Source: Candidatus Poseidonia sp. (GTDB taxonomy: Archaea; Thermoplasmatota; Poseidoniia; Poseidoniales; Poseidoniaceae). Taken from it: a DNA stretch of 64,000 bases. The stretch spans positions 88,491 to 152,490 of the forward strand of contig JAKMEE010000047.1 of the NCBI GenBank assembly GCA_022426155.1. Direction: 5' to 3'. The position numbers and the translations under genes are program-made. Below are positions 1-64,000 of the stretch, piece after piece; within the stretch, counting starts at the first letter, position 1, and the number at the start of each line of letters is the position of its first letter. Below the pieces are notes generated by a model that was not told where the DNA came from, ran no database searches, and was given only the letters and a program-made list of their open reading frames with translations.

Positions 1-617
1 TGAATTCAAAATCTCACATGGTCAAAACCGACCAACGAGACCCAATCTCTCAGGCTCTTTGGGACATGGATGATGTGATGTCATTGGTTCACAATGGTAT
101 CAATGTTGTTGGTATCGGTTACACGGTTTACATCGGGAGCGAATTCGAGCACGAGATGTTGACCGAAGCTGCCCAATTCATCCGCCAGGCTCACGAACAA
201 GGGATGATTTCCGTCGTTTGGATGTACCCTCGTGGAAAGGCCGTGTCAAATGAAAAGGATCCACAACTTATCGCTGGAGCAGCAGGTGTCGCAGGATGTC
301 TAGGAGCTGATTTTGCAAAGGTCAACTATCCTCAACCTTGGGAGGGCATGACCGCAGCAGAATCCTTCAAAGTGGCAGTGGAAGCTGCTGGACGAACGGG
401 AATTATTTGCTCTGGCGGAGGTTCCCTTGACCCTCGTGCATTCCTTCAGCGGTTGCACGATCAAATCAACATCTCTGGATGCCGAGGAGCCGCAACCGGG
501 CGGAATATTCATCAAAAATCCACCGAAGAAGCGGTTCGAATGACTGCTGCTTGCCATGCGATCATCTGTGATGGTGCATCGGTCGACGAAGGAATGAGTA
601 TTTTCGAAGGTCAGTGA
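1..617 (+). CDS. Class I fructose-bisphosphate aldolase, archaeal DhnA type (5' partial)
   Basis: This encodes the C-terminal part of an archaeal class I (Schiff-base) aldolase, which acts on fructose 1,6-bisphosphate in glycolysis and gluconeogenesis. The reading frame is open to the first base of the window, so the ATG at 18 is probably internal and the N-terminus lies outside. The barrel segments GIGYTVYIGSE, the lysine-bearing strand ADFAKVNYP, and the late phosphate-binding loops IICSGGGS and GAATGRNI match the DhnA family. Known homologues are about 260-300 residues, so roughly a quarter to a third is missing. It converges on the small winged-helix gene, and a perfect hairpin lies between the two stops. 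A related DeoC/LacD-fold aldolase with another substrate is possible but less likely. Confidence 0.85.
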   Translation, partial: NSKSHMVKTDQRDPISQALWDMDDVMSLVHNGINVVGIGYTVYIGSEFEHEMLTEAAQFIRQAHEQGMISVVWMYPRGKAVSNEKDPQLIAGAAGVAGCLGADFAKVNYPQPWEGMTAAESFKVAVEAAGRTGIICSGGGSLDPRAFLQRLHDQINISGCRGAATGRNIHQKSTEEAVRMTAACHAIICDGASVDEGMSIFEGQ

Positions 618-730
618 ACCTTTTCCGAAACATCAGTCACCCTTGAACCGTGATTCATCTGAATTGATTGGTAGGTTTCTTGAATTTTCTCTACTGGTTT
701 CTTACCGCAAGAAGCATTTGATTTCAAAAA

Positions 731-757
731 TCACTCAAGGTGTTTTGCCTTGAGTGA
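731..757. terminator. Perfect 10-bp hairpin between convergent genes
   Basis: TCACTCAAGG and CCTTGAGTGA form perfect arms around a 7-nt loop (TGTTTTG). The hairpin lies between the stop of the aldolase and the stop of the convergent winged-helix gene. No strong T-run follows on either strand, so this may be an RNA-processing or 3'-end hairpin and not a classic intrinsic terminator. The rest of 618-873 shows no gene. Confidence 0.4.
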
Positions 758-873
758 AAGTTCGTGTAAGTAAGAATCTAACTCGTCTGTGTACAGAGGG
801 ATAGTTCATTGATCAAAAATCAAGGAATCACAGGAGAGTGTGTGACGTTGAAGGCGAGGTTTCGCCGTAATGC

Positions 874-1194
874 TCACAGCTTTTCGCTACCAGTGGTGAA
901 CTTACCGTTGGAGTCAACGATGATGGGGGTTCCTTCAATCCACTCAGGGCAGTTTTCAGAGACCCAGGTGCGAGTGGCCCATTCACAGATGTCATATCCA
1001 CCAGAAAGGATGCCGGAGCGCTTGATGTATCCGACCTTGACAATGTCCTTGTCCTTCGAGAGCACGTTTCCGAGCTGTTGGCTTGTTGTACCATGGCGCA
1101 TGGAGCCGTTGATGTACTCCAAAATTTCAGCTGTATTTCGTGGGCGATCGCCCAGGAATTTCTTGATTTTTTCTCGGATACGTGTTGTTTTCAT
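874..1194 (-). CDS. Small winged-helix-like protein, unknown function
   Basis: This 106-residue basic protein starts with a predicted helical N-terminus (MKTTRIREKIKKFLG) followed by a pattern typical of winged-helix DNA-binding folds: a segment 'RNTAEILEYINGS', a recognition-helix-like 'GTTSQQLGNVLSK', then a wing-like 'KVGYIKRSG'. I do not recognise a specific family. The start is well supported by a strong Shine-Dalgarno (AGGAGGAAGAGAAC-ATG). A run of short direct repeats lies just upstream and could be its operator. The two plus-strand and minus-strand ORFs that overlap it in the track are shadows. A role as a small transcription regulator or nucleoid protein is inference. Confidence 0.65.
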   Translation of the reverse strand: MKTTRIREKIKKFLGDRPRNTAEILEYINGSMRHGTTSQQLGNVLSKDKDIVKVGYIKRSGILSGGYDICEWATRTWVSENCPEWIEGTPIIVDSNGKFTTGSEKL

Positions 1195-1220
1195 GTTCTC
1201 TTCCTCCTGTCATAATAGAT

Positions 1221-1267
1221 GCCGTCTCAAAGGAGTATGGCCGCTATCTCAGAGGAGCGAGGCCGCT
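1221..1267. repeat. Short direct repeats upstream of the winged-helix gene
   Basis: Units GCCGTCTCAAAGGAG and GCCGCTATCTCAGAGGAG are followed by a partial third GCCGCT. Read another way, GGAGNNNGGCCGCT occurs twice, 22 nt apart. They lie about 30-75 bp upstream of the ATG of the 106-residue gene. An operator is plausible because about two helical turns separate the copies. Confidence 0.45.
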
Positions 1268-1333
1268 CATATAACCGTTACTACCTGAATCAAAGATATT
1301 GTTACACTTGATGACCGTTTTCTAGTGTATTTT

Positions 1334-1390
1334 TTACATTCCCTTGTGTGGATGTAAGTAAAAACGAACCTTTCCAATGGAAATTTATAA
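1334..1390 (+). promoter_or_regulatory. Promoter region with two inverted repeats and TATA box
   Basis: TTACAT and ATGTAA arms (1334-1339 and 1352-1357) are followed by a near-perfect palindrome TTTCCAATGGAAA (1371-1383) that abuts the TATA-like TTTATAA (1384-1390). This is the likely promoter of the 829-residue gene that starts at 1469. The palindrome occupies the position where a BRE or operator would sit. It also resembles the TTCCA-TGGAA core of archaeal origin recognition boxes, which I consider less likely for a single copy. Confidence 0.45.
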
Positions 1391-1468
1391 CTTAAAGTAA
1401 CTATCTCTGTTATTTACGCATTAATTTAATGAAGGAGAAAAAACTCGTTCAGGTTGAGGTGACTTCAG

Positions 1469-3958
1469 GTGCCAAAGGCGGGGATACGTTCTGTTGCGCA
1501 TCGAAAGATCCTACAGTGGCTATCAAAGGGCCCCAGTACTGTTTCTGAAATCGCCCAACAATTTAGCATGCGAATGCCTCACGCATCACTTGCATGTCGC
1601 CAATTGCGGGCCTCGGGAGATATTGTGCGAGACGAAACCCAAGGCATTCGTATGGCTCCACTTTATCTGAGTCACACGGGAATGGAACGCTTGAAAGATG
1701 ACGCTCTTGCAAGAGTTCGGCGTTATGTGGATGAAATTCCTCCTTCATCTCAAGGGGTTATCCTTCAGTCCGAGGCTTCTCATGTACTGGTTGGTTATGT
1801 GGAACCCCCAACATCACCTCTCCTTTTCGTACCGAATACTGCAACAACTCACCCTTCAATCTCCAATGGAAATAAGGGGGGGTCGTGGCTTCTTTGTCTT
1901 CCAGATGCGATTGAATGGTTTGATGTCCAAAGTTTGGAGCCAACTTCCCCTCCCACCCCAACCACGACGAGAACCCTCGCGGATTTTGGCGGGGCATCCA
2001 AATCCATCGGTTTAGTGAGAGGGGAAGTATTGGAACATCAATCAGGGGCTTCCTTGACTGAAGGTTCATGGTTCTCCCCTCCACAAGAATTAGCATTGCC
2101 GGCACAACTTCTGTCTCAAGGGCTTATCGCACTGGGCACGATTGGTTCTGAACAAACGCCATATATTCCCCCAATGGGACTTCACGCTCATCTCGTTTCA
2201 CGTTTAGATCGCACATTGGTGCTCAAAACACTCGGCCAAGATTCCCAAGAGTTTAGTGAACGCAGGCGAGATTCACCCAAGATTCTGACACCCTTTTTGT
2301 TAAGGGCATGGCTCCGTCTTTTACACCCGCGATTGAGTGATGGGAAGTTAGTCATGCGTCTGAAGGAGTTAATCAAAGGTTTGGAAAAACAGCCGCCAAA
2401 ACTTCCAGCCGCCCAAAAGCGTGCCCTTCTTGCCGACTTTGGTACATTGAATTTCAGTGATTTTGAAGGTGAATCGATGCATGTTTTGGGGTTCTCTGAG
2501 TTTGGAATGAGAGCACTTTGTGAAGGGCTAATCCGAGATGCATCACGTCCATTTTTGCTAGATTGGATGTTCGATTCCCCGAGCGATGATTTGTTGAATC
2601 GTCTAGTGAATCATCCTCAATGCAGGCTTGTATTGACCCGTGCAAACGATGATGTTGAACTTCAAGCAGCCGCTTTACGTCTTGAATCGACCAAACCTCT
2701 TGGGCAGGTGGGGGTTTGTCTGCGACGTGGACTTGTCCTCCCTGTCGATTTGGTAGGCGAGATGCCAACCGGAATTTCTTCGATACAGCTCGATCGCCTT
2801 CCAGCATCGGCTCAAGAATTACTCACCCTTACGAGCGGAATTCAGGTGGACACCGCCTCCTTTACAGGAGAAGCCCCTGGGCACAGTTCAGACATGATTT
2901 TTAGCGAGGCAATAGATGCATATCCCACTGGAAACGACGAACTCGCGAATCGAATCGAATCGAATCATCCTCTAGCAGCTTGGATTGCTTCGCCTCCGGA
3001 AGATCGGATTGCCCGTTGGACTCGTTTGTCAAGACGGTTACCCAAACGATGGATTGATCTCGTGTCGCCTGAGGCATTTTCATTATCTCAACTGGCTCAA
3101 GTTGTTGGTGAAGGAGGGTCAGCATGGCAGTCGCGCGCATTACGGCGGTTAGCATTGGAATTACCGCGTTCACCTGAGATTATTCTCGAACTTTTTTCAG
3201 ACCTTCAGGAATCGTCCTCACCATCGTACTTATCATCGGCAATTTTAGTCGCAACGGGCTCTCTTGGTGAAGAGTTTGAAGAAATATCATCTCAAGCATG
3301 TTCGGTTTGGCTCAATGATCCCAAATGTGTCGTCGAGGTACTTGAGGCTCAATTTCCGATTGGAAAGGAACTTTCAGAGTCACAGTTTTCATTGTTGGAC
3401 ATGATTCTTTCGAGTGCTTCAATCCATGCACCTGGTTCAGTATTATCCATTTGGAAAAAAGCGATAATGTCGGTTCGTCGCAAAGAGCCCTGGACCATTG
3501 AGCAAACACGCCTCATCATGAAACATCTTCCCGAATCTTGGTGGTCTGCTTATGCATCTGAATGGCTGTTGATTCAATTGGCCACAGCTTCTGGTCGAGC
3601 CTGGTTAGTCCAACACCCCATTTGTTGGCCCGCTCAACTTGGCCGTGTCTTTGGAGAACGATGTGGTTTCCCCGGTACGCCGACAGAGCACCCTGGGTTC
3701 CAGTTGTCTCAAGAGGCAATCTTGCCCATCTTGTTATTGGGTGATGGACTTGGTCTCCCAGCACTTCTTGATGTCCATGATATGGCTCGAGCATCGCTTC
3801 TTGAACAAGCCCCATCTCCATTGAGGCTACACCCATACTGTGGTTGGTTAGCCCAACCAACATCTCGTTGGCCCACGATTGATGCTTCGGTGATTGAACA
3901 AGGGGACAGAACGATTGCTTTGTTGCTCTATGCACGATATTATGCATCTCAGCATTGA
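1469..3958 (+). CDS. Large protein with N-terminal winged-helix domain, unknown function
   Basis: This 829-residue protein starts at GTG (no upstream in-frame ATG fits better). Residues about 10-75 look like a MarR-like winged helix: 'RKILQWLSKGPSTVSEIAQQF' then 'ACRQLRASGDIVRDE' with a wing leading to 'LSHTGMERL'. The remaining 750 residues are mostly helical, with no transmembrane segment, signal peptide, Walker motif or repeated domain that I can identify. It has its own TATA box and palindrome, stands alone, and is followed by a long noncoding stretch. A DNA-linked regulator or scaffold is a guess from the HTH only. Confidence 0.75.
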   Translation: MPKAGIRSVAHRKILQWLSKGPSTVSEIAQQFSMRMPHASLACRQLRASGDIVRDETQGIRMAPLYLSHTGMERLKDDALARVRRYVDEIPPSSQGVILQSEASHVLVGYVEPPTSPLLFVPNTATTHPSISNGNKGGSWLLCLPDAIEWFDVQSLEPTSPPTPTTTRTLADFGGASKSIGLVRGEVLEHQSGASLTEGSWFSPPQELALPAQLLSQGLIALGTIGSEQTPYIPPMGLHAHLVSRLDRTLVLKTLGQDSQEFSERRRDSPKILTPFLLRAWLRLLHPRLSDGKLVMRLKELIKGLEKQPPKLPAAQKRALLADFGTLNFSDFEGESMHVLGFSEFGMRALCEGLIRDASRPFLLDWMFDSPSDDLLNRLVNHPQCRLVLTRANDDVELQAAALRLESTKPLGQVGVCLRRGLVLPVDLVGEMPTGISSIQLDRLPASAQELLTLTSGIQVDTASFTGEAPGHSSDMIFSEAIDAYPTGNDELANRIESNHPLAAWIASPPEDRIARWTRLSRRLPKRWIDLVSPEAFSLSQLAQVVGEGGSAWQSRALRRLALELPRSPEIILELFSDLQESSSPSYLSSAILVATGSLGEEFEEISSQACSVWLNDPKCVVEVLEAQFPIGKELSESQFSLLDMILSSASIHAPGSVLSIWKKAIMSVRRKEPWTIEQTRLIMKHLPESWWSAYASEWLLIQLATASGRAWLVQHPICWPAQLGRVFGERCGFPGTPTEHPGFQLSQEAILPILLLGDGLGLPALLDVHDMARASLLEQAPSPLRLHPYCGWLAQPTSRWPTIDASVIEQGDRTIALLLYARYYASQH

Positions 3959-3959
3959 T

Positions 3960-4270
3960 CTCCTGATGCGGTGGATTCAAAAGACAATCACCGTAGCCCT
4001 GATTACCGTACCTGCAACATCGGGCTGAGCTACTGTGAAATTGCAATGACGTCTGACACCATGAGTACGGCCGCAATCGAAGACTGGGACGACCCTTAGG
4101 GGGATGAATCCCGGTGCAAATGCGGTAAACCATCGGTAGGATATGGGTCCTTGAACGACGACAGAATGAACTCAAGACAACCACCCTACTGGACAGCACG
4201 CCCCGGCACCGAGGGTCAGGCCTCGGAGTCACCTATGAGAGAGGCCGTTAGGTGCCGGGGCACAGCTGCA
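3960..4270 (+). ncRNA. Candidate structured RNA between two genes
   Basis: The 383-nt gap holds no convincing ORF but dense pairing. CCGCA/TGCGG encloses the hairpin GGGA-TGAA-TCCC. GTAGG (about 4136-4140) pairs with CCTAC, continuing through GGGT/ACC and CTTGA/TCAAG. An 11-bp perfect stem GCCCCGGCACC (4200-4210) / GGTGCCGGGGC (4251-4261) encloses GGCCTC/GAGGCC. Short strings CGGTGCAA, GGTAGG and ACGACAGAA, in that order, recall conserved parts of RNase P RNA. However, I cannot find the P4 5' strand (GGAAAGTCC type), so RNase P is only one hypothesis. Strand is inferred from those strings. A long 5' leader of the CoA gene is the main alternative. Confidence 0.4.
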
Positions 4271-4341
4271 CCATTCATTTTCATCGTTCTCGCCCACCAT
4301 GATGCGATGACCTCAAAGGCCCTTTCCTTTCTTTCATCACC

Positions 4342-5361
4342 ATGGAGGGCACTGCGAAGTACAACTGTTGCCTCGTTGGCGGAACATTTGACAGGTTCCA
4401 TGCAGGCCATCGTTTACTTCTAAAAGCCGCAAAACATGCATCCCAACGTATCGAAATCCACATCACAAGCGATAGTATGGCCGGGGAAAAGTCTCCACAC
4501 ATTCAATCCTTTGAGGACCGTCAAGATGTGTTGCTAAAATGGATAGATTCCAATGCGTTGGGGAGGGCGACGGTTCACGAATTAACCGACAAGGTCGGTC
4601 CAGCACCATCACATCCAGATGCAGATTGTATCGTTGCTACAGCTGAAACTCATGGTCAATGTGAATCCATCAATGACCTTCGTGTTCAGGCCGGCCTGAA
4701 ACCACTTCACATCATTCAAGTTTCACATCTCAAATCCATTGAAGGTGGGATCATCAGTTCTTCCAATATCCGAAATGGCTTCATGGACCAAGAAGGTCAT
4801 CCGTGGATGTCGGATGAACATCGAACATTAACATACATCATGCATTCAGGTCTTGACGCTGATTTGAAAACACCGATGGGGGTCTTGTTTGAAGGTCCAG
4901 AAACCTCGCCTGATGTAGCCATGTATGCGGCTCTTGACGGGTTGGATTTGAGCGTATCAAACCTCATTGCAGTAGGAGATGTGAGCGTTGCTACACTCTT
5001 GGACATGGGGTGCACCCCAGATATGGGTTTAATTGACGGGCAGACCAAACGAACCCCTCTCAGTTCGGATGAGCAAGTTGACCCATCCACCTTTGGCTCA
5101 ATTCTTCATGCGACCAACCCCCCAGGTCAACTCACTCCATCTTTGCTTCAGGCACTCGAAGAGGGCTTGGCGGCATCAAACACGGTTCTCATTCATGTCG
5201 AAGGTGAAGAAGATCTTGCACCTCTCTTCATCCACCTCCTCGCTCCATTGGGCACCTATGTTGTCTACGGCCAACCTCATCGCGGTGTGGTTCTTCAACA
5301 AACGACACTGGATGTGAAAAAGCGATGTCGAAATTTAGTTGCCAAATTTGAGGTGGAATGA
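4342..5361 (+). CDS. Bifunctional phosphopantetheine adenylyltransferase / GTP-dependent dephospho-CoA kinase
   Basis: This 339-residue protein carries two consecutive CoA-biosynthesis enzymes. Residues about 8-150 are an archaeal PPAT nucleotidyltransferase domain with GGTFDRFHAGH (HxGH motif) and a late ISSSNIRNG matching the ISSTxIR motif. Residues about 175-335 match the archaeal DUF359 dephospho-CoA kinase, with IAVGDVSVATLL, GLIDGQTKR, ATNPPGQLT, VEGEEDLAPL and YGQPHRGVV. Known archaea usually encode these as separate proteins, so one polypeptide would convert 4'-phosphopantetheine to CoA. The gene follows the structured noncoding region, and its stop abuts the ATG of the glycosyltransferase, so they are probably co-transcribed. 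CoA feeds the phosphopantetheinyl transferase farther downstream in the window. Confidence 0.9.
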   Translation: MEGTAKYNCCLVGGTFDRFHAGHRLLLKAAKHASQRIEIHITSDSMAGEKSPHIQSFEDRQDVLLKWIDSNALGRATVHELTDKVGPAPSHPDADCIVATAETHGQCESINDLRVQAGLKPLHIIQVSHLKSIEGGIISSSNIRNGFMDQEGHPWMSDEHRTLTYIMHSGLDADLKTPMGVLFEGPETSPDVAMYAALDGLDLSVSNLIAVGDVSVATLLDMGCTPDMGLIDGQTKRTPLSSDEQVDPSTFGSILHATNPPGQLTPSLLQALEEGLAASNTVLIHVEGEEDLAPLFIHLLAPLGTYVVYGQPHRGVVLQQTTLDVKKRCRNLVAKFEVE

Positions 5362-6489
5362 ATGGAAGAGCCTCTCATTTCCATCACGGTTTGCGTCCGA
5401 GATGGCGTGGATTGGGTTGATGGATGTTTGAAATCGCTTACGCAACAAACCTATCCAGCAATAGAAATTTTAGCGGTAGACGATGGCTCAAGCGATGGGT
5501 CAACAGAGGCACTGCGCCAATGGCATGACCCAGATGGTGCTCGAGGTCCACCAGTGCGAGTTCATTGCCAACCCACACTTGGGTTGTCTGCAGGTCGTCA
5601 ATGGGCGTTAGAGAATGCCAACGGCGATTGGGTCGCTATCACCGACATCGATGTCCGTCCAGAGCCAGATTGGATCATGAACATGATGGCTGAAACAACA
5701 CCAGTTTCAGAAGAAGAACGAGTTGTGGCAGTGACAGGGCGGACCATCTTTGAACAAGCGGAAGATACGGTGAGCCGTTTGCGGTCTGTTGAAATCGCAG
5801 CAAAATACAGGTCCAGGCCACGAAGAACAAGTTTGGCAAACGGCCCCTGCTCAATGTTTCACCGTTCCTCGTTACTCGCCATTGGAGGATTTGACCCTGA
5901 GTGGTATCATGCTGAAGACATGGAAGTGAGCCTTCGCCTCATAGAAGCTGGTGGAACAATCGTCTATGCCCCCGATGCCTTGGTTCGCCACGTCCCAGAA
6001 ATTGGGCTCAAACGGTTTCTATCAAAGCGTCGCCGAGATGCTCGGGCACACGTCCGCATTGTTCGCCATTTCCCCAAACGAAAACGAGCTGGGCCTGGTT
6101 TTGATTTTTTAGGGAGCTCTGCTCCTGTCCTCATACTTCTTCCGCTTTGGATGGTGATAGGACTGTGCAGTTTGCCGTTTTTCGGGCTTTTGTTGACGAG
6201 CGAACCAACGACATTAACCGATGTGATGGCCTGGTGGCAATTCAAAGTGTTAGGGGCTTCATTCGTCTTTCTTCTCTTGCATGAAATCCTTCTTTGGAGA
6301 GGGCCACTTGGGGTTGTTCACAGGGGGCTCCTTCGGATGGATGACCGAAGCAAAATTATTGTCATCTTGGGGGTCAGAAGAGTCACCTTCCTTTGGAGCA
6401 TTGCTCTGTGGATTGGATTGTTATATGGGATTGGCGATGCCCTATTCGCCCGAAACGGACATAATCCCTGGTGGCGGAAGAGTGAATGA
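5362..6489 (+). CDS. Membrane-associated family 2 glycosyltransferase
   Basis: The protein (375 residues) has a GT-A fold N-terminal domain. It starts ISITVCVRDGVDWVDGCLKSL, has the nucleotide-binding DDGSSDGS near residue 41, TDIDVRP as the DxD-like motif near residue 95, and HAEDMEVSLRLIEAG as the acceptor/base segment near residue 190. Residues about 250-360 contain three or four hydrophobic segments, so the enzyme is anchored in the membrane with a cytosolic catalytic domain. It likely transfers a sugar to a lipid or S-layer/glycan precursor, and the exact substrate cannot be read from sequence. The ATG directly follows the TGA of the CoA gene. Confidence 0.85.
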   Translation: MEEPLISITVCVRDGVDWVDGCLKSLTQQTYPAIEILAVDDGSSDGSTEALRQWHDPDGARGPPVRVHCQPTLGLSAGRQWALENANGDWVAITDIDVRPEPDWIMNMMAETTPVSEEERVVAVTGRTIFEQAEDTVSRLRSVEIAAKYRSRPRRTSLANGPCSMFHRSSLLAIGGFDPEWYHAEDMEVSLRLIEAGGTIVYAPDALVRHVPEIGLKRFLSKRRRDARAHVRIVRHFPKRKRAGPGFDFLGSSAPVLILLPLWMVIGLCSLPFFGLLLTSEPTTLTDVMAWWQFKVLGASFVFLLLHEILLWRGPLGVVHRGLLRMDDRSKIIVILGVRRVTFLWSIALWIGLLYGIGDALFARNGHNPWWRKSE

Positions 6490-6490
6490 A

Positions 6491-7054
6491 TCACTCAATT
6501 TTGTCATCACCGGGGGGTGCTCGGCTTGCGTGGTCAAGTGCAAACCCTGCTGACATGAGGGCGATGAACACGGAGTAGACTCCAACATCGAACCAACCTG
6601 TGTGGTTGATTCCCCACCAGATGTAGAAAATTAGTCCAAGTAACAAGCACCAAGCAGCCATAGTTCTCTGACCTCCACCGAGGTAAGGGTCAGCGAGAGC
6701 AGGCCATGTATCATTCTTGACGAGGCCAATAATCCAAGCATTGATTCCTTTCGAGTTGTTGATTTCCCGGCCACCGTATCCGATCATTCCGAGACAAATT
6801 GCAAGGAAGATGGTGTCACCAAGAGGCTCATAATGGAATCCATCCTTTCCAGTTCCGAAGGCAGCGTTCCAGGTCTCAAACGTGAAAAGTCCACCCCATG
6901 AGATGTGGTAGGTAGGGTGGGCGTTTCCAAACATGTTCAAAACAGCAAGTAAAAGGCCCCAGCAACCGAGGAAAATGAGTGCAGATGCGAAGACAGGAGC
7001 GGAATCAGAGGTCTGTTTATGACCCATCTCGCCTAAGGAATCGTCGGTGCTCAT
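6491..7054 (-). CDS. Four-to-five-helix membrane protein, unknown function
   Basis: I start it at the ATG at 7054 (MSTDDSLGEMG), 15 codons inside the TTG of the ORF track, because the extra residues are not convincing. After a short polar head there are hydrophobic segments around ASALIFLGCWGLLLAVLNM, DTIFLAICLGMIGYGG, TMAAWCLLLGLIFYIWWG and VGVYSVFIALMSAGFAL, with aromatic-rich loops between them. No catalytic motif is visible. It is convergent with the glycosyltransferase with one base between stops, and lies downstream of cdc6 on the same strand. Function is not known. Confidence 0.7.
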   Translation of the reverse strand: MSTDDSLGEMGHKQTSDSAPVFASALIFLGCWGLLLAVLNMFGNAHPTYHISWGGLFTFETWNAAFGTGKDGFHYEPLGDTIFLAICLGMIGYGGREINNSKGINAWIIGLVKNDTWPALADPYLGGGQRTMAAWCLLLGLIFYIWWGINHTGWFDVGVYSVFIALMSAGFALDHASRAPPGDDKIE

Positions 7055-7128
7055 GGCGTTACCGACCAACGAGGTGGATATAAGCACACCGAATGTCAAT
7101 CAGCAAGATGATACTGGATTTCACTCAT

Positions 7129-8370
7129 TCAAAGCGTGGATTGTAGGTGATATGAGGCTTCAAAGACGCCTTCCATTTCTGATTCCGCTTCAGTCATGAT
7201 TTTGGATGCATCAATGTTCTGTGGAATACACGACATGATTTCCTTTGAACGCCCCCAACGGCCTTTGTTCCGAATCCGTGCTGTGATCAGTCCGAGCATA
7301 TCAAGATTGGAAATTAATCCTGAGATTCTTCGCTGTGTCAAAGGATTGTGTCCGATATGAATGCATGCTTGGCGGTATATGTCGTACACCTGTCCAGTTT
7401 GCATGCTCTTCAAACCATTGTTTTCATTGATGATGACGGCTGCAAGAACCAATTTTTGTTGGCTAGGTAAGGAAGCAATGACGGGAGTCACCTGATCCGA
7501 TTCAATTTGACTCTGAGCAAGTCTGACATGTTGTTGGTTCACTTTCTCAGCCCCTTCGAATTCAGCCTTTTCTGTTGAAATACGAAGCAAGTCCAATGCA
7601 CAACGAGCGTCTCCATGTTCTTGTGCAGCGAGTGCAGCACACAATTCAATAACGCCTGCTTCCAAGATGTTTGCGTTCAATCCTTCATCGGCTCTTTGGC
7701 GCAAGATGTCTTGGAGTTGTTCTGCATCGTATGGCTTGAATAAAACATCCAGTTGACCAAGCCTTGAACGTACTCTTGGGTCAAGGAAATCTTGGAACTT
7801 GAGGTCGTTTGAAATCCCAATAACGCAAGACCGGGCGTTTTTTAGAGATGAATTAAGGCTTGTGAGATTGTAAAGAAGATCATCCCCAGCTTTGCGCACC
7901 AAATGGTCAATCTCATCGAGCACGATGATGAAGACGCCACCTCGACGATCCATACGTCGAATCAATTCGTTGAGTACACGGTCCGTTGGCCAACCAGTGA
8001 ATGGGATTTCATCAATCTCATACTCTTCGAGTAAAGAATTACCAATGCTACTCAGCACTCTGTATTGAGTATCAATTTGTCGACAATTCACAATCGTGGT
8101 ATTGACGAGCCGACCGATGTTTTCGCCTTTGAGTCGGAGATGTCTACAGACGTAATCAGTGACGGCAGTTTTTCCTGCTCCCGTCACGCCGTACAAGGTC
8201 ATGTTTGACGGAATATGTCCCTTCAAAGCCTCCCAGAGGTTGTAAGAGATTTCCTCCACTTCATTGGTCCTGTGAGGGAGATGGTTGGGGAGATGGTCGT
8301 GGCGAAGGATTTCCTTGTTTTTGAACAAAGATTGACGAGTCATAAACTTGTCAAAGATGTTCGTCTTCAT
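7129..8370 (-). CDS. cdc6: Orc1/Cdc6 replication initiator
   Basis: This AAA+ ATPase of about 413 residues binds replication origins and loads the MCM helicase. Walker A GVTGAGKT is near residue 61, Walker B is VFIIVLDEIDHL near 145, and sensor 1 is VIGISNDL. An arginine-finger region LDPRVRSRLG follows, and a C-terminal winged-helix domain with SLPSQQKLVLAAVI and LTQRRISGLISNLDMLG lies after residue 300. The track start at 8400 begins inside the TATA box. The ATG at 8370 has an ideal GGAGG and gives the usual N-terminus MKTNIFDKF. The upstream gap has several inverted repeats and may hold an origin. Confidence 0.93.
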   Translation of the reverse strand: MKTNIFDKFMTRQSLFKNKEILRHDHLPNHLPHRTNEVEEISYNLWEALKGHIPSNMTLYGVTGAGKTAVTDYVCRHLRLKGENIGRLVNTTIVNCRQIDTQYRVLSSIGNSLLEEYEIDEIPFTGWPTDRVLNELIRRMDRRGGVFIIVLDEIDHLVRKAGDDLLYNLTSLNSSLKNARSCVIGISNDLKFQDFLDPRVRSRLGQLDVLFKPYDAEQLQDILRQRADEGLNANILEAGVIELCAALAAQEHGDARCALDLLRISTEKAEFEGAEKVNQQHVRLAQSQIESDQVTPVIASLPSQQKLVLAAVIINENNGLKSMQTGQVYDIYRQACIHIGHNPLTQRRISGLISNLDMLGLITARIRNKGRWGRSKEIMSCIPQNIDASKIMTEAESEMEGVFEASYHLQSTL

Positions 8371-8384
8371 GAAAATTTTCCTCC

Positions 8385-8392
8385 TATTTATA
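8385..8392 (-). promoter_or_regulatory. TATA box of cdc6
   Basis: On the minus strand TATAAATA is followed by GGAGGAAAATTTTC and the ATG at 8370. The TATA centre is about 18-20 bp from the ATG. The expected start site at about 25 bp would therefore fall at or just past the ATG, so transcription is very close to leaderless despite the SD-like GGAGG. Confidence 0.6.
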
Positions 8393-8400
8393 CCATCCAC

Positions 8401-8580
8401 ACGAATCCTCCGCGGGAGGTCTGTGCGGTAATTTGCTTCAGTCCGAGTCCCCCTTATATCCCTATTCCCGCCTCATGACGGAAGGACAGAATTTCCCTTC
8501 AAATAAGGATGGAATTATTTTCGTCCTTTTCAACCGCTCACAGTTCTTTTTATGAGGAAATGAACATTTCATTTTGCGTT
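8401..8580. other. Intergenic region upstream of cdc6 with inverted repeats
   Basis: No gene fits here. Inverted repeats include GAAATG-AA-CATTTC (8557-8570), AAGGA...TCCTT, and GAAGG...CCTTC around 8480-8535, in AT-rich DNA. Archaeal origins often lie beside orc1/cdc6, so an origin is possible, but no repeated origin-recognition box was seen. Confidence 0.3.
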
Positions 8581-9372
8581 TTATCGCATCGATATATTCC
8601 AATGGCCGTTTGACCAATTCAGGTCCATCCCATCCCAAGCATGGTGCACATGATTTGGATGTTGGGGGAGTTGATCTGTGAGGATTGGTTGGTGTTCGCT
8701 TTGGTCATCAACGAAGGTGTGCGTGATGATTAGGATTGTATCACAACGCTGAGCAAGTTCTTCGATATCCTTCGGTTTATGGTGATGGGTTGATTCAACC
8801 CAGTCTGGAAATCCCATCTCAAGAAGTGCAAGTGGAACTTCCCCAATTGCTTCGTACAAGGCATCACAAGGGCCTGAATCTCCACTGTGGACAAAACTTG
8901 CTCCATCCGAGTGCACAAATTTGTAACCATAGGGGTCAACCGTTTCATCATGATGTACTTCGAAACGTTTCCATGACCAACCATCGGATGTTTCACCTGT
9001 TGGAGTTTCAACCCATTCAATGGATTCAAGCGCACCTTCAAGCGAACCGGGGAAAGCGAGGTGACACAATTCCGTAAGGCGAACACGCACGGAAGGGCTT
9101 CCAACGACCCTGAGTGGGGCTTGCCCCTCCCGGTCAGAAATATATTTTCGTTCAAGGAGTAAAAATGGAAATCCAAAAACATGGTCTCCATGAATATGTG
9201 TGACGAATATGGTGCGAATGTCCGCAACAGAATACCCAGCCCTGCGAAGCCCTGCCAATGCAGTTGGGGGGGCATCGATGATATGGCATCCGTCAAAGAT
9301 GGCAAAAGAGTGTTGTCGGCCGTTTGGAAGGAAAGCATTCCCTGTACCAAGCATCTCAATGCGATGGGCCAT
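8581..9372 (-). CDS. Metallo-beta-lactamase-fold hydrolase, ribonuclease Z-like
   Basis: The protein (263 residues) opens with IEMLGTGNAF and carries the signature THIHGDH near residue 59, followed by FGFPFLLLER as in RNase Z-type enzymes. Further metal ligands are likely in FVHSGDSGPC (the Asp bridging the two zinc ions) and in IITHTF. RNase Z removes tRNA 3' trailers, but here the length and the C-terminal part only fit the wider RNase Z/arylsulfatase-like group, so the substrate is uncertain. The ATG at 9372 is followed upstream by the divergent flavin reductase gene. The plus-strand ORF extension from 9181 that overlaps it is not coding. Confidence 0.75.
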   Translation of the reverse strand: MAHRIEMLGTGNAFLPNGRQHSFAIFDGCHIIDAPPTALAGLRRAGYSVADIRTIFVTHIHGDHVFGFPFLLLERKYISDREGQAPLRVVGSPSVRVRLTELCHLAFPGSLEGALESIEWVETPTGETSDGWSWKRFEVHHDETVDPYGYKFVHSDGASFVHSGDSGPCDALYEAIGEVPLALLEMGFPDWVESTHHHKPKDIEELAQRCDTILIITHTFVDDQSEHQPILTDQLPQHPNHVHHAWDGMDLNWSNGHWNISMR

Positions 9373-9510
9373 GGTCTCGGGAATGCCTCATCCCTCTTCT
9401 TCTCATCGGTGGAACTCTTTCTTGATGTTAAGGCGATAGAAGGTTACACGAATGATGATATAGCCCATTCAAGTGGCGAAATCAATGGCCTGATGGCCTT
9501 GGGTGAGCGT

Positions 9511-10764
9511 ATGGCAGAGAATTGGTCTTCAAAAAATCCCTACATGACACAAGTCACTGAGAATTACATTCTGAACGGTGAAGGCTCTCGCAAGGAAACT
9601 CGACACGTTGTGTTTGACCTTGGAGACTCAGGACTTGATTACAAAGTCGGTGATGCACTTGGTGTCCTCGCAGAAAACCCTCCTCACATTGTGGATGAAA
9701 TCATTGAAATCCAGCAATGGGACGCTGACATGACTGTCACCACCCACAACGGTGACCGTTCGCTTTATGAGGCTCTCAAGAAAGATTTTGAGGTTCACAT
9801 GGCCAACAAAAAATTCGTTCACTCATTGGCAGAAAAAGTCGTTTCGACCGGAATGAAGATTTCCATGAACATTGTTTCACGTTCTCGCAACGGAGAGAAT
9901 TGGGAAACTTCTGAAGACGCTGCTGGCCCCCTCACACTCAAGCCTTCCATGCCCTCAGATGATCCAAGTGCTCAGGTTGAAGCGATACTTGCAGATGCAA
10001 AGGCCATTGAGGATTATTTGTGGACGCGTGACTATGTGGATATCATGCGTGAGTTCGATGTCAAGTACACGCCCGAGGAGTTCATGGAACTCGTTGACAG
10101 ACTCAAGCCTCGATTGTATTCCATCGCATCATCTCACGATGCCCACCCAGGTTTCGTCGAATTGACGGTAGGTATCGTACGATTCGAATACAATAACCGT
10201 CCAAGAGGTGGTCTTTGCACGCTCTTCATGGCCGATGAGATCGATACCACAGGAAACCCAATTGGAGTGTTCATGTCTCCTACTCGCTCCTTCATCCTCC
10301 CAGACGACAAGGATATCGACATTATCATGGTTGGTCCGGGAACCGGAATCGCACCCTTCCGCGCATTCATGGAACAACGTGTTGTGGACGGTGGCGCTGG
10401 AAAGAATTGGCTCTTCTTCGGTGACCAATCAGAGAAAACCGAGTATTATTACAAAGACCAAATTGAATCTTGGATTGATGAAGGACACCTCTACCGTTTC
10501 ACGACGGCCTGGTCAAGAGATCAGGAAGAGAAAATCTACGTACAACATCGATTGAAAGAACACGGAGCTGAAATTTGGGAGTGGTTTGAACGTGGAGCGT
10601 ATTTCTACATCTGCGGAGATAAAACATACATGGCTAAAGATGTGCACCGTGCGCTCATCTCCATCGCTATGGATCATGGTGGAATGTCTGAAGCAGATGC
10701 CACCCACTTCATTGAGAAGACCATGATGAAGGAAGAGAAGCGCTACCTCAGAGACGTCTACTGA
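9511..10764 (+). CDS. CysJ/P450-reductase-type FAD-NADPH reductase module without flavodoxin domain
   Basis: About 417 residues from the ATG at 9511, which has GGTGAG just upstream. ATG 9493 is an alternative, and the track start at 9181 runs through the antisense hydrolase. The order is an N-terminal FAD-binding barrel with inserted helical connecting domain, then RLYSIASS (FAD phosphate/isoalloxazine motif), GGLCTLF, VGPGTGIAPFRAFMEQR (NADPH pyrophosphate motif), WLFFGDQ, and YFYICGD with a C-terminal aromatic Tyr (RDVY). These are the motifs of sulfite reductase flavoprotein alpha, cytochrome P450 reductase and nitric oxide synthase reductase domains. The FMN/flavodoxin half is missing, so it must pass electrons to a separate flavodoxin, ferredoxin or sulfite reductase not seen here. 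Confidence 0.85.
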   Translation: MAENWSSKNPYMTQVTENYILNGEGSRKETRHVVFDLGDSGLDYKVGDALGVLAENPPHIVDEIIEIQQWDADMTVTTHNGDRSLYEALKKDFEVHMANKKFVHSLAEKVVSTGMKISMNIVSRSRNGENWETSEDAAGPLTLKPSMPSDDPSAQVEAILADAKAIEDYLWTRDYVDIMREFDVKYTPEEFMELVDRLKPRLYSIASSHDAHPGFVELTVGIVRFEYNNRPRGGLCTLFMADEIDTTGNPIGVFMSPTRSFILPDDKDIDIIMVGPGTGIAPFRAFMEQRVVDGGAGKNWLFFGDQSEKTEYYYKDQIESWIDEGHLYRFTTAWSRDQEEKIYVQHRLKEHGAEIWEWFERGAYFYICGDKTYMAKDVHRALISIAMDHGGMSEADATHFIEKTMMKEEKRYLRDVY

Positions 10765-10765
10765 T

Positions 10766-11230
10766 TCACTCAATGGGCAAATCAACGCTTACGATCGGGA
10801 TATTTGCCTTCTTGGCCATCTCCTCCATTCGTTTGGTCCAGACTGAATTATGTCCAGGGAATGCGAGCATGTGAGTCGCATGTTCAAGCATTCGGTTTCC
10901 AAGATCTGCCACGGCTTCGGGGCGTCCCGAATCTTGTGCTTGATTTGGTCGAGGCGCCTTCCACGCTTCTCTAAAAACAGCCAGAGGAATGTTGTGATTA
11001 TTTGCCCAACGTTCAGCAAGGTAATCCACGCCGCTTGCACCTCCTAAAATTACCACATCAGGGTATCCATTGTAACGTACCCAGAGTTCTAATTCTTCTT
11101 CGAGAAATCCATAATCGTAAAACTTAGAATTTCCACAAATGACCAAATTAATCACTTTCCCATCGTTATTCAGGTCCCTTCCTGCAAGAGTTTGCAGGGC
11201 CTCTTCACCCGTCATTCCTCGTCCGCTCAT
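10766..11230 (-). CDS. SLOG-family (YspA/DUF2493-like) nucleotide-binding protein
   Basis: The protein starts best at ATG 11230 (MSGRGMTGEE). The earlier TTG at 11299 adds a weak leader. It has a Rossmann-like pattern: NLVICGNSKFYDYGFLEEEL, then VVILGGASGVDYLAERWA, the GGxxGxD-type loop of the SLOG superfamily, followed by LAVFREAW and a late MLAFPGHNSVWTKRMEEMA helix. SLOG proteins bind nucleotide-derived ligands, but the ligand here is unknown. It converges on the reductase gene with one base between the stops. Confidence 0.75.
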   Translation of the reverse strand: MSGRGMTGEEALQTLAGRDLNNDGKVINLVICGNSKFYDYGFLEEELELWVRYNGYPDVVILGGASGVDYLAERWANNHNIPLAVFREAWKAPRPNQAQDSGRPEAVADLGNRMLEHATHMLAFPGHNSVWTKRMEEMAKKANIPIVSVDLPIE

Positions 11231-11443
11231 GGAGTTACATGGACATAAGATGATATGAAGATTTGCCTTTGGGGGCGAATAAAGGACAGAAAAGCACACC
11301 TTTCTTCCTTTTTATGGAAATAAATTGTACTCCGTGGCGGCAAATGCTTTCAATCTCCGGCGTCCCATGAACTCTCAAAAGAATGGATGAATTGAGCTTT
11401 CTCAACCGCTTTGCTCATAGGATACTTCGGTCGCCGTGAGAAC

Positions 11444-12784
11444 ATGGGATTCAAACGAGTCTTGATTGCCAACCGTGGAGAGATTGCCCTTCGCATCCTC
11501 CGCACCCTCAGAGATATGGGCATCGAAGCAGCCATCATTCACGGCAGAGAGGATCGCCTTTCACTTCCAGTGCGTCTTTCAGACGTTGCTTATCCAATTT
11601 ATCGGGCAAATCCTCTTGATTCATATCTTGATATTGAAGCGGTAATCCAAGCGGCAAAGGACCTGAAGTGCGATGCAGTCCACCCAGGGTATGGATTTCT
11701 TGCCGAAAATGCTGCCTTTGTTGCCCGCCTACAAGAAGAAGGAATCACTTTCATTGGCCCCTCTGCTGATGTTATCACGCTTCTAGGTGACAAAATTCAG
11801 GCCCGTGCAGCCATGGAGGCAGCCGGCCTTCCGACAGCAAAGGGCTCCTCTGAACCGATTGCAAGTGCCGATGTCGCACGAGATTTAGCCGATGAAATTG
11901 GATACCCTGTCATCATTAAAGCCGCTGCAGGAGGCGGTGGAATCGGAATGCAAATCGTCGAAGAGGCACATGAATTTGAGGGCGCTTTGAAATTGTGTCA
12001 ATCTCGTGCAAAGTCAGCCTTCGGGGATGACCGTGTCTTTGTTGAGAAATATATCATGGGCGCCCAACACGTTGAATTCCAGGTTCTCGGCGATGGGAAA
12101 AATGCCATACATTTTGGTGAACGGTTTTGTTCAATTCAACGTCGGCACCAAAAATTGGTCGAAGAAGGACCGTGGCTCACCGAAGAAAAGCGTGCTGAAA
12201 TCGGAGCGCTTGTCTGTAAGGGAGCAGAGACCGTTGGCTACAAGGGATTGGCGACCTTCGAATTCTTGAGAGATGCAAACGGAGATTTCTACTTCCTTGA
12301 AGTGAATCCTCGGGTTCAGGTTGAACATACAGTTACAGAACTCATCACGGGATATAATTTGGTGGAGCTGGGAATTCGTGTTGCACAAGGCGAATCTCTC
12401 CCGTTGACACAAGAGGACATTGTTTGGCGTGGGCATGCAATTCAATGCCGACTCAATGCAGAAGATCCTCGAGAATTCGTACCGAGCCCTGGGCGACTTT
12501 GGGACGTCCATTTCCCGAGCGGCTATGGGGTTCGTTGTGATACCCACGCTCACCCAGGATACGAAATGCCGGGTTGCTTTGATTCCCTATTGGCCAAATT
12601 ATTGGTTTGGGGTAGGGACCGAGAAGATGCGGTTCGCCGAATGAGGACGGCTCTTGATGAAACCATTATCACTGGTGTCGAGCATCTTGTACCTCTTCAT
12701 CGTCGGATCATGGATGAAACAGATTTCATGAATGGCGACATCACCATTCAGTACATTGACATGCACCCAGAACTCTTGGGTTGA
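11444..12784 (+). CDS. accC: Biotin carboxylase subunit of acyl-CoA carboxylase
   Basis: The protein (446 residues from ATG 11444, typical family length about 450) begins FKRVLIANRGEIALRILRT. It carries HPGYGFLAEN and the ATP-grasp glycine loop KAAAGGGGIGM. Later come FVEKYIMGAQHVEFQVLGDG, FCSIQRRHQK and the catalytic EVNPRVQVEHTVTE. It carboxylates biotin with ATP and bicarbonate. The biotin carrier and carboxyltransferase subunits are not in this window and no biotin-attachment Met-Lys motif is fused at the C-terminus. In archaea such enzymes supply malonyl- or methylmalonyl-CoA, and malonyl-CoA is the predicted extender of the acyl synthase at 27-36 kb. That link is inference. Confidence 0.92.
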   Translation: MGFKRVLIANRGEIALRILRTLRDMGIEAAIIHGREDRLSLPVRLSDVAYPIYRANPLDSYLDIEAVIQAAKDLKCDAVHPGYGFLAENAAFVARLQEEGITFIGPSADVITLLGDKIQARAAMEAAGLPTAKGSSEPIASADVARDLADEIGYPVIIKAAAGGGGIGMQIVEEAHEFEGALKLCQSRAKSAFGDDRVFVEKYIMGAQHVEFQVLGDGKNAIHFGERFCSIQRRHQKLVEEGPWLTEEKRAEIGALVCKGAETVGYKGLATFEFLRDANGDFYFLEVNPRVQVEHTVTELITGYNLVELGIRVAQGESLPLTQEDIVWRGHAIQCRLNAEDPREFVPSPGRLWDVHFPSGYGVRCDTHAHPGYEMPGCFDSLLAKLLVWGRDREDAVRRMRTALDETIITGVEHLVPLHRRIMDETDFMNGDITIQYIDMHPELLG

Positions 12785-12836
12785 TGAAAAGCAAATTCAT
12801 CGTTAAACCCATCAAGCGCCTCGTATTGGGAGGTGC

Positions 12837-13766
12837 ATGCCCGTCCTCATTGTTGGCAGTCTTGCCTATGATTCCGTCAGTTCCCCTGCTGGTTCAGTCG
12901 AAGATGCTCTAGGAGGCTCAGCTACCTACGGAGGTTTAGCGTGTCAATTTCATCTCCAACGATTTGGAATGCCATCTGCGGGTTTGGTTGGAGTTGTAGG
13001 AGAGGATTTTGCTCCCGAAGACCGTGCCGTATTGGAGGAAGCGGGGTTGGACTTGCAGGGTCTTGAAACCGCTTCTGGCTCAACGTTTCGTTGGGGCGGA
13101 TCGTATGAAGGAAGCATGGGTGAGGCCATGACTCATGCAACGCACCTCAATGTTTTCGAACATTTTCAACCATCGGTTCCGACCGCGTGGAACACGCCAG
13201 TTGTGACCTTTTGTGCAAATTTACATCCTCTTCTTCAAGCAAGTGTGATGGACCAATGCCAAGCTTCTCGGGTAACCATGCTTGATTCAATGAATTTGTG
13301 GATTGACATTGCTCGCCCTGAATTGATGATCGCCATGAAGCGTGCCGATCTTGTCATTATCAACGATGGAGAGGTAAGGATGTTAACCGATGATCAAAAC
13401 ATTGTCAGGGCAATGCATACCTTGGCTGAACAAACCAAGACTGAGACTCTGGTCGTCAAGCGAGGAGAACATGGAGTTCTTGCATTGCATCAAGGTTCCT
13501 TTGTCGCACTACCAGCCTACCCAATTGCTTCCGTGGTTGACCCGACGGGATGTGGAGACAGTTTTGCAGGAACACTTGCGGCTCATTTGGCTTCCAGAGA
13601 AGGTCCCGTTTCACTCTCTGAATTGAAGAGAGCCCTAGCCGCTGCAACAGTAACGGCGAGTTTCACTCTGATGAGTTTTGGAACCGCTTCTCTACGAACA
13701 CTCAATGAAGCTGTTTTCAATGAACGAATGAGCCTTTATCGAGGCATGATTGCCTTTGAAGATTAA
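12837..13766 (+). CDS. PfkB-family carbohydrate or nucleoside kinase
   Basis: The 309-residue protein has the ribokinase-family N-terminus MPVLIVGSLAYDSV and the substrate-binding GGSATYGGLAC. The C-terminal signature VVDPTGCGDSFAGTLAAHLA carries the catalytic Asp in GCGD. The ATP-binding stretch LVVKRGEHGVLAL precedes it. The start has GGGAGGTGC immediately upstream of ATG. It follows the carboxylase after 52 bases, so they may share a transcript. The substrate (ribose, adenosine, or other) cannot be decided. Its last four bases overlap the end of the convergent membrane gene. Confidence 0.88.
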   Translation: MPVLIVGSLAYDSVSSPAGSVEDALGGSATYGGLACQFHLQRFGMPSAGLVGVVGEDFAPEDRAVLEEAGLDLQGLETASGSTFRWGGSYEGSMGEAMTHATHLNVFEHFQPSVPTAWNTPVVTFCANLHPLLQASVMDQCQASRVTMLDSMNLWIDIARPELMIAMKRADLVIINDGEVRMLTDDQNIVRAMHTLAEQTKTETLVVKRGEHGVLALHQGSFVALPAYPIASVVDPTGCGDSFAGTLAAHLASREGPVSLSELKRALAAATVTASFTLMSFGTASLRTLNEAVFNERMSLYRGMIAFED

Positions 13767-15271
13767 TCTTCTAATTCACGAACACGGGGAGTTTCATCTT
13801 CGATGGTTGGCGTCAAATCAGCAAAGGATAATTGGTCAAGGTTATGACTTTCCTGATCACTAATCCTTTGAGCAGTGGCTAGAATTGCCCCCGCTTTTTC
13901 CTTTAATCGATGGACTGTTTCTTCTTCAAGCACGCCACCTTGATCAGCTCCTAAGCGGTCAATGAGTTCGTTACTTTGTTCAGTGTTAGCCACCTGAGCC
14001 TGTTCCCGTAATGCCCCTGCAGTATTGGTGCGTGCAAAGGGGCTAGGTTGTTGAGGACCTGTTGCATTGCTCATGATCACCTTGGCAATGTTTCGAACTC
14101 GTGAGAAAAACCCGAGTTTGGGATTTGAGCGTAGTCCACCTCGCCTCGAAGGTTTCGGCTGGAGTGATGAATTGGCCATACTACTCGGTAGGCGAGGTTG
14201 AAGCACAGGTTCTTCGGTACGGAAGTGTATGTTCCGTTGCATCGGCTGAGGTGCTTTTTGAGGGGACTTCGCCTCAATTTCTGTTTCGGCCTCGAAGAAC
14301 TCCATCAGTTCAGCATCAATGGCAATCAAAGATTCGTTTGCATCGCTGGCTTCAACCTCATCTTCGGATTGTAATTGTGGGATATGAACGGTATCACGGC
14401 CCCAAAATGAGGGAAGAACATCTCCTGTATTCATGAAGGATGTCGAAGTTTGCTCGCCAGTCTGATGCATCGGCGGTGCCTGTGGAATCAAGACTGGATG
14501 GGGGACTGGTGAGGGGCGATGGTCGGATGAGTAACGTTGCGGTAATTCAGGAGTTTCGGGGTTCCAAGTCGTATCGAGAAAACTTGGTATCAAGGGAGGT
14601 TGTTCTGTGGGTTGTGGATCATGCGTAGGCATCCATTCAGGTTGAAATGTATCGGGAAGAATTTCCACAGCTTCAAGCCCTTCCTGTTGGGACAAAAATG
14701 CATCCAAGGAATTTGGTTGACCGATAGGTTCTGGTAAAATCAATGCAGCAGGTACAGCATTTGATGCGAATCCATCCATTCCTTGACCATCATAATGCAG
14801 CAAACTTTCTCGTGCTTGTTTCAATGAATAGCCTTTGAGCAATTTGTTAACCATCAAACTCAAGAGAAGCAGGTTGGAATCATTGCCGAATAAAACATGA
14901 GAATTTCCCTGGGCGGTCTGGAGGGTAAGCGTTGGTTTTTTGGTTCCTAAACGAGCGAATAATACAGCCAAACCCGTTAGCATAAAGCTCCAACGGTACA
15001 AGGGCGGAATCATAATCCGGTAGCCGATCAAAAAGGAAACACAACCAAGACCTAGCAGCCACAATGGGACCAAATTCGTGGAATGATGATGGACGCTATC
15101 GACCGCACTCAGGCGGATTTGGACGGCAGGAGTGCGACGCCCCTGAATGGTCAGCATTTGCTCATCAAGAACAACATTGACCTGTTCTGAAGGTTCTGCC
15201 AACTTGAGCGATGAGAACACCTCTGGCTCCTCATCACGAGTTAGAACAGAACGCTGCTCAATTTCGTGCAT
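13763..15271 (-). CDS. Membrane protein with long disordered acidic/proline-rich tail, unknown
   Basis: The protein has about 502 residues from ATG 15271 (the GTG at 15283 is an alternative). A soluble N-terminal segment of about 65 residues precedes two hydrophobic stretches (LVPLWLLGLGCVSFLIGYRI and WSFMLTGLAVLFARLG). A short domain with an 'LLLLSLMVNKLLKGYSLKQARESLL' helix follows. The rest, about 300 residues, is low-complexity and rich in Pro, Gln, Glu and Ser, with a final coiled segment containing LKEKAGAILATAQRI. I recognise no family. The layout suggests a short membrane anchor with a flexible cytosolic tail. It overlaps the PfkB stop by four bases. Confidence 0.65.
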   Translation of the reverse strand: MHEIEQRSVLTRDEEPEVFSSLKLAEPSEQVNVVLDEQMLTIQGRRTPAVQIRLSAVDSVHHHSTNLVPLWLLGLGCVSFLIGYRIMIPPLYRWSFMLTGLAVLFARLGTKKPTLTLQTAQGNSHVLFGNDSNLLLLSLMVNKLLKGYSLKQARESLLHYDGQGMDGFASNAVPAALILPEPIGQPNSLDAFLSQQEGLEAVEILPDTFQPEWMPTHDPQPTEQPPLIPSFLDTTWNPETPELPQRYSSDHRPSPVPHPVLIPQAPPMHQTGEQTSTSFMNTGDVLPSFWGRDTVHIPQLQSEDEVEASDANESLIAIDAELMEFFEAETEIEAKSPQKAPQPMQRNIHFRTEEPVLQPRLPSSMANSSLQPKPSRRGGLRSNPKLGFFSRVRNIAKVIMSNATGPQQPSPFARTNTAGALREQAQVANTEQSNELIDRLGADQGGVLEEETVHRLKEKAGAILATAQRISDQESHNLDQLSFADLTPTIEDETPRVRELED

Positions 15272-15371
15272 CCCAATTCCCACAGCGGAAGGCCGATGTT
15301 ATCAAACCACCGCAAGTGAGGTGTATTGACCGCCGATTCTCTGAACCTGTTCAGAGTTGCCGAGGGCATGT

Positions 15372-16394
15372 TTAGGAAGCGTTCTCAAGCACGGACGAGC
15401 CCATGATTCGAGGGGAGGAATCGAGTTGTGCGATGAGTACAGGTGGGGCGTTATTGACTCGGATGAACAGTGGGCTTTCCCAAGTAATTGTGAGTTTTGT
15501 GCCGTCCACTTCGGTAATCCGTCCAACCACAAATTGGAGGTCAACACTTGCATGGACAACATCTCCAACTGCAAGGACTCGCTTTTGGAAGGGTGATACT
15601 TTGAGGTTCACAACCGAGGAGGTGTGCTGATTCACGGAGAGTGGAATCGTGGTGTTGGTGTGCTTGTCTTCTCTGACCGGGTGAACAATGATCGTGCTTC
15701 CAGTAAGGTGTTCCTCCTTGACGTTTCGGAGTGCTAATCCGACTCGGTCTCCAGCAACAGCGGATGCAACATCATCATCCATCACCTGCAGAGATTTCGC
15801 AGTACCACTTCCGTTGGCGGGAAGGAGCATGAGTTCGTCGTGCACATTGACCATTCCCGCCTGTACGTAGCCGATTGCAACCAAACCAATGCCCTTCACA
15901 TTGAAGTATTGGTCCACTGGAAGAACCAGGGGATTGTCTGCATTAGCAAGCAAATCTGGTTCACATTCGGCCATCAACTTGAACAATTGTTCACGTAGGT
16001 GAACCCCGTCATTTTTCTCAAATGTCCATTGCCCAAGACCTGCTTGTTTGAACAACATTCCGACTTGCTCTTCATCGATCCAACCGCCTTCAGATGGATT
16101 GATGACGGCTAGACCACGTTCAATTCCTGCACTCGCAAAAGCTACGAGAGCTTCGCCGAGGGTGGCGTCGATTGCTGTAACCTCAATCACGCCAACTTGA
16201 GCGGTGGAGAGTGCATTGAGGAAGGGTGGCAAACGCTCTGGATATTTTGCAGGACGAATCAAAGATAGAATCCGAGTGTTGCCCGCAACCATTTCTTTGT
16301 GAACATAGGTGTGAACATCGCGCTGGTCGGCTGGTTTTGCAATACTTTTCGCTAAATCATCCGTTGCAATGACGGCGATGTTGAGAACAACCAT
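15372..16394 (-). CDS. SelB/EF1A-like protein with a degenerate GTPase domain
   Basis: The protein (340 residues) resembles the archaeal SelB-like branch of translation GTPases: an N-terminal G-domain-sized part, then EF-Tu-like domain 2 (LPVDQYFNVKGIGLVAIGYVQAGMVNVHDELML) and a third beta-barrel. The P-loop GxxxxGK[ST], the DxxG box and the NKxD box are all absent. The N-terminus instead has IAVIATDDLAKSIAKP and later LSLIRPAKYPERLPPFLNAL. It therefore should not hydrolyse GTP like its relatives and may be a translation-associated adaptor. The downstream thioesterase gene is on the same strand, 42 bases away. Confidence 0.7.
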   Translation of the reverse strand: MVVLNIAVIATDDLAKSIAKPADQRDVHTYVHKEMVAGNTRILSLIRPAKYPERLPPFLNALSTAQVGVIEVTAIDATLGEALVAFASAGIERGLAVINPSEGGWIDEEQVGMLFKQAGLGQWTFEKNDGVHLREQLFKLMAECEPDLLANADNPLVLPVDQYFNVKGIGLVAIGYVQAGMVNVHDELMLLPANGSGTAKSLQVMDDDVASAVAGDRVGLALRNVKEEHLTGSTIIVHPVREDKHTNTTIPLSVNQHTSSVVNLKVSPFQKRVLAVGDVVHASVDLQFVVGRITEVDGTKLTITWESPLFIRVNNAPPVLIAQLDSSPRIMGSSVLENAS

Positions 16395-16436
16395 GACCAG
16401 CCCATCGGGGGGTGCTTCATGAAGGTGGGGGTGGAC

Positions 16437-16907
16437 TTAAGAGGAGCGTTGTTGCTTCTGAGCAAGCATGTTTTCTCTGATGGCCTTGGCCTTTTCCCAC
16501 TCAGTCTGTTCTTCATCGGTGGTCGGTGTGTATTGAGGAATGGGAATGGGGCGCATCATTGAGTCAATCGCTACAAAGAAAAAGTACCCTTCACAAATGA
16601 TGCTCTTTTCCCACGTAGCTTTACTCATCGTGTAGGCTGTTACTTTGGTGCAGGCAGTATGGCTGCTCGTGAACACCACTTGCCCTGTAACTTCCAAAAG
16701 ATCGCCTTGCCGAGCAGGTGCAATGAAGGTGAGTGTGTCGATGGAAATAGTCACAAATTCACGATGGGCAAATTTTGCACATGCAATGCCTCCGGCTTTG
16801 TCCATCAGCGATAATAAACGGCCGCCAAAGAGCGTATCGTAAGCATTGGTGTCCTGTGGAAAGACTTCTTCGATGAGCGTCACCGGTTCATTTGAGTACG
16901 GTTCCAT
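16437..16907 (-). CDS. Hotdog-fold acyl-CoA thioesterase
   Basis: About 156 residues from ATG 16907, which has GGGAGGAGGGAG upstream. The track start at 16946 is less likely. It contains NAYDTLFGGRLLSLMDKAGGIACAKFA, the hotdog helix with the Asn and Asp catalytic pair of the YciA/ACOT family, and then VTISIDTLTFIAPARQGDLLEVTG. A C-terminal helical tail is rich in Glu and Gln. It probably hydrolyses acyl-CoA. It could release or edit products of the acyl synthase at 27-36 kb, though it lies 10 kb away and in a different transcript. Confidence 0.88.
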   Translation of the reverse strand: MEPYSNEPVTLIEEVFPQDTNAYDTLFGGRLLSLMDKAGGIACAKFAHREFVTISIDTLTFIAPARQGDLLEVTGQVVFTSSHTACTKVTAYTMSKATWEKSIICEGYFFFVAIDSMMRPIPIPQYTPTTDEEQTEWEKAKAIRENMLAQKQQRSS

Positions 16908-17038
16908 AGTTCGGGGACTCCCTCCTCCCTCATAACTCATCTTCATTCAATTGGGCTGAAATTGAGCCTTTGGCTTTTAATTCACATAAGCGACGAGATT
17001 TTAGGGGGACAAAGTATCGCAGGGCTACAGGTGACACC

Positions 17039-20000
17039 ATGTCCAGCCAATCTTACCGAAAAAGCGTACCATTTTTCCTTGTCTTCTTGATGCTGCTAGC
17101 CCCATTTGCAAGTGCAAACGTAACCACTTTTACCAACGGTGGATCTGATGTGGAAGTTGAAATCAGAGACGGCAATGACCTTTCCAACTTGAATGACGGA
17201 ATGATCTCTCTTCCAGACGGAGAAACCGTGACTGGAGCCACAATGAAAATCTCAACGGCTATGGTAGAACATAGCGCACACTCCCGAATTGACCTGGAAA
17301 CAATGCCGAATGGAAATGTTTGGAATCCTCTCGAAAATAATCAACTCACTGCCTTTTCCGATATATCTCTCTTCAAGATTGAAGACAGCAATGGAGACGC
17401 TACTCCAGTTTCACTTGCGGCAGAAGGCTTCCTCACCGACTTTGAAGGAACATCGGCTGGTTTTGTTGTTGATTTCAATTCACCAGGCCCGACCAGTGGT
17501 GCTAACTGGGCCCACGGAACCTTGACCAACTCCAACGTACCCACCGCCTGCAAATCTGGTGCAGAATGCTGGGGGACCAACATCGGCGATGACAATTACA
17601 CCGATGATGACGGTGCGAGTGCTTTCGACATGGCCTTACTCTCTCCTAGCATGTATGTTGAGCCAACACTCAAGAGCAAAACCGCTTTCTTTGACTCCTG
17701 GCATAATCTTGAAACAATCAACGGCGGCGGTCAGAATACATATCGATACCAAGATTGTGCATATCTTGAAATTCGTTCATCCAACAATCCATTGACTCAG
17801 GGTTCGCCAGAGTTATTCCAATACCTTCCCATTGACATACAGAACTCAGTGGGAATCGGCTATGGGCAGGGATACGCTCAACGTCAAAACTCGGCTCAAG
17901 ACAATCGAGTGAACCCATCATGTGGTGGGCTCAACAACAACAGTCAGAACGAGTACGGTCTCGCAGGAACCTCAGTCTCATCCACCAATCCAACAGGATG
18001 GGCCACCGTTGCGGTTGACCTGACGGACTTCATCGGCTTCCACGTTCAAATGCGGTTTGTCATGGAACACAACGGCCTGAGTGGAGCAAATGTTGACGAT
18101 AACATGTCCGGTTGGCAGATTGATAACTTCCGTTTGGGCGATTTGCTTCCTCAAAATGGTAGCATGACGGTGAGAGGAATCACTCCATCTTCCCTTGGCT
18201 CAGACAATCATCCCAACGGCTACGGATTGGTCACTCTCGAAGCAGAAACATCGGCGAGTGCACAATTGACCGTCGACGTACTCGACACCAACAACCAAGT
18301 GGTGACTGGTAAGGATGGATTACTTCTTGAAGGCTTGAGTGGAAAAGTCATCGAACTTTGGAACATCAATTCTTCTGAATACCGTTCGGTTAATCTCCGG
18401 TTCAATTTCAATTCGGGGCCTGATCGTCTCTCCACGCCCACGATGCACGGTTTCAGTATTGGAACACGCGTCGGTACTGGGTTTAATGCCACAGCGGGCG
18501 GAGGGTTCTCCGAAGTCACCGATGGTGTTTGGAGTTCAATCGGTGGAGGGATGCCGATGATGTACACTCCAACCATCATTCAAGATGCCTTTTCTACGTC
18601 ACATAGTCGTGCAAAATTCAGTTACCCAATCACCTCAGTCACCCCTTACATACAGGACGACTGCTCTGAATCTCCAGATATCAGCATTCTTCCAATTGGA
18701 TTCTCTTCTGCTGTGCAACTTACTGATGGTGTGAAGACCACCTTTGAGGCACCGCTTTTTGGATACAATGCTGTTCTTTCTTACATGAACCCGTGCAATG
18801 TTGGTGGTATGTGGTTTGACATGGAATTTGGGCATCACGCAGAGGACATGTACATCGATGTCGCCGATGATGGGGACGTAGATTACGGCTTCACCGAACC
18901 AGCCTTCGGAGCCTTCGGTCGTCAAACCAATTTCTTACTCAATCAAGTCGGTGGCGTCAATTATGCCACAGATTCAGCATCGTTAACCTTGAATGTGAAT
19001 GGACAAGCTGAAGGCGGTTTCTTCTTACTCCCAATGGGGGCAGAAATCTCGTCAGCGGATGTTTCCTTCGATGGTGTTAGCATCCGTTCTAACACCGACC
19101 CCAATGAGGGTTTCTCGCTCTCTCTGCTAGCAGGTTCACAATCAACCTCACTTGGGGATATGCCAAATTTGACCATCATCAGTCAAGAAGTGCTCATTGA
19201 CCCAATGCCACTCAAGGATGCCTTGAATTCTTTGCTTTCCAACCCCTTGGTTGCAGGAAATGAATTGGATGACTTTGGACGAGAATGGTTGAAGTTCCGT
19301 TTCAGTGTTGATTCTCCAAACGCTTCATCAGGAACCACACTCGACATCGTTGACCTTGACATTGTCTACAATTACTCCACGACCCTCACAACAAGCGACA
19401 ATTTAGACATTGAACTCAATCAAGGAATTGCGCTATGGAACGGCGGGTCAACCGCCCAGGTTCCAATCGCTCTCTACACGACATCAGGTGGTAGCATTCA
19501 CCTGAGTGACCTCGATATATCCTCCAGTTCTGGTTATACCAACACCATCACAATTACGGACAATCCTCTCGGGCTCTATCCAAACGGAGAAATTTATGAA
19601 ATCGTGACAACGCATGCAGTCAACCCAATTACGGGCACAGCGCTCTCTGAAGCATGGGTGACTTTCGAAGCACCGAACGGGTACGTCAAACTGTCCTGGT
19701 CTGATTTCATGGGCTTCAGCGAAGCCAGCGATGATGAAAATTATATCACGCTTGAATCAACGTCGAGTTTCACAGATATCACCGATGGGAAGGAGATCAC
19801 TTGGCACATTCGGATCAATCCAACCTGGGATGACACACATCAAGTCCGAGTCTATTCTGGATTGACCACCAGCAATGGCGTAAATGGCCTTCCCGATGCA
19901 ATTTTGTTGGATCCAAGTGTTGGAAACGCTGTTGAAAACGATGCGGGTATCTCTGAATTTGAACTTCAAAACAGCATAGGCACAGCTCAATCCTTGACAG

Positions 20001-22897
20001 GAGCTGAATCCGGCCAAGACATCAACCTGATTGGAAAGGTTCGTCTTCAAGACATTGATGTTGCCCCAGACCCTTCTGCTTACTATCTCGTCCTTGAACT
20101 GAAACATCTCAACAATACAGATGGCAACACCACGATTGAATGGGAAGAAGTTGCTAACCGCTCAGGGACCATTGGCGGCGATTTCAACTGGAACGTTGAC
20201 CTTGGAGCGGCAGCAGGAAGCGAAACCTACCGTTTCGCCATCCGTGGGTACGAGGGAGGCGATATTCTCTGCCCCCCCAGCCAATACAATCCTGACGAAA
20301 CGTGTGCGATACCATTCGATATTTCAATTGACACTTATGAGCCTAACTTGCTTGGAATTCAGGTGCTCAACGGACAAGTCGACCCCAACGTTGAATCAAA
20401 CTGGCGAACCCTATTGGATGACACTTGGGTGGTTCCTTCCCAAACTCAGAAGGTCCGAATGAGTAGCCAAGATCTACCAAACCCACCCGAAGTTCTGACT
20501 CTCCATTACTGGGTTCAACACGATCATGATGGAACCAATGGCGGTTCCCTCGACGGAATCCCACAAGCCAGTGAATATATTTCACTGAACATGTCCAGTG
20601 ACGGGGAAGCACCAACTGCGAATTACTCTGGCGAATACAATGACTATGCGAACGAGGGACAAGACCCTGTTGGAAAAGTTTCGATTTGGGTCGAAGGCTA
20701 TGATTTGGCAGGTAACCCGATCGATGGAGGCGCTCCTGGATTTGAAAACGACAGTGTTACCTATGTTTCAATGTCATCTCAAAGTCCAGTCATTCGTAAT
20801 TTCTACATTGAAGATTCTCAATCCAGTCGTTTCTTGAATTCAAACCTCCCTCAATGGGATGGCGAATGGAATCAGACCATGTATGCAGGGAACACCTACC
20901 ATCTTTTGGTTGAAGCCAACGATGATAACGGTTGGAGAGACGTAGATTACTTCAAGATTGAACTTGACGACACTCGTGATGACATGACACTCTGGTATTT
21001 CCCACGCAATGAAACCGCTTGGACAGAAAGCCCTTACATCGAAATTGTCAATGAGAGTGAAGAAAGTGATGGTGCTACATTGCGACGCATGGATGGTGGA
21101 GCCCTAGTTGACCCATTCGAGTCGGACTTCATTCTTGACCTACCCATCCGAATTGACTGGGGCGTATTAGGTGAAACCAGTGCCAATAACAATCCAACCC
21201 TCTTCATGCAGGACTTGGACAATCCATTGTACCGCATGCTACCCTCTTCTGGTCGTTATATTCAGACCTGGTATTACAGCGACGGAATTCAATTGGACTT
21301 CAGAACCAATGAAGCTGAAAACCTCATGGTCACTCCTATCTTTGAAGATGTAAGCACACCGATCACACGTGACGTCCGAGAAGGGTTCGTTTACGCTGGA
21401 GACACCATCCGATTTGCAGGTCAATACGCCTACAGAGATGGTATTTATGACAGCGTTTACATCAATCCAGAGGTTGAATTGACCCTTGAGATTACCCGTT
21501 TAGATGCTGCTCCGGATGGAGCTAAAGGCTACATCGCTTACCCAGGAGAAGTAATGACTCATTCCTTCACGGGGGGCGTCTTTGACATCAACATTACAGC
21601 CCCTGATCGCACCAATGAATACACTTACGAATTCAAATTGATCAATCTTCCTGCAGGATCTGAAGATTTCACTCCTGCTGTCTGTTCTGGCTCCACTTCA
21701 TACGGTTGCTCTACGTTCAACATCAAAGTCGATAAAAACGCACCTCGTGTTTCTTCCAATTCTTGGACGGCTAAGAAAGGTGAAACCGGCGAAGTGATCA
21801 GTCAAGTTCTTTCCACAGCGACCTATCATTGCGTGGACGTGGAAGTGCTGATTGAAGAGCAAGAAGCCCTCTTCCCTGGCGATGTTGAAGTCGCTTGGAT
21901 GTTCTACGAAAGCACACAGAACTCCCAACCGTGGCTGGTTTACGCTAACACCTTCTTTGGCGGCCCTAACAATGCAGAGCCAATGACCGAGACCTTGACC
22001 TTGAGCACCGCTGGCGGTGCTTACCTTGGTGAGGCAGATTGTATCGACATGTGGCCGCTTGAAGATGGCCAATTTGATCCGGACCAGAATCAAATGTCAG
22101 GTGTGGAGATCGTTATGTGGATTCAAGGCGTTGACTCAGCAGGTTCGTCCATCGTCTTGGGTGGTGGCCCTCAAGATGACGGAACCACTGCCCCGATCTT
22201 TTCGAGCAATCCAGATCACAAATCGCTCTACACCTTCATTCATGAAGAAGCGACATTTAGCATCCGCAACGTTCGATTGAATCCAGAAGCTCCAGAAGTT
22301 GGCCAGAAGATGGTGCTTGAAGTTGAGGTTGAAAATACGGGTTCCATGGCTGGATCAGCCGAACTCGTCGTGAAATCAATCATCAACGGGCAAACTCCTG
22401 TCACAGAAGGTATCATCACAACCGAATCTTTGGATGTCGGTGAACGTGCTTGGAGTGAAATTTCCCTCGAACCATTCGGAGAGCCAACAACTGGAATGTA
22501 TTACACCGTATCAGTCAACGGAACAGGTGATGTGTTATACGACGGTTCCCAGAAGGGAGATGCGTTCAACGTGAAGGTTGCTTCAGAAGATGACTCGTCC
22601 TCATTCTTGTTGATCATTGGACTTCTTGTCGTCGCCCTTGCCATTCTCGGCACACTCGTTGTCGTCTTCGCACGAAGAGGTTCTTCGGGCTCCTCCTTGC
22701 TTGAGGACGAGTATGAGTACGAGGACGTAGATGCCGCAGTTGAATCAAAGGTACTAGCAGAAATACCCGCTAACGTCGACCCAGAAATGGCCCGAGCTAT
22801 GGCAGAATTCCCACAATGGAATCAAGAAGAAATCCAAGGATACTTTGACCAAGGATGGAACATTGAATCATTGAAAGATTGGGTCAACAACCAGTGA
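17039..22897 (+). CDS. Giant secreted surface protein with C-terminal membrane anchor
   Basis: About 1,952 residues from ATG 17039. The TTG at 16970 in the track adds 23 residues before the signal peptide. The N-terminus (KSVPFFLVFLMLLAPFASA) is a clear signal sequence. The ectodomain is a long chain of beta-rich Ig-like and jelly-roll-like segments. It is rich in Asn, Asp and Thr, with several Cys pairs and many NxS/T sequons. Near residue 1,760 is a CARDB-like unit (LEVEVENTGSMAGSAELVV). A single hydrophobic helix (LLIIGLLVVALAILGTLVVVF) precedes a basic stop-transfer and a cytosolic acidic tail ending QWNQEEIQGYFDQGWNIESL. It is a cell-surface protein, probably for adhesion or substrate capture, followed by three genes on the same strand. 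Confidence 0.8.
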   Translation: MSSQSYRKSVPFFLVFLMLLAPFASANVTTFTNGGSDVEVEIRDGNDLSNLNDGMISLPDGETVTGATMKISTAMVEHSAHSRIDLETMPNGNVWNPLENNQLTAFSDISLFKIEDSNGDATPVSLAAEGFLTDFEGTSAGFVVDFNSPGPTSGANWAHGTLTNSNVPTACKSGAECWGTNIGDDNYTDDDGASAFDMALLSPSMYVEPTLKSKTAFFDSWHNLETINGGGQNTYRYQDCAYLEIRSSNNPLTQGSPELFQYLPIDIQNSVGIGYGQGYAQRQNSAQDNRVNPSCGGLNNNSQNEYGLAGTSVSSTNPTGWATVAVDLTDFIGFHVQMRFVMEHNGLSGANVDDNMSGWQIDNFRLGDLLPQNGSMTVRGITPSSLGSDNHPNGYGLVTLEAETSASAQLTVDVLDTNNQVVTGKDGLLLEGLSGKVIELWNINSSEYRSVNLRFNFNSGPDRLSTPTMHGFSIGTRVGTGFNATAGGGFSEVTDGVWSSIGGGMPMMYTPTIIQDAFSTSHSRAKFSYPITSVTPYIQDDCSESPDISILPIGFSSAVQLTDGVKTTFEAPLFGYNAVLSYMNPCNVGGMWFDMEFGHHAEDMYIDVADDGDVDYGFTEPAFGAFGRQTNFLLNQVGGVNYATDSASLTLNVNGQAEGGFFLLPMGAEISSADVSFDGVSIRSNTDPNEGFSLSLLAGSQSTSLGDMPNLTIISQEVLIDPMPLKDALNSLLSNPLVAGNELDDFGREWLKFRFSVDSPNASSGTTLDIVDLDIVYNYSTTLTTSDNLDIELNQGIALWNGGSTAQVPIALYTTSGGSIHLSDLDISSSSGYTNTITITDNPLGLYPNGEIYEIVTTHAVNPITGTALSEAWVTFEAPNGYVKLSWSDFMGFSEASDDENYITLESTSSFTDITDGKEITWHIRINPTWDDTHQVRVYSGLTTSNGVNGLPDAILLDPSVGNAVENDAGISEFELQNSIGTAQSLTGAESGQDINLIGKVRLQDIDVAPDPSAYYLVLELKHLNNTDGNTTIEWEEVANRSGTIGGDFNWNVDLGAAAGSETYRFAIRGYEGGDILCPPSQYNPDETCAIPFDISIDTYEPNLLGIQVLNGQVDPNVESNWRTLLDDTWVVPSQTQKVRMSSQDLPNPPEVLTLHYWVQHDHDGTNGGSLDGIPQASEYISLNMSSDGEAPTANYSGEYNDYANEGQDPVGKVSIWVEGYDLAGNPIDGGAPGFENDSVTYVSMSSQSPVIRNFYIEDSQSSRFLNSNLPQWDGEWNQTMYAGNTYHLLVEANDDNGWRDVDYFKIELDDTRDDMTLWYFPRNETAWTESPYIEIVNESEESDGATLRRMDGGALVDPFESDFILDLPIRIDWGVLGETSANNNPTLFMQDLDNPLYRMLPSSGRYIQTWYYSDGIQLDFRTNEAENLMVTPIFEDVSTPITRDVREGFVYAGDTIRFAGQYAYRDGIYDSVYINPEVELTLEITRLDAAPDGAKGYIAYPGEVMTHSFTGGVFDINITAPDRTNEYTYEFKLINLPAGSEDFTPAVCSGSTSYGCSTFNIKVDKNAPRVSSNSWTAKKGETGEVISQVLSTATYHCVDVEVLIEEQEALFPGDVEVAWMFYESTQNSQPWLVYANTFFGGPNNAEPMTETLTLSTAGGAYLGEADCIDMWPLEDGQFDPDQNQMSGVEIVMWIQGVDSAGSSIVLGGGPQDDGTTAPIFSSNPDHKSLYTFIHEEATFSIRNVRLNPEAPEVGQKMVLEVEVENTGSMAGSAELVVKSIINGQTPVTEGIITTESLDVGERAWSEISLEPFGEPTTGMYYTVSVNGTGDVLYDGSQKGDAFNVKVASEDDSSSFLLIIGLLVVALAILGTLVVVFARRGSSGSSLLEDEYEYEDVDAAVESKVLAEIPANVDPEMARAMAEFPQWNQEEIQGYFDQGWNIESLKDWVNNQ

Positions 22898-22907
22898 GGT
22901 TCTGAAA

Positions 22908-23714
22908 ATGTCATCCCAGCACACCTGGGCCGACGAGGTCTGGCAAGACCCAAATGGTGGGTCGATTGTTCTTCATGGAACACTTCCAACCATTGTGTAC
23001 CCCAATGCCATGCGCCCTCGTCTGGATTATCACGGTCTCGCTCTTCTCGAATCACCCGATGTGGTTGATTTGTGGGAGCAAGAGGAACTGGATGAAGCCG
23101 AATCAAACGGAATCAACCTCACCCATGGCCTGATCTCTGGAGGGGCGTTCTCAAAATATCTTGAAGGCCTTGTAACTCTTGAGGACATCCAAGGTGGCCG
23201 GTTTCCAGACCCAGAACCTCGTCGACTTCAGCGCAATGCTGACCGACATGGAAGGCATGTGTTTTTCATTGAACCATTGGCTGATGACGAAGACTGGAGC
23301 GACTTCCTGACGGAAGAAGCCAAGGCTGTTTCTCATTGGAAGAAATTACTCGGCATGATTCGGATGTCAAAGCGATGGAAGCGATTTGTGAAACATCATC
23401 TCTTCCTAGTTGAGCAACCTCCAAAGGGACAATCGCCCAATTTGTCTTCAGCAAGCGTACTTGCAGCGGCATGGTGGGATATGGGGCAATGGTTGATTAC
23501 GCCTGAGTTGGCACTTCGCCGAGATGAACGCTACGCAAAGCGATTACGTGGTGCATTGAAGTTTCTCCGTGACGAATACGGAGATGATGCTTGCTTGCTT
23601 GCAGTTGTGCATATGCCGCATCGTCATGAAGTTCTGAAGGCGCTTGAAGCACATCCAACCCATGAGGAGATTTCATCAACAGTGACCTCTACCTTGGACA
23701 CGGAGGAAGAGTGA
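22908..23714 (+). CDS. Conserved-looking soluble protein, unknown function
   Basis: The 268-residue protein starts MSSQHTWADEVWQDP, with no signal or membrane segment. A basic helical stretch (MSKRWKRFVKHHLFLVEQPP) and a late LLAVVHMPHRHEVLKALEAHP are visible. The last segment weakly recalls the terminal part of TraB/PrgY-like proteins, but not enough to assign it. It starts ten bases after the giant surface gene and abuts the TBP-like gene (stop TGA, then ATG), so the three are probably one transcript. Confidence 0.65.
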   Translation: MSSQHTWADEVWQDPNGGSIVLHGTLPTIVYPNAMRPRLDYHGLALLESPDVVDLWEQEELDEAESNGINLTHGLISGGAFSKYLEGLVTLEDIQGGRFPDPEPRRLQRNADRHGRHVFFIEPLADDEDWSDFLTEEAKAVSHWKKLLGMIRMSKRWKRFVKHHLFLVEQPPKGQSPNLSSASVLAAAWWDMGQWLITPELALRRDERYAKRLRGALKFLRDEYGDDACLLAVVHMPHRHEVLKALEAHPTHEEISSTVTSTLDTEEE

Positions 23715-24257
23715 ATGAGCGGAAAATCCATCGATGTACGCGTTGAAAATCAACTCGTTCGTTTCATTTGTCCTACGCCACTTGACCACGATTTAGTCGT
23801 GAGCCAAGTTGGTGGTCAACGTAACAGCGGAGTAGTCATCAAGGTCCTTGACCGGCCACAAGCCACCCTCGTTATTGACGAAGAAGGACGGATTGTTGTT
23901 CATGGCACGCATCGCGTGGAAGCAGCACGAGCGGCAGCAAAAGAATTGTTGCTACGCCTTGGAATGGATGATAGTGGCTTAACCGCCGAAATGGGCCCTT
24001 TGGTTGCATCCTTCCACTTTGAGAAAGCCATTCAACTCCAATCGATTGCTGGTTCATTTTCATCTGGTACATCAGAATACGATGACCGATTAGGCTGTAC
24101 CGTTCTGACCGATACTCGCCATAATCTCACAATTCAGATCTGGCCGAATGGGAAATGTTTGGTGACCGACGCCCGCCACCCAAACATGGTGGCTATGTCG
24201 GCTGTTTATTGGCGCAACATCTTCACCGAAAACCGCTATTTTGTTGAACGAATTTGA
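23715..24257 (+). CDS. Divergent TATA-binding-protein-like protein
   Basis: The 180-residue protein has the length and two-repeat architecture of archaeal TBP. The first repeat, NSGVVIKVLDRPQATLVIDE then EGRIVVHGTHRVEAARAAAKEL, lines up along its length with the TBP pattern 'GLVYRLKDPK...SGKVVCTGAKS'. The second, DRLGCTVLTDTRHNLTIQIW then PNGKCLVTDARHPNMV, gives the same pattern but more degraded. The Phe residues that intercalate into TATA DNA in real TBPs are replaced (for example Asp after 'TLVI'), so ordinary TATA binding is doubtful. It sits in an operon with the surface protein and a TatD-like gene. A TBP fold reused for other ligands is an alternative. Confidence 0.7.
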   Translation: MSGKSIDVRVENQLVRFICPTPLDHDLVVSQVGGQRNSGVVIKVLDRPQATLVIDEEGRIVVHGTHRVEAARAAAKELLLRLGMDDSGLTAEMGPLVASFHFEKAIQLQSIAGSFSSGTSEYDDRLGCTVLTDTRHNLTIQIWPNGKCLVTDARHPNMVAMSAVYWRNIFTENRYFVERI

Positions 24258-24266
24258 GGGAGTTCC

Positions 24267-25136
24267 ATGGTGTATGACGGTCCTGTTTTGGACAACCACT
24301 TTCACCTTAATCTCAACGGCAGATACATAGAGGCTGCTCGAGATTTCCAGCGGGCTGGTGGAACCGATTTGGTTCTTGTACACTGTCCAGATTTCGCCTC
24401 ACCTCCTGAAACCCTCGAAGGTCATCGCTCCGCCTATCAAACGACCTTGGACATGGCCCAAAACGTGCGTTCAACACTTTCCCTCGGCGTTCGAGTGGTA
24501 CTCGGGCCCCACCCTGCAGCCTTCGCCCACCAATTTCAACGATGGATGGATGAAGAAGGGGAGGAGGGGGAAGAACGAGCCATCACCAATTACCGTCATT
24601 CCATTGACGCTGCCCTTGAATTCTATCGCGAAGGGCAAGCACACGCAATCGGAGAGGTCGGCCGCCCTCACTGGCCAGTCAGTGACAAGATTTGGGACCT
24701 TTCGAACATGCTACTCGATGAAACCATGCATCTGGCAGCCCAAGAAGGGTTGACATTGCAATTGCATGTTGAGGGCGAGTCTGATGAAACCTACTCCGAT
24801 TTATCCAAACGTGCTTTGAAGCAAGGGATGGAACTGAAGAAACTCGTTCGACATTATTCACCTCCAGATGTCCGAAGTTCACATACGCATGGTTTGACAC
24901 CAAGCGTCTTGATCGGAAAGGGCGCCTTGGAACGTTTGTTGGAGACCCATCAATCCTCAAGCCACGGGTTTTTGATGGAAACTGATTACATGGATGATTT
25001 GCGTCGTCCAGGTGCAGTACTTGGTCCAAAAACAGTTCCAAAACGCACCAAACAATTGATTGAAGCTGGCGTTGATGAAGAGGTTATTTGGAACACCCAT
25101 CAAACCCTCCCCAACTATCTCTACGGGGAAGAATAG
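24267..25136 (+). CDS. TatD-like metal-dependent hydrolase
   Basis: The 289-residue protein has an amidohydrolase TIM-barrel pattern. It starts PVLDNHFHLNLNGR (metal-binding HxH), then GVRVVLGPHPAAF and AHAIGEVGRPHW (Glu ligand). LTLQLHVEGES (His) and a terminal LMETDYMDDLRRPG (catalytic Asp) follow. TatD enzymes are DNases or related hydrolases. Here the family is clear but the substrate is not. It starts nine bases after the TBP-like gene on the same strand, so co-transcription is likely. Confidence 0.85.
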   Translation: MVYDGPVLDNHFHLNLNGRYIEAARDFQRAGGTDLVLVHCPDFASPPETLEGHRSAYQTTLDMAQNVRSTLSLGVRVVLGPHPAAFAHQFQRWMDEEGEEGEERAITNYRHSIDAALEFYREGQAHAIGEVGRPHWPVSDKIWDLSNMLLDETMHLAAQEGLTLQLHVEGESDETYSDLSKRALKQGMELKKLVRHYSPPDVRSSHTHGLTPSVLIGKGALERLLETHQSSSHGFLMETDYMDDLRRPGAVLGPKTVPKRTKQLIEAGVDEEVIWNTHQTLPNYLYGEE

Positions 25137-25220
25137 ACCTTGTGTGAGAACCTGAGAAAAGATGGTGGTGTTTCCATCACATTGATGAAAGAGAGAACCT
25201 ACCCGTAACTAGGTTGCGAC

Positions 25221-26309
25221 ATGGTTACATCACAACGATGGGTCCTTTTGGCTGTCTTTATGATGGCGATGACCATGCCAGTTTCAGTGTCCTCACAGGT
25301 CCCCACCATGCCTGGTGTGGAAATCGATTGTGAAGAAAAGCAACCAAGCCTCAATGTTCACCCGCTCGATGGTGAACCAGTCGAAATAACCTGCACGGTC
25401 ACAAATCCCTCATCTTGGGATGAGGAGATTTCGGTTGAGAAAGAATGGGACGGCGTGGAAGTTGAAATGACTCTGAGCGAAGACACTTTTTCTGTTTCAG
25501 CAGGAGATGAAGAAGACTTCACGGTAACCTTTACAGGTCCAAAGCGACTTTCATCAAGTGTTACCTATGATTTCACTCTTACCGCTGTGGTCACCAATGT
25601 CGGTTTCATTCCTGATTGGCCAGAAGCGTTTGGAACCAATGCCTCGGTGAGCGGTGATTTGAACGTGGCTACATTCGGCATGGTGGATTTGGATATCACT
25701 GATCGAAGCACCCGTACCCTCGAACAGGGAGGGGAAGTCAAGATTTCATTCCAATTCCAAAATAACGGTAATGACGACGACAAGATTCGAGTCAGTATTG
25801 TAAATGTAGCAGAACTCGAGGAAGCAGGATTTACCTTCCCTGATGGAACATTTGTTTCAGAAACCGTCTCCGAAGATGGGACCTCAACCATGCGAGAATT
25901 GACCATTCGTGCTCCTTCAAGCATTGAAGAAGATCTTCGCCTTCAAGCACTCTTCCAAGCAGAGAGTGACAACGACCCTGATGCTGGATTGAGTGAAGTC
26001 TCGATCAGTTTACAATTGGAAGCCTCAGCCAGTTCAACGGGGCTCGGTGGAGGTTTAGAGGAAGTGAGTAAAGATGACCTGGTTCTCTATGGCAGCATAG
26101 CGGGCGGTGTTATTTTCATGCTCGTCATTGCAGTTGCACTTGCCCGCACATTACGCCGTCGTGCGAACAATCAACCCTCATACATCCCTCCCATGGACAT
26201 GGAAGACGACGAGGCTGAGGAAGAAGAAGATGAATTCGACTTCGAAGATTTGGATGATTTGTTTGGCGATGACGACAATGATTTGGACGAAGCCTTCGCT
26301 GACCTCTGA
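25221..26309 (+). CDS. Secreted membrane-anchored surface protein with acidic tail
   Basis: The 362-residue protein has a signal peptide (RWVLLAVFMMAMTMPVSVSSQ). A beta-rich ectodomain of two Ig/CARDB-like segments follows, the second containing 'VKISFQFQNNGNDDDKIRVSI', a typical NEW/CARDB-like pattern. A single helix (VLYGSIAGGVIFMLVIAVALA) near residue 290 is followed by basic residues and a cytosolic tail almost wholly of Asp and Glu with phenylalanines (EEEDEFDFEDLDDLFGDDD). Its topology resembles the giant surface protein upstream. A tail that recruits a cytosolic partner is speculative. Confidence 0.75.
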   Translation: MVTSQRWVLLAVFMMAMTMPVSVSSQVPTMPGVEIDCEEKQPSLNVHPLDGEPVEITCTVTNPSSWDEEISVEKEWDGVEVEMTLSEDTFSVSAGDEEDFTVTFTGPKRLSSSVTYDFTLTAVVTNVGFIPDWPEAFGTNASVSGDLNVATFGMVDLDITDRSTRTLEQGGEVKISFQFQNNGNDDDKIRVSIVNVAELEEAGFTFPDGTFVSETVSEDGTSTMRELTIRAPSSIEEDLRLQALFQAESDNDPDAGLSEVSISLQLEASASSTGLGGGLEEVSKDDLVLYGSIAGGVIFMLVIAVALARTLRRRANNQPSYIPPMDMEDDEAEEEEDEFDFEDLDDLFGDDDNDLDEAFADL

Positions 26310-26398
26310 AGGTTGTTATTTGGGCTTGACCGGCGCTGTTTGGAAGGTTGTAAACCGGCCGTATTGACCATGGTTTTGAAGGCAACACTCAAAGGCTT

Positions 26399-26416
26399 GG
26401 TGTAGCGCACTACACC
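26399..26416. promoter_or_regulatory. 7-bp-arm palindrome upstream of the acyl-synthase operon
   Basis: GGTGTAG-CGCA-CTACACC has perfect 7-bp arms around a 4-nt centre, ending 22 bases before the FabI ATG at 26439. It is the only such site in the gap between 26310 and 26438, which holds no gene. A symmetric operator for a dimeric regulator or a small RNA hairpin would both fit. Confidence 0.5.
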
Positions 26417-26438
26417 TAATAGCCACAGGGTGTTTTTC

Positions 26439-27230
26439 ATGTTGGGATTAGAAGGAAAAATTGCATTCGTGTTTGGCGTTGCCAGTGAAGACTCGATTGC
26501 ATGGGCGATTTGCCAACAATTAGCAGGGGCTGGCGTGACCCTCTATCTGGGCTATCAGAAGCGATTTATGAGCCGAGTTTTCCAATTAAAAGACCAATTG
26601 CCAGCCATCGGGGGGTTCTATCCATTGGACGTGGCCAGCGATGAGGCTACAAAGGAATTCTTCGATGCCTTTGCCAAGGATCACCCAGGGAAGAAAGCTG
26701 ATATTCTGATTCACGCAATCGGCTTCGCTCCACGTTCATGTTTTGACCGCCCGATCTTGTTCGTCGAAGACAGCGATATCAACACAGCCATGACCATTTC
26801 AGCCAATTCTCTTCAACGATGTTTGAAGCATGCATTGCCCTACCTCAATCCGGGCTCATCAACGGTCACATTGACCTACGCAGCCTCGAATCGTTATGTT
26901 CCAAATTATGGAATTATGTCGATGGCCAAAGCCGCTCTTGAGTGTTGGACACGGGAATTAGCATGTCATCTTGGTCCGGAAGGGCATCGAATTAATGCGA
27001 TATCCTCGGGGCCAATCCGAACCATTGCAGCGGGGGGGATTCCTGGATTTGACAGGATTCTCGATCACGTAGAAGCAAATGCCCCTCTTCGTCGTAATGT
27101 AAGCCAACAGGATGTCGCTGGCGCTACTCTTTGGCTTTCTAGCCCCCTTTCTGGAGGCGTTACGGGCCAATGCATCTACGTGGATGCTGGATATTCGATT
27201 ACGATGGTGCCAGAGAGCATCATGAACTGA
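26439..27230 (+). CDS. fabI: FabI-type enoyl-ACP reductase
   Basis: About 263 residues from ATG 26439 (the GTG at 26430 is an alternative). It is an atypical short-chain dehydrogenase of the FabI group. GLEGKIAFVFGVASEDSIAW matches the FabI nucleotide-binding loop with SIAW. The catalytic Tyr and Lys sit in NYGIMSMAK (Tyr-x6-Lys spacing unique to FabI). RTIAAGGI follows as in RTLAASGI of FabI. It reduces trans-2-enoyl carrier-bound substrates with NAD(P)H. It is the first gene of the acyl-synthase operon: the SD of the megasynthase overlaps its stop codon. In bacterial PUFA clusters this role belongs to PfaD, an FMN TIM-barrel enzyme, so FabI is a replacement. Confidence 0.92.
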   Translation: MLGLEGKIAFVFGVASEDSIAWAICQQLAGAGVTLYLGYQKRFMSRVFQLKDQLPAIGGFYPLDVASDEATKEFFDAFAKDHPGKKADILIHAIGFAPRSCFDRPILFVEDSDINTAMTISANSLQRCLKHALPYLNPGSSTVTLTYAASNRYVPNYGIMSMAKAALECWTRELACHLGPEGHRINAISSGPIRTIAAGGIPGFDRILDHVEANAPLRRNVSQQDVAGATLWLSSPLSGGVTGQCIYVDAGYSITMVPESIMN

Positions 27231-27240
27231 GGTGGCCAAC

Positions 27241-30200
27241 ATGAGCATCACAACGGAAGACGGAAAACCCTGCGAAGGATTGGAACAAGGCCCATTTGAG
27301 CCCATTGCAGTCATTGGCGTGGGCGCCATGATGCCCGATGCAAATTCAATCGATACATTTTGGCAAAACATTCTCGACCAAAAAATTAGCATCGCTCCGT
27401 TACCCGAAGGCCGTTGGCCTGGGAAGATTTCTCATTTCTGGCGCGAAGGCGAACCTGGGCAACACACTGAAGGATTCACGTATGCCAAAATCGGTGCATT
27501 GGTCAAGGGTTACGAATTCGATTGGCGCCGATGGCGTCAACCCCCGGGAACACTCCCACAGATTGACCCCTGCCAACTCTGGGCTGTTGGAGTGGCCGCA
27601 GATGCCATTGAGCATGCAGGATACGATGGCGAAGCCAAGGACATTGATCGAACCAAGACAGGCGTGGTGTTTGCTAACGCTCTTGGTGGTGAAAATCGTA
27701 ACCTTTCCAACATTCGTGTTTGGTCAGAACATACGAAACAAATCGCACTTGAACATGGCTTACCTTCTGGAAATAGTGAGGGCTTCGTCGAAACAATTCT
27801 TGAGGGAACTCCACGCATTGACGAAGATACCATGCCAGGTGAACTTGCCAATGTCGTTTCAGGCCGAGTCGCCAATCTCCTTGATCTCCAAGGCCCTAAT
27901 CACGCCATGGATGCGGCATGTGCATCTTCCATGGCTGCCGTTTTGGACGCATGTCGTTTACTGCAATTGCGCCAAGTCGATGTGATGCTTGCAGGGGCAA
28001 CCGATCGTACCATGGACCCTGCAACCTTTGCGAAATTTTCAGCCATCGGTGCTTTATCCCCTACTCATTCCTCGCCTTTCGATGCCCGAGCAAACGGGTT
28101 CGTTATGGGGGAAGGTGCTGGAGTCTTTGTGCTCAAGCGACTTCACGATGCGATAGAAGATGGCGATGAGATTTACAGTGTCATTCGAGGCATTGGAGGT
28201 TCATCTGATGGCAGAGGCAAAGGAATCACAGCGCCAAGCCAACGCGGTCAGATCCAGGCCATTGCCCGAGCTTACAGTCAGGCGGGCTATCCAGCATCAT
28301 CGGTTGAACTCGTTGAAGCCCACGGTACATCCACCAAGGTTGGAGACGCCACAGAATTATCCACCCTGTCTCGACTTTGGACAGGGGTTGAAGGAACGGG
28401 TCGGGTGGCGGTTGGTTCCATCAAGTCGCAAATCGGCCATCTCAAGGCAGCAGCAGGAATTGCAGGCATGATGAAAACCGTCATGGCACTTCATCACCGC
28501 ACTATTCCCCCAAGCGCAAATTTCGAGACGCCCAATCCGACGGTTGATTGGTCGAGCATTCCATTCTTTGTACCAACTCAAGCAATGGATTGGCCAAAGC
28601 CCACACAACACCCTCGTCGTGCAGGCGTTTCTGCCTTTGGTTTCGGCGGAACCAATTTCCACGTCGCTCTCGAGGGGTACGATCCAGAATATCACCTGCC
28701 AATGGCTGAAGCATGGTCGCAGCGTTGGTCCGCTTATTCTCAGCAGTCCGTTAGAAATATCGAGGCCCCCTCGATTTTTGACTCCACCTCCCGCCCCACT
28801 CTCACGCATGAAGAACTCAAGTCCATTGAGGGCGGAGTGCTGTTGCTCTCTGGCGCAAGCATATCTGACCTTGGAGGCCAATTGCAATCTCTCAATTTTA
28901 GTGGGCCGCTCTTTGATGAAGACCCAAGAGGCCGAAGAATCTCGGAAGCTTTCCAATCAGCCAGCGCATCGTTCGATGCGAAAGCGCCCGCTCGGATGGC
29001 CATTGTTGCCACATCGTGGGCAGATTTCCAAAAGCGTGTCGCCCTTGCCGGAAAAGCGATGGATGACCCTGAAAAATGGGGTTTTCTTCAATCTCAGGGC
29101 GTGTTGATCACCACGGAAACACCGTTGCCAGACGGTGCAAAAGTCGCTCACATGTATCCTGGCCAAGGCAGTCAATACGTTGGTATGACCAATGACCTAG
29201 TGAAACGTTTCACTGCACCAGCGGAGGTTTGGAAACAAGCCGATATCACCATGGTCGAGGTTTTGGAGGGCGAAACCCTCTCAAGTTTCGTTCTTCGTGA
29301 CTCGCTTAGCAAAGAAGAATTGTTGGAAGCAGAGCACAAACTGAAACAAACCGAATACACACAGCCTGCAATGCTCACGGCTGATTTAGCCATTGAACGG
29401 ACCTTGAATGCCTTTGGGCATGTCCCCGATATGGTTGCAGGGCATTCATTGGGTGAATATGCGGCATTGATGTCTTCGGGAATTCTCGATATGGATGGAG
29501 CCCTACGTGCTGCTGCTGCTCGTGGAACGGAAATGGGTTCGGTTGAAATTGAGGATAAAGGCCTCATGGCAAGTGTTACTGCTCCTTATGAAGCGGTTGA
29601 ATCTGTTCTTAACGCCTCGGAGGGCTACGTCATTGCTGCCAACAAAAACTCACCAAAGATGACCGTGATTGCAGGTGAAACTGACCCGGTGCGAGCAGCT
29701 ATGGCTGTCTTTGAAGAGCAAGGTTTCAACTGCGTGGAATTAGCAACTTCTCATGCATTCCATTCCAGAATCGTTGCTCCCGCTAACGAACCGCTTCGCC
29801 GGTTTTTGGAGAGTTTAGAAATCCGTTGGCCAAGTATTCCAATCACTGCAAACGTTGATGGTACATTTTATCCAATGCAAGGAGATGATTCTAAGGCCTC
29901 CATTCTTGAAAAATTAGCCCCACAAATGGCTTCCGCTGTGGAATGGACCAAGCAAATAGAATCCATGTATGAGGCTGGGGCCCGCGTCTTTGTTGAAGTC
30001 GGACCAAAACGAGCATTGACGATGTTCGCCGTTCAAATTCTGGAAGGACGACCTCACATTCCAGTGATGTCAAACCATCCAAAGCAGGGCGGTATCGCCA
30101 CCTTCTTCACTGCCTTGGGCGCACTGGCGTTGGCTGGCAGGGCGCCACAATGGCCTGCATTGAATTCTGATGCCATGAGCGAGGCCTTTCGAGCAGGCCC

Positions 30201-33200
30201 CATCGAAGCCCATCAATCACACTCGGCAACCGCCTCATCTTCCGATGAACTTGAGGCGCTTCGTATTCGAGCACGCCCGCTCCCTGGCACGGGTAGCAAT
30301 TCAGTATCTCCTGTAATCGCGTCAGGCTCAGTCGGAGACTCAACGATGGCCCAAGAACGTGCCCTTAGGGCCTATGTTGGCGACCGTATCGCCCAACACA
30401 GCGGCTACCCCGCTTCATTCTGTCACGGGAACGTCCTTCTTCGTGAAGGTCTGGGATTGAATGAATCCTCAGTGCAAGCTGTCATCGCCCGTTTGGCTCA
30501 GGAAGCCCAAACTGACTCAGAAGTGGACCCTCAAACAGCAACCACCGCTGGAGATTTGATGCGGTGGGTGAAAACTCCCCCCTCCAGCTGGTCACCTGTT
30601 ACCTCTGTCACCGCTCCCTTGCACTCATCTGGTACAACTATCAAGACAGTTGCTGCTCTTCAGAGTGGTCAACCATCCCGCCGAGATGTGGATCCATTCG
30701 TCGTCACGGGTGTTTCATTGGGTCTGCCAGGAATGGAACGGGTTTTCTCGGAAGATACTTTCGAACAATTGGTACGAGGAGACACTTGCATTTCTGAAGT
30801 ATCGGACGAATACAAACAACGATTGCTTGACAAAAACATTGTCCGCCTCATTAAGGGGCGCGATGGATCTGTCAACATGGATCAAGCGACAGTCTTCGGA
30901 GATATCCCTCAACTAGCGGGGCTCAAAGGTGCATTTGATTTGGCAGAAGAATTTGGAATCGATCCGAAGGCAATTGTGGCTTGGGATGTCTCAACACAAT
31001 TGGCCGTTGCCGCTGGATTGCTCGCATTGAGGGATGCAGGAATACCGCTCACTCCAGTCGAACAAATCGGGAAAGGCGGATTGCGCTTGATTCGTAATTG
31101 GCAGGTGCCACAAGCTCAACGTGACCGTACTGGAATTGTCTTTTCATCGTGCTTCCCAGGGTTGCAAATGGCATCCAAGCATGCCAAGACCAATGGAGAT
31201 GATGGTGAGGGTCGTTTCGACCGTCGGTACCTCTTCCAAACCCTCAACATGGGGCATTCCCAATTCGCTCAATACACCGGCATACGAGGTCCTAACACGA
31301 CCGTTAATCTGGCCTGTGCTTCTGCAACCGCAGCTTTTGGCGTTGCTGAAGATTGGCTTGAAGCAGGCCGTGTTGACCGCGTGGTTATCATCAGCGCCGA
31401 CGACGTGACGGGTGATGATTTGTGGGAATGGATCGCTGGCGGTTTTGCTGCCTCCGGTGCTGCAGCCACTGGGAATATCATTGAAGAGACTGCATTACCA
31501 TTTGATCGACGACGTAACGGACTCATTCTTGGCATGGGCGCTGCAGCCTTCGTGATTGAACGGCATTCTGAAGCAGCAGAAAGAGGCGTTCAGCCCATCG
31601 CTGAATTCCTCGGTTCAACGACTGCAAATTCCGCTTTTCATGGAACACGTTTGGATGTGGAACACGTTGGAGGAGTTGTTGACGCATTCATGGGGTCAAT
31701 GGAGAAACGATGGGGGATTGACCGCCATGCAATTGCTCCAGAGACCGTGTTCTTTTCACATGAAACATTCACTCCAGCAAGAGGCGGTTCTGCCCAGTCG
31801 GAAGTCAGGGCATTACGCGAAACATTCGGACCATCCACGGACAAGCTGGTTATTGCGAACACAAAAGGCTTCACTGGCCATCCAATGGCAGTCGGTATTG
31901 AAGACGCAAGCATGTTTTACGGCATGTTGACTGGACGAATCCCACCGATTGCAAATTGGAAGGAAAAAGATCCTGAACTTGGGAATTTGAACCTCTCCAA
32001 AGGGGGGCATTATCCAAATCTCAACTATGGTTTGAGGTTCGCAGCAGGATTTGGTTCTCAAATCGCACTTTCACTCGTACGACGTTGGCCTGTAGAAGGT
32101 GAACGCATTGATGGCGCTAAGTTGCTCGCATGGACTCGCCAACTCGCAGGGACCGACGATGTTGTGATGCGTATTTTGCAAAACAAACTCGTAGCTTATG
32201 TCAACGGTGATGACAATTTACACGGTGGTGTTCAGGGAGAGCCATGGGCCTCAACTTCCGAATGGGAAGGTAAACCTTCGCAAGTTCAGGGAGTGGTAAC
32301 GCCAAAAGAAGCCGCTCCGACGCCCCCGCCTCCTGCTCCTGAAACCCAAACGCCTCCTTCAGTTCCTGCCGTCTCTTCTGGCGATGCAACAACGGTCGCC
32401 ACAGTGATTGAAGTGGTCGTTGAGCACACGGGTTATCCTGCTGATTTTGTTGAACTGGACCAAGACCTTGAAGGGGAATTGGGCATTGATACTGTGAAAC
32501 AAGCCGAGATTATGGCAGATATTCGAGAACGGTTTTCTTTACCCATCGACGAAGATTTTGTTCTTTCAGATTATCCAACGCTGAGCCACATGATTGGTTA
32601 TATCGAACAGATGACCGGTGGGGCGCCATCCAGTTCGCCAGCACCCGCTGCTCCTGCTATTTCTGAGGTACAAACAGAGGCCGCACCCCCTTCAAGCCCT
32701 TCGCCAGTTTCTTCTGCGGCTCCATTACACGATGAAGACATGAATGCAACCGTGGTTGCTGTGGTCGTTGAACATACAGGGTATCCAGCGGATTTCATTG
32801 AATTGGACCAAGATCTCGAAGGTGAACTTGGAATTGATACGGTCAAACAAGCAGAGATTATGGCTGATATCCGTGAACGTTTCTCCCTTCCAATCGATGA
32901 CGACTTTTTGCTCTCGGATTATCCAACCCTAAATCACATGATTGGTTACATTCAGCGCATGACCAGTGGCGAGCCAGTTGCTACTCCCGCCCCAGTCCAA
33001 ATACTGCCACAGGAGGCTCCCAAGGACTCTCCCGCTCCAACATCTGTGGCCCCCAATCTATCTGTTCCAGCGATTGCAGGTCAGCATTCAGACATTGAAG
33101 CAGTGTTGATTGAAGTGGTGGTTGAACACACGGGTTATCCTGCGGATTTCATTGAAATGGACCAAGACCTCGAAGGTGAACTCGGCATCGACACCGTCAA

Positions 33201-36033
33201 ACAAGCCGAAATCATGGGCGATATCCGTGAACGATTCTCCCTGCCCTTGGACGAGGATTTTGTCTTATCCGACCATCCCACATTGAATCATTTCACGGCC
33301 TACATTCTCAAGATGACCGGCGGTGGAGAGGTGGATGTGGCAGCGGAAGTTCCAGCTGAGCCTTCATTGCCCGCAACCCAGGAGAACACCCCCTCGGTAG
33401 TTGCACAAGCCACTCGTCGATGGCAAGTTGAAGTTGAAGCTTGCCCAGGAACAAATGAACCCATGTCTCTTGAAGGCACTGTAGTCGTCACCGATGGGGG
33501 CTGGGGAGTGGCAGAAGCCTTCTGTCAAAGAATGGAGATTCGTGGATTGAATGCGGTACGCATCGGCTTTGAGAGCAACATTCGAGATCCTTCCGTCTTG
33601 GACGAGAAAGGCAGAACAGTCTACCGAGCAGATCCTGGCCAACCTGAGCATATCCAATGGGTTTGCGACCAACTAAAGGATGAATCAATCAGCGCATTGA
33701 TTCACATGGCACCGATGAAAATCGCTTCTGCTCAGTGGGACGAAGATACCAACCCATCGTCTCAAATCAATCTTGCAGCCCACGGATGGTTTTCTTTACT
33801 AAAAGCCATGAACAGCCGACTCGTCGAAGGTCGCGCTGGAATTGTGGCCTCTGTGACTGCCATGGATGGACGACACGGAAACATCGGTGAACGCTTCAAT
33901 TCCGTTCAATGTGCGGCTTCAGGTGTGACAAAATCTTACGCCTTTGAGCGGCCTGACCTACGATGCAGAGCCATTGATTTGCACCCTGATCTCATCTTTG
34001 AGGAAGCGGAAGCGGCGATGATGATTGAACGGGACCTGTTTGATCTGGGGGGCGATGTTGAAATCGGATTGGACCGTGATGGCCGACGTTGGACTTTGGT
34101 GGCTTTTGCTGAAGATTTGGTTGACGAACTCCAACCATTAACCAATGAAGATACATGGATTGTATCAGGCGGAGGCTCTGGCGTCACAGCGGCATCAGTC
34201 ATTGGTGTCGCCAAGGCGTCACCCGATGCAAAGGCTCACTTCGTTCTTCTTGGACGTTCACAGCTAATCGAGACCACTGCAACTTGGATTGATTGGAGCC
34301 CCGAACAACTCGAGAAAGAAAAAGGTGCCTTGAGACAACGCCTCATTGATGCGAGTGAGAGTGGCAAGGTGACGATGGTCGAATGGAACAATGCATGGCA
34401 GAAGTTCACGCGCAGTCGAGACGTATACATCACCATGGATTCCATTGGGCAAACAGGCAACACAGCAGCCTATGAAGCGGTTGATGTCATGGATCACGAG
34501 GCACTTTCTGAACTTGGAGAAAACTTGGGTCGCCCCATCACTGGAATTGTTCATGGTGCTGGCCTTGAAGATTCAAAATTGGTTGATGACAAATCCCACG
34601 ATGTCTTTGACCGTGTCGTACGAGTCAAGGTTGACGGATGGCGTTCACTCATGGCTGCTGTTCAGTCATCTGGACGAGACGCTCCAAAGTTCGCATGTTG
34701 TTTCACCAGTGTCGCTGGACGGTTTGGAAACGGTGGTCAAACAGATTATGCAGCAGCTAATTCAGTATTGGATGCTGAAATGGCACGCCTCACTGCAAGT
34801 TCAACGTGCCGAGCCGTTGCTATTGGCTGGACGGGGTGGCGAGATGTTGGTATGGCGACCAGAGGTTCAATCGAAGCCGTGTTCGCCGCAGCAGGAATTG
34901 CAACCCTCTCCGTTGAAGACGGAGTCTCTCTCTTTGTTGGTGAAGCATTGCAGGGTGGAAAACGAAGAGTTCTCGGATGTGGGACACTCGGTTTGATGGA
35001 TCAATTCGATGCATTCCGAGAAGCTCCTCTCAAATTGCCACCTGGTATGGCAGCCACGATTGCAGACCCCGCAAGGTTCCCCTTCGTGGACAAAGTTATC
35101 GGATTAGAGGAGAATGTTTCACTGTCAACACAGTGCACCCTTTCAGTTGCAGATCATCCGTTTTTGGCCGACCATTCCATCGAAGGAGTCCCCTATCATC
35201 CAGGCGTGATGGCACTTGAGATGTTTGCTCAAAATGCACTTTTGCTTTGCCCTGCAACCTGTCTTGCAGGGTTTGAAGATGTGACCTTTGGGCTACCGGT
35301 CAAACTCATGAAAGGTCCGATGACGGTTCGAACTGTGGCCACGGTTGCGAACACTGATGGCGATCTCACATGGGTGAAATGTTCACTTGTTTCGGACCTC
35401 ACTAATTCCAAGGGCGAAGTGTTTGGTGAACGTGAACATCATTCTGCAATGGTTCGCTTAGTTGGATCAAGTGATGATCTGAGTGCATTTCTCCAAGAAG
35501 AAGTGAATCGATTGCCCAACGTGGGCGTGCCTCCTAAAGGTGATTTGCTTCATCATCCATCGTTCATATATCTCCGTTATTTCCACGGTGCACGTTTCCA
35601 ATCACATGGCGGTGTACTACGCGGCGTAGGGGATGGAGAGATGCTTGGAATAGATGGTATTGCATTGATGCGACATCAGCTGCCTGTGACAGAACAGTTT
35701 GCCACAGAAAGCGAGGGTGAAGCGGTGCTGCTCGAAGCCTTACCAATGCTGATTGAAGCAGGTTTCCAGAATGCAGGTTTGGTGGCCATGGAATCCATGG
35801 GCTTCAGCAGCCTCCCGATTGGAATTGAATGGTCAACCATGTTACGAGTTCCAGATTCAGAAGAATATCTTCGACTCAGAAGCCTTCAAACAGATGAAGA
35901 GGAAGGGGGAGTATCGGTCCATGACGTGCTGATTGTTGGTGAAGATGATGCCCCAGTGATGGCTCTCAAAGGTTTACGCCTCAAGGCCATGGGGCAAGTC
36001 GCCGAAGATCAAAAGTTCAACCTTGAGCGATGA
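27241..36033 (+). CDS. PUFA-synthase-like iterative acyl synthase KS-AT-(ACP-like)-KS-ACP3-KR-DH
   Basis: About 2,930 residues. ATG 27241 has GAGGTGG upstream, and residue numbers here follow the track's GTG at 27232. KS1 occupies 22-450 with Cys230 (DAACASS), His364 (EAHGTST) and His403 (SQIGHLKAA). The acyltransferase at 640-960 has Ser739 (GHSLGE) and SHAFHS at His844, suggesting malonyl-CoA. A degenerate carrier-like segment at 1043-1095 ends GLNESSVQ. KS2 (1153-1625) retains Cys1362 and His1510, with His1550 in TKGFTGHPM. Three tandem carriers have GIDTVKQ with Thr1754, Thr1870 and Thr1988 at the expected Ser. The KR has GGGSGV at 2313, Ser2493 and Tyr2506. A double-hotdog dehydratase with His2648 ends the protein. 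Reduction uses FabI upstream, and the PPTase stop-start overlap follows. The product is unknown. Confidence 0.9.
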   Translation: MSITTEDGKPCEGLEQGPFEPIAVIGVGAMMPDANSIDTFWQNILDQKISIAPLPEGRWPGKISHFWREGEPGQHTEGFTYAKIGALVKGYEFDWRRWRQPPGTLPQIDPCQLWAVGVAADAIEHAGYDGEAKDIDRTKTGVVFANALGGENRNLSNIRVWSEHTKQIALEHGLPSGNSEGFVETILEGTPRIDEDTMPGELANVVSGRVANLLDLQGPNHAMDAACASSMAAVLDACRLLQLRQVDVMLAGATDRTMDPATFAKFSAIGALSPTHSSPFDARANGFVMGEGAGVFVLKRLHDAIEDGDEIYSVIRGIGGSSDGRGKGITAPSQRGQIQAIARAYSQAGYPASSVELVEAHGTSTKVGDATELSTLSRLWTGVEGTGRVAVGSIKSQIGHLKAAAGIAGMMKTVMALHHRTIPPSANFETPNPTVDWSSIPFFVPTQAMDWPKPTQHPRRAGVSAFGFGGTNFHVALEGYDPEYHLPMAEAWSQRWSAYSQQSVRNIEAPSIFDSTSRPTLTHEELKSIEGGVLLLSGASISDLGGQLQSLNFSGPLFDEDPRGRRISEAFQSASASFDAKAPARMAIVATSWADFQKRVALAGKAMDDPEKWGFLQSQGVLITTETPLPDGAKVAHMYPGQGSQYVGMTNDLVKRFTAPAEVWKQADITMVEVLEGETLSSFVLRDSLSKEELLEAEHKLKQTEYTQPAMLTADLAIERTLNAFGHVPDMVAGHSLGEYAALMSSGILDMDGALRAAAARGTEMGSVEIEDKGLMASVTAPYEAVESVLNASEGYVIAANKNSPKMTVIAGETDPVRAAMAVFEEQGFNCVELATSHAFHSRIVAPANEPLRRFLESLEIRWPSIPITANVDGTFYPMQGDDSKASILEKLAPQMASAVEWTKQIESMYEAGARVFVEVGPKRALTMFAVQILEGRPHIPVMSNHPKQGGIATFFTALGALALAGRAPQWPALNSDAMSEAFRAGPIEAHQSHSATASSSDELEALRIRARPLPGTGSNSVSPVIASGSVGDSTMAQERALRAYVGDRIAQHSGYPASFCHGNVLLREGLGLNESSVQAVIARLAQEAQTDSEVDPQTATTAGDLMRWVKTPPSSWSPVTSVTAPLHSSGTTIKTVAALQSGQPSRRDVDPFVVTGVSLGLPGMERVFSEDTFEQLVRGDTCISEVSDEYKQRLLDKNIVRLIKGRDGSVNMDQATVFGDIPQLAGLKGAFDLAEEFGIDPKAIVAWDVSTQLAVAAGLLALRDAGIPLTPVEQIGKGGLRLIRNWQVPQAQRDRTGIVFSSCFPGLQMASKHAKTNGDDGEGRFDRRYLFQTLNMGHSQFAQYTGIRGPNTTVNLACASATAAFGVAEDWLEAGRVDRVVIISADDVTGDDLWEWIAGGFAASGAAATGNIIEETALPFDRRRNGLILGMGAAAFVIERHSEAAERGVQPIAEFLGSTTANSAFHGTRLDVEHVGGVVDAFMGSMEKRWGIDRHAIAPETVFFSHETFTPARGGSAQSEVRALRETFGPSTDKLVIANTKGFTGHPMAVGIEDASMFYGMLTGRIPPIANWKEKDPELGNLNLSKGGHYPNLNYGLRFAAGFGSQIALSLVRRWPVEGERIDGAKLLAWTRQLAGTDDVVMRILQNKLVAYVNGDDNLHGGVQGEPWASTSEWEGKPSQVQGVVTPKEAAPTPPPPAPETQTPPSVPAVSSGDATTVATVIEVVVEHTGYPADFVELDQDLEGELGIDTVKQAEIMADIRERFSLPIDEDFVLSDYPTLSHMIGYIEQMTGGAPSSSPAPAAPAISEVQTEAAPPSSPSPVSSAAPLHDEDMNATVVAVVVEHTGYPADFIELDQDLEGELGIDTVKQAEIMADIRERFSLPIDDDFLLSDYPTLNHMIGYIQRMTSGEPVATPAPVQILPQEAPKDSPAPTSVAPNLSVPAIAGQHSDIEAVLIEVVVEHTGYPADFIEMDQDLEGELGIDTVKQAEIMGDIRERFSLPLDEDFVLSDHPTLNHFTAYILKMTGGGEVDVAAEVPAEPSLPATQENTPSVVAQATRRWQVEVEACPGTNEPMSLEGTVVVTDGGWGVAEAFCQRMEIRGLNAVRIGFESNIRDPSVLDEKGRTVYRADPGQPEHIQWVCDQLKDESISALIHMAPMKIASAQWDEDTNPSSQINLAAHGWFSLLKAMNSRLVEGRAGIVASVTAMDGRHGNIGERFNSVQCAASGVTKSYAFERPDLRCRAIDLHPDLIFEEAEAAMMIERDLFDLGGDVEIGLDRDGRRWTLVAFAEDLVDELQPLTNEDTWIVSGGGSGVTAASVIGVAKASPDAKAHFVLLGRSQLIETTATWIDWSPEQLEKEKGALRQRLIDASESGKVTMVEWNNAWQKFTRSRDVYITMDSIGQTGNTAAYEAVDVMDHEALSELGENLGRPITGIVHGAGLEDSKLVDDKSHDVFDRVVRVKVDGWRSLMAAVQSSGRDAPKFACCFTSVAGRFGNGGQTDYAAANSVLDAEMARLTASSTCRAVAIGWTGWRDVGMATRGSIEAVFAAAGIATLSVEDGVSLFVGEALQGGKRRVLGCGTLGLMDQFDAFREAPLKLPPGMAATIADPARFPFVDKVIGLEENVSLSTQCTLSVADHPFLADHSIEGVPYHPGVMALEMFAQNALLLCPATCLAGFEDVTFGLPVKLMKGPMTVRTVATVANTDGDLTWVKCSLVSDLTNSKGEVFGEREHHSAMVRLVGSSDDLSAFLQEEVNRLPNVGVPPKGDLLHHPSFIYLRYFHGARFQSHGGVLRGVGDGEMLGIDGIALMRHQLPVTEQFATESEGEAVLLEALPMLIEAGFQNAGLVAMESMGFSSLPIGIEWSTMLRVPDSEEYLRLRSLQTDEEEGGVSVHDVLIVGEDDAPVMALKGLRLKAMGQVAEDQKFNLER
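32392..33318 (+). repeat. Three tandem acyl-carrier domains
   Basis: Three copies of a carrier domain of about 75 residues are separated by Pro/Ala-rich linkers, repeating about every 350 bases. Each begins VVEHTGYPADF and has DLEGELGIDTVKQAEIM. The Thr codons are ACT, ACG and ACC, and the surrounding synonymous sites differ, so the copies are old and kept under protein-level selection. Confidence 0.9.
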
Positions 36034-36815
36034 TTGGTGTCGGTATGAGCAGTGATGATGTGATTCCACTTTCACTACCGTCATATTTCGAAGATTCAAT
36101 CATGGCCTTCATGGCTCCAATCAAACCATTTGAACTCGAAGAAGTGCCTCTTGCCCAACATGATGAAGTGAGCACCTTTGCGACTGAGAAACGACGAATT
36201 GAGCACCTGAGCGGTAGGTGGTTGCTCGGACAGGCTTTGCAACGATGGGGAGTCAATGACCTCGGGACTCTCATGGTGGTGAGGAATGAACAACGTGCTC
36301 CACGTGTGATTCATTTGCAAGGCGTATGGGTCAACACACCGTTACCATCCATCAGCATCGCTCACAGCCAAACTCACGCTTTCGTTGCTCTTGCTACTCC
36401 AAAGGCCTCGGTTGGCATCGACGCAGAACCTGAAGGGCGAATCTTGGCCTCAAATGCATTGGACATGATGTCAAAGGGCGATGAATTACAGCGGATTCGC
36501 CAGCAGCCTGAGCGATCAATGAAATTGTGGACTGGGAAAGAGGCGATTCAGAAAGCCATGGGGTTGGGGATGAACCTTAATCCTCGTGATATTCAACTTT
36601 CAATTGAGGATAGCCAACAAAATATTTCAATTGGAAATTCAATTTTTCAATTAGGATATTGGATATTTAATGGCTTCCACATATCTCTCGCTTATAACCC
36701 CCGGGACAATCAACCCATCACACCAGAAGAGGCTTTGTTACAGGAGACGAGGGAGGCGATGGAACAGCAGCCAGATTGGGGAGTCGGTTGTAATACCACT
36801 CGTAACAATGCCTGA
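36030..36815 (+). CDS. Sfp-type 4'-phosphopantetheinyl transferase
   Basis: The 261-residue protein has the Sfp-family core motifs in order: PSISIAHSQTHAFVA, then VGIDAEPEGR (Mg-binding Asp and Glu) and KLWTGKEAIQKAMGLGM (the K-E-A-x-x-K motif). Its ATG overlaps the megasynthase TGA as ATGA, so translation is probably coupled. It would move phosphopantetheine from CoA onto a carrier-domain hydroxyl. Normally that is Ser, but here its likely partners are the Thr carriers, which makes its specificity of special interest. It corresponds to PfaE of bacterial PUFA clusters. Its stop abuts the stop of the convergent MerT-like gene. Confidence 0.9.
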   Translation: MIGVGMSSDDVIPLSLPSYFEDSIMAFMAPIKPFELEEVPLAQHDEVSTFATEKRRIEHLSGRWLLGQALQRWGVNDLGTLMVVRNEQRAPRVIHLQGVWVNTPLPSISIAHSQTHAFVALATPKASVGIDAEPEGRILASNALDMMSKGDELQRIRQQPERSMKLWTGKEAIQKAMGLGMNLNPRDIQLSIEDSQQNISIGNSIFQLGYWIFNGFHISLAYNPRDNQPITPEEALLQETREAMEQQPDWGVGCNTTRNNA

Positions 36816-37244
36816 TCATTTATTCCAAAGCCTACTTGACTCCCATGGTAGATTAAGAGCAATTCCTATTTCGGTGAGAATGATGAAATTGAAGACAATG
36901 TATGTCACACTTGCACAAATGAAGACCACCAATGATGTGTTCACAATTCGTGTGCGCTCTCGCCTAGCTGCATCGAGTGTGCAAATCCCTTCCCTGCGGA
37001 AGTAAGCGACCAACCCAATACCTACGAACAGCACTGAACTCAACATCAACGCTGGTCGAAACCACCCCATGCCATCGCCGCCCCAGTACAGGGTATCGGA
37101 CAATGCTGCGGCGGTTGAGACACTTGCAATACCAAACATGACCAAGACGATGCTCGGGAAACAACACATGGATGCAAGGAAAGCCGAACCTCCAATGACC
37201 TTCCAAAGGGAAGCCAAATCTTCCTTTACGCCCCCTTCACCCAT
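36816..37244 (-). CDS. MerT-like small membrane protein
   Basis: The 142-residue protein has about four helices. The first (GGSAFLASMCCFPSIVLVMFGI) carries a Cys-Cys pair embedded in the membrane, as in MerT mercury transporters. A later EGICTLDAARRERTR adds a further Cys on a loop. No MerP or MerA lies nearby. Transport of mercury or another soft metal is possible. MerT-like proteins of other roles also exist. Confidence 0.6.
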   Translation of the reverse strand: MGEGGVKEDLASLWKVIGGSAFLASMCCFPSIVLVMFGIASVSTAAALSDTLYWGGDGMGWFRPALMLSSVLFVGIGLVAYFRREGICTLDAARRERTRIVNTSLVVFICASVTYIVFNFIILTEIGIALNLPWESSRLWNK

Positions 37245-37283
37245 GGGCCTTAGTCACTCCAGTTGCTTTTGAATGATTGTTCA

Positions 37284-38942
37284 TCAAGCACAGTTCTGGA
37301 ATCGCTCATGGGATAGGGCATCGTTGTACAATTTTAACGGTAAAACTGGCATGCCATCGGACCATTGACCCATGTGTGTCAGTGTTGTTTCATCCATCAT
37401 GTAGGAGAATGCCCAATCTGCTGTGATGCTATCGTTACGACTGTGTGCGACAAGATAATCCGCTTGAGCATCGATTCGGCGGTAGAACCCCCAATCCGCC
37501 AGTGAATCATGTGCGGGTTCAGATTGAAGGTAATGACTGGCAACCAGACGAGGGAAGCCGTAACGGTCAGATTGGACAAGCACGACTTGAGTACGTTCTT
37601 CTGAGAGATTGTTAAACAAGGCTTGATGGAATGCAGCTGGGCACAACCCTACGCTCAAATCATCTTCAGTGATGCCAATTTGAACCAATGTTTCGTCAGG
37701 AATGAGGGAAAGGTCAGGTTGGAGTTCAGTTTGCAGAGGACGCGCAGCAGGCGATTCTGGTGCGAACACCAAGGCATTTGAGCCCCACCCCATTGGGAGA
37801 ACATGATCCAGCACCAAGAAGGAATACGCCCCTCCCAAACTGTGCCCCCCAGACCACAGTGTACTTGGATCAACTACAATGGGTCCGAGCGTTTCATTGA
37901 TTTGCGTCAAACGAGACGAACCAAGAAGGGTTTCATCAATGTGGGTGATGGCTGCTTGGATGGCCAAATCACGGTAGGAATGCTGCAAAAAGTCAGTCAT
38001 TCCTTGCTGTTCTGTCACCTGATGGTCTTCAAAACCCTCTGGGCGTATGTCCGATGGATACTGTACAAAAGCAACGGCTATTCCTTTGGCGGCGAGGTGT
38101 TGAATCCAGGATTCGTAAGCGTTCACATCTGGGTATCCAAATCCGTGGAGGAGGACGGCAAGAGGAATACTATCGATAGGTGTATCTTCTGGAAAGAGAG
38201 GAAGTGTGTAATAGATGCTGAATTCAATGTCATCTTCGAGGTTTCCTTGGACCGACACGACCTCAGAAGGCATCTCATAAGGCGAGGAAAATTGAACCGT
38301 TTCATAGGGGCCTGGCGTGGAACCATATCCCAATGTTGGGGGGTTAGGAGGGGTAGGGGCGAACCCCATCAATGCAGGCACGCCGGGCATGATCATCCAT
38401 GCAGCGATAAAGACACCAAGCAAGTGAAAAACTCGCTGTTTGGACACAGGAGTTGTTGATGATTCCCTTAATCTCGGGAGGCCACCAATGGCTAACAGGG
38501 TCGTCACCAGCAGACAACCGTAGTAGGTTGGCAAGATGAGAAAAGCCCCTCGAAGGTAAAATACATCCATTGCAAAGTGAATGACGATGAATCCACATAT
38601 CAATCCCAATACGACCAACCCGATTTCGTTGATGGGACGACTGTAGCGTTCATCTTGGCGTAATTTTGCGAACATGAATCCACAAAACACAGTAAAGCTG
38701 AACAAAATGAACGTCCAACCCATCGCGCCTCTCATCATCATGGTCCAATCCAAGGAACGTACGGCATAAGGCCAGATGGCGTCGATGATTCCAGTTCCTT
38801 GAACCAAGCGAATTAGGAGTTGAGAAAAGGCGAGAACAAAACCCACCAAGGCCAATCCATAGGGCCACAATGAATGCCTGCGGGCCCGAACCTGCCAGGA
38901 GGCGAATGGTTCCAAATCCGCTACGGAACTCTTCTCGTCCAT
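37284..38942 (-). CDS. Multi-pass membrane protein with alpha/beta-hydrolase domain
   Basis: About 552 residues from ATG 38942 (the TTG at 38969 is the track start). Residues up to about 200 contain five or so hydrophobic helices. The C-terminal 340 residues form an alpha/beta hydrolase, with oxyanion-type LAVLLHGFGYP, the nucleophile elbow SGGHSLGGAYSF, and a late segment LVAHSRNDSITADWAF that may supply the Asp. The position of the catalytic His is not certain. Substrate is unknown: an esterase or lipase acting on the outer face is a guess. The M28 gene upstream is on the same strand, 44 bases away. Confidence 0.75.
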   Translation of the reverse strand: MDEKSSVADLEPFASWQVRARRHSLWPYGLALVGFVLAFSQLLIRLVQGTGIIDAIWPYAVRSLDWTMMMRGAMGWTFILFSFTVFCGFMFAKLRQDERYSRPINEIGLVVLGLICGFIVIHFAMDVFYLRGAFLILPTYYGCLLVTTLLAIGGLPRLRESSTTPVSKQRVFHLLGVFIAAWMIMPGVPALMGFAPTPPNPPTLGYGSTPGPYETVQFSSPYEMPSEVVSVQGNLEDDIEFSIYYTLPLFPEDTPIDSIPLAVLLHGFGYPDVNAYESWIQHLAAKGIAVAFVQYPSDIRPEGFEDHQVTEQQGMTDFLQHSYRDLAIQAAITHIDETLLGSSRLTQINETLGPIVVDPSTLWSGGHSLGGAYSFLVLDHVLPMGWGSNALVFAPESPAARPLQTELQPDLSLIPDETLVQIGITEDDLSVGLCPAAFHQALFNNLSEERTQVVLVQSDRYGFPRLVASHYLQSEPAHDSLADWGFYRRIDAQADYLVAHSRNDSITADWAFSYMMDETTLTHMGQWSDGMPVLPLKLYNDALSHERFQNCA

Positions 38943-38986
38943 TGAATCCAAATCCCTGCTTGGGTTCAAGAAGATTCGTCTTCTCC

Positions 38987-40399
38987 TTAGACTCCAACGT
39001 TTCTAATTTCAGGAGTTTGATCAGCGATCAAAAATTCCAACATGGCAGCCCACATGACGAATTCAATTGATTTTTCTAATTCTTCTTGACCACCCACTTC
39101 TGAGACCATATTGTCCAATGTGTCGGTTGGAGAGTGATATGCGTCGTAATCATCGTCATAAGCGCCAAGGTGGAAGATGGTTTGAGCTCCGAGGTCACGG
39201 AACGTAACGTGGTCTGAACGCCCAAATGTGTCTTCGTGAACGTCCATGACGAGATTACTATGCTCATCCCAATGTTGGTCACAGCCTGAGCCATAACTTC
39301 CATCAATGGTCAAGTTCATCGGGGCCTTGAGGACATTCCTGTGGACGTGATCCAAGACATCGGTGATGGCTACATCTTGCTCGTTAGGGTCAAAATCAGG
39401 GCCTGACCATGCGTGATATGGGAAAGGGTCTCCATTCGCCTTATGTGCAGGCCATGAAATTCCCATCATGTCCATGTTGATGTAGAATTTCAATTCTTTA
39501 TCCTTAGGTAGGCAATAATCACAATCGTTGGTTGCGAAGGCATTTGACCCTCGCAATCCCTCTTCTTCGCTCGACCAAAGGGCCAAGAAAGTGTCACATT
39601 CAAAGGTCAAATCCACAAAAGCACGAGCATAAAGCATCATCGAAACTGTCCCAGCAGTGTTGTCATAGGCTCCCTCATAGGTGCCAGCAAGGCTACCGGG
39701 TGGTGCGACATCCATGTGAGCTCCCATTCCTTGGACACAGGAGTCATTGCGCCCTTCCTTCCATGCAATCACATTCAGGCTCTCGGGCTGAGTTGGATTA
39801 CCGTGATCAAATACTCGCATCATGTGCGTTTCATACCCTAGGCCTTCGAAATGCCCCTTGAAGTATGCAGCCGCTCGCTCGAATTGTGGGTTTCCTGACC
39901 CCATCCAACGATTGATGTATCCTCCGCATTCGGTGGAATCCGAGCAAACGCTGGTGATGTAATCCATTTTTTGGAACCATTCTTCACCGTTGACTATGGG
40001 CAATCCTTCAAGCACTGGGAGGTCGATTGCTGTGGACCGTCCATCAGGATGGTACAGTGTCAAATTTGCTTCAGTGGTGTACGGAGTCGTCATCATTTGA
40101 CCGGCTAATCGCCCTTCCTCCCCAACGACAATTTCTCCTCCAGGAATGATGGTTCCATTCACGAAGAGGAAGATGTCAACAGGGACAACCAAACGTTGCC
40201 CTTCTCCCTCGAGCATGAAATCATGCCATTCGCCAGTATTGAGGCTGACAGTAAGTGGGCTCTTGGCATCAATGAGGAAGATTTCAGACACTTCAACCTT
40301 CTCAAGTTCGTCCTCACCAAAGCAACCAGCAAGAGGTGCAAGCAGCATCAATGACATCATTGCGAACGCTCGTAACGAGGCTATGGAACTGGTTCCCAT
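38987..40399 (-). CDS. Secreted M28-family metallopeptidase lipoprotein
   Basis: The 470-residue protein has a lipoprotein signal with lipobox LLAPLAGC near residue 25. The M28 zinc ligands are visible in order: GMGAHMDVAPPG (His), AYDNTAGTVSMM (bridging Asp), WSSEEEGLRGSNAF (catalytic Glu and ligand Glu), INMDMMG (Asp), and a C-terminal DDYDAYHSPTDTL (His). Such enzymes are aminopeptidases or carboxypeptidases attached to the cell surface. A beta-rich N-terminal domain of about 130 residues precedes the peptidase. It would complement the S8 protease downstream in digesting protein. Confidence 0.9.
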   Translation of the reverse strand: MGTSSIASLRAFAMMSLMLLAPLAGCFGEDELEKVEVSEIFLIDAKSPLTVSLNTGEWHDFMLEGEGQRLVVPVDIFLFVNGTIIPGGEIVVGEEGRLAGQMMTTPYTTEANLTLYHPDGRSTAIDLPVLEGLPIVNGEEWFQKMDYITSVCSDSTECGGYINRWMGSGNPQFERAAAYFKGHFEGLGYETHMMRVFDHGNPTQPESLNVIAWKEGRNDSCVQGMGAHMDVAPPGSLAGTYEGAYDNTAGTVSMMLYARAFVDLTFECDTFLALWSSEEEGLRGSNAFATNDCDYCLPKDKELKFYINMDMMGISWPAHKANGDPFPYHAWSGPDFDPNEQDVAITDVLDHVHRNVLKAPMNLTIDGSYGSGCDQHWDEHSNLVMDVHEDTFGRSDHVTFRDLGAQTIFHLGAYDDDYDAYHSPTDTLDNMVSEVGGQEELEKSIEFVMWAAMLEFLIADQTPEIRNVGV

Positions 40400-40458
40400 G
40401 CCCAGCCGTCACGCTTGTGCTTCATAGGGGTTAGCATTTCTTGGTGACGGAAACGGAA

Positions 40459-41112
40459 TCAATAAGGGACATCTTTCCATCCGATTTTGTAACCAATCAG
40501 GTTGAACGAACGATGCAGGACCGGTGTGAAAGCGATTAACGCCAACATGGGGAGGCGTAATTCTTCTGCAGCCAGTACGGACGTCCCTAGGAAGAGTTGG
40601 CCGAAGAGGAACACCATAATGGCAAACGGTAGCGTGTCGAGAAGAGGGGCTTTGGATGAAATTTCCCCCTCTCGCTTCAACCCTCGACGTCGCTTGAAAA
40701 ACGATCCAGTGCTATCGCCGAGTAAGCATGCAAATCCAAGGAATGTGCCCAGGATGAAGGCTGTAAACGATGTTCCTCCGATGTCGAACCATGTTCCTTC
40801 CGAGCCGATTAGTGGGGATGCGAAGACTGTTGAACCATCGTCAAAAACCGTTGAGAGAGAGCCTTGGTCTACGAGACCTACGATAAGCATGCACAGTAAA
40901 CCAGAGGTTAGCGAACCCCCAATCAATCCGTTCCATGTCTTTCCATCTCCGAGGATTCTGTTTCCATCACTGTGGGTTCTTCCTCCGTCGATTGGCCAAG
41001 GGCCGTAACCAGTTTTTGGAAGCCATTTCCCCCACATCATTGCAAAGGTATTGGCTAAAAAACCCGGAAGATAGAGCCAGAGTGTGAGCAAACAGAGCAT
41101 TAGGAAATTCAT
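40459..41112 (-). CDS. carS: CDP-archaeol synthase
   Basis: The 217-residue polytopic protein has the DUF46/CarS motifs: WPIDGGRTHSDGNRILGDGKTWNGLIGG in a cytosolic loop, GDSTGSFFKRRRGLKREGE, and APLLDTLPFA. CarS activates 2,3-digeranylgeranylglycerol phosphate with CTP to CDP-archaeol, the step before polar head-group addition, at the membrane. This confirms isoprenoid ether-lipid synthesis in the same genome that carries an acyl synthase. The gene shares a strand with the tRNA upstream of it and the M28 gene downstream. Confidence 0.92.
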   Translation of the reverse strand: MNFLMLCLLTLWLYLPGFLANTFAMMWGKWLPKTGYGPWPIDGGRTHSDGNRILGDGKTWNGLIGGSLTSGLLCMLIVGLVDQGSLSTVFDDGSTVFASPLIGSEGTWFDIGGTSFTAFILGTFLGFACLLGDSTGSFFKRRRGLKREGEISSKAPLLDTLPFAIMVFLFGQLFLGTSVLAAEELRLPMLALIAFTPVLHRSFNLIGYKIGWKDVPY

Positions 41113-41237
41113 GTCATCAACTCAGCACCGTCTCATGGATACAGCCATCGGTCGGTTAGGAGAGCCTTTCATTGTTGCGAGATGGACATGAATCAAGTGT
41201 CACGAAGGGCACAGCCCCATAGGAGTTACCTGAGAGG

Positions 41238-41309
41238 TGCGGATAGCGGGAGTCGAACCCACGACATAAGGTTGGAAACCTCAGATGATAACCACTTCAC
41301 CATATCCGC
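41238..41309 (-). tRNA. tRNA-Gly (anticodon TCC)
   Basis: The minus strand folds into a cloverleaf. The acceptor is GCGGATA/TATCCGC with discriminator A, and the D arm contains GGTGAAGTGGTTATCA. The anticodon stem TGAGG/CCTTA has loop TTTCCAA (anticodon TCC, read as Gly). The T arm is GTGGG-TTCGACT-CCCGC. CCA is not encoded and no intron is seen. Confidence 0.95.
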
Positions 41310-41372
41310 AAGGGTGGTTGTGCCTCCGAGCATCCTCTCCTCTTTGAGGAAATCGGTTCAAGGGGTTCTCAT

Positions 41373-44300
41373 TCACTTCTTACTTTTGTAATTATCAAAC
41401 ATCGATGGTCCTCGGTTTTTGCGTACCGAAGAGGGAATGGTTGTCTCTGCCTTGCGCTGCAACATTGTGGGTGTTGATGTTTCATCGCTTGCATATTGGC
41501 GGTGAATTTCCTCGACTCGAGCACGACGCTTTTGTTCATGCTGTTTCGATTTGGACTGACCACGGATCACCAATGCACCCATCAAGACGAACAAGACCAA
41601 GCCTCCAAGCAGGGCTTGGAAGAGAGGGTTTTCCGTGTAATCCATCAGGGAGGATGTACCATCGTTCACTAAGACCAACGGGGCATTCGAATCACTCACA
41701 ATGATGGTCACGGTTACCGTTGCCATCGGATTGTCCGCACCAGGTTCACGAGCCATCAATTGGAGTTGATGTTCACCAACGGTCTTCCCTTCACCTGAGA
41801 AGGTCACCGTTTGTGTATTGCCAGATGTGGGGGTGAAGGTGAGGAATTGGGACGTGGAATCACCCACGAGGGCATTGGTGCTTTGCATTTCGATATGAGC
41901 TGCAAACGATGCGTCCATGGAAGTCGTGACGACGCAAGCGAAGGTGAAATAACCACCCGCTGCAATGTCAATCCGATGTATCAAGGGAGTGCATGTCATG
42001 GTGGATTCAGCTGAATTTCGAGTTGGGTCGTTGGGCCAATGGTCCGGTTTGTAAGCACCCAAAGAGTCGTTATCGCCCCACCCGTCTCCATCAGCATCGG
42101 TGGTTTGGGAACGTTCCTCTGGGAAAGCGTCCGATTGGTCTGCTCTTCCATCTCCATCTCCATCAGGGCATCCCATCTCATTGTTGACAGTGGAGGTTCC
42201 CGCTTCAGTTGGGCAGGCATCACCATCGGTTCCAAGAGGTTCATCCCCGTATCCATCGCCATCTGAATCGGTCCATTGTGAACTATCATTCACCCATCCA
42301 TCGTTGTCATCACTGGTGCCATCTCCGTCACTGTCAACACATCCGTAGCGGTCCACGTTCGAAGAACCGGATGTGGTCGGACATAGGTCGGGGTTCACAC
42401 CCTGAGGGTTATCTCCGTATCCATCTCCATCCGTATCCAAGTATTGAGTTGATTCGTTGACAAATGCATCACCTGCATCAGAGGCTCCATCACTATCAGT
42501 GTCAATGCACCCGAAACGGTCAATTGTTGAGCTTCCAGCCTCGGAAGGACATGCATCGGGTTCATTTCCAGTGGCATTGTCTCCAAATCCATCAGCGTCA
42601 GCATCGCTTGTTTGTGTTGGGTCAAGTGGGAAGGCATCAGCTCCATCTTCTGGCCACCATCCGGAATCATTTCCAGCCGCAGCAGAAGGATTCGAAACAC
42701 CATCTCCATCGAGGTCAAGACATCCCAGCCGGTCCACTGTTGAGTTACCAAAGACGAGGGGGCACAGGTCCTCCACGTCATCGTATCCATCTCCATCGCT
42801 ATCGGTAGTACGTGTTGGGTCGAGTGGGAAGTCATCGGTTTGGTTTGAAACTCCATCTCCGTCGCTGTCGACACATCCAAATTGGTCAATGGTGGAGTTT
42901 CCTGCTTCACCAGGGCATGCATCGGGCTGTATTCCAGTGGCGTTATCTCCGTATCCATCTCCGTCTTGGTCTAGCCATTGTGTTGGTAGGTCGGGCAAGG
43001 CATCAAGGGCATTACTCCATCCGTCTCCGTCGTTATCAGGGCAGCCAAAGCTATTGCCATTGGTTGAATTTCCAGCAACGCCAGGGCATGCATCTGGTAG
43101 ATTTCCACCAGCATTATCGCCGTACCCATCTCCATCAATATCGGACCATTGGGTGCTATCGGTAGGATGACTATCCTGGGTATCTGCCCATCCATCCAAA
43201 TCTCCATCAGCGCAACCAAGTGTGTTGTTTTGCCATGAGGTGCCGTAGGTTAAGGGGCAAGAATCAGGAAGGCTTCCAGACGCATTGTCTCCAAATCCAT
43301 CGCCGTCAGTATCGTTCCATTGGGTTGCATCGGCAATAAAAGCATCAGCTCCATCGCCTGTGGCCCATGTCACATCAGGGTCAGAATATCCGTCTCCGTC
43401 AGCATCTGGACAACCCTTTCGGTCATGAACAGAGGTGCCGAATACCGCAGGACAATCATCGTCAAGCCCGTCGTCGTACCCATCGTTATCAGCATCGCCC
43501 CAACGAGTGGGGTCATTTGGATAGGCATCAGCGCCATTTCCGATTGTCCATGACCCATCAGGGTCAGAATATCCGTCTCCGTCAGTGTCCTGGCATCCGC
43601 GTCGGTCGGTGGTTGAATTTCCATCTGTTGACGGACAGGCATCTCCGTTCGTTCCAGATGGATTGTCTCCATATCCGTCACCGTCGCTATCCATCCATTG
43701 TGATGCATCATTTGGAGCAATGTCGGCTCCATTAGTAGTTGTCCATGTACTGTCCGCATCCGATGATCCATCACCATCTGAGTCGAGACATCCAAAGCGG
43801 TCTCGGGTTGAACTACCTGCGGTTGAGGGGCAATTATCCCCTTCAAATCCAGACGGTTCATCCCCAAATCCATCGGAGTCTGAATCAATCCATTGAGTGA
43901 CTTCGTTTGGGAAAGCATCGTCAACATCTGCATAACCATCGCTGTCTGTATCAGCGCATCCCAAGCGGCCAAGTTCGGTTGAGGTTCCCGCTGTTGAAGG
44001 GCAAGCATCCGGTGAGTTGCCAGTTGCGTTATCTCCGTAGCCGTCTCCGTCAGCATCGGCCCACTGAGTGGTGTCTGCATCAAAAGCATCGGCTCCTTGA
44101 CTCACTGTCCAACTGCCATCAGGGTCAGAATATCCGTCTCCATCACTGTCGGTACAACCGAACCGGTCATGGAGAGAATCTCCATTGATGCTCGGACATC
44201 CGTCACCGTTCGAAGCAGGAGGTGGATTATTTCCGTATCCATCTCCATCAGTATCTTCCCATTGAGTTGCATCGTTGGGGAACAGGTCAGCACCGTTGGA

Positions 44301-46937
44301 AGAGGTCCAAGACATGTCAGGGTCAGAATATCCGTCACCGTCTGTGTCAGTACACCCGTTTCGATCCTGGTCAGATGTGCCTGCGATGGCGTCACATGCA
44401 TCGGCACCATTTGACGTCGTCCAAGACCCATCTGGATCGGAATACCCGTCTCCATCACCGTCCGTACATCCATAGCGGTCGGTGGTTGAATTCCCTGCCA
44501 AGCTCGTGCAAGCGTCGGGTTCATTTCCAACTGCATTGTCTCCGTACCCGTCGTAATCAGTGTCAGCCCATTGCGTAGAATCTGAAGAGAATGCATCTGC
44601 CCCGTCATTGACGGTCCAAGTTGAATCGGGATTTGAGTATCCATCGCCATCAGTGTCGGGACAACCGTTACGATCAGAGGAAGAAGTCCCTGCCACATTG
44701 GTGCAATCATCGGAACTGTCGATGATTCCGTCAAGGTCAGCATCCTGGGTCAGGTTGGTCAAATTATAATCTCCTGACATTGCAAGAGCAAAGAATTGAG
44801 GGCCAGTTGGAATACTCGTCCCCACCACGCGAACTTCCCAAGTGCCCTGAGCAGGTGATGAGAATTTGAGGCCACGCAGGTTGTCAAGGTTGTTACTGAG
44901 ATTGGTCCAGGTTCCACTTGGGTCCTTAACGGCGAGGTCAACATCGTTGACAAGATTGGTTGAGGCAGCAGGTGTTGAGGCAGGGTCCGTCCAAGCCAGA
45001 GCGATGGTGAAATCATCTGCACTGTTTGGAACATTGAATGACCATCCTCGCTCGGCATTGGTCGTCACCGATTCACCATGGAGCCATGTGGTGTCAAGGG
45101 TGTTGGTCATGTTGACACGTCCCCATCCTTCGTGGTTGTTTGGGGCGGTCTCTCCAGCACCGTTGGTTGAGGAACCGTATTGCCCTGCCATATCAGTAGC
45201 TCCTGCCACATACATGGCCTTGATGAGTGCAGATGTTGGATTTGATTCTCCTTCGTTTTCAATCAAGTGTTCGAGGAGCAGAGCGGTTGCTCCAGCAGTA
45301 AGGGGTGTTGCCATACTCGTTCCACCCATGTAGGTATAACTAGCATTGTATGCGCCCCAACCAGTTGAACTGGTGCTACGAGATTTTGTTGAAAGGATCC
45401 ATGTTCCCGGTGCCGAAATATCAGGCTTGATTCGGTTGTCATCGGTTGGGCCTCGGGAAGAGAAATCTGCCATTCCTTCGATGTTATTTGCATAGGAGCC
45501 AAAGGTTGAACGGTCATTTTCACTTGCTCCAACCGTGAGGACGTTCTTTGCAGTAGCGGGTGAGCCCATCGAATCAAGGTCAATCTCACCATCACTATCT
45601 CCATCATCGCCTTCGTTTGCTGCGGCGAAGAGAATCACCAATTCATCATAGGTTCGTGCACTTGCATCAGCTTGTGCTGAGGAAGTCGTGTATGCTCCCG
45701 CAACATCCGAACCCCAAGAATTGGTGTGGACTCGACTACCGTTGGCCCAAGCGAGACTGAACAAGTCGTCAAGATCATCGGGAATTCCCAGAAGTGACTC
45801 TTCAGAATTGTAGGTGGTCGCTATTGAATGGAATAATAGATGTGATTCGGGGGCTGCTCCTACGATGTTATCGGTGTTGTGGGTGCCATCACCCAACACA
45901 GACCCGGCGACGTGGGTTCCATGGCCGTGGAGGTCTTCTGCGGTATCTCCACATGGCCAGGATCCGAGTGAATAGTAACTGCAAGCTCCAGCAGAGGGTG
46001 GGAATTCAAGAATACCTGTGATGTGATCTTTGAAATCGGGGTGCATGGCTGAGTTGTTGACGCCGTTATCCAAACCAGTATCTGCGACGGTGACGATGAT
46101 ACCACTACCATCCAATCCATTCCAGGAACTGTCCAATCCCGACATGTGGGATGAATCTTGCATGTGGTCAACTTCCATGATTTGCACCGCTTCTTCATTC
46201 ATCAATGTAAACAAAGGTCGGGGTTCAACCCATTCAACGGCGTCTTGTTCAACCAGCCAAGCCAAACCGCTAGGTTCGATGGCCATTGTTGCAAACCGAG
46301 TTGAATGGGACGAGAGGTGCACGTCATTTCGCTGGTTCAAACCATCTGGTAGTTCAGTACCGGAAAGCATGACATTGACCAAACCTCCTGCGGAATTCAC
46401 AAAGGAATTGTCAGAGTCTGTCGGCAATCCTTGCAAGGCTCGGGCCAAGTCCAAACGAACTTTATCCACACCGTCCATCACGGCCAAGCCTTGGACATCC
46501 AAGTCGAGCAATTCACTTGGACTCAAATCGTTGACGTCGCAATGGAACGTGGTCGGTGGCAAGAATGAATGGCATTCAACCCCAGCATCACTGAGATCGT
46601 GAAACCACTCCGACGGAACTGGGTAAGCGTGAGATAGCATGTGGAATCCGTCAACGGTAGATTCGCCAGTGAGTGTCGACCATTCAGAAGGATTGACCAT
46701 GACCGCATCTCTGTAGAGCAGGTTTGTTACTCCCGTCCCATCATTTAGATTTAGCCAACCATGTTGTGCGTCGGCGTTGACCTCAATTCCAACGCCTGAA
46801 AGAATTGCCAAATCGGCATCAGTATCAACTTCAAGCGAAGGAGAATCATCCCCACTGGCCATGGCGATTGGGGCCAGGACTTGGGTTATGAGGAGCGTCA
46901 TCAAGAGAGCGGATGAGCGTTGGGTCGGTGTCAGCAT
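41373..46937 (-). CDS. Giant S8 subtilisin-like protease with thrombospondin type 3 repeats
   Basis: About 1,854 residues from ATG 46937. The track start at 47063 overlaps the divergent ABC gene. A signal peptide (LLMTLLITQVLAPIAMASG) leads to an inhibitory propeptide-like N-terminus of about 200 residues. The catalytic domain has Asp in VADTGLDNGV, His in HGHGTHVAGSVL and Ser in GGTSMATPLTAGA. A P/Homo-B-like domain (WSFNVPNSADDFTIALAW) comes next. Then come about 20 calcium-binding TSP3 units with DTDGDGYSDPDG and CPSTAGTST, each ending in GC. A final beta domain, a single helix (LLGGLVLFVLMGALVI) and a basic tail anchor it. It is an extracellular protease with a long calcium-stiffened stalk. 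Confidence 0.92.
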   Translation of the reverse strand: MLTPTQRSSALLMTLLITQVLAPIAMASGDDSPSLEVDTDADLAILSGVGIEVNADAQHGWLNLNDGTGVTNLLYRDAVMVNPSEWSTLTGESTVDGFHMLSHAYPVPSEWFHDLSDAGVECHSFLPPTTFHCDVNDLSPSELLDLDVQGLAVMDGVDKVRLDLARALQGLPTDSDNSFVNSAGGLVNVMLSGTELPDGLNQRNDVHLSSHSTRFATMAIEPSGLAWLVEQDAVEWVEPRPLFTLMNEEAVQIMEVDHMQDSSHMSGLDSSWNGLDGSGIIVTVADTGLDNGVNNSAMHPDFKDHITGILEFPPSAGACSYYSLGSWPCGDTAEDLHGHGTHVAGSVLGDGTHNTDNIVGAAPESHLLFHSIATTYNSEESLLGIPDDLDDLFSLAWANGSRVHTNSWGSDVAGAYTTSSAQADASARTYDELVILFAAANEGDDGDSDGEIDLDSMGSPATAKNVLTVGASENDRSTFGSYANNIEGMADFSSRGPTDDNRIKPDISAPGTWILSTKSRSTSSTGWGAYNASYTYMGGTSMATPLTAGATALLLEHLIENEGESNPTSALIKAMYVAGATDMAGQYGSSTNGAGETAPNNHEGWGRVNMTNTLDTTWLHGESVTTNAERGWSFNVPNSADDFTIALAWTDPASTPAASTNLVNDVDLAVKDPSGTWTNLSNNLDNLRGLKFSSPAQGTWEVRVVGTSIPTGPQFFALAMSGDYNLTNLTQDADLDGIIDSSDDCTNVAGTSSSDRNGCPDTDGDGYSNPDSTWTVNDGADAFSSDSTQWADTDYDGYGDNAVGNEPDACTSLAGNSTTDRYGCTDGDGDGYSDPDGSWTTSNGADACDAIAGTSDQDRNGCTDTDGDGYSDPDMSWTSSNGADLFPNDATQWEDTDGDGYGNNPPPASNGDGCPSINGDSLHDRFGCTDSDGDGYSDPDGSWTVSQGADAFDADTTQWADADGDGYGDNATGNSPDACPSTAGTSTELGRLGCADTDSDGYADVDDAFPNEVTQWIDSDSDGFGDEPSGFEGDNCPSTAGSSTRDRFGCLDSDGDGSSDADSTWTTTNGADIAPNDASQWMDSDGDGYGDNPSGTNGDACPSTDGNSTTDRRGCQDTDGDGYSDPDGSWTIGNGADAYPNDPTRWGDADNDGYDDGLDDDCPAVFGTSVHDRKGCPDADGDGYSDPDVTWATGDGADAFIADATQWNDTDGDGFGDNASGSLPDSCPLTYGTSWQNNTLGCADGDLDGWADTQDSHPTDSTQWSDIDGDGYGDNAGGNLPDACPGVAGNSTNGNSFGCPDNDGDGWSNALDALPDLPTQWLDQDGDGYGDNATGIQPDACPGEAGNSTIDQFGCVDSDGDGVSNQTDDFPLDPTRTTDSDGDGYDDVEDLCPLVFGNSTVDRLGCLDLDGDGVSNPSAAAGNDSGWWPEDGADAFPLDPTQTSDADADGFGDNATGNEPDACPSEAGSSTIDRFGCIDTDSDGASDAGDAFVNESTQYLDTDGDGYGDNPQGVNPDLCPTTSGSSNVDRYGCVDSDGDGTSDDNDGWVNDSSQWTDSDGDGYGDEPLGTDGDACPTEAGTSTVNNEMGCPDGDGDGRADQSDAFPEERSQTTDADGDGWGDNDSLGAYKPDHWPNDPTRNSAESTMTCTPLIHRIDIAAGGYFTFACVVTTSMDASFAAHIEMQSTNALVGDSTSQFLTFTPTSGNTQTVTFSGEGKTVGEHQLQLMAREPGADNPMATVTVTIIVSDSNAPLVLVNDGTSSLMDYTENPLFQALLGGLVLFVLMGALVIRGQSKSKQHEQKRRARVEEIHRQYASDETSTPTMLQRKAETTIPSSVRKNRGPSMFDNYKSKK
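42005..44755 (-). repeat. Thrombospondin type 3 repeat array
   Basis: Coding repeats of 35-60 residues alternate DxDGDGxxD calcium loops, DAFPxDxTQW, and Cys-containing ACPxxAGxSTxDRxGC. The array is in-frame and spans half the protease gene. Several copies share near-identical DNA strings, so recombination or copy-number change is likely, and short-read assemblies may collapse it. Confidence 0.9.
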
Positions 46938-47014
46938 GATATGACCAGAGCGTCGTACCTCATCAAGGATTCCTTTCCCCTTCAGAAAACATCTCATATC
47001 ACGAGGGTTCAATA

Positions 47015-48895
47015 ATGACGGAGCGACGCCCAAAGGATATGTCACGAGGCCGTGGTTCTGCAAGCAAGAGTGATGTGATGTCGCCTGAGGACATCAATGA
47101 GGGCGCACAGGTCTTGGGAAAGCAAATTTGGCGTGTGGTTCCTTACGCTAAGAAATATCCAAAACGAGCTTTGACGGGTATTGCAGCCAACGCTGCAGCA
47201 CGGTTCTTTGACCTCATGCCGTTCGTCGCTATCGGTCTGGCCGTGGATTATTTCACCAATGACCGAACATTGAGTGGGCCACAAATCATTCAGGACACTG
47301 TCACGTTGTTTGGTACTGACCCAGCGATTGGTTACGGCATTCTGATTTTCCTCGGCTTCTTTTGCCTGGCCATTTTCCAAGGTATCTCAGAATATGCATG
47401 GCAGACTTTGGGGTATAACATTCAACACGACTTGCGAATGGACGCAACAAAATCCCTCATTGCCATGGAAGCATCATACTACGATTTGCGTCAGACGGGT
47501 CAAATCATGTCAGTTCTTTCAAGCGACGTCAATCAACTCGAAGACGTGGTTTCAGATTCTTCGACCTCCATCATCCGAATCGTGATTACCTTTGCAACCG
47601 CTTTCGTGATTTTGGTCCTGATGTCATGGAAATTGGCGTTGGTGCTCTTTGCACCGTTGGCCCTCATCGTGCCGGGTGTGTATTGGTTCTCAACCCGGGT
47701 GCAACGCAAATATCGCAAGCAGCGAGAGTCTACGGGTGACATCAATGCGGTGTTGGAAAACCTCATTTCTGGCATTGCCGTTGTCCAAGCCTTCAATGCT
47801 CAAGACTGGGAAGCCGAGCGTGTTTCACGTGAATCGGGGTCATATCGTGACCAAGCCATGGGAGCCAGCAAAGATCGAAATCGCTTCGTTCCTATGTTGT
47901 ACGCAGTTGCAGGTATCGCCTTTGGGTTATTGGTCACAGCAGGGGGCTATCTTGCCAGCGAGGGTGACATCACCACAGGGCAACTCGTGACTTTCCTACT
48001 CATCAGCACTCGAATGACCATGCCGATGTTCATCTTTGGATTGCTCGTCAATCAACTTCAGCGAGGTGAAGCAGCAGCCCGTCGTGTGTTTGCAGTGGTT
48101 GACTTGGAGCCAAAAATCATCGATACTGAACATGCGGTGGAACTCGACGGACCAATCAAGAGTATTGAATTTAACAACGTATATTTCACGTATCCCAACA
48201 CCACGATCAAGGTGTTGAACGGAATTTCATTCAAGGTAACTGGAGGGGAGTTCCTTGGCATTATGGGGCACACGGGGGCTGGAAAAACTACCATTCTCAA
48301 GTTACTCATGCGCTATTACACCCCCGACAGCGGCGAGGTGTTGGTGAACGGAAAACCGATCACCGACTTTACACTTCATTCAGTTCGCAATGCTATTGGC
48401 TTTGTTAGCCAAGACCCTTTCCTGTTCTATGGCAGTGTAAAGGACAACGTACTCTACAATCAGGACGCAAGCTCAGAGGAACTCAAGCATGCGCTGGAAT
48501 TGGCGGGTGCTTTGGACTTCGTCCAAGAACTCGAAGACGGCATGGACACCATGGTGGGTGACCGTGGAGCAAAATTGAGCGGTGGGCAACGAGCAAGGGT
48601 TTCACTTGCACGTGCTTTGCTCAAGTCCCCGAGTTTGCTTATTCTCGATGAGGCAAGTAGCGCACTCGATGCAGAAACAGAGCGTCGGATCCAAGAAAAC
48701 CTTCTTTCGTCTGGTACAGAACGAGCCACAATTGCTGTTGCTCACCGACTGAGCACCATTCGTAATGCTAACGAGATTCTGTCAATGGTTGACGGGGCCG
48801 TCGTTGAACGCGGACAACACGATGAATTGGTAGACTCCGGCGGAGTTTATGCCAGTCAATGGACCATCCAAACTGGTGACATGGCTGGACTGTGA
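47015..48895 (+). CDS. ABC exporter, transmembrane-ATPase fusion (MsbA/ABCB type)
   Basis: The 626-residue protein has a six-helix transmembrane domain (residues about 45-340) followed by the ATPase domain. Walker A GHTGAGKTT is near residue 420, then the Q-loop FVSQDPFL, the signature LSGGQRARVSLARAL, Walker B SLLILDEASSALD and the H-loop VAHRLSTI. It forms a homodimer or heterodimer and exports lipids, drugs or peptides. The start has GAGGGTTCAATA before the ATG. It diverges from the protease gene, so the two promoters lie within about 80 bases. The substrate cannot be read from sequence. Confidence 0.92.
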   Translation: MTERRPKDMSRGRGSASKSDVMSPEDINEGAQVLGKQIWRVVPYAKKYPKRALTGIAANAAARFFDLMPFVAIGLAVDYFTNDRTLSGPQIIQDTVTLFGTDPAIGYGILIFLGFFCLAIFQGISEYAWQTLGYNIQHDLRMDATKSLIAMEASYYDLRQTGQIMSVLSSDVNQLEDVVSDSSTSIIRIVITFATAFVILVLMSWKLALVLFAPLALIVPGVYWFSTRVQRKYRKQRESTGDINAVLENLISGIAVVQAFNAQDWEAERVSRESGSYRDQAMGASKDRNRFVPMLYAVAGIAFGLLVTAGGYLASEGDITTGQLVTFLLISTRMTMPMFIFGLLVNQLQRGEAAARRVFAVVDLEPKIIDTEHAVELDGPIKSIEFNNVYFTYPNTTIKVLNGISFKVTGGEFLGIMGHTGAGKTTILKLLMRYYTPDSGEVLVNGKPITDFTLHSVRNAIGFVSQDPFLFYGSVKDNVLYNQDASSEELKHALELAGALDFVQELEDGMDTMVGDRGAKLSGGQRARVSLARALLKSPSLLILDEASSALDAETERRIQENLLSSGTERATIAVAHRLSTIRNANEILSMVDGAVVERGQHDELVDSGGVYASQWTIQTGDMAGL

Positions 48896-48896
48896 T

Positions 48897-49457
48897 TCAG
48901 GCATTGGACGAGCGGCGCACAGCTACGAGGTTGAGCACCGCCCCTATGATCACTAGGAGTGAGAGCCACATCGGCATGAGCGGGACCATGTCGTAGGGGA
49001 GATGGAAGAAATCTAACAGTGATTCACCTCTTGAGAAGGTCCCGCCGATTGAAGCGGTTAACAGAATCAATCCCGACGCCACCATGCCGCCAAGCATTTG
49101 CCATCGTTTACTCATCGTGTGTTCCCAAATGGCAACACCCCTGCTTCTTCGGGCAAGTAATACGCCCAAAGCGAGCCCAAGCGATGCTGAGGAAAGAAAG
49201 AGTTTGTTGATGAGCAATGGGTGGTCAATACCGTCACCTGGGCTGGATTGAATTCCAGAAAAAATGGCGAGTGGCATGGCCAGCAGTCCGAATGCAAGCG
49301 CAAAGTGTGCAATGTGGTCGAAATGCTTGAGATATGCTTCAAGACGAGTGACTCCATGACTGGCCAAACCTGCCAAAAGGAAGGCAGTACCTGCCATTGC
49401 GAATGAACCAACGGTCATCTCGGTTGCGACGACGTGCAACGTCCCTGACGAAACCAT
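48897..49457 (-). CDS. Five-helix membrane protein, possible heme-binding partner
   Basis: The 186-residue protein starts at ATG 49457 (GTG 49460 overlaps the upstream stop). It has about five hydrophobic segments, and His residues sit inside or at the edge of helices (LHVVATEMTVGSF, HFDHIAHFALAFG), an arrangement often seen in DUF2231-like and b-type cytochrome membrane proteins. No family is certain. It is the last gene of a three-gene operon whose other two products are secreted proteins with CxCH and CxxxCH motifs. Confidence 0.6.
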   Translation of the reverse strand: MVSSGTLHVVATEMTVGSFAMAGTAFLLAGLASHGVTRLEAYLKHFDHIAHFALAFGLLAMPLAIFSGIQSSPGDGIDHPLLINKLFLSSASLGLALGVLLARRSRGVAIWEHTMSKRWQMLGGMVASGLILLTASIGGTFSRGESLLDFFHLPYDMVPLMPMWLSLLVIIGAVLNLVAVRRSSNA

Positions 49458-50431
49458 CACTCGACACCTCCTTCGAGATCTGCCAATTCTTTGTTCGATG
49501 GTGAAATGGACGAATCATTTCGGTACTGGAGCGCTACAAACCCTGCCATCATTACCAGAATGAGCGCCAAAGATTGGAGATAGGCTACGTTTTCATCGAT
49601 GGTCCAAGCCACTTCTTCACTACGCAATTGGAACCACGGTGTGGTTTGAGGCGGGCCTTCACCTTCAAGGTGAACTCGCCATTCAATCAACGATGGTTGA
49701 ATTGACGCAGGAACTTCAAATGACCAGCGATTGTTTTCAAGAGCGGTTATGTCGGCTGTTTGAACATCACTCCCTGCAACTCTCCATTCGACCGAGACTG
49801 CACTGACAAATGTTGTTTCAATCATCATGGTCGTTACCTCACCTACTTCCCGTTGGGTGATTGGGTCGAAATCAGAAGTCAAACGAGGGAGGTTTTCTGG
49901 GACTTCCACGATTTCAATGATCAAAGGGGCTTCACTTTGGCCAAAAAATGGGGCTTCACTCCCGTCTTCGGTTCCGTGATGGATGGCTGCATACAATTGG
50001 TAGGTTCCAACTGCAGGCGCTCTCATGGTCCAAGTGACGTTGCGCGAGTCTTGAGAAGGACTCACTTTGATTTCAACATAGTTTTCATTGCCTCCCTCGC
50101 TGTTTGAGATGATATTCCAACCTGCATCACCTGGCGTATCTCTGGTTCCAGAAAGATCACTGAGGAGGAAGACTCCAAGCAACCCACTCGTTGTTGTTTC
50201 AATGCCCTCAAGGTTAACGGTGATGCTGGTAAGAAGTCCCTCATAGACCACATCATCTCCTTGAACCGTCACGGTGGTGGATGAAGTTTGATTCATGTCC
50301 GCATCTCCATGACAAGCCCCCCCGCATTGGGTGTCGAAAGTACCATCTCCAACACCGTTTGGATTGGCAGAACCGAGGGAGGGGACGGCTAAGAGCATGA
50401 AGGCAAGACCCATGACAAGCCAGCGTTTCAT
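49457..50431 (-). CDS. Secreted protein with Cys-x3-Cys-His motif and C-terminal anchor
   Basis: The 324-residue protein has a signal peptide (KRWLVMGLAFMLLAVPSLG) followed at once by TQCGGACHGD. This motif resembles the CxxCH heme-attachment site but with three residues between the cysteines. A beta-sandwich domain like the choice-of-anchor V/Reelin-type group follows, then a second Ig-like part and a single helix (SLALILVMMAGFVALQY) near the end. Its ATG overlaps the stop of the next upstream gene and its own stop overlaps the start of the downstream membrane protein, so translation is coupled. c-type heme or a metal is a hypothesis only. Confidence 0.7.
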   Translation of the reverse strand: MKRWLVMGLAFMLLAVPSLGSANPNGVGDGTFDTQCGGACHGDADMNQTSSTTVTVQGDDVVYEGLLTSITVNLEGIETTTSGLLGVFLLSDLSGTRDTPGDAGWNIISNSEGGNENYVEIKVSPSQDSRNVTWTMRAPAVGTYQLYAAIHHGTEDGSEAPFFGQSEAPLIIEIVEVPENLPRLTSDFDPITQREVGEVTTMMIETTFVSAVSVEWRVAGSDVQTADITALENNRWSFEVPASIQPSLIEWRVHLEGEGPPQTTPWFQLRSEEVAWTIDENVAYLQSLALILVMMAGFVALQYRNDSSISPSNKELADLEGGVE

Positions 50432-52920
50432 TGGGCTCGTCCCCCTCTCATAGTGCGGTTGAACATGAAGATGGAAACGAGTAATAGGGCTGCGCCGATT
50501 CCATATCCTGCTGCAGCAGAGGCTTCGGGTGTTTCCACTTCTGGCATGAGAACATCCACGTTTGCTTCGTTGACAGCGGCGAGATACGTACGTTCATCAT
50601 CATAGGGTTGAATCATGTAATGGTTTACGCCGCTCATTGGAGGCGAATCACGGTAACTGGTTTCGTTCACGGAAGCGATCAGTTCTCCGTTACGGAGGAT
50701 ATTGTAGGAGACATCATCCCCGTTCCAGGACCATGATAGGTCAATTCCTCCATCATCTCGGGCGGTCAATTCCAAGGCGTTCACCTTTGGACCAATGGTG
50801 GGCTGTAACGTGATGTTGGTGGAATGTGTAGTTCCAGAATCATCGGTCACGGTGAGGGTAACGGTCATTTCGTTGAGAGGGATTAGAACGAGCATGGAGC
50901 CACTTGCAGTGCCTTCGTTCCACGACCAGGTGTAGGTTAGGGAATCGCCGTCTAGGTCACTGGAGGACTCAGCTGAAAGACTGACCCTTTCGCCCGCCCA
51001 TGTTTGTGATGAAGCCACCACAATGCTTGCAACTGGTGGCATGTTTGCGATGAGGTGAGTTGATTCAACAAGGGCAGCAGTCGCTTCCTCATCCGAAGCC
51101 TGAACAATGAGCGTCCATGTTTGGCCAGGTGCTAATTTAGTTGCTGGGACTTGACTTGCATTGTCCAGGCTTGCATCCCGAAATCCATTCTTGTACCATG
51201 ATGTTGAGAATTCAACGGCGTCATTATCTGCGTCAGCCGTGCGGATTTCAGGAGTTAAGTCCTCAATGGACGTGATATTCTCCGACCAGATGATGTCGAC
51301 CTCAGGCAAAGCGTTCAGGATGGTGATTGTTGAGGAAGTTGACGACGATTCACTGGTGCCATCCGATAGGGTCATCATTGCACTCCATGTGTCTCCCTTG
51401 GTCAAAAGGGTGGGGTCGATGCTCATTTCATCGTGAAGGGCTGTTTGTTCAACACCGTTCTTTGTCCACACAACCTCCGTCACCTCAACGGAATCATTGT
51501 CAACGTCCACGGTTGAGTATTGGAGATGAAGTGCATGTTTGACTGTGAAAGTGGATGAATTGAGTTCAGCCGTGAGGATACTTGGGGCGGTGTTCTCAAT
51601 GATGACGGAACTACTTGTTGCCCAAACAGACCACGAGGTGCCGTCAGAAACACGCACAAGGCCTTGCCAAGATTCACCCTTAGCGGTCATAGTCGAAACC
51701 AGCGGATTCATTCCTTCCGAGGCTGAAATGGTTTGACCGTTGGCTACCCAAATGACTTCATGGGCAGTGATTTCGTCACCATCACCGTCTTCTGAAGTCC
51801 AATTCAGGAGGAGGTTGTCGGTGGTCAGGACCGTTCCAGTCGAGGCGATGTTCACTTGAGTGATGATTGGAGCAGCGTTGCCACTCGCAATGGTGACATT
51901 GTTTGATGCAGTCCAAGGCGATGCATTCTCTCCATCCGAGAGGCGAACCTGAACTTCCCAAATATCTCCACTTCGAGTTGCAAGTGATGGTAGGACGGTT
52001 GCGTTATTGAGTTCTGGAACGGCTTGCCCGTTGAGGTGCCATCGCACCTCGGTTGTGTAATCATCTCCGTCGGGATCTTCACCATCGTAAGTGAATGTGA
52101 GATTGGTGCTCGAACTCGGTTCGAGTTCATTGAGTTGTACATTAGAGGCGGTAGGGGGGGAATTGCTGATTGTCACTGGGACTGACTCAACAGCTGAACC
52201 CGTGTTGGCCCCATCGGAGGGGGTGACGACGACCTTCCATGATTGTGTTTTGCTTGTGGCTGATGAAGGCAGTATGGAATTGGTTTGTGAAGGGACGAGT
52301 GTGTCGTTGAGGTGCCAAGCAAATGAAGTCCCAGATTCTCCATCACCTTCTGCATCAACAAAAGTGTAGGACGCCATGAGATCATCGCTGGTTGTCGGCA
52401 CAGAGGGTTGCAAAGTGAGATCTGTAGCGCTTGGTGCTGTATTGCTGGGGACATCTTCTCCAATCGAGGTGCTCAGCGTACCCGTTCCATCTCCTCCCGT
52501 ATTCGATTGTCCGTTACCAGATACCGTCGCGAGGTTGAATTGTATTGAACCTGAACCGGAAGAGGGGGAAGTCCAATCCACCGTCCATGAATGGCTGTTT
52601 GGCCCACTATGCGTTGCTTGTAGGCCGTTACTACTGACCTGTGCATCTGACCCAGGATTGGAGAGAATGCCTGCGTTTACGGCAAGATTGAACCCGCCTG
52701 TGCTGGGGCTGCTGGACATGCCGATGCTCAATGAATAGGTGGTTGAAGCAACATAGGCGTTTGGGAGGCCAGTAAGGCTTGCAGTGACTGAGGGGGCGCC
52801 ACCAGAGTGACATCCACATCCCGATGAAGAATTGAATTTACCATTCTTTTTACCATCAACTACTTCCACATGCCCAGCCAACAAAAGAAGGAGGGTCATG
52901 ACAAGAACGGAAGTCCTCAT
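50428..52920 (-). CDS. Secreted choice-of-anchor V-like protein with Ig/PKD/FN3 repeats
   Basis: About 830 residues from ATG 52920. The 13 residues before it in the track lack support. After the signal peptide comes SSSGCGCHSGGAPS (CxCH), then a Reelin-like beta domain of about 120 residues. Five Ig-like repeats of about 85-90 residues follow, each with a xWxxNG and 'W.V.V..SDG' pattern. A PKD-like domain (SSSDLDGDSLTYTWSW) and an FN3-like domain (IDLSWSWNGDDVSYNILRNGE) come next, and a terminal helix (GYGIGAALLLVSIFMF) ends the protein. It is a cell-surface protein and the first gene of the three-gene operon. The signal-proximal Cys-His cluster matches the domain family, whose role is not established to my knowledge. 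Confidence 0.8.
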   Translation of the reverse strand: MRTSVLVMTLLLLLAGHVEVVDGKKNGKFNSSSGCGCHSGGAPSVTASLTGLPNAYVASTTYSLSIGMSSSPSTGGFNLAVNAGILSNPGSDAQVSSNGLQATHSGPNSHSWTVDWTSPSSGSGSIQFNLATVSGNGQSNTGGDGTGTLSTSIGEDVPSNTAPSATDLTLQPSVPTTSDDLMASYTFVDAEGDGESGTSFAWHLNDTLVPSQTNSILPSSATSKTQSWKVVVTPSDGANTGSAVESVPVTISNSPPTASNVQLNELEPSSSTNLTFTYDGEDPDGDDYTTEVRWHLNGQAVPELNNATVLPSLATRSGDIWEVQVRLSDGENASPWTASNNVTIASGNAAPIITQVNIASTGTVLTTDNLLLNWTSEDGDGDEITAHEVIWVANGQTISASEGMNPLVSTMTAKGESWQGLVRVSDGTSWSVWATSSSVIIENTAPSILTAELNSSTFTVKHALHLQYSTVDVDNDSVEVTEVVWTKNGVEQTALHDEMSIDPTLLTKGDTWSAMMTLSDGTSESSSTSSTITILNALPEVDIIWSENITSIEDLTPEIRTADADNDAVEFSTSWYKNGFRDASLDNASQVPATKLAPGQTWTLIVQASDEEATAALVESTHLIANMPPVASIVVASSQTWAGERVSLSAESSSDLDGDSLTYTWSWNEGTASGSMLVLIPLNEMTVTLTVTDDSGTTHSTNITLQPTIGPKVNALELTARDDGGIDLSWSWNGDDVSYNILRNGELIASVNETSYRDSPPMSGVNHYMIQPYDDERTYLAAVNEANVDVLMPEVETPEASAAAGYGIGAALLLVSIFMFNRTMRGGRAQ

Positions 52921-52963
52921 GGGGTGAAATAGAAGAGATGTTATTTGATTGTTCGTCAATCAT

Positions 52964-53302
52964 TCACGGGCGTGCGTGAGTATTTCCATCCCCAATCTTG
53001 GCTCGTTGGTCCATGAAAGTGATGACCATTGAGGTCAACACAAAGACTGGAATTCCAACTATCAGGCCCCATACACCAACACTTAATCCCCGAACGAGAG
53101 CATCGTCGAACAGTTCTCCGATGAGGATGATCAGCACCACCACTAACATTCTAGCCCCAATTAAAATTGGCCGTAGCGAATGCCAAATGGCCTGGAAATC
53201 ATCCACCTCTTCGGGTTGGTCCATGGCGGAAAGTCGTTCAGCGAACGTCAATCGAGCCATGATGGCCGTTGGAACCTTGTCCACATAGATGTTCGCCTCC
53301 AT
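52964..53302 (-). CDS. Small two-helix membrane protein, unknown function
   Basis: About 112 residues from ATG 53302 (GTG 53311 is equally possible). A soluble N-terminal part with acidic residues is followed by two hydrophobic stretches (ARMLVVVLIILIGELF and GVWGLIVGIPVFVLTSMVITFM). No motif is recognised. It lies 43 bases upstream of the choice-of-anchor V gene on the same strand and may be part of that transcript. Confidence 0.6.
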   Translation of the reverse strand: MEANIYVDKVPTAIMARLTFAERLSAMDQPEEVDDFQAIWHSLRPILIGARMLVVVLIILIGELFDDALVRGLSVGVWGLIVGIPVFVLTSMVITFMDQRAKIGDGNTHARP

Positions 53303-53351
53303 CAAAGCCACAGGGCGTTAATTGCAGTGATGCTTTGAGTGAGCGAGGTAT

Positions 53352-54491
53352 TCAGGCGGTTCGAATCCGGTCGTCAATCTGTGCACCTTCTCCGGCGCGG
53401 CCACCCGTTTTTCGGATTTCGCTCCATGCCTTGTTGACGCCTTGGCCGTAGGCCCAATGGGCTAGGAAGACAAAGAGTGGGGCGAAGAAGACGGTTCCGA
53501 TGGAACGATGTGGCGAGGTACCAATGGCCGCTCCAAGCCAACTTATTGCGACATACGCTCCGATGAAGAAGGCAGGGATGTGAGCACAAAACCGGGCAAG
53601 GTCCCATTCGCCAGACAAGGTGAACCAGTGTTCAGCAGCAAAACCACCGCCCACAATGCCGTAAAGCAAAGCAAGCAGCGTAGCCGCAGTAAGCCAGGGG
53701 AAGAATCCGATGGCGGTGTGTGACCAGACAGCGATTTCTGGCCAACGTTTGTTGGCCACCATCCGTGTGTAACCATAATTCCTCATCTGCTTCATGTAGG
53801 GTTTGAACGGCCGGCGGCGGCGGTGAGGCATCACGTTGGATGGGTCGATGAACAACTTGTGGCCTGCACGTTGAATTTTCGCATCCAACACGACGTCTTC
53901 TGCCCCAATGCATCCTTCTTCAAAGAAACCTACTTCTCTTAAATTCGCCATTCGATGGGCACAGTTGACGCCGGGGTTATGGGTAATCGGGACGAGTTCG
54001 CCTTTAGGCTGGGCACCGTAGCGGGTTCCTGCGGTCATGAAGCGGGTGCAAAAAGCCACATCGGCACATTTGGCTCCAAACGGGTCATCATCGGGAGCGA
54101 AGTTTGGACCTCCGACGGCTCCGACTTCCGGGTTGTCAAACCATCGGACTAGGTTCGCCACCCATTCTAACGGTGGCACGGTATCATCGTCCGTAAAAAG
54201 AACGAGGTCATGGTCCATTTGATTGAGTGCGAAGTTGCACGCATCTGCTCGGTTCCGAGAAGGGTCTTCAATCCATGTTGCTCCATGCTTTTCACATACA
54301 TCCTTTGTATGGTCCTTTGATTTTGAATCCGAGATCACAACTTCAAAATGCGGATAGGTTTGTTGACCAAGCCGTCCTAAGACGATATCAAGTTCATCGG
54401 CATTGTTGATGGTTGGAATTAAAACCGCTATCTTGTAGGGTGTTCCGTCTTCTTTCAGCAGGGGTTCAACCACTGGCGTCACCTCGCTCAT
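53352..54491 (-). CDS. Family 2 glycosyltransferase with C-terminal membrane helices
   Basis: About 379 residues from ATG 54491. The GT-A domain starts KIAVLIPTINNADELDIVLG and has ISDSKSKDHT and LVLFTDDDTVPP as the DxD region. GAVGGPNFAPDDDP and IGAEDVVLDAKIQRAG (acceptor base region) follow. A basic patch PHRRRRPFKPYMKQMRN precedes several helices from residue 260 on. It is most like glycosyltransferases that act on lipid-linked intermediates. The short C-terminal tail ends just before the intergenic region of the small membrane gene. Confidence 0.85.
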   Translation of the reverse strand: MSEVTPVVEPLLKEDGTPYKIAVLIPTINNADELDIVLGRLGQQTYPHFEVVISDSKSKDHTKDVCEKHGATWIEDPSRNRADACNFALNQMDHDLVLFTDDDTVPPLEWVANLVRWFDNPEVGAVGGPNFAPDDDPFGAKCADVAFCTRFMTAGTRYGAQPKGELVPITHNPGVNCAHRMANLREVGFFEEGCIGAEDVVLDAKIQRAGHKLFIDPSNVMPHRRRRPFKPYMKQMRNYGYTRMVANKRWPEIAVWSHTAIGFFPWLTAATLLALLYGIVGGGFAAEHWFTLSGEWDLARFCAHIPAFFIGAYVAISWLGAAIGTSPHRSIGTVFFAPLFVFLAHWAYGQGVNKAWSEIRKTGGRAGEGAQIDDRIRTA

Positions 54492-54557
54492 GCTTGCGCG
54501 AGGCACCCGCCCCCTAAGAATTCAAGGGCGAATTCCTTCAATCGGATTCGAATTAAA

Positions 54558-55463
54558 TCAATTTACCGAAATGTTGCTGCTGTAGATGACCTTACCTTCA
54601 CGGGTGTCCACGATGGTAAAGTCGATGCTGCAGGTTACGCTGCAAAGGTCTTGTCCGGTCTCGGAGATAGTCACTCCGTCACCGACGGACCAAACTTGGT
54701 CGTCAGTGGCTCCGTACTCAACCATGCCGCACACGCCGCCGGTTAGGCCAGGGTTGTCGCAAGTCATAGGAGCTGCTCCATCAATGGAGATTCTCACCGA
54801 GATGGTAGCCCAGTTGATGTCGCTGCCTTGGTCCATGCTGATCCTGAATAAATCGTCGCCACTTCCATCTGTAAGGTCTCCTTGTACATCTGCTCCGCTG
54901 AAAGAGTAGAGGCTTAAGCCTCCACTCTGCGACTCATCATCGTCTTCATCCCATTCTGCCCAGTCTACGGCCGCGAATTCATAGAAAGAAGTGGAGCCCA
55001 GTCCATGTTCGTCAATGGCAATAAATGCGATCATGATGTGATAATAACCCTCTCCATCAAACGCGTCGAGTTCATTCCAATGGGCAATTGGAATGTCCAT
55101 GGTGCTGATCGATGAGGAATCGGTGACCGGAATATCGATGATTCCGTCTAGGTCGGTATCCCATCCCAAGGTCATTGAATCTCCATCAATGTCAATCACT
55201 GCGTAATATGCGTGGACAGTGAAACTCTCAAGTGCATCCGAGGAGGAGTCGTAATTAGCAGTGGAATCGTCCTCCATTTCGTATTCTAGGACGCCGCTAA
55301 GGATATCTGATTGGGCGATCATGGGTGCGTTGTTTACGGCAGAGGCGTTGGCATCTTCTCCCTCGGCAGGAGGGGTGATTCCATCGTCCATCATTCCGAA
55401 GCATCCCGTCAGTATCAGGAGTGAGGCCAGAGTTATTACATTCAACGTGCGTAGTATTTGCAT
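54558..55463 (-). CDS. Surface lipoprotein, unknown function
   Basis: About 301 residues from ATG 55463, which has CGAGGTGG upstream (the track start 55484 is an upstream alternative). The lipobox is ASLLILTGC. A short acidic linker follows, then a beta-rich domain with calcium-like Asp runs (DIDGDSMTLGWDTDLDGIID). A second domain near the C-terminus has two Cys pairs (CDNPGLTGGVC and LCSVTCSIDF). The Asp-rich motifs suggest calcium binding. I recognise no enzyme family. Confidence 0.7.
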   Translation of the reverse strand: MQILRTLNVITLASLLILTGCFGMMDDGITPPAEGEDANASAVNNAPMIAQSDILSGVLEYEMEDDSTANYDSSSDALESFTVHAYYAVIDIDGDSMTLGWDTDLDGIIDIPVTDSSSISTMDIPIAHWNELDAFDGEGYYHIMIAFIAIDEHGLGSTSFYEFAAVDWAEWDEDDDESQSGGLSLYSFSGADVQGDLTDGSGDDLFRISMDQGSDINWATISVRISIDGAAPMTCDNPGLTGGVCGMVEYGATDDQVWSVGDGVTISETGQDLCSVTCSIDFTIVDTREGKVIYSSNISVN

Positions 55464-55641
55464 GGTTCCACCTCGGCTACTCATCCAATAAACTTACTTC
55501 CCACCAAATAGAATGGCGCCCACATGCGCGGAGAATCATCGGCCTCCAGAAAACCGCGCATGATGATATTCGTCCATGCTTCGTTTTGTGCTAAGTTCAT
55601 AAGCCGTCGCGATGGGCTTAGGATTAGAGAGGGATGAACTC

Positions 55642-56382
55642 ATGTTGAACGTCACAGCCCGCCAGGACTTGATGAATAAAATCGTTGAAACACTGAACGT
55701 GGTCGTTGAAGACGCCTTGTTCTCATTCAATGAAGACGGACTCGAAGTCCGAGTGGTCGATGCCTCGCACGTTGCTATGATTAACATGCGAGTGGATTCG
55801 GCAGCCTTTGCTACGTGGGAAATCGAACCAGAAGCATTGGGACTTGAATTGAAGAAAATCAAGGAATTGATTAGCCTTGGCGGCGCCGATGACCAGATCG
55901 AAATGGCCTACGGCGATACCACGGGAGTTCTCACGCTGAATCTTGGAAAGATTGACCGTAACATCCGCCCGCTTGACAAGTCAACCATTAATTCCCCTCC
56001 AATGCCGAAAATTGACATCCCTTCAACGGTTGTCATGGACGGGGCTGCTCTTGCACAAGCTTTCCGAGCGGCCAAGCAAGTAGGTGACCTTGTAAATCTC
56101 AGCATCGATGGGGATACATTCACCGTTCATGTTCAAGGACAAACAGATTCAGTGACTGTAAGTTTCGCAAAAGATGAAATGGAATCCCTGGTTTGTTCCG
56201 AGCCTGCTCGAAGCCAATACTCCCTCACCTATCTTGTACCCCTTTCCAAGGTATTTGGCCCACTTGGCAATGTCACTCTCGGCTTCGGCGAGAGTTTCCC
56301 CCTCAAGGTATCATTTTCCTTTAACAACGGTGCAGCAGAAGTAGAATACTTCTTGGCTCCTCGTGTTGAAAGCGATTATTGA
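55642..56382 (+). CDS. pcn: PCNA sliding clamp
   Basis: The protein (246 residues from ATG 55642, SD GAGGGATGAACTC) shows the two-fold PCNA pattern: FNEDGLEVRVVDASHVAMINMRV, then ELKKIKELISLGG, TLNLGKIDRNIRPLD, the interdomain connector after MPKIDIPSTVVMD, and VTLGFGESFPLKVSFSF near the end. Length is the family's usual value. It encircles DNA as a trimer and tethers the replicative polymerase, ligase and FEN1. It lies next to TFS in the convergent direction. Confidence 0.95.
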   Translation: MLNVTARQDLMNKIVETLNVVVEDALFSFNEDGLEVRVVDASHVAMINMRVDSAAFATWEIEPEALGLELKKIKELISLGGADDQIEMAYGDTTGVLTLNLGKIDRNIRPLDKSTINSPPMPKIDIPSTVVMDGAALAQAFRAAKQVGDLVNLSIDGDTFTVHVQGQTDSVTVSFAKDEMESLVCSEPARSQYSLTYLVPLSKVFGPLGNVTLGFGESFPLKVSFSFNNGAAEVEYFLAPRVESDY

Positions 56383-56424
56383 GTCTGAATTTCAGGACTC
56401 GCTTCAGTTTGAACATTCGATTGT

Positions 56425-56775
56425 TCAGTATTCACGCCATCCGTGCCCACAACCTTTGCAGGTCAGCATTCGTGTTTCTGGCTCATCGGATGAACGTGTT
56501 TGTTGAAGGTAGGCAAAGACTTCCACGCCATCGCACTTAGGACACATGTAGGTGTCTTTTGTGAGTACACCTTTCATTTCATCTGAATCCTTGATGATCT
56601 CATATTCACGAGATTCAACCTTGGTGCTGGATGTTGCTTTCGACAAATCCACCTCTTTGCCACCAACTTTGGTCTTGTTGTTGGCGGGGCCATTGTAGCC
56701 ACACTTGTAATTCGTGCAGGAGATATCTCCAGACGGTGTAGGGAAAGAGAGTGTACCGCATTCAGGGCAAAACAT
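56425..56775 (-). CDS. tfs: Transcription factor S (TFS)
   Basis: The 116-residue protein has an N-terminal RPB9-like zinc ribbon (FCPECGTLSFPTPSGDISC, then CGY) and a C-terminal TFIIS-like ribbon (YMCPKCDGVEVFAYL, CKGCGHGW). The acidic loop QTRSSDEPETRM carries the Asp-Glu pair that stimulates transcript cleavage by backtracked RNA polymerase. A TATA box lies about 22 bases upstream of its ATG. It is convergent with pcn. Confidence 0.95.
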   Translation of the reverse strand: MFCPECGTLSFPTPSGDISCTNYKCGYNGPANNKTKVGGKEVDLSKATSSTKVESREYEIIKDSDEMKGVLTKDTYMCPKCDGVEVFAYLQQTRSSDEPETRMLTCKGCGHGWREY

Positions 56776-56796
56776 ACACAGAGGCTAACGAAGGAG

Positions 56797-56802
56797 TATA
56801 TA
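56797..56802 (-). promoter_or_regulatory. TATA box of tfs
   Basis: On the minus strand, CCTATATACTCC sits about 22 bases before the ATG at 56775. The transcript should begin at or very near the start codon, which suggests a leaderless message. Confidence 0.55.
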
Positions 56803-56915
56803 GGTTTAGTCCATTTTACTGATGATGTAAATCAATTGAAAAAGGGTGTTTCAGGGTCGCCAAGCAAGATTCTCTGAGGGGGAAGGGTCAAAATCAATCG
56901 CTCGTAGGCCAAGCC

Positions 56916-57926
56916 ATGTGGTTGTGGTATGACTGGCGTGCTGCAGCCATTGCAGACGCTCATGGCAACATCGTTGACATCGCTTCATGGGACGGCCATA
57001 TGACCGAGCATGCCATAGTCCAGCGATTGAGCCAAGTCGAACAAGGGATTGCAATTCCCGAAGTCCAAGTTCTGCTCAACCGCTTTCCCGAAGCCAAGGT
57101 TTGCCTCCATGGGGACCCTGAATTACCGGAAGCAGATTGGCCATTCCCTGATGATGAAGCCCAAGAGATGGCTGATAAAGCAGCACTCCGGATGGCCATC
57201 GAAGGCGTGCAACGTTCGGCCAGCGACCCAGATAGGCGGCTGGAACATTTGGTTCGGGGTAGCGACGAGTTACGTGCATCCCACTTGACCATGGAAGCGC
57301 GTTTGATTGAATGGGCAGGTCTTTTCTTCCCGATGGCAGTAGTCACCGACCGACAAGCCTTCGTTGCCTGTGTTGCACAAAGCGAAACACCTGCTGACTT
57401 TGCTCAACGGATGGAACTCGTCCTTCCTCAAGAGCAGCCGTCTCCTTCTGAGTGGGCTTCCATTCATGAGTGGGCAGCTGATACCTCACAAGCCCAGAGT
57501 CGCTTAGATCGATTGGAACATGCTCTTCGCCTCTTGGCCAGTGAACACCTCCCCTCAGTCACTGCTCTTTTGGGTCCACTGCTGGCAGCCCGCTTATGCG
57601 TTGAAGCGCATGGATTGCAACGGTTGGCCCGCCTTCCATCTGGAACGGTTCAAATTTTAGGGGCAGAGAAAGCCTTCTTCCACCACTTGAAAACAGGAGC
57701 TCCATCCCCCAAGCACGGTCACATTTTCATGCATCCGTGGATCAGTCGTTCCCCTCGTTGGGTGCGAGGAAAAATCTCTCGTATGCTCGCTGGAAAAATC
57801 AGCATCGCTGCCAAGATAGATGCCTTTGATGGCACTCCGTGGGGAGATGAGGATGTGGCCAAGGTGGAAGCACGCGTTGAAGCGTTGCTTGAAACCCACA
57901 AGCAACCGCCTGCACGTCGTCGTTGA
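56916..57926 (+). CDS. nop5: Nop5/Nop56-like C/D-box sRNP core protein
   Basis: The 336-residue protein has a Nop N-terminal domain, a long coiled-coil (ASIHEWAADTSQAQSRLDRLEHAL) and the Nop domain signature LPSGTVQILGAEKAFFHHLK. A basic C-terminus with RWVRGKISRMLAGKISIAAKID follows. It scaffolds the 2'-O-methylation guide complex with L7Ae and fibrillarin. It overlaps the fibrillarin gene by a few bases, the common archaeal pairing. The length is at the low end of the family because the acidic/basic tail is short. Confidence 0.92.
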   Translation: MWLWYDWRAAAIADAHGNIVDIASWDGHMTEHAIVQRLSQVEQGIAIPEVQVLLNRFPEAKVCLHGDPELPEADWPFPDDEAQEMADKAALRMAIEGVQRSASDPDRRLEHLVRGSDELRASHLTMEARLIEWAGLFFPMAVVTDRQAFVACVAQSETPADFAQRMELVLPQEQPSPSEWASIHEWAADTSQAQSRLDRLEHALRLLASEHLPSVTALLGPLLAARLCVEAHGLQRLARLPSGTVQILGAEKAFFHHLKTGAPSPKHGHIFMHPWISRSPRWVRGKISRMLAGKISIAAKIDAFDGTPWGDEDVAKVEARVEALLETHKQPPARRR

Positions 57927-57940
57927 TGGAGGGAAATCAC

Positions 57941-58666
57941 ATGGGTGGAGGTTCCAAACGCCGCCGAGGTCCTCGGCACCTTTCCCAAACAGTACGTCTG
58001 GATCGCCGAAGCCTTTGGACACTCAACGCCGTCCCTGGTCGTGCTGTTTATGGCGAATCCCTTCGACGATTCCAAGGACAGGAATATCGCCGCTGGGAAC
58101 CACATCGTTCCAAACTTGCCGCCGCCATGCTCCGAACCAAGGATGACCCAGCGTTCCTTTTGCCAGAGCCTGGGACTACGATATTGTATCTTGGGGCTGG
58201 CCACGGAACATCGGTGAGCCACCTTCATGACCATTTGTGCGGTGAACAAAACCGTTTGGGAGGGAGATTGGTAAGCGTGGATTTGGCCCCTCGCTGTCTG
58301 CGAGACCTCACGTTCTTGGCCGAAGTCCGTCCAGGATTAGTTCCAGTTCTCGGTGATGCACGTAAGCACGCAGGGTGGGGTGTTTTGGTACCTCGAAAGG
58401 TGGATTGGCTGTTTCAAGATGTGGCTCAAGCAGGTCAAGTAGACATTTTTATCGCTGCTTGTAAGCGATTCCTCGCCCCTAATGGGACAGGATTACTTTC
58501 TTTGAAAGCCGCGAGCGAACGCTGGACTGGTGAAGGAGAAGCAGCCTTGTTCGCTGAGGTTGAATCCGCCCTAAATGGCGCTTCATTGCGAGTCATCGAA
58601 TCCATTGAACTCACAGGGTATGAGGACAACCATCGCTTGTTCGTGGTTGAAGGAATGGAGGCATGA
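57941..58666 (+). CDS. flpA: Fibrillarin-like rRNA 2'-O-methyltransferase
   Basis: About 241 residues from ATG 57941, which has GGAGGGAAATCAC upstream. TTG 57923 in the track would overlap the nop5 end. It has the fibrillarin SAM-binding start TILYLGAGHGTSVSHLHD, then RLVSVDLAPRCLRDLTFLA and VDWLFQDVAQAGQVDIFI. LLSLKAASERW supplies the catalytic Lys region. It methylates rRNA and tRNA riboses guided by C/D RNAs with Nop5. The next gene, mutM, starts four bases after its stop. Confidence 0.93.
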   Translation: MGGGSKRRRGPRHLSQTVRLDRRSLWTLNAVPGRAVYGESLRRFQGQEYRRWEPHRSKLAAAMLRTKDDPAFLLPEPGTTILYLGAGHGTSVSHLHDHLCGEQNRLGGRLVSVDLAPRCLRDLTFLAEVRPGLVPVLGDARKHAGWGVLVPRKVDWLFQDVAQAGQVDIFIAACKRFLAPNGTGLLSLKAASERWTGEGEAALFAEVESALNGASLRVIESIELTGYEDNHRLFVVEGMEA

Positions 58667-58669
58667 GCC

Positions 58670-59587
58670 TTGCCCGAATTGCCAGAAGTGGAAACCGTTC
58701 GTCAAGGGTTGATCAAAGGAATCCTCGATAAGCGCATTTCAGAAGTGCTGATTCGAAGAGAAGGACTGCGGTATCCTTTTCCTGAAGACCTGCCGACCAT
58801 TGCTGGACACACCGTCATCAACATTCGTCGTCGGGCCAAGTACCTCTTGATGGATTTGGATGATGGGCGTGTGCTTCTTTCTCATCTTGGGATGTCAGGC
58901 AGGTACACTTTGTTCTCCTCCTCAGAGGCCAACGCTGCTGCGCAACCTCTGCTTGGAACTGTCAATGGAGGAGTACCAGTATCGCGTTTCGGTGAACGTA
59001 CTGGGTATGGAGGGAAACATGACCATCTTGAATTTGTTTTTGCAGATGGTTCGCGAGCAATCTACACCGACCCACGGCGGTTTGGAATCATTGACCTCTT
59101 CGCCAACATCGAAGAACCCGTTCATCCCCTTCTCGAATCTCTTGGGCCAGAACCGTTTGATGCGTGGAATGCTTCCATGCTTGCTAGGAAATTGCATAGG
59201 CGAAAAACCTCGATTAAAATCGCCATCCTTGATCAAAAAACCGTTGTGGGTGTCGGGAACATTTACGCCTGTGAAGCCCTGCATCGTTCGGGGATTTCTC
59301 CACGTACTTTGGCTGGTTCCTTGGTTCGGAAAAATGGTAAACCAACACTTCGTCTTGAACGCCTTGTTGGACATGTGAAGGATATCCTCAACGAAGCCAT
59401 CGCCTCCGGAGGTTCAACACTCAACGATTTTGCTAACGTTGATGGCGAGCTGGGATATTTTGCACATCACTTCGCCGTGTACGGCCGAGAAGATGAACCG
59501 TGTCTGAAAGAAGGATGCGGTGGAACCGTGGAACGAATTACACAATCCAACCGTTCCACCTTCTTGTGTCCAAGATGTCAACGTTGA
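58670..59587 (+). CDS. mutM: Formamidopyrimidine-DNA glycosylase (MutM/Fpg)
   Basis: The start is TTG at 58670, preceded by GGAGG. It is fixed by the universal catalytic N-terminus Met-Pro-Glu-Leu-Pro-Glu-Val-Glu. The 305 residues show the helix-two-turns-helix region (VGVGNIYACEALHRSGISP) and the C-terminal zinc finger (EPCLKEGCGG and FLCPRCQR). It removes 8-oxoguanine and FaPy by base excision repair. An insertion (SSSEANAAAQPLLGTVNGG) lengthens the N-terminal domain. It forms an apparent operon with nop5 and fibrillarin. Confidence 0.95.
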   Translation: MPELPEVETVRQGLIKGILDKRISEVLIRREGLRYPFPEDLPTIAGHTVINIRRRAKYLLMDLDDGRVLLSHLGMSGRYTLFSSSEANAAAQPLLGTVNGGVPVSRFGERTGYGGKHDHLEFVFADGSRAIYTDPRRFGIIDLFANIEEPVHPLLESLGPEPFDAWNASMLARKLHRRKTSIKIAILDQKTVVGVGNIYACEALHRSGISPRTLAGSLVRKNGKPTLRLERLVGHVKDILNEAIASGGSTLNDFANVDGELGYFAHHFAVYGREDEPCLKEGCGGTVERITQSNRSTFLCPRCQR

Positions 59588-59588
59588 A

Positions 59589-60203
59589 TCATAGACCAAT
59601 CAACACGCTGAGAGCAAAGCCCCAGAGCACGATGGCCGTGATTCGATGAATTGTTTGACCGTGTTCCTTGAGTTTCTCAAGCATCTGTGTTCCAGTCAAT
59701 GCCAAAGCCACCACCACATACCATGTTGCATCGATGGCCATGCCCAGCGTTCCCACGGCAAGCTTGCTTGCAAAGGTCATGTCTGCTTTGAGAACTTGAG
59801 CCAAAACCGCCACCAAGAATAATGCAATTTTAGGATTGAAGAATGCAATTGCAAATCCTTCTGAGAATCCTTGGCGAGTTGAAGCCTCGTGCTGCTCTTG
59901 GGTCAAATCGGCAGGTGACGTCCACATCGACCATCCATACCATACCAATAAGACACATCCGATGAGCTGGAGGGTGAGAAATACACTAGGGGCTTCTTCC
60001 AAGAGCACAATCAGTCCAAAAACGGCAGCACCAGCATAAACGCCGAAGCCCAATCCATGGCCAAGGGCGCACATGACCCCTTGCTTCCTTCCACCTAACA
60101 TGGTGTTTCGCAACACTACCATGAGGCTCGGACCTGGAGATATTGCTCCGAGGAAAAATACAGCCCCTGCCGCTAGCAAAACGTCCCATGCCAATACGAC
60201 CAT
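59589..60203 (-). CDS. LysE/RhtB-family amino-acid exporter
   Basis: The 204-residue protein has about six helices. The family signature GAISPGPSLMVVLRNTMLGGRKQGVMCALGHGLG lies in the first 60 residues. FAIAFFNPKIALFLVAVLAQ is the second conserved region. Members export lysine, homoserine or threonine and related amino acids. It is convergent with mutM with one base between stops. Confidence 0.9.
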   Translation of the reverse strand: MVVLAWDVLLAAGAVFFLGAISPGPSLMVVLRNTMLGGRKQGVMCALGHGLGFGVYAGAAVFGLIVLLEEAPSVFLTLQLIGCVLLVWYGWSMWTSPADLTQEQHEASTRQGFSEGFAIAFFNPKIALFLVAVLAQVLKADMTFASKLAVGTLGMAIDATWYVVVALALTGTQMLEKLKEHGQTIHRITAIVLWGFALSVLIGL

Positions 60204-60457
60204 GGAGGTGGCTCGTGGATGCTCACCATGAACTTTCGTTCACTTTAGATCTCACAAAATGTAGAGTGTGACACCATTACCTGCTTCTGCTTCCTTCATC
60301 TGCTCACTGTAAGCAAAACTCCAATGGAAGATCGAAGTGTTCATTCGGCGTTGTTTCATGACCGTTTGGTAGGCTTTAGTCAAACCACTTGAAGGAGGCT
60401 GACGTTTGGGTTTTCGTTCCATGTACATCCATCACCGTGCACCCTCTTGAATGTTTC

Positions 60458-60492
60458 TTTTCGTGCATCAAACAATATTCATTGCACGAAAA
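60458..60492. promoter_or_regulatory. 10-bp-arm inverted repeat in a structured intergenic region
   Basis: TTTTCGTGCA and TGCACGAAAA are perfect arms around a 15-nt loop. Downstream, CCAGAA...TTCTGG and CCGAA-AACC-TTCGG form two further hairpins, and AACCTTCGG occurs twice. No convincing gene fits 60204-60585. The site is about equally distant from both neighbouring genes. Confidence 0.5.
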
Positions 60493-60585
60493 CAACCCAA
60501 TAACCCAGAAACCTTCGGGATTCTGGAAAAAACATTCCGAAAACCTTCGGATGGATGTTGGCATGCTGGAAATGAAATTCCACCA

Positions 60586-61776
60586 TCATGCCTTTGCCTT
60601 GATGTTCAGTGTAGACCGTTTATCTGAACGATGTTGTGTCATTCCTTGGCGCCGATGTATTCTGAAACTGGTCGGCCCTCTTGAATTGAGTGAACCTTGT
60701 TGAGCTCGACCTGTTCTGTAGACGATGCGATGACCCGACTTATGGTGGTCGCTGAGTGCTTCATCACCTTGTTGGGCTGAATGAGATTGTCGTTGATTGG
60801 GAAAGACCACACCTGCTTTCTCCAGTTGTCGTTGAACTCTTAAGGCAGTTGTTCGCCCCAAGCGGGCTCGATGGGCGAGTGCTTTGAGGCCAAAAGATTC
60901 AGCAACGCCAGCTTCTTTTTTGTTGGTTGCTGATTTCCAGGGCTTCAAGCGCTTGCCTTTTGTTTTCTTTCTTTGGAATCCGTCAAACCAGCGATCGCAT
61001 TTCAATGTGATTTGTTTTGTAACTCGCAGCGTTGTAATTTCTACGGCTGCAAGCCCGGGAGAAACATGGTTGTACGCACCAACATCAACACCAACCCAAG
61101 CAGGTCGCCCGTCGGGCAGTACGACCGAAGAAAGGGCGACATCACCCGCTTGGTCATCGAGCTTTGTGGTGGTTGTATGGCCGAAAAAAACTGTTCTTGC
61201 CCGGTCAACAGGTGCATCATGCAAGTACCATTCCTTTCGTATCCAGAGCAATTCCTTCTCACCTTGCATGTCAAGTGGCATGCGGGGGTCGTACCCAGCA
61301 TGGACCAATCGTACGCTATCAAGGACAATTTGTGTCGGGCATGTGTCAAGCCACATGAAGTCTTGAAGCATGGTTCGCTTTGCTTTCCATAAGTCTCCTT
61401 CAGCCTGCACAATGTAGGAGCCATAGGTTGACTTTCCTCCACGTTTCATCCAAGGCCTCCAGGCCTGGAATGTTCCGTTTGATTGTACCGATTGGATGGC
61501 CATTTGTTCGTGATTCCCTTTAATGCAAATCAATTGAGGATGGCTTCGCAAGAGGTTGACAACCCCTGCGGAATTCGGACCTCTGTCGATCATATCTCCC
61601 AGGCAAATGACCCTGTCTTCAGGTTTGAGTTGAAGCCGATGCAACAAGGCGCGGAACGTGGCAAGATGACCGTGGACATCGCCTACGACGAAGATTCTGT
61701 GTCCCTGTTCTAATCGATTCTGTAGATCAGCCTCAAGGGACGGATCTCGCACTGATGGCCCGAGAGGGATGTTCAT
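60586..61776 (-). CDS. PPP-family phosphatase fused to a helix-turn-helix region
   Basis: About 396 residues from ATG 61776. The N-terminal 230 residues are a calcineurin-like phosphoesterase with FVVGDVHGHLA, CLGDMIDRGPNS and IKGNHEQMAI, the metal-binding motifs of PPP/ApaH-type enzymes, and YDPRMP and FFGHTTTTK supplying later His. After residue about 285 is a basic, low-complexity section containing GLKALAHRARLGRTTALRVQRQLEKAGV, an HTH-like pattern, and then a disordered tail. The phosphatase is clear. The HTH may target it to DNA or RNA, and its substrate (protein or a dinucleotide) is unknown. Confidence 0.8.
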   Translation of the reverse strand: MNIPLGPSVRDPSLEADLQNRLEQGHRIFVVGDVHGHLATFRALLHRLQLKPEDRVICLGDMIDRGPNSAGVVNLLRSHPQLICIKGNHEQMAIQSVQSNGTFQAWRPWMKRGGKSTYGSYIVQAEGDLWKAKRTMLQDFMWLDTCPTQIVLDSVRLVHAGYDPRMPLDMQGEKELLWIRKEWYLHDAPVDRARTVFFGHTTTTKLDDQAGDVALSSVVLPDGRPAWVGVDVGAYNHVSPGLAAVEITTLRVTKQITLKCDRWFDGFQRKKTKGKRLKPWKSATNKKEAGVAESFGLKALAHRARLGRTTALRVQRQLEKAGVVFPNQRQSHSAQQGDEALSDHHKSGHRIVYRTGRAQQGSLNSRGPTSFRIHRRQGMTQHRSDKRSTLNIKAKA

Positions 61777-61797
61777 CTTACAACTCAAGTTTTTCAC

Positions 61798-62000
61798 CGA
61801 GGGGATGGTCCCTTCGGTTAACCGTTGTTTGAGACATTATATTTTCTTCGCTATGAATTCCCTATGCAGAGGCTGTTTTTACGACCTTTTCCACACAAAG
61901 CACTCCGGTGTTGAAAGATTCACTTCTCTCCCACGAATTCCTTGAGCCTCAAGGCCAATCAATGTCGCTTGCCAGTAGGTCAGTGAATTGACCGTACGAC
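61798..62000. other. Gene-free intergenic region
   Basis: About 200 bases lie between the phosphatase start region and the end of the last surface protein, AT-rich near 61830-61870. It probably holds the phosphatase promoter. I see no RNA gene or convincing repeat in it. Confidence 0.4.
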
Positions 62001-63989
62001 TCATTCAGCAGTGGTATCTTCATCGGATTCGGCTTCAGCGTCTTCCTCAGAGGTATCATCGACGGCAGATTCCATTGCCCCATCATGATCCTTCATCTCA
62101 TCTTCTTCGGATTCGACAGGAGCAGAGGCGGTGATCACCATGCCAGCCATTATGAGGCAGATTCCAGCCAACCAGAATATCATGGTGAGGAAATCAATCG
62201 GATGGTCAAAGTTCGTCCAATAGGTCATAAATTGCTGGTTCGTGACGATAGCACTTTCCATTTCTTCTGCATCTTCGTCGCCGATGGTTGAAGAGGATTC
62301 GATTTGGAACACTGGAACCAAATCGGTCATGCTTGGTTCACTTGCCTGATTGGTATGGGCTCGTGTGTCCAAGTAGAAGATGGTCGTGGAATCTCCCGCA
62401 ATAATGAGGCCAGAGAGTTGCTCTACTTCCATGGTGATCTCACTACCCAAGTACACGGGGAGCGCTCCAGGTGTTGCATCAAGCAGGGTGTAGGTCTCCA
62501 AGAGGTTGGCTTGGATGGAACGCTTGGTTGGGTCCACTGAAGCAGTACAAGTATTAACAGGGATGTTCTTCACAGTTCCAGTTCCAACACAGGAGATCTC
62601 AGCGATGGCATATCCGCTCACGTCAACAAGGTCACCAGTTCCAGTCACGAATCCTCCTGTGGTATTGGCAAGGGATTCTTGCGTGATGAGGCCGTAGGTA
62701 GCAGCGTACATGGCATCGTTGCGCCATGAGAGTTGTGCAGACCCGTCTTCAAGCAAGGTTTCTCCTTTGTCACAAGTATCGACTTCTCCAGTACACATGG
62801 TGTAGTTGGTTCCGTCACCGTTTGCAATGCCTGCTGAACCGTAGTATGTTTCATTGGTCTCAAGCGAAAGCCAACTGCCAGTTGCAGCGTCTTGCCAGCC
62901 CAGTAACCAACTGTTGAAGGATTGAGTCAGGTACGGCATTGCACCAATCGACATGAGGTAGCCGGGAACCCTTGCATCAGAGGTGGTTCCGTAAACCCCG
63001 GCCTTAGCAGGGTCTCCCATCATGAGTAATCGCATGGCGGAAGATACATTTTCATCCACACCGTAAATTGTGCTGATCGTGGTTTCATTCCAAGGCAAGG
63101 AATTTCCATCAAAGATTGGAGGTGTCTGGCCTGAAAGTTCTCCGTACAGGAACAAGACTGCACCTGATTGGGTTGTAAGGCCGAAGGTTTCTGAATAAAG
63201 GATGTGACCCGACAATGCAGGGTCCAGTTCAATGGCATCTCTGCCCAACGCTTCCCAAAGGCTTTGTCCGCCTTCCAGTCCGATGTTGAGGCTCGTAGAG
63301 AGATAGCCTCCGTTCAACGGGTCTTCTGCTCCGAAGGATGTGTTGACGAATAGAGAAGCGGTCATGTCGCCGCTGCCGCCGAGGAGAATCATCGGCAACG
63401 AGGAGGAGTCGTTGAACCATTCTGTGACCCACGTTGCGACTTGACTGAGCGTGGCTGTGTCTTGAATACCGGTTGTGTTCATGGCGTCCTGCATGTTACC
63501 TGCTGCCATATTGGCCAGAAACTTGGCCGCCCCGTTGTCTGTTTTGTCCTCACTGATTTCCAAGAGACCCGTGATCTTGTCATCTCCTGGTGCGCCAAAG
63601 AGCATGCCCATGGCGGCGGTGTTGTCCATCGTGATGCCCAAATAGCTGAGTCTGGTGGCAGCGTTGACGGCTGTTCCGGATTCGTCCAGCATCCAGTCAG
63701 CATCTCCACCCCCGAGGCCTGCAAACGTCATGCCGACGCCTGCACACATGGCCCAGTCTCGCGCAATCGTCATTTCGAAGTCAGGAATGGTTTCGTTGAG
63801 CATGGCCATGTATCCCCAAATTGTGGCTCGAGTCATGGTACCGCTGTTGGCTGAATCGGCCATGATGGTAGTGGCGTTCTCGGTTGGGAAGGAACTGCAA
63901 TGGCCTGCAAGCATGGTCGTACCAAGAGCACCGGTAAGGGAGAGGTCTTCGCCACCCGGGCCCATAGCATCGTAGAATGCATAACTCAT
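62001..63989 (-). CDS. Large membrane-anchored surface protein, probably 5' partial
   Basis: The frame is open toward the window edge and the visible N-terminus (MSYAFYDAMG) has no signal peptide, so the true start is likely outside. The 662 residues form an Asn/Gly/Thr-rich ectodomain with several Cys, then a single helix (FLTMIFWLAGICLIMAGMVITA) and a strongly acidic cytosolic tail (DTSEEDAEAESDEDTTAE). The arrangement recalls DUF3068/PorA-like or CD36-like membrane proteins, but this assignment is weak. It resembles the other surface proteins here in topology. Confidence 0.65.
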   Translation of the reverse strand: MSYAFYDAMGPGGEDLSLTGALGTTMLAGHCSSFPTENATTIMADSANSGTMTRATIWGYMAMLNETIPDFEMTIARDWAMCAGVGMTFAGLGGGDADWMLDESGTAVNAATRLSYLGITMDNTAAMGMLFGAPGDDKITGLLEISEDKTDNGAAKFLANMAAGNMQDAMNTTGIQDTATLSQVATWVTEWFNDSSSLPMILLGGSGDMTASLFVNTSFGAEDPLNGGYLSTSLNIGLEGGQSLWEALGRDAIELDPALSGHILYSETFGLTTQSGAVLFLYGELSGQTPPIFDGNSLPWNETTISTIYGVDENVSSAMRLLMMGDPAKAGVYGTTSDARVPGYLMSIGAMPYLTQSFNSWLLGWQDAATGSWLSLETNETYYGSAGIANGDGTNYTMCTGEVDTCDKGETLLEDGSAQLSWRNDAMYAATYGLITQESLANTTGGFVTGTGDLVDVSGYAIAEISCVGTGTVKNIPVNTCTASVDPTKRSIQANLLETYTLLDATPGALPVYLGSEITMEVEQLSGLIIAGDSTTIFYLDTRAHTNQASEPSMTDLVPVFQIESSSTIGDEDAEEMESAIVTNQQFMTYWTNFDHPIDFLTMIFWLAGICLIMAGMVITASAPVESEEDEMKDHDGAMESAVDDTSEEDAEAESDEDTTAE

Positions 63990-64000
63990 GTTAATGCTTG

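Follow-up and report, generated by a model that had tools for sequence, protein, structure and literature searches.

A divergent TBP paralogue of Poseidoniales, possibly serving a new role beside a TatD-family hydrolase

Within the window, which is the whole 64,000-nucleotide stretch of Candidatus Poseidonia sp. DNA that was analysed, we identified a gene for a divergent two-lobe TBP-fold protein, here TBPx, in a tight same-strand cassette with an order-specific protein (up268) and a TatD-family hydrolase. TBPx is a real gene and a TBP paralogue. Our tentative reading, at close to but not quite an even prospect, is that it is an ancient TBP duplicate standing outside the canonical TATA-binding role and working with up268 and the TatD-type hydrolase. 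A more specific form of this, in which an entire two-lobe TBP no longer takes any part in transcription and instead positions nucleic acid or substrate as a subunit of a TatD hydrolase complex, is a possibility that we hold with rather less than even confidence. The three genes are:

22908..23714, + strand: up268, order-specific protein, 268 aa; its stop codon is followed immediately by the TBPx start
23715..24257, + strand: TBPx, divergent two-lobe TBP-fold protein, 180 aa (Pfam TBP, AlphaFold2, Foldseek, order-wide clade)
24267..25136, + strand: TatD-family metal-dependent hydrolase (Pfam TatD_DNase, 1e-21)

The Pfam family PF00352 matched TBPx with E=2e-11 and 44 bits (cut-off 22.9) in two stretches corresponding to both repeats, bearing out the TBP pattern that a sequence-only reading had claimed for each. 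The same family matched 21/21 order-wide homologues tested (E<=0.1), and a search of solved structures with the 21-homologue profile matched TBPs, down to 1e-11. An AlphaFold2 model built from the homologue alignment (pLDDT 91) showed the strand and helix order of two TBP lobes. With this model, the first 44 Foldseek matches were all TBPs or TBP-containing complexes, with TM up to 0.83, to Pyrococcus woesei TBP (1ais). Profile-profile comparison with canonical TBPs was colinear across 169 columns at a probability of 96%. Assignment to a different family would have spoken against the sequence-only reading; Pfam, profile search, AlphaFold2, and Foldseek all gave TBP. Chance resemblance is ruled out by the Pfam and homologue matches, Foldseek, and the profile-profile comparison. 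A canonical TBP was also looked for elsewhere in the genome and was found on contig C48; it has FPG stirrups and the complete set of four Phe, and its presence rules out TBPx as the sole TBP of this genome. We found no published description of TBPx in the open-access literature searched.

TBPx was present in nearly all Poseidoniales (marine group II) genomes searched, in both families. No orthologue was found outside the order in the rest of the phylum, where matches to the TBPx profile were weak and were mainly canonical TBPs or separate divergent paralogues. A maximum-likelihood tree grouped TBPx into a single, long-branched clade (100/100 support), within which the branching roughly matches the families, indicating vertical inheritance. 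For closely related pairs, dN/dS was 0.011-0.041 for TBPx and 0.006-0.019 for canonical TBP. TBPx is under strong purifying selection, and values of 0.01-0.04 rule out a pseudogene or a relaxed copy.

Other unusual TBPs were encountered in these searches, and extra TBPs were seen in several Thermoplasmatota genomes. Loci in other Thermoplasmatota families carry two TBPs in tandem, with a divergent copy immediately upstream of the canonical one (L111:3860-4966, L119:1407-2638, L120:1488-2684). Another highly divergent TBP, in sister-class MAGs (L171:12197-12775, +; f3, genus g23), is flanked by probable Dph2 and PP-loop genes, a cassette different from that of TBPx. In the canonical Poseidoniales TBP, ~20 to 50 extra residues are inserted near the start of the C-lobe (L030:1144-1758, -; also L044, L050, and L058), a feature absent from other Thermoplasmatota TBPs. 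One MAG holds an 89-aa single-lobe TBP (L036:1480-1749, +), in which the start of lobe 1 is fused to the end of lobe 2, possibly through an inter-repeat deletion or as an assembly artefact.

The neighbours of TBPx were found to be fixed across the order. In 89/89 loci TatD is the next gene 3' of TBPx on its strand, and in 86/86 up268 is the next gene 5'; some loci duplicate one genome, and the three at which up268 is missing lie at contig ends or are cut. The three genes abut or overlap, and their order is inherited order-wide. Several second-family genomes have the three genes as an isolated unit amid unrelated genes. A giant surface protein, an enoyl reductase, and a PKS flank the cassette in Poseidoniaceae and at two loci of the other family, and are absent at the remaining second-family loci examined. 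These surface and lipid flanks are therefore not general, and the unit of association is up268-TBPx-TatD; the surface protein was rejected as the main context of TBPx because its link does not hold generally across families. In the window, positions 26430-36033 hold the enoyl reductase (SDR) and then a 2933-aa polyketide/fatty-acid-synthase-like protein, an arrangement conserved after the cassette in Poseidoniaceae. The sequence-only reading had placed TBPx with a surface protein and a hydrolase rather than with transcription genes. The hydrolase link proved universal, the surface-protein link is limited to Poseidoniaceae and a few other loci, and the cassette indeed contains no transcription gene. 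The conserved upstream partner, up268, was absent from that account.

Among 145 genomes of the phylum, up268 was confined to Poseidoniales. Its AlphaFold2 model reached pLDDT 90, and a search with 16 homologues gave no significant Pfam family match. Fold searches returned no trusted match in the PDB (best 8bqs_DQ, rmsd 15 Angstrom) and no convincing viral match, with one weak BFVD match at E=0.26. Comparison with TraB/PrgY/GumN gave a weak match (hhalign probability 6%, P=0.006 over an ERDxYxA...GAGH block), so that a likeness of up268 to TraB is only a hint. The cassette TatD has the full set of metal ligands (H11, H13, E130, H167, H196, and D240; HxH, Glu, His, His, Asp), invariant in 15 sequences, as in the TatD DNase family (PF01026); it departs from that family in its constant linkage to a TBP paralogue and an orphan protein. 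No close relative by sequence was found among solved structures. TatD was single-copy in 38/39 genomes, with none detected in the remaining one, and the cassette TatD is the only TatD of its genome.

Residue changes in TBPx were counted over 55 distinct sequences in yeast TBP numbering, with some positions readable in 54. Beyond those given in PMC7221094 and PMC3142196, the contact roles assigned to these positions are those of TBP structures. The main positions are:

23826..23828, + strand: Ser38, at the intercalating Phe99 position of the N-lobe stirrup; S/G in 55/55
23877..23879, + strand: Asp55, at the intercalating Phe116 position (N.L5.1); D/E in 55/55
23901..23903, + strand: His63, at the minor-groove Thr124 position; His in 54/54 readable sequences
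23997..23999, + strand: Pro95, at the base-contacting Asn159 position; P/D/E/G in 55/55
24081..24092, + strand: D123-D124-R125-L126, a degenerated C-lobe stirrup replacing E-P-E-x-F-P-G
24141..24143, + strand: Trp143, at the Phe207 position (C.L5.1), the sole retained aromatic; W 37, F 17 of 54

Asp55 is spaced from P48 and H63 as in canonical TBPs; with equal spacing to the Pro before it and the T/H-G after it, its assignment to F116 is gap-free. The E-P-E-x-F-P-G of the canonical C-lobe stirrup comprises the TFB-binding acids and Phe190; the Phe190 position is L/V/I in 55/55 TBPx sequences. This stirrup is one residue shorter in TBPx, making the register there uncertain; whichever register is taken, the E-x-E pair is gone, with at most D123 and R125 (D-x-R) in its place. 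In human TBP, E284/E286 are the acidic pair that binds the TFB counterpart (PMC7221094). The Asn69 position is Asn in 40/55, while the Thr215 position is variable. Near-invariant positions include E11, R16, H63, G64, E77, E92, and G94, and R16, D55, and H63 should lie on the N-lobe concave face, judging by strand parity with known DNA-facing residues.

The intercalating aromatics were reported by the sequence-only reading to be lacking, and three of the four Phe sites are indeed non-aromatic in 55/55 sequences, but the F207 site is still Trp or Phe. With one aromatic position in four, TBPx does not carry the canonical four-Phe set, and the combination of altered TATA-contact residues with a conserved fold is that of TRF/TLF-type paralogues. 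The changes F116 to D/E and F99 to S/G, each in 55/55, disfavour minor-groove kinking by the N-lobe. Like archaeal TBP (PF00352), TBPx has the two-lobe fold, the length, a colinear profile, and the C-lobe L5.1 aromatic; unlike it, TBPx has three of four Phe, Asn159, and Thr124 replaced and E-x-E lost, is encoded with TatD, and coexists with a canonical TBP. TBPx is a member of the TBP family whose tested residues set it apart from functional TATA-binding TBPs.

The earlier alternatives were a specialised factor or a TBP fold with a new job. The second is favoured by the TatD cassette, the acidic F116 site in 55/55, and the retention of TBPx without a second TFB, TFBx, described below, as well as by the 86/86 and 89/89 adjacency, the standalone units, the single-copy TatD, and its intact metal ligands; the low dN/dS of TBPx also counts for a role in the cassette. 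In the mechanism that we propose, up268, TBPx, and TatD would form one complex. The C-lobe may still pack on a nucleic acid, given the aromatic that it keeps at the universal nucleic-acid position. On the N-lobe, acidic D/E55 together with the invariant Arg16 and His63 could offer a docking face for a protein or ligand. TBPx might then recruit or position substrate for the TatD nuclease, much as the single TBP lobe of RNase HIII does in cis. RNase HIII and RnlA both have a TBP-like lobe alongside nuclease activity, and the L5.1 aromatic of RNase HIII touches the duplex (PMC7221094). The N-terminal TBP-like domain of RNase HIII and RnlA resemble TBPx in placing a TBP lobe outside transcription beside a nuclease function; theirs is a single lobe in cis to the nuclease, whereas TBPx has two lobes and is a separate protein.

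Several points weigh against this role beside TatD. Conservation of the operon with up268 and TatD is no proof of a complex, and nuclease activity of the cassette TatD is assumed from its family. Families related to TatD include non-nuclease hydrolases. A lineage-specific TFBx with an altered TBP-contact site is present in most genomes, which suits a transcription role, and dinoflagellate TLF binds DNA without all four Phe.

The main rival, to which we give a substantial minority chance, is that TBPx is a TBP-related initiation factor of the TRF2/TLF kind, acting at non-TATA promoters or on unkinked DNA and possibly paired with TFBx. The typical Poseidoniales genome encodes two TFBs, one canonical and one divergent (TFBx, about 330-380 aa), the latter a complete TFB with Zn ribbon, linker, and two cyclin folds. 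TFBx orthologues are confined to Poseidoniales (E<1e-136, vs about 1e-69 or weaker for other TFBs). The TBP-contact motif is PR[Q/R/K/P] in 15/15 TFBx and PR[T/S] in all 33 other full-length TFBs compared; we take the Arg-Thr of PR[T/S], from sequence, to be the TBP-contacting residues of TFB named in PMC7221094. Some copies of a third TFB, a shorter one in the sister class, likewise deviate from PR[T/S] (PLT, PIT). The TFBx gene was located at G000:C40:155089-156084 (L155:5075-6121 -). The altered motif raised the idea of an orthogonal TBPx-TFBx pair, in which D123 of TBPx could still pair with the Arg kept in TFBx, and which was examined by co-occurrence. TFBx was not detected in 25/118 second-family genomes, among them 8/11 of one genus (Fisher p=1.6e-4). 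TBPx was kept in 20/20 genomes without detected TFBx, a count limited by MAG incompleteness, so that strict dependence of TBPx on TFBx is not supported. The TFBx interface change and this retention give conflicting, indirect signs as to whether TBPx would bind a TFB.

Factors of this kind have precedent. Halophiles combine TBP and TFB paralogues for promoter choice (PMC7289017), and proteins that lack the usual Phe or do not bind TATA can nevertheless serve in initiation: metazoan TLF binds TFIIA and TFIIB and not TATA (PMC3142196), and dinoflagellate TLF binds a TTTT element although it has none of the four Phe (PMC5029490). TRF2/TLF/TBPL1 of Metazoa and dinoflagellate TLF are, like TBPx, fast-evolving paralogues beside or instead of TBP, with the absence of TATA binding in TRF2 and of the four Phe in dinoflagellate TLF as further likenesses. 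TBPx differs from them in being archaeal, in its acidic residue at F116, in its conserved operon with a hydrolase, and in its altered TFB/TFIIB site. The haloarchaeal multiple TBP/TFB sets and Sulfolobus TFB3 are likewise paralogous basal factors, theirs for special programmes, whereas TBPx occurs throughout one order in a fixed cassette, with its DNA and TFB surfaces both altered. An initiation role fits poorly with the retention of TBPx where TFBx was not detected, the acidic F116 site in every copy, a cassette free of any transcription gene, and a TFB site reduced to at most D-x-R.

It is unlikely that TBPx does without any nucleic acid role and acts instead as a protein-protein adaptor or antagonist, whether a TBP/TFB decoy or a regulator of the adjoining lipid and surface genes. 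Its concave-face residues are swapped for charged ones, and TFS4 offers a transcription-factor paralogue turned inhibitor (PMC7289017); however, the lipid and surface genes are not conserved neighbours at most second-family loci, and W/F at C.L5.1 in 54/54 suggests a retained nucleic acid contact. An ordinary extra TBP, drifting and still TATA-binding, is very improbable: archaea commonly have extra TBPs (PMC7289017), as do several Thermoplasmatota genomes, but three of four Phe, Asn159, and Thr124 are consistently changed to specific residues under strong purifying selection, and this fixed replacement pattern weakens the idea.

Few proteins of archaea and eukaryotes are as constrained as TBP. 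A paralogue kept throughout an order, tied to a nuclease-family gene and altered on both its DNA-kinking and its TFB-binding surface, would be a natural test of the TBP fold beyond promoters. If TBPx is an initiation factor, it would establish a non-TATA route to initiation among abundant marine archaea. If the more specific reading is true, a TBP turned subunit of a TatD complex would have become established throughout an archaeal order that is abundant at the ocean surface.
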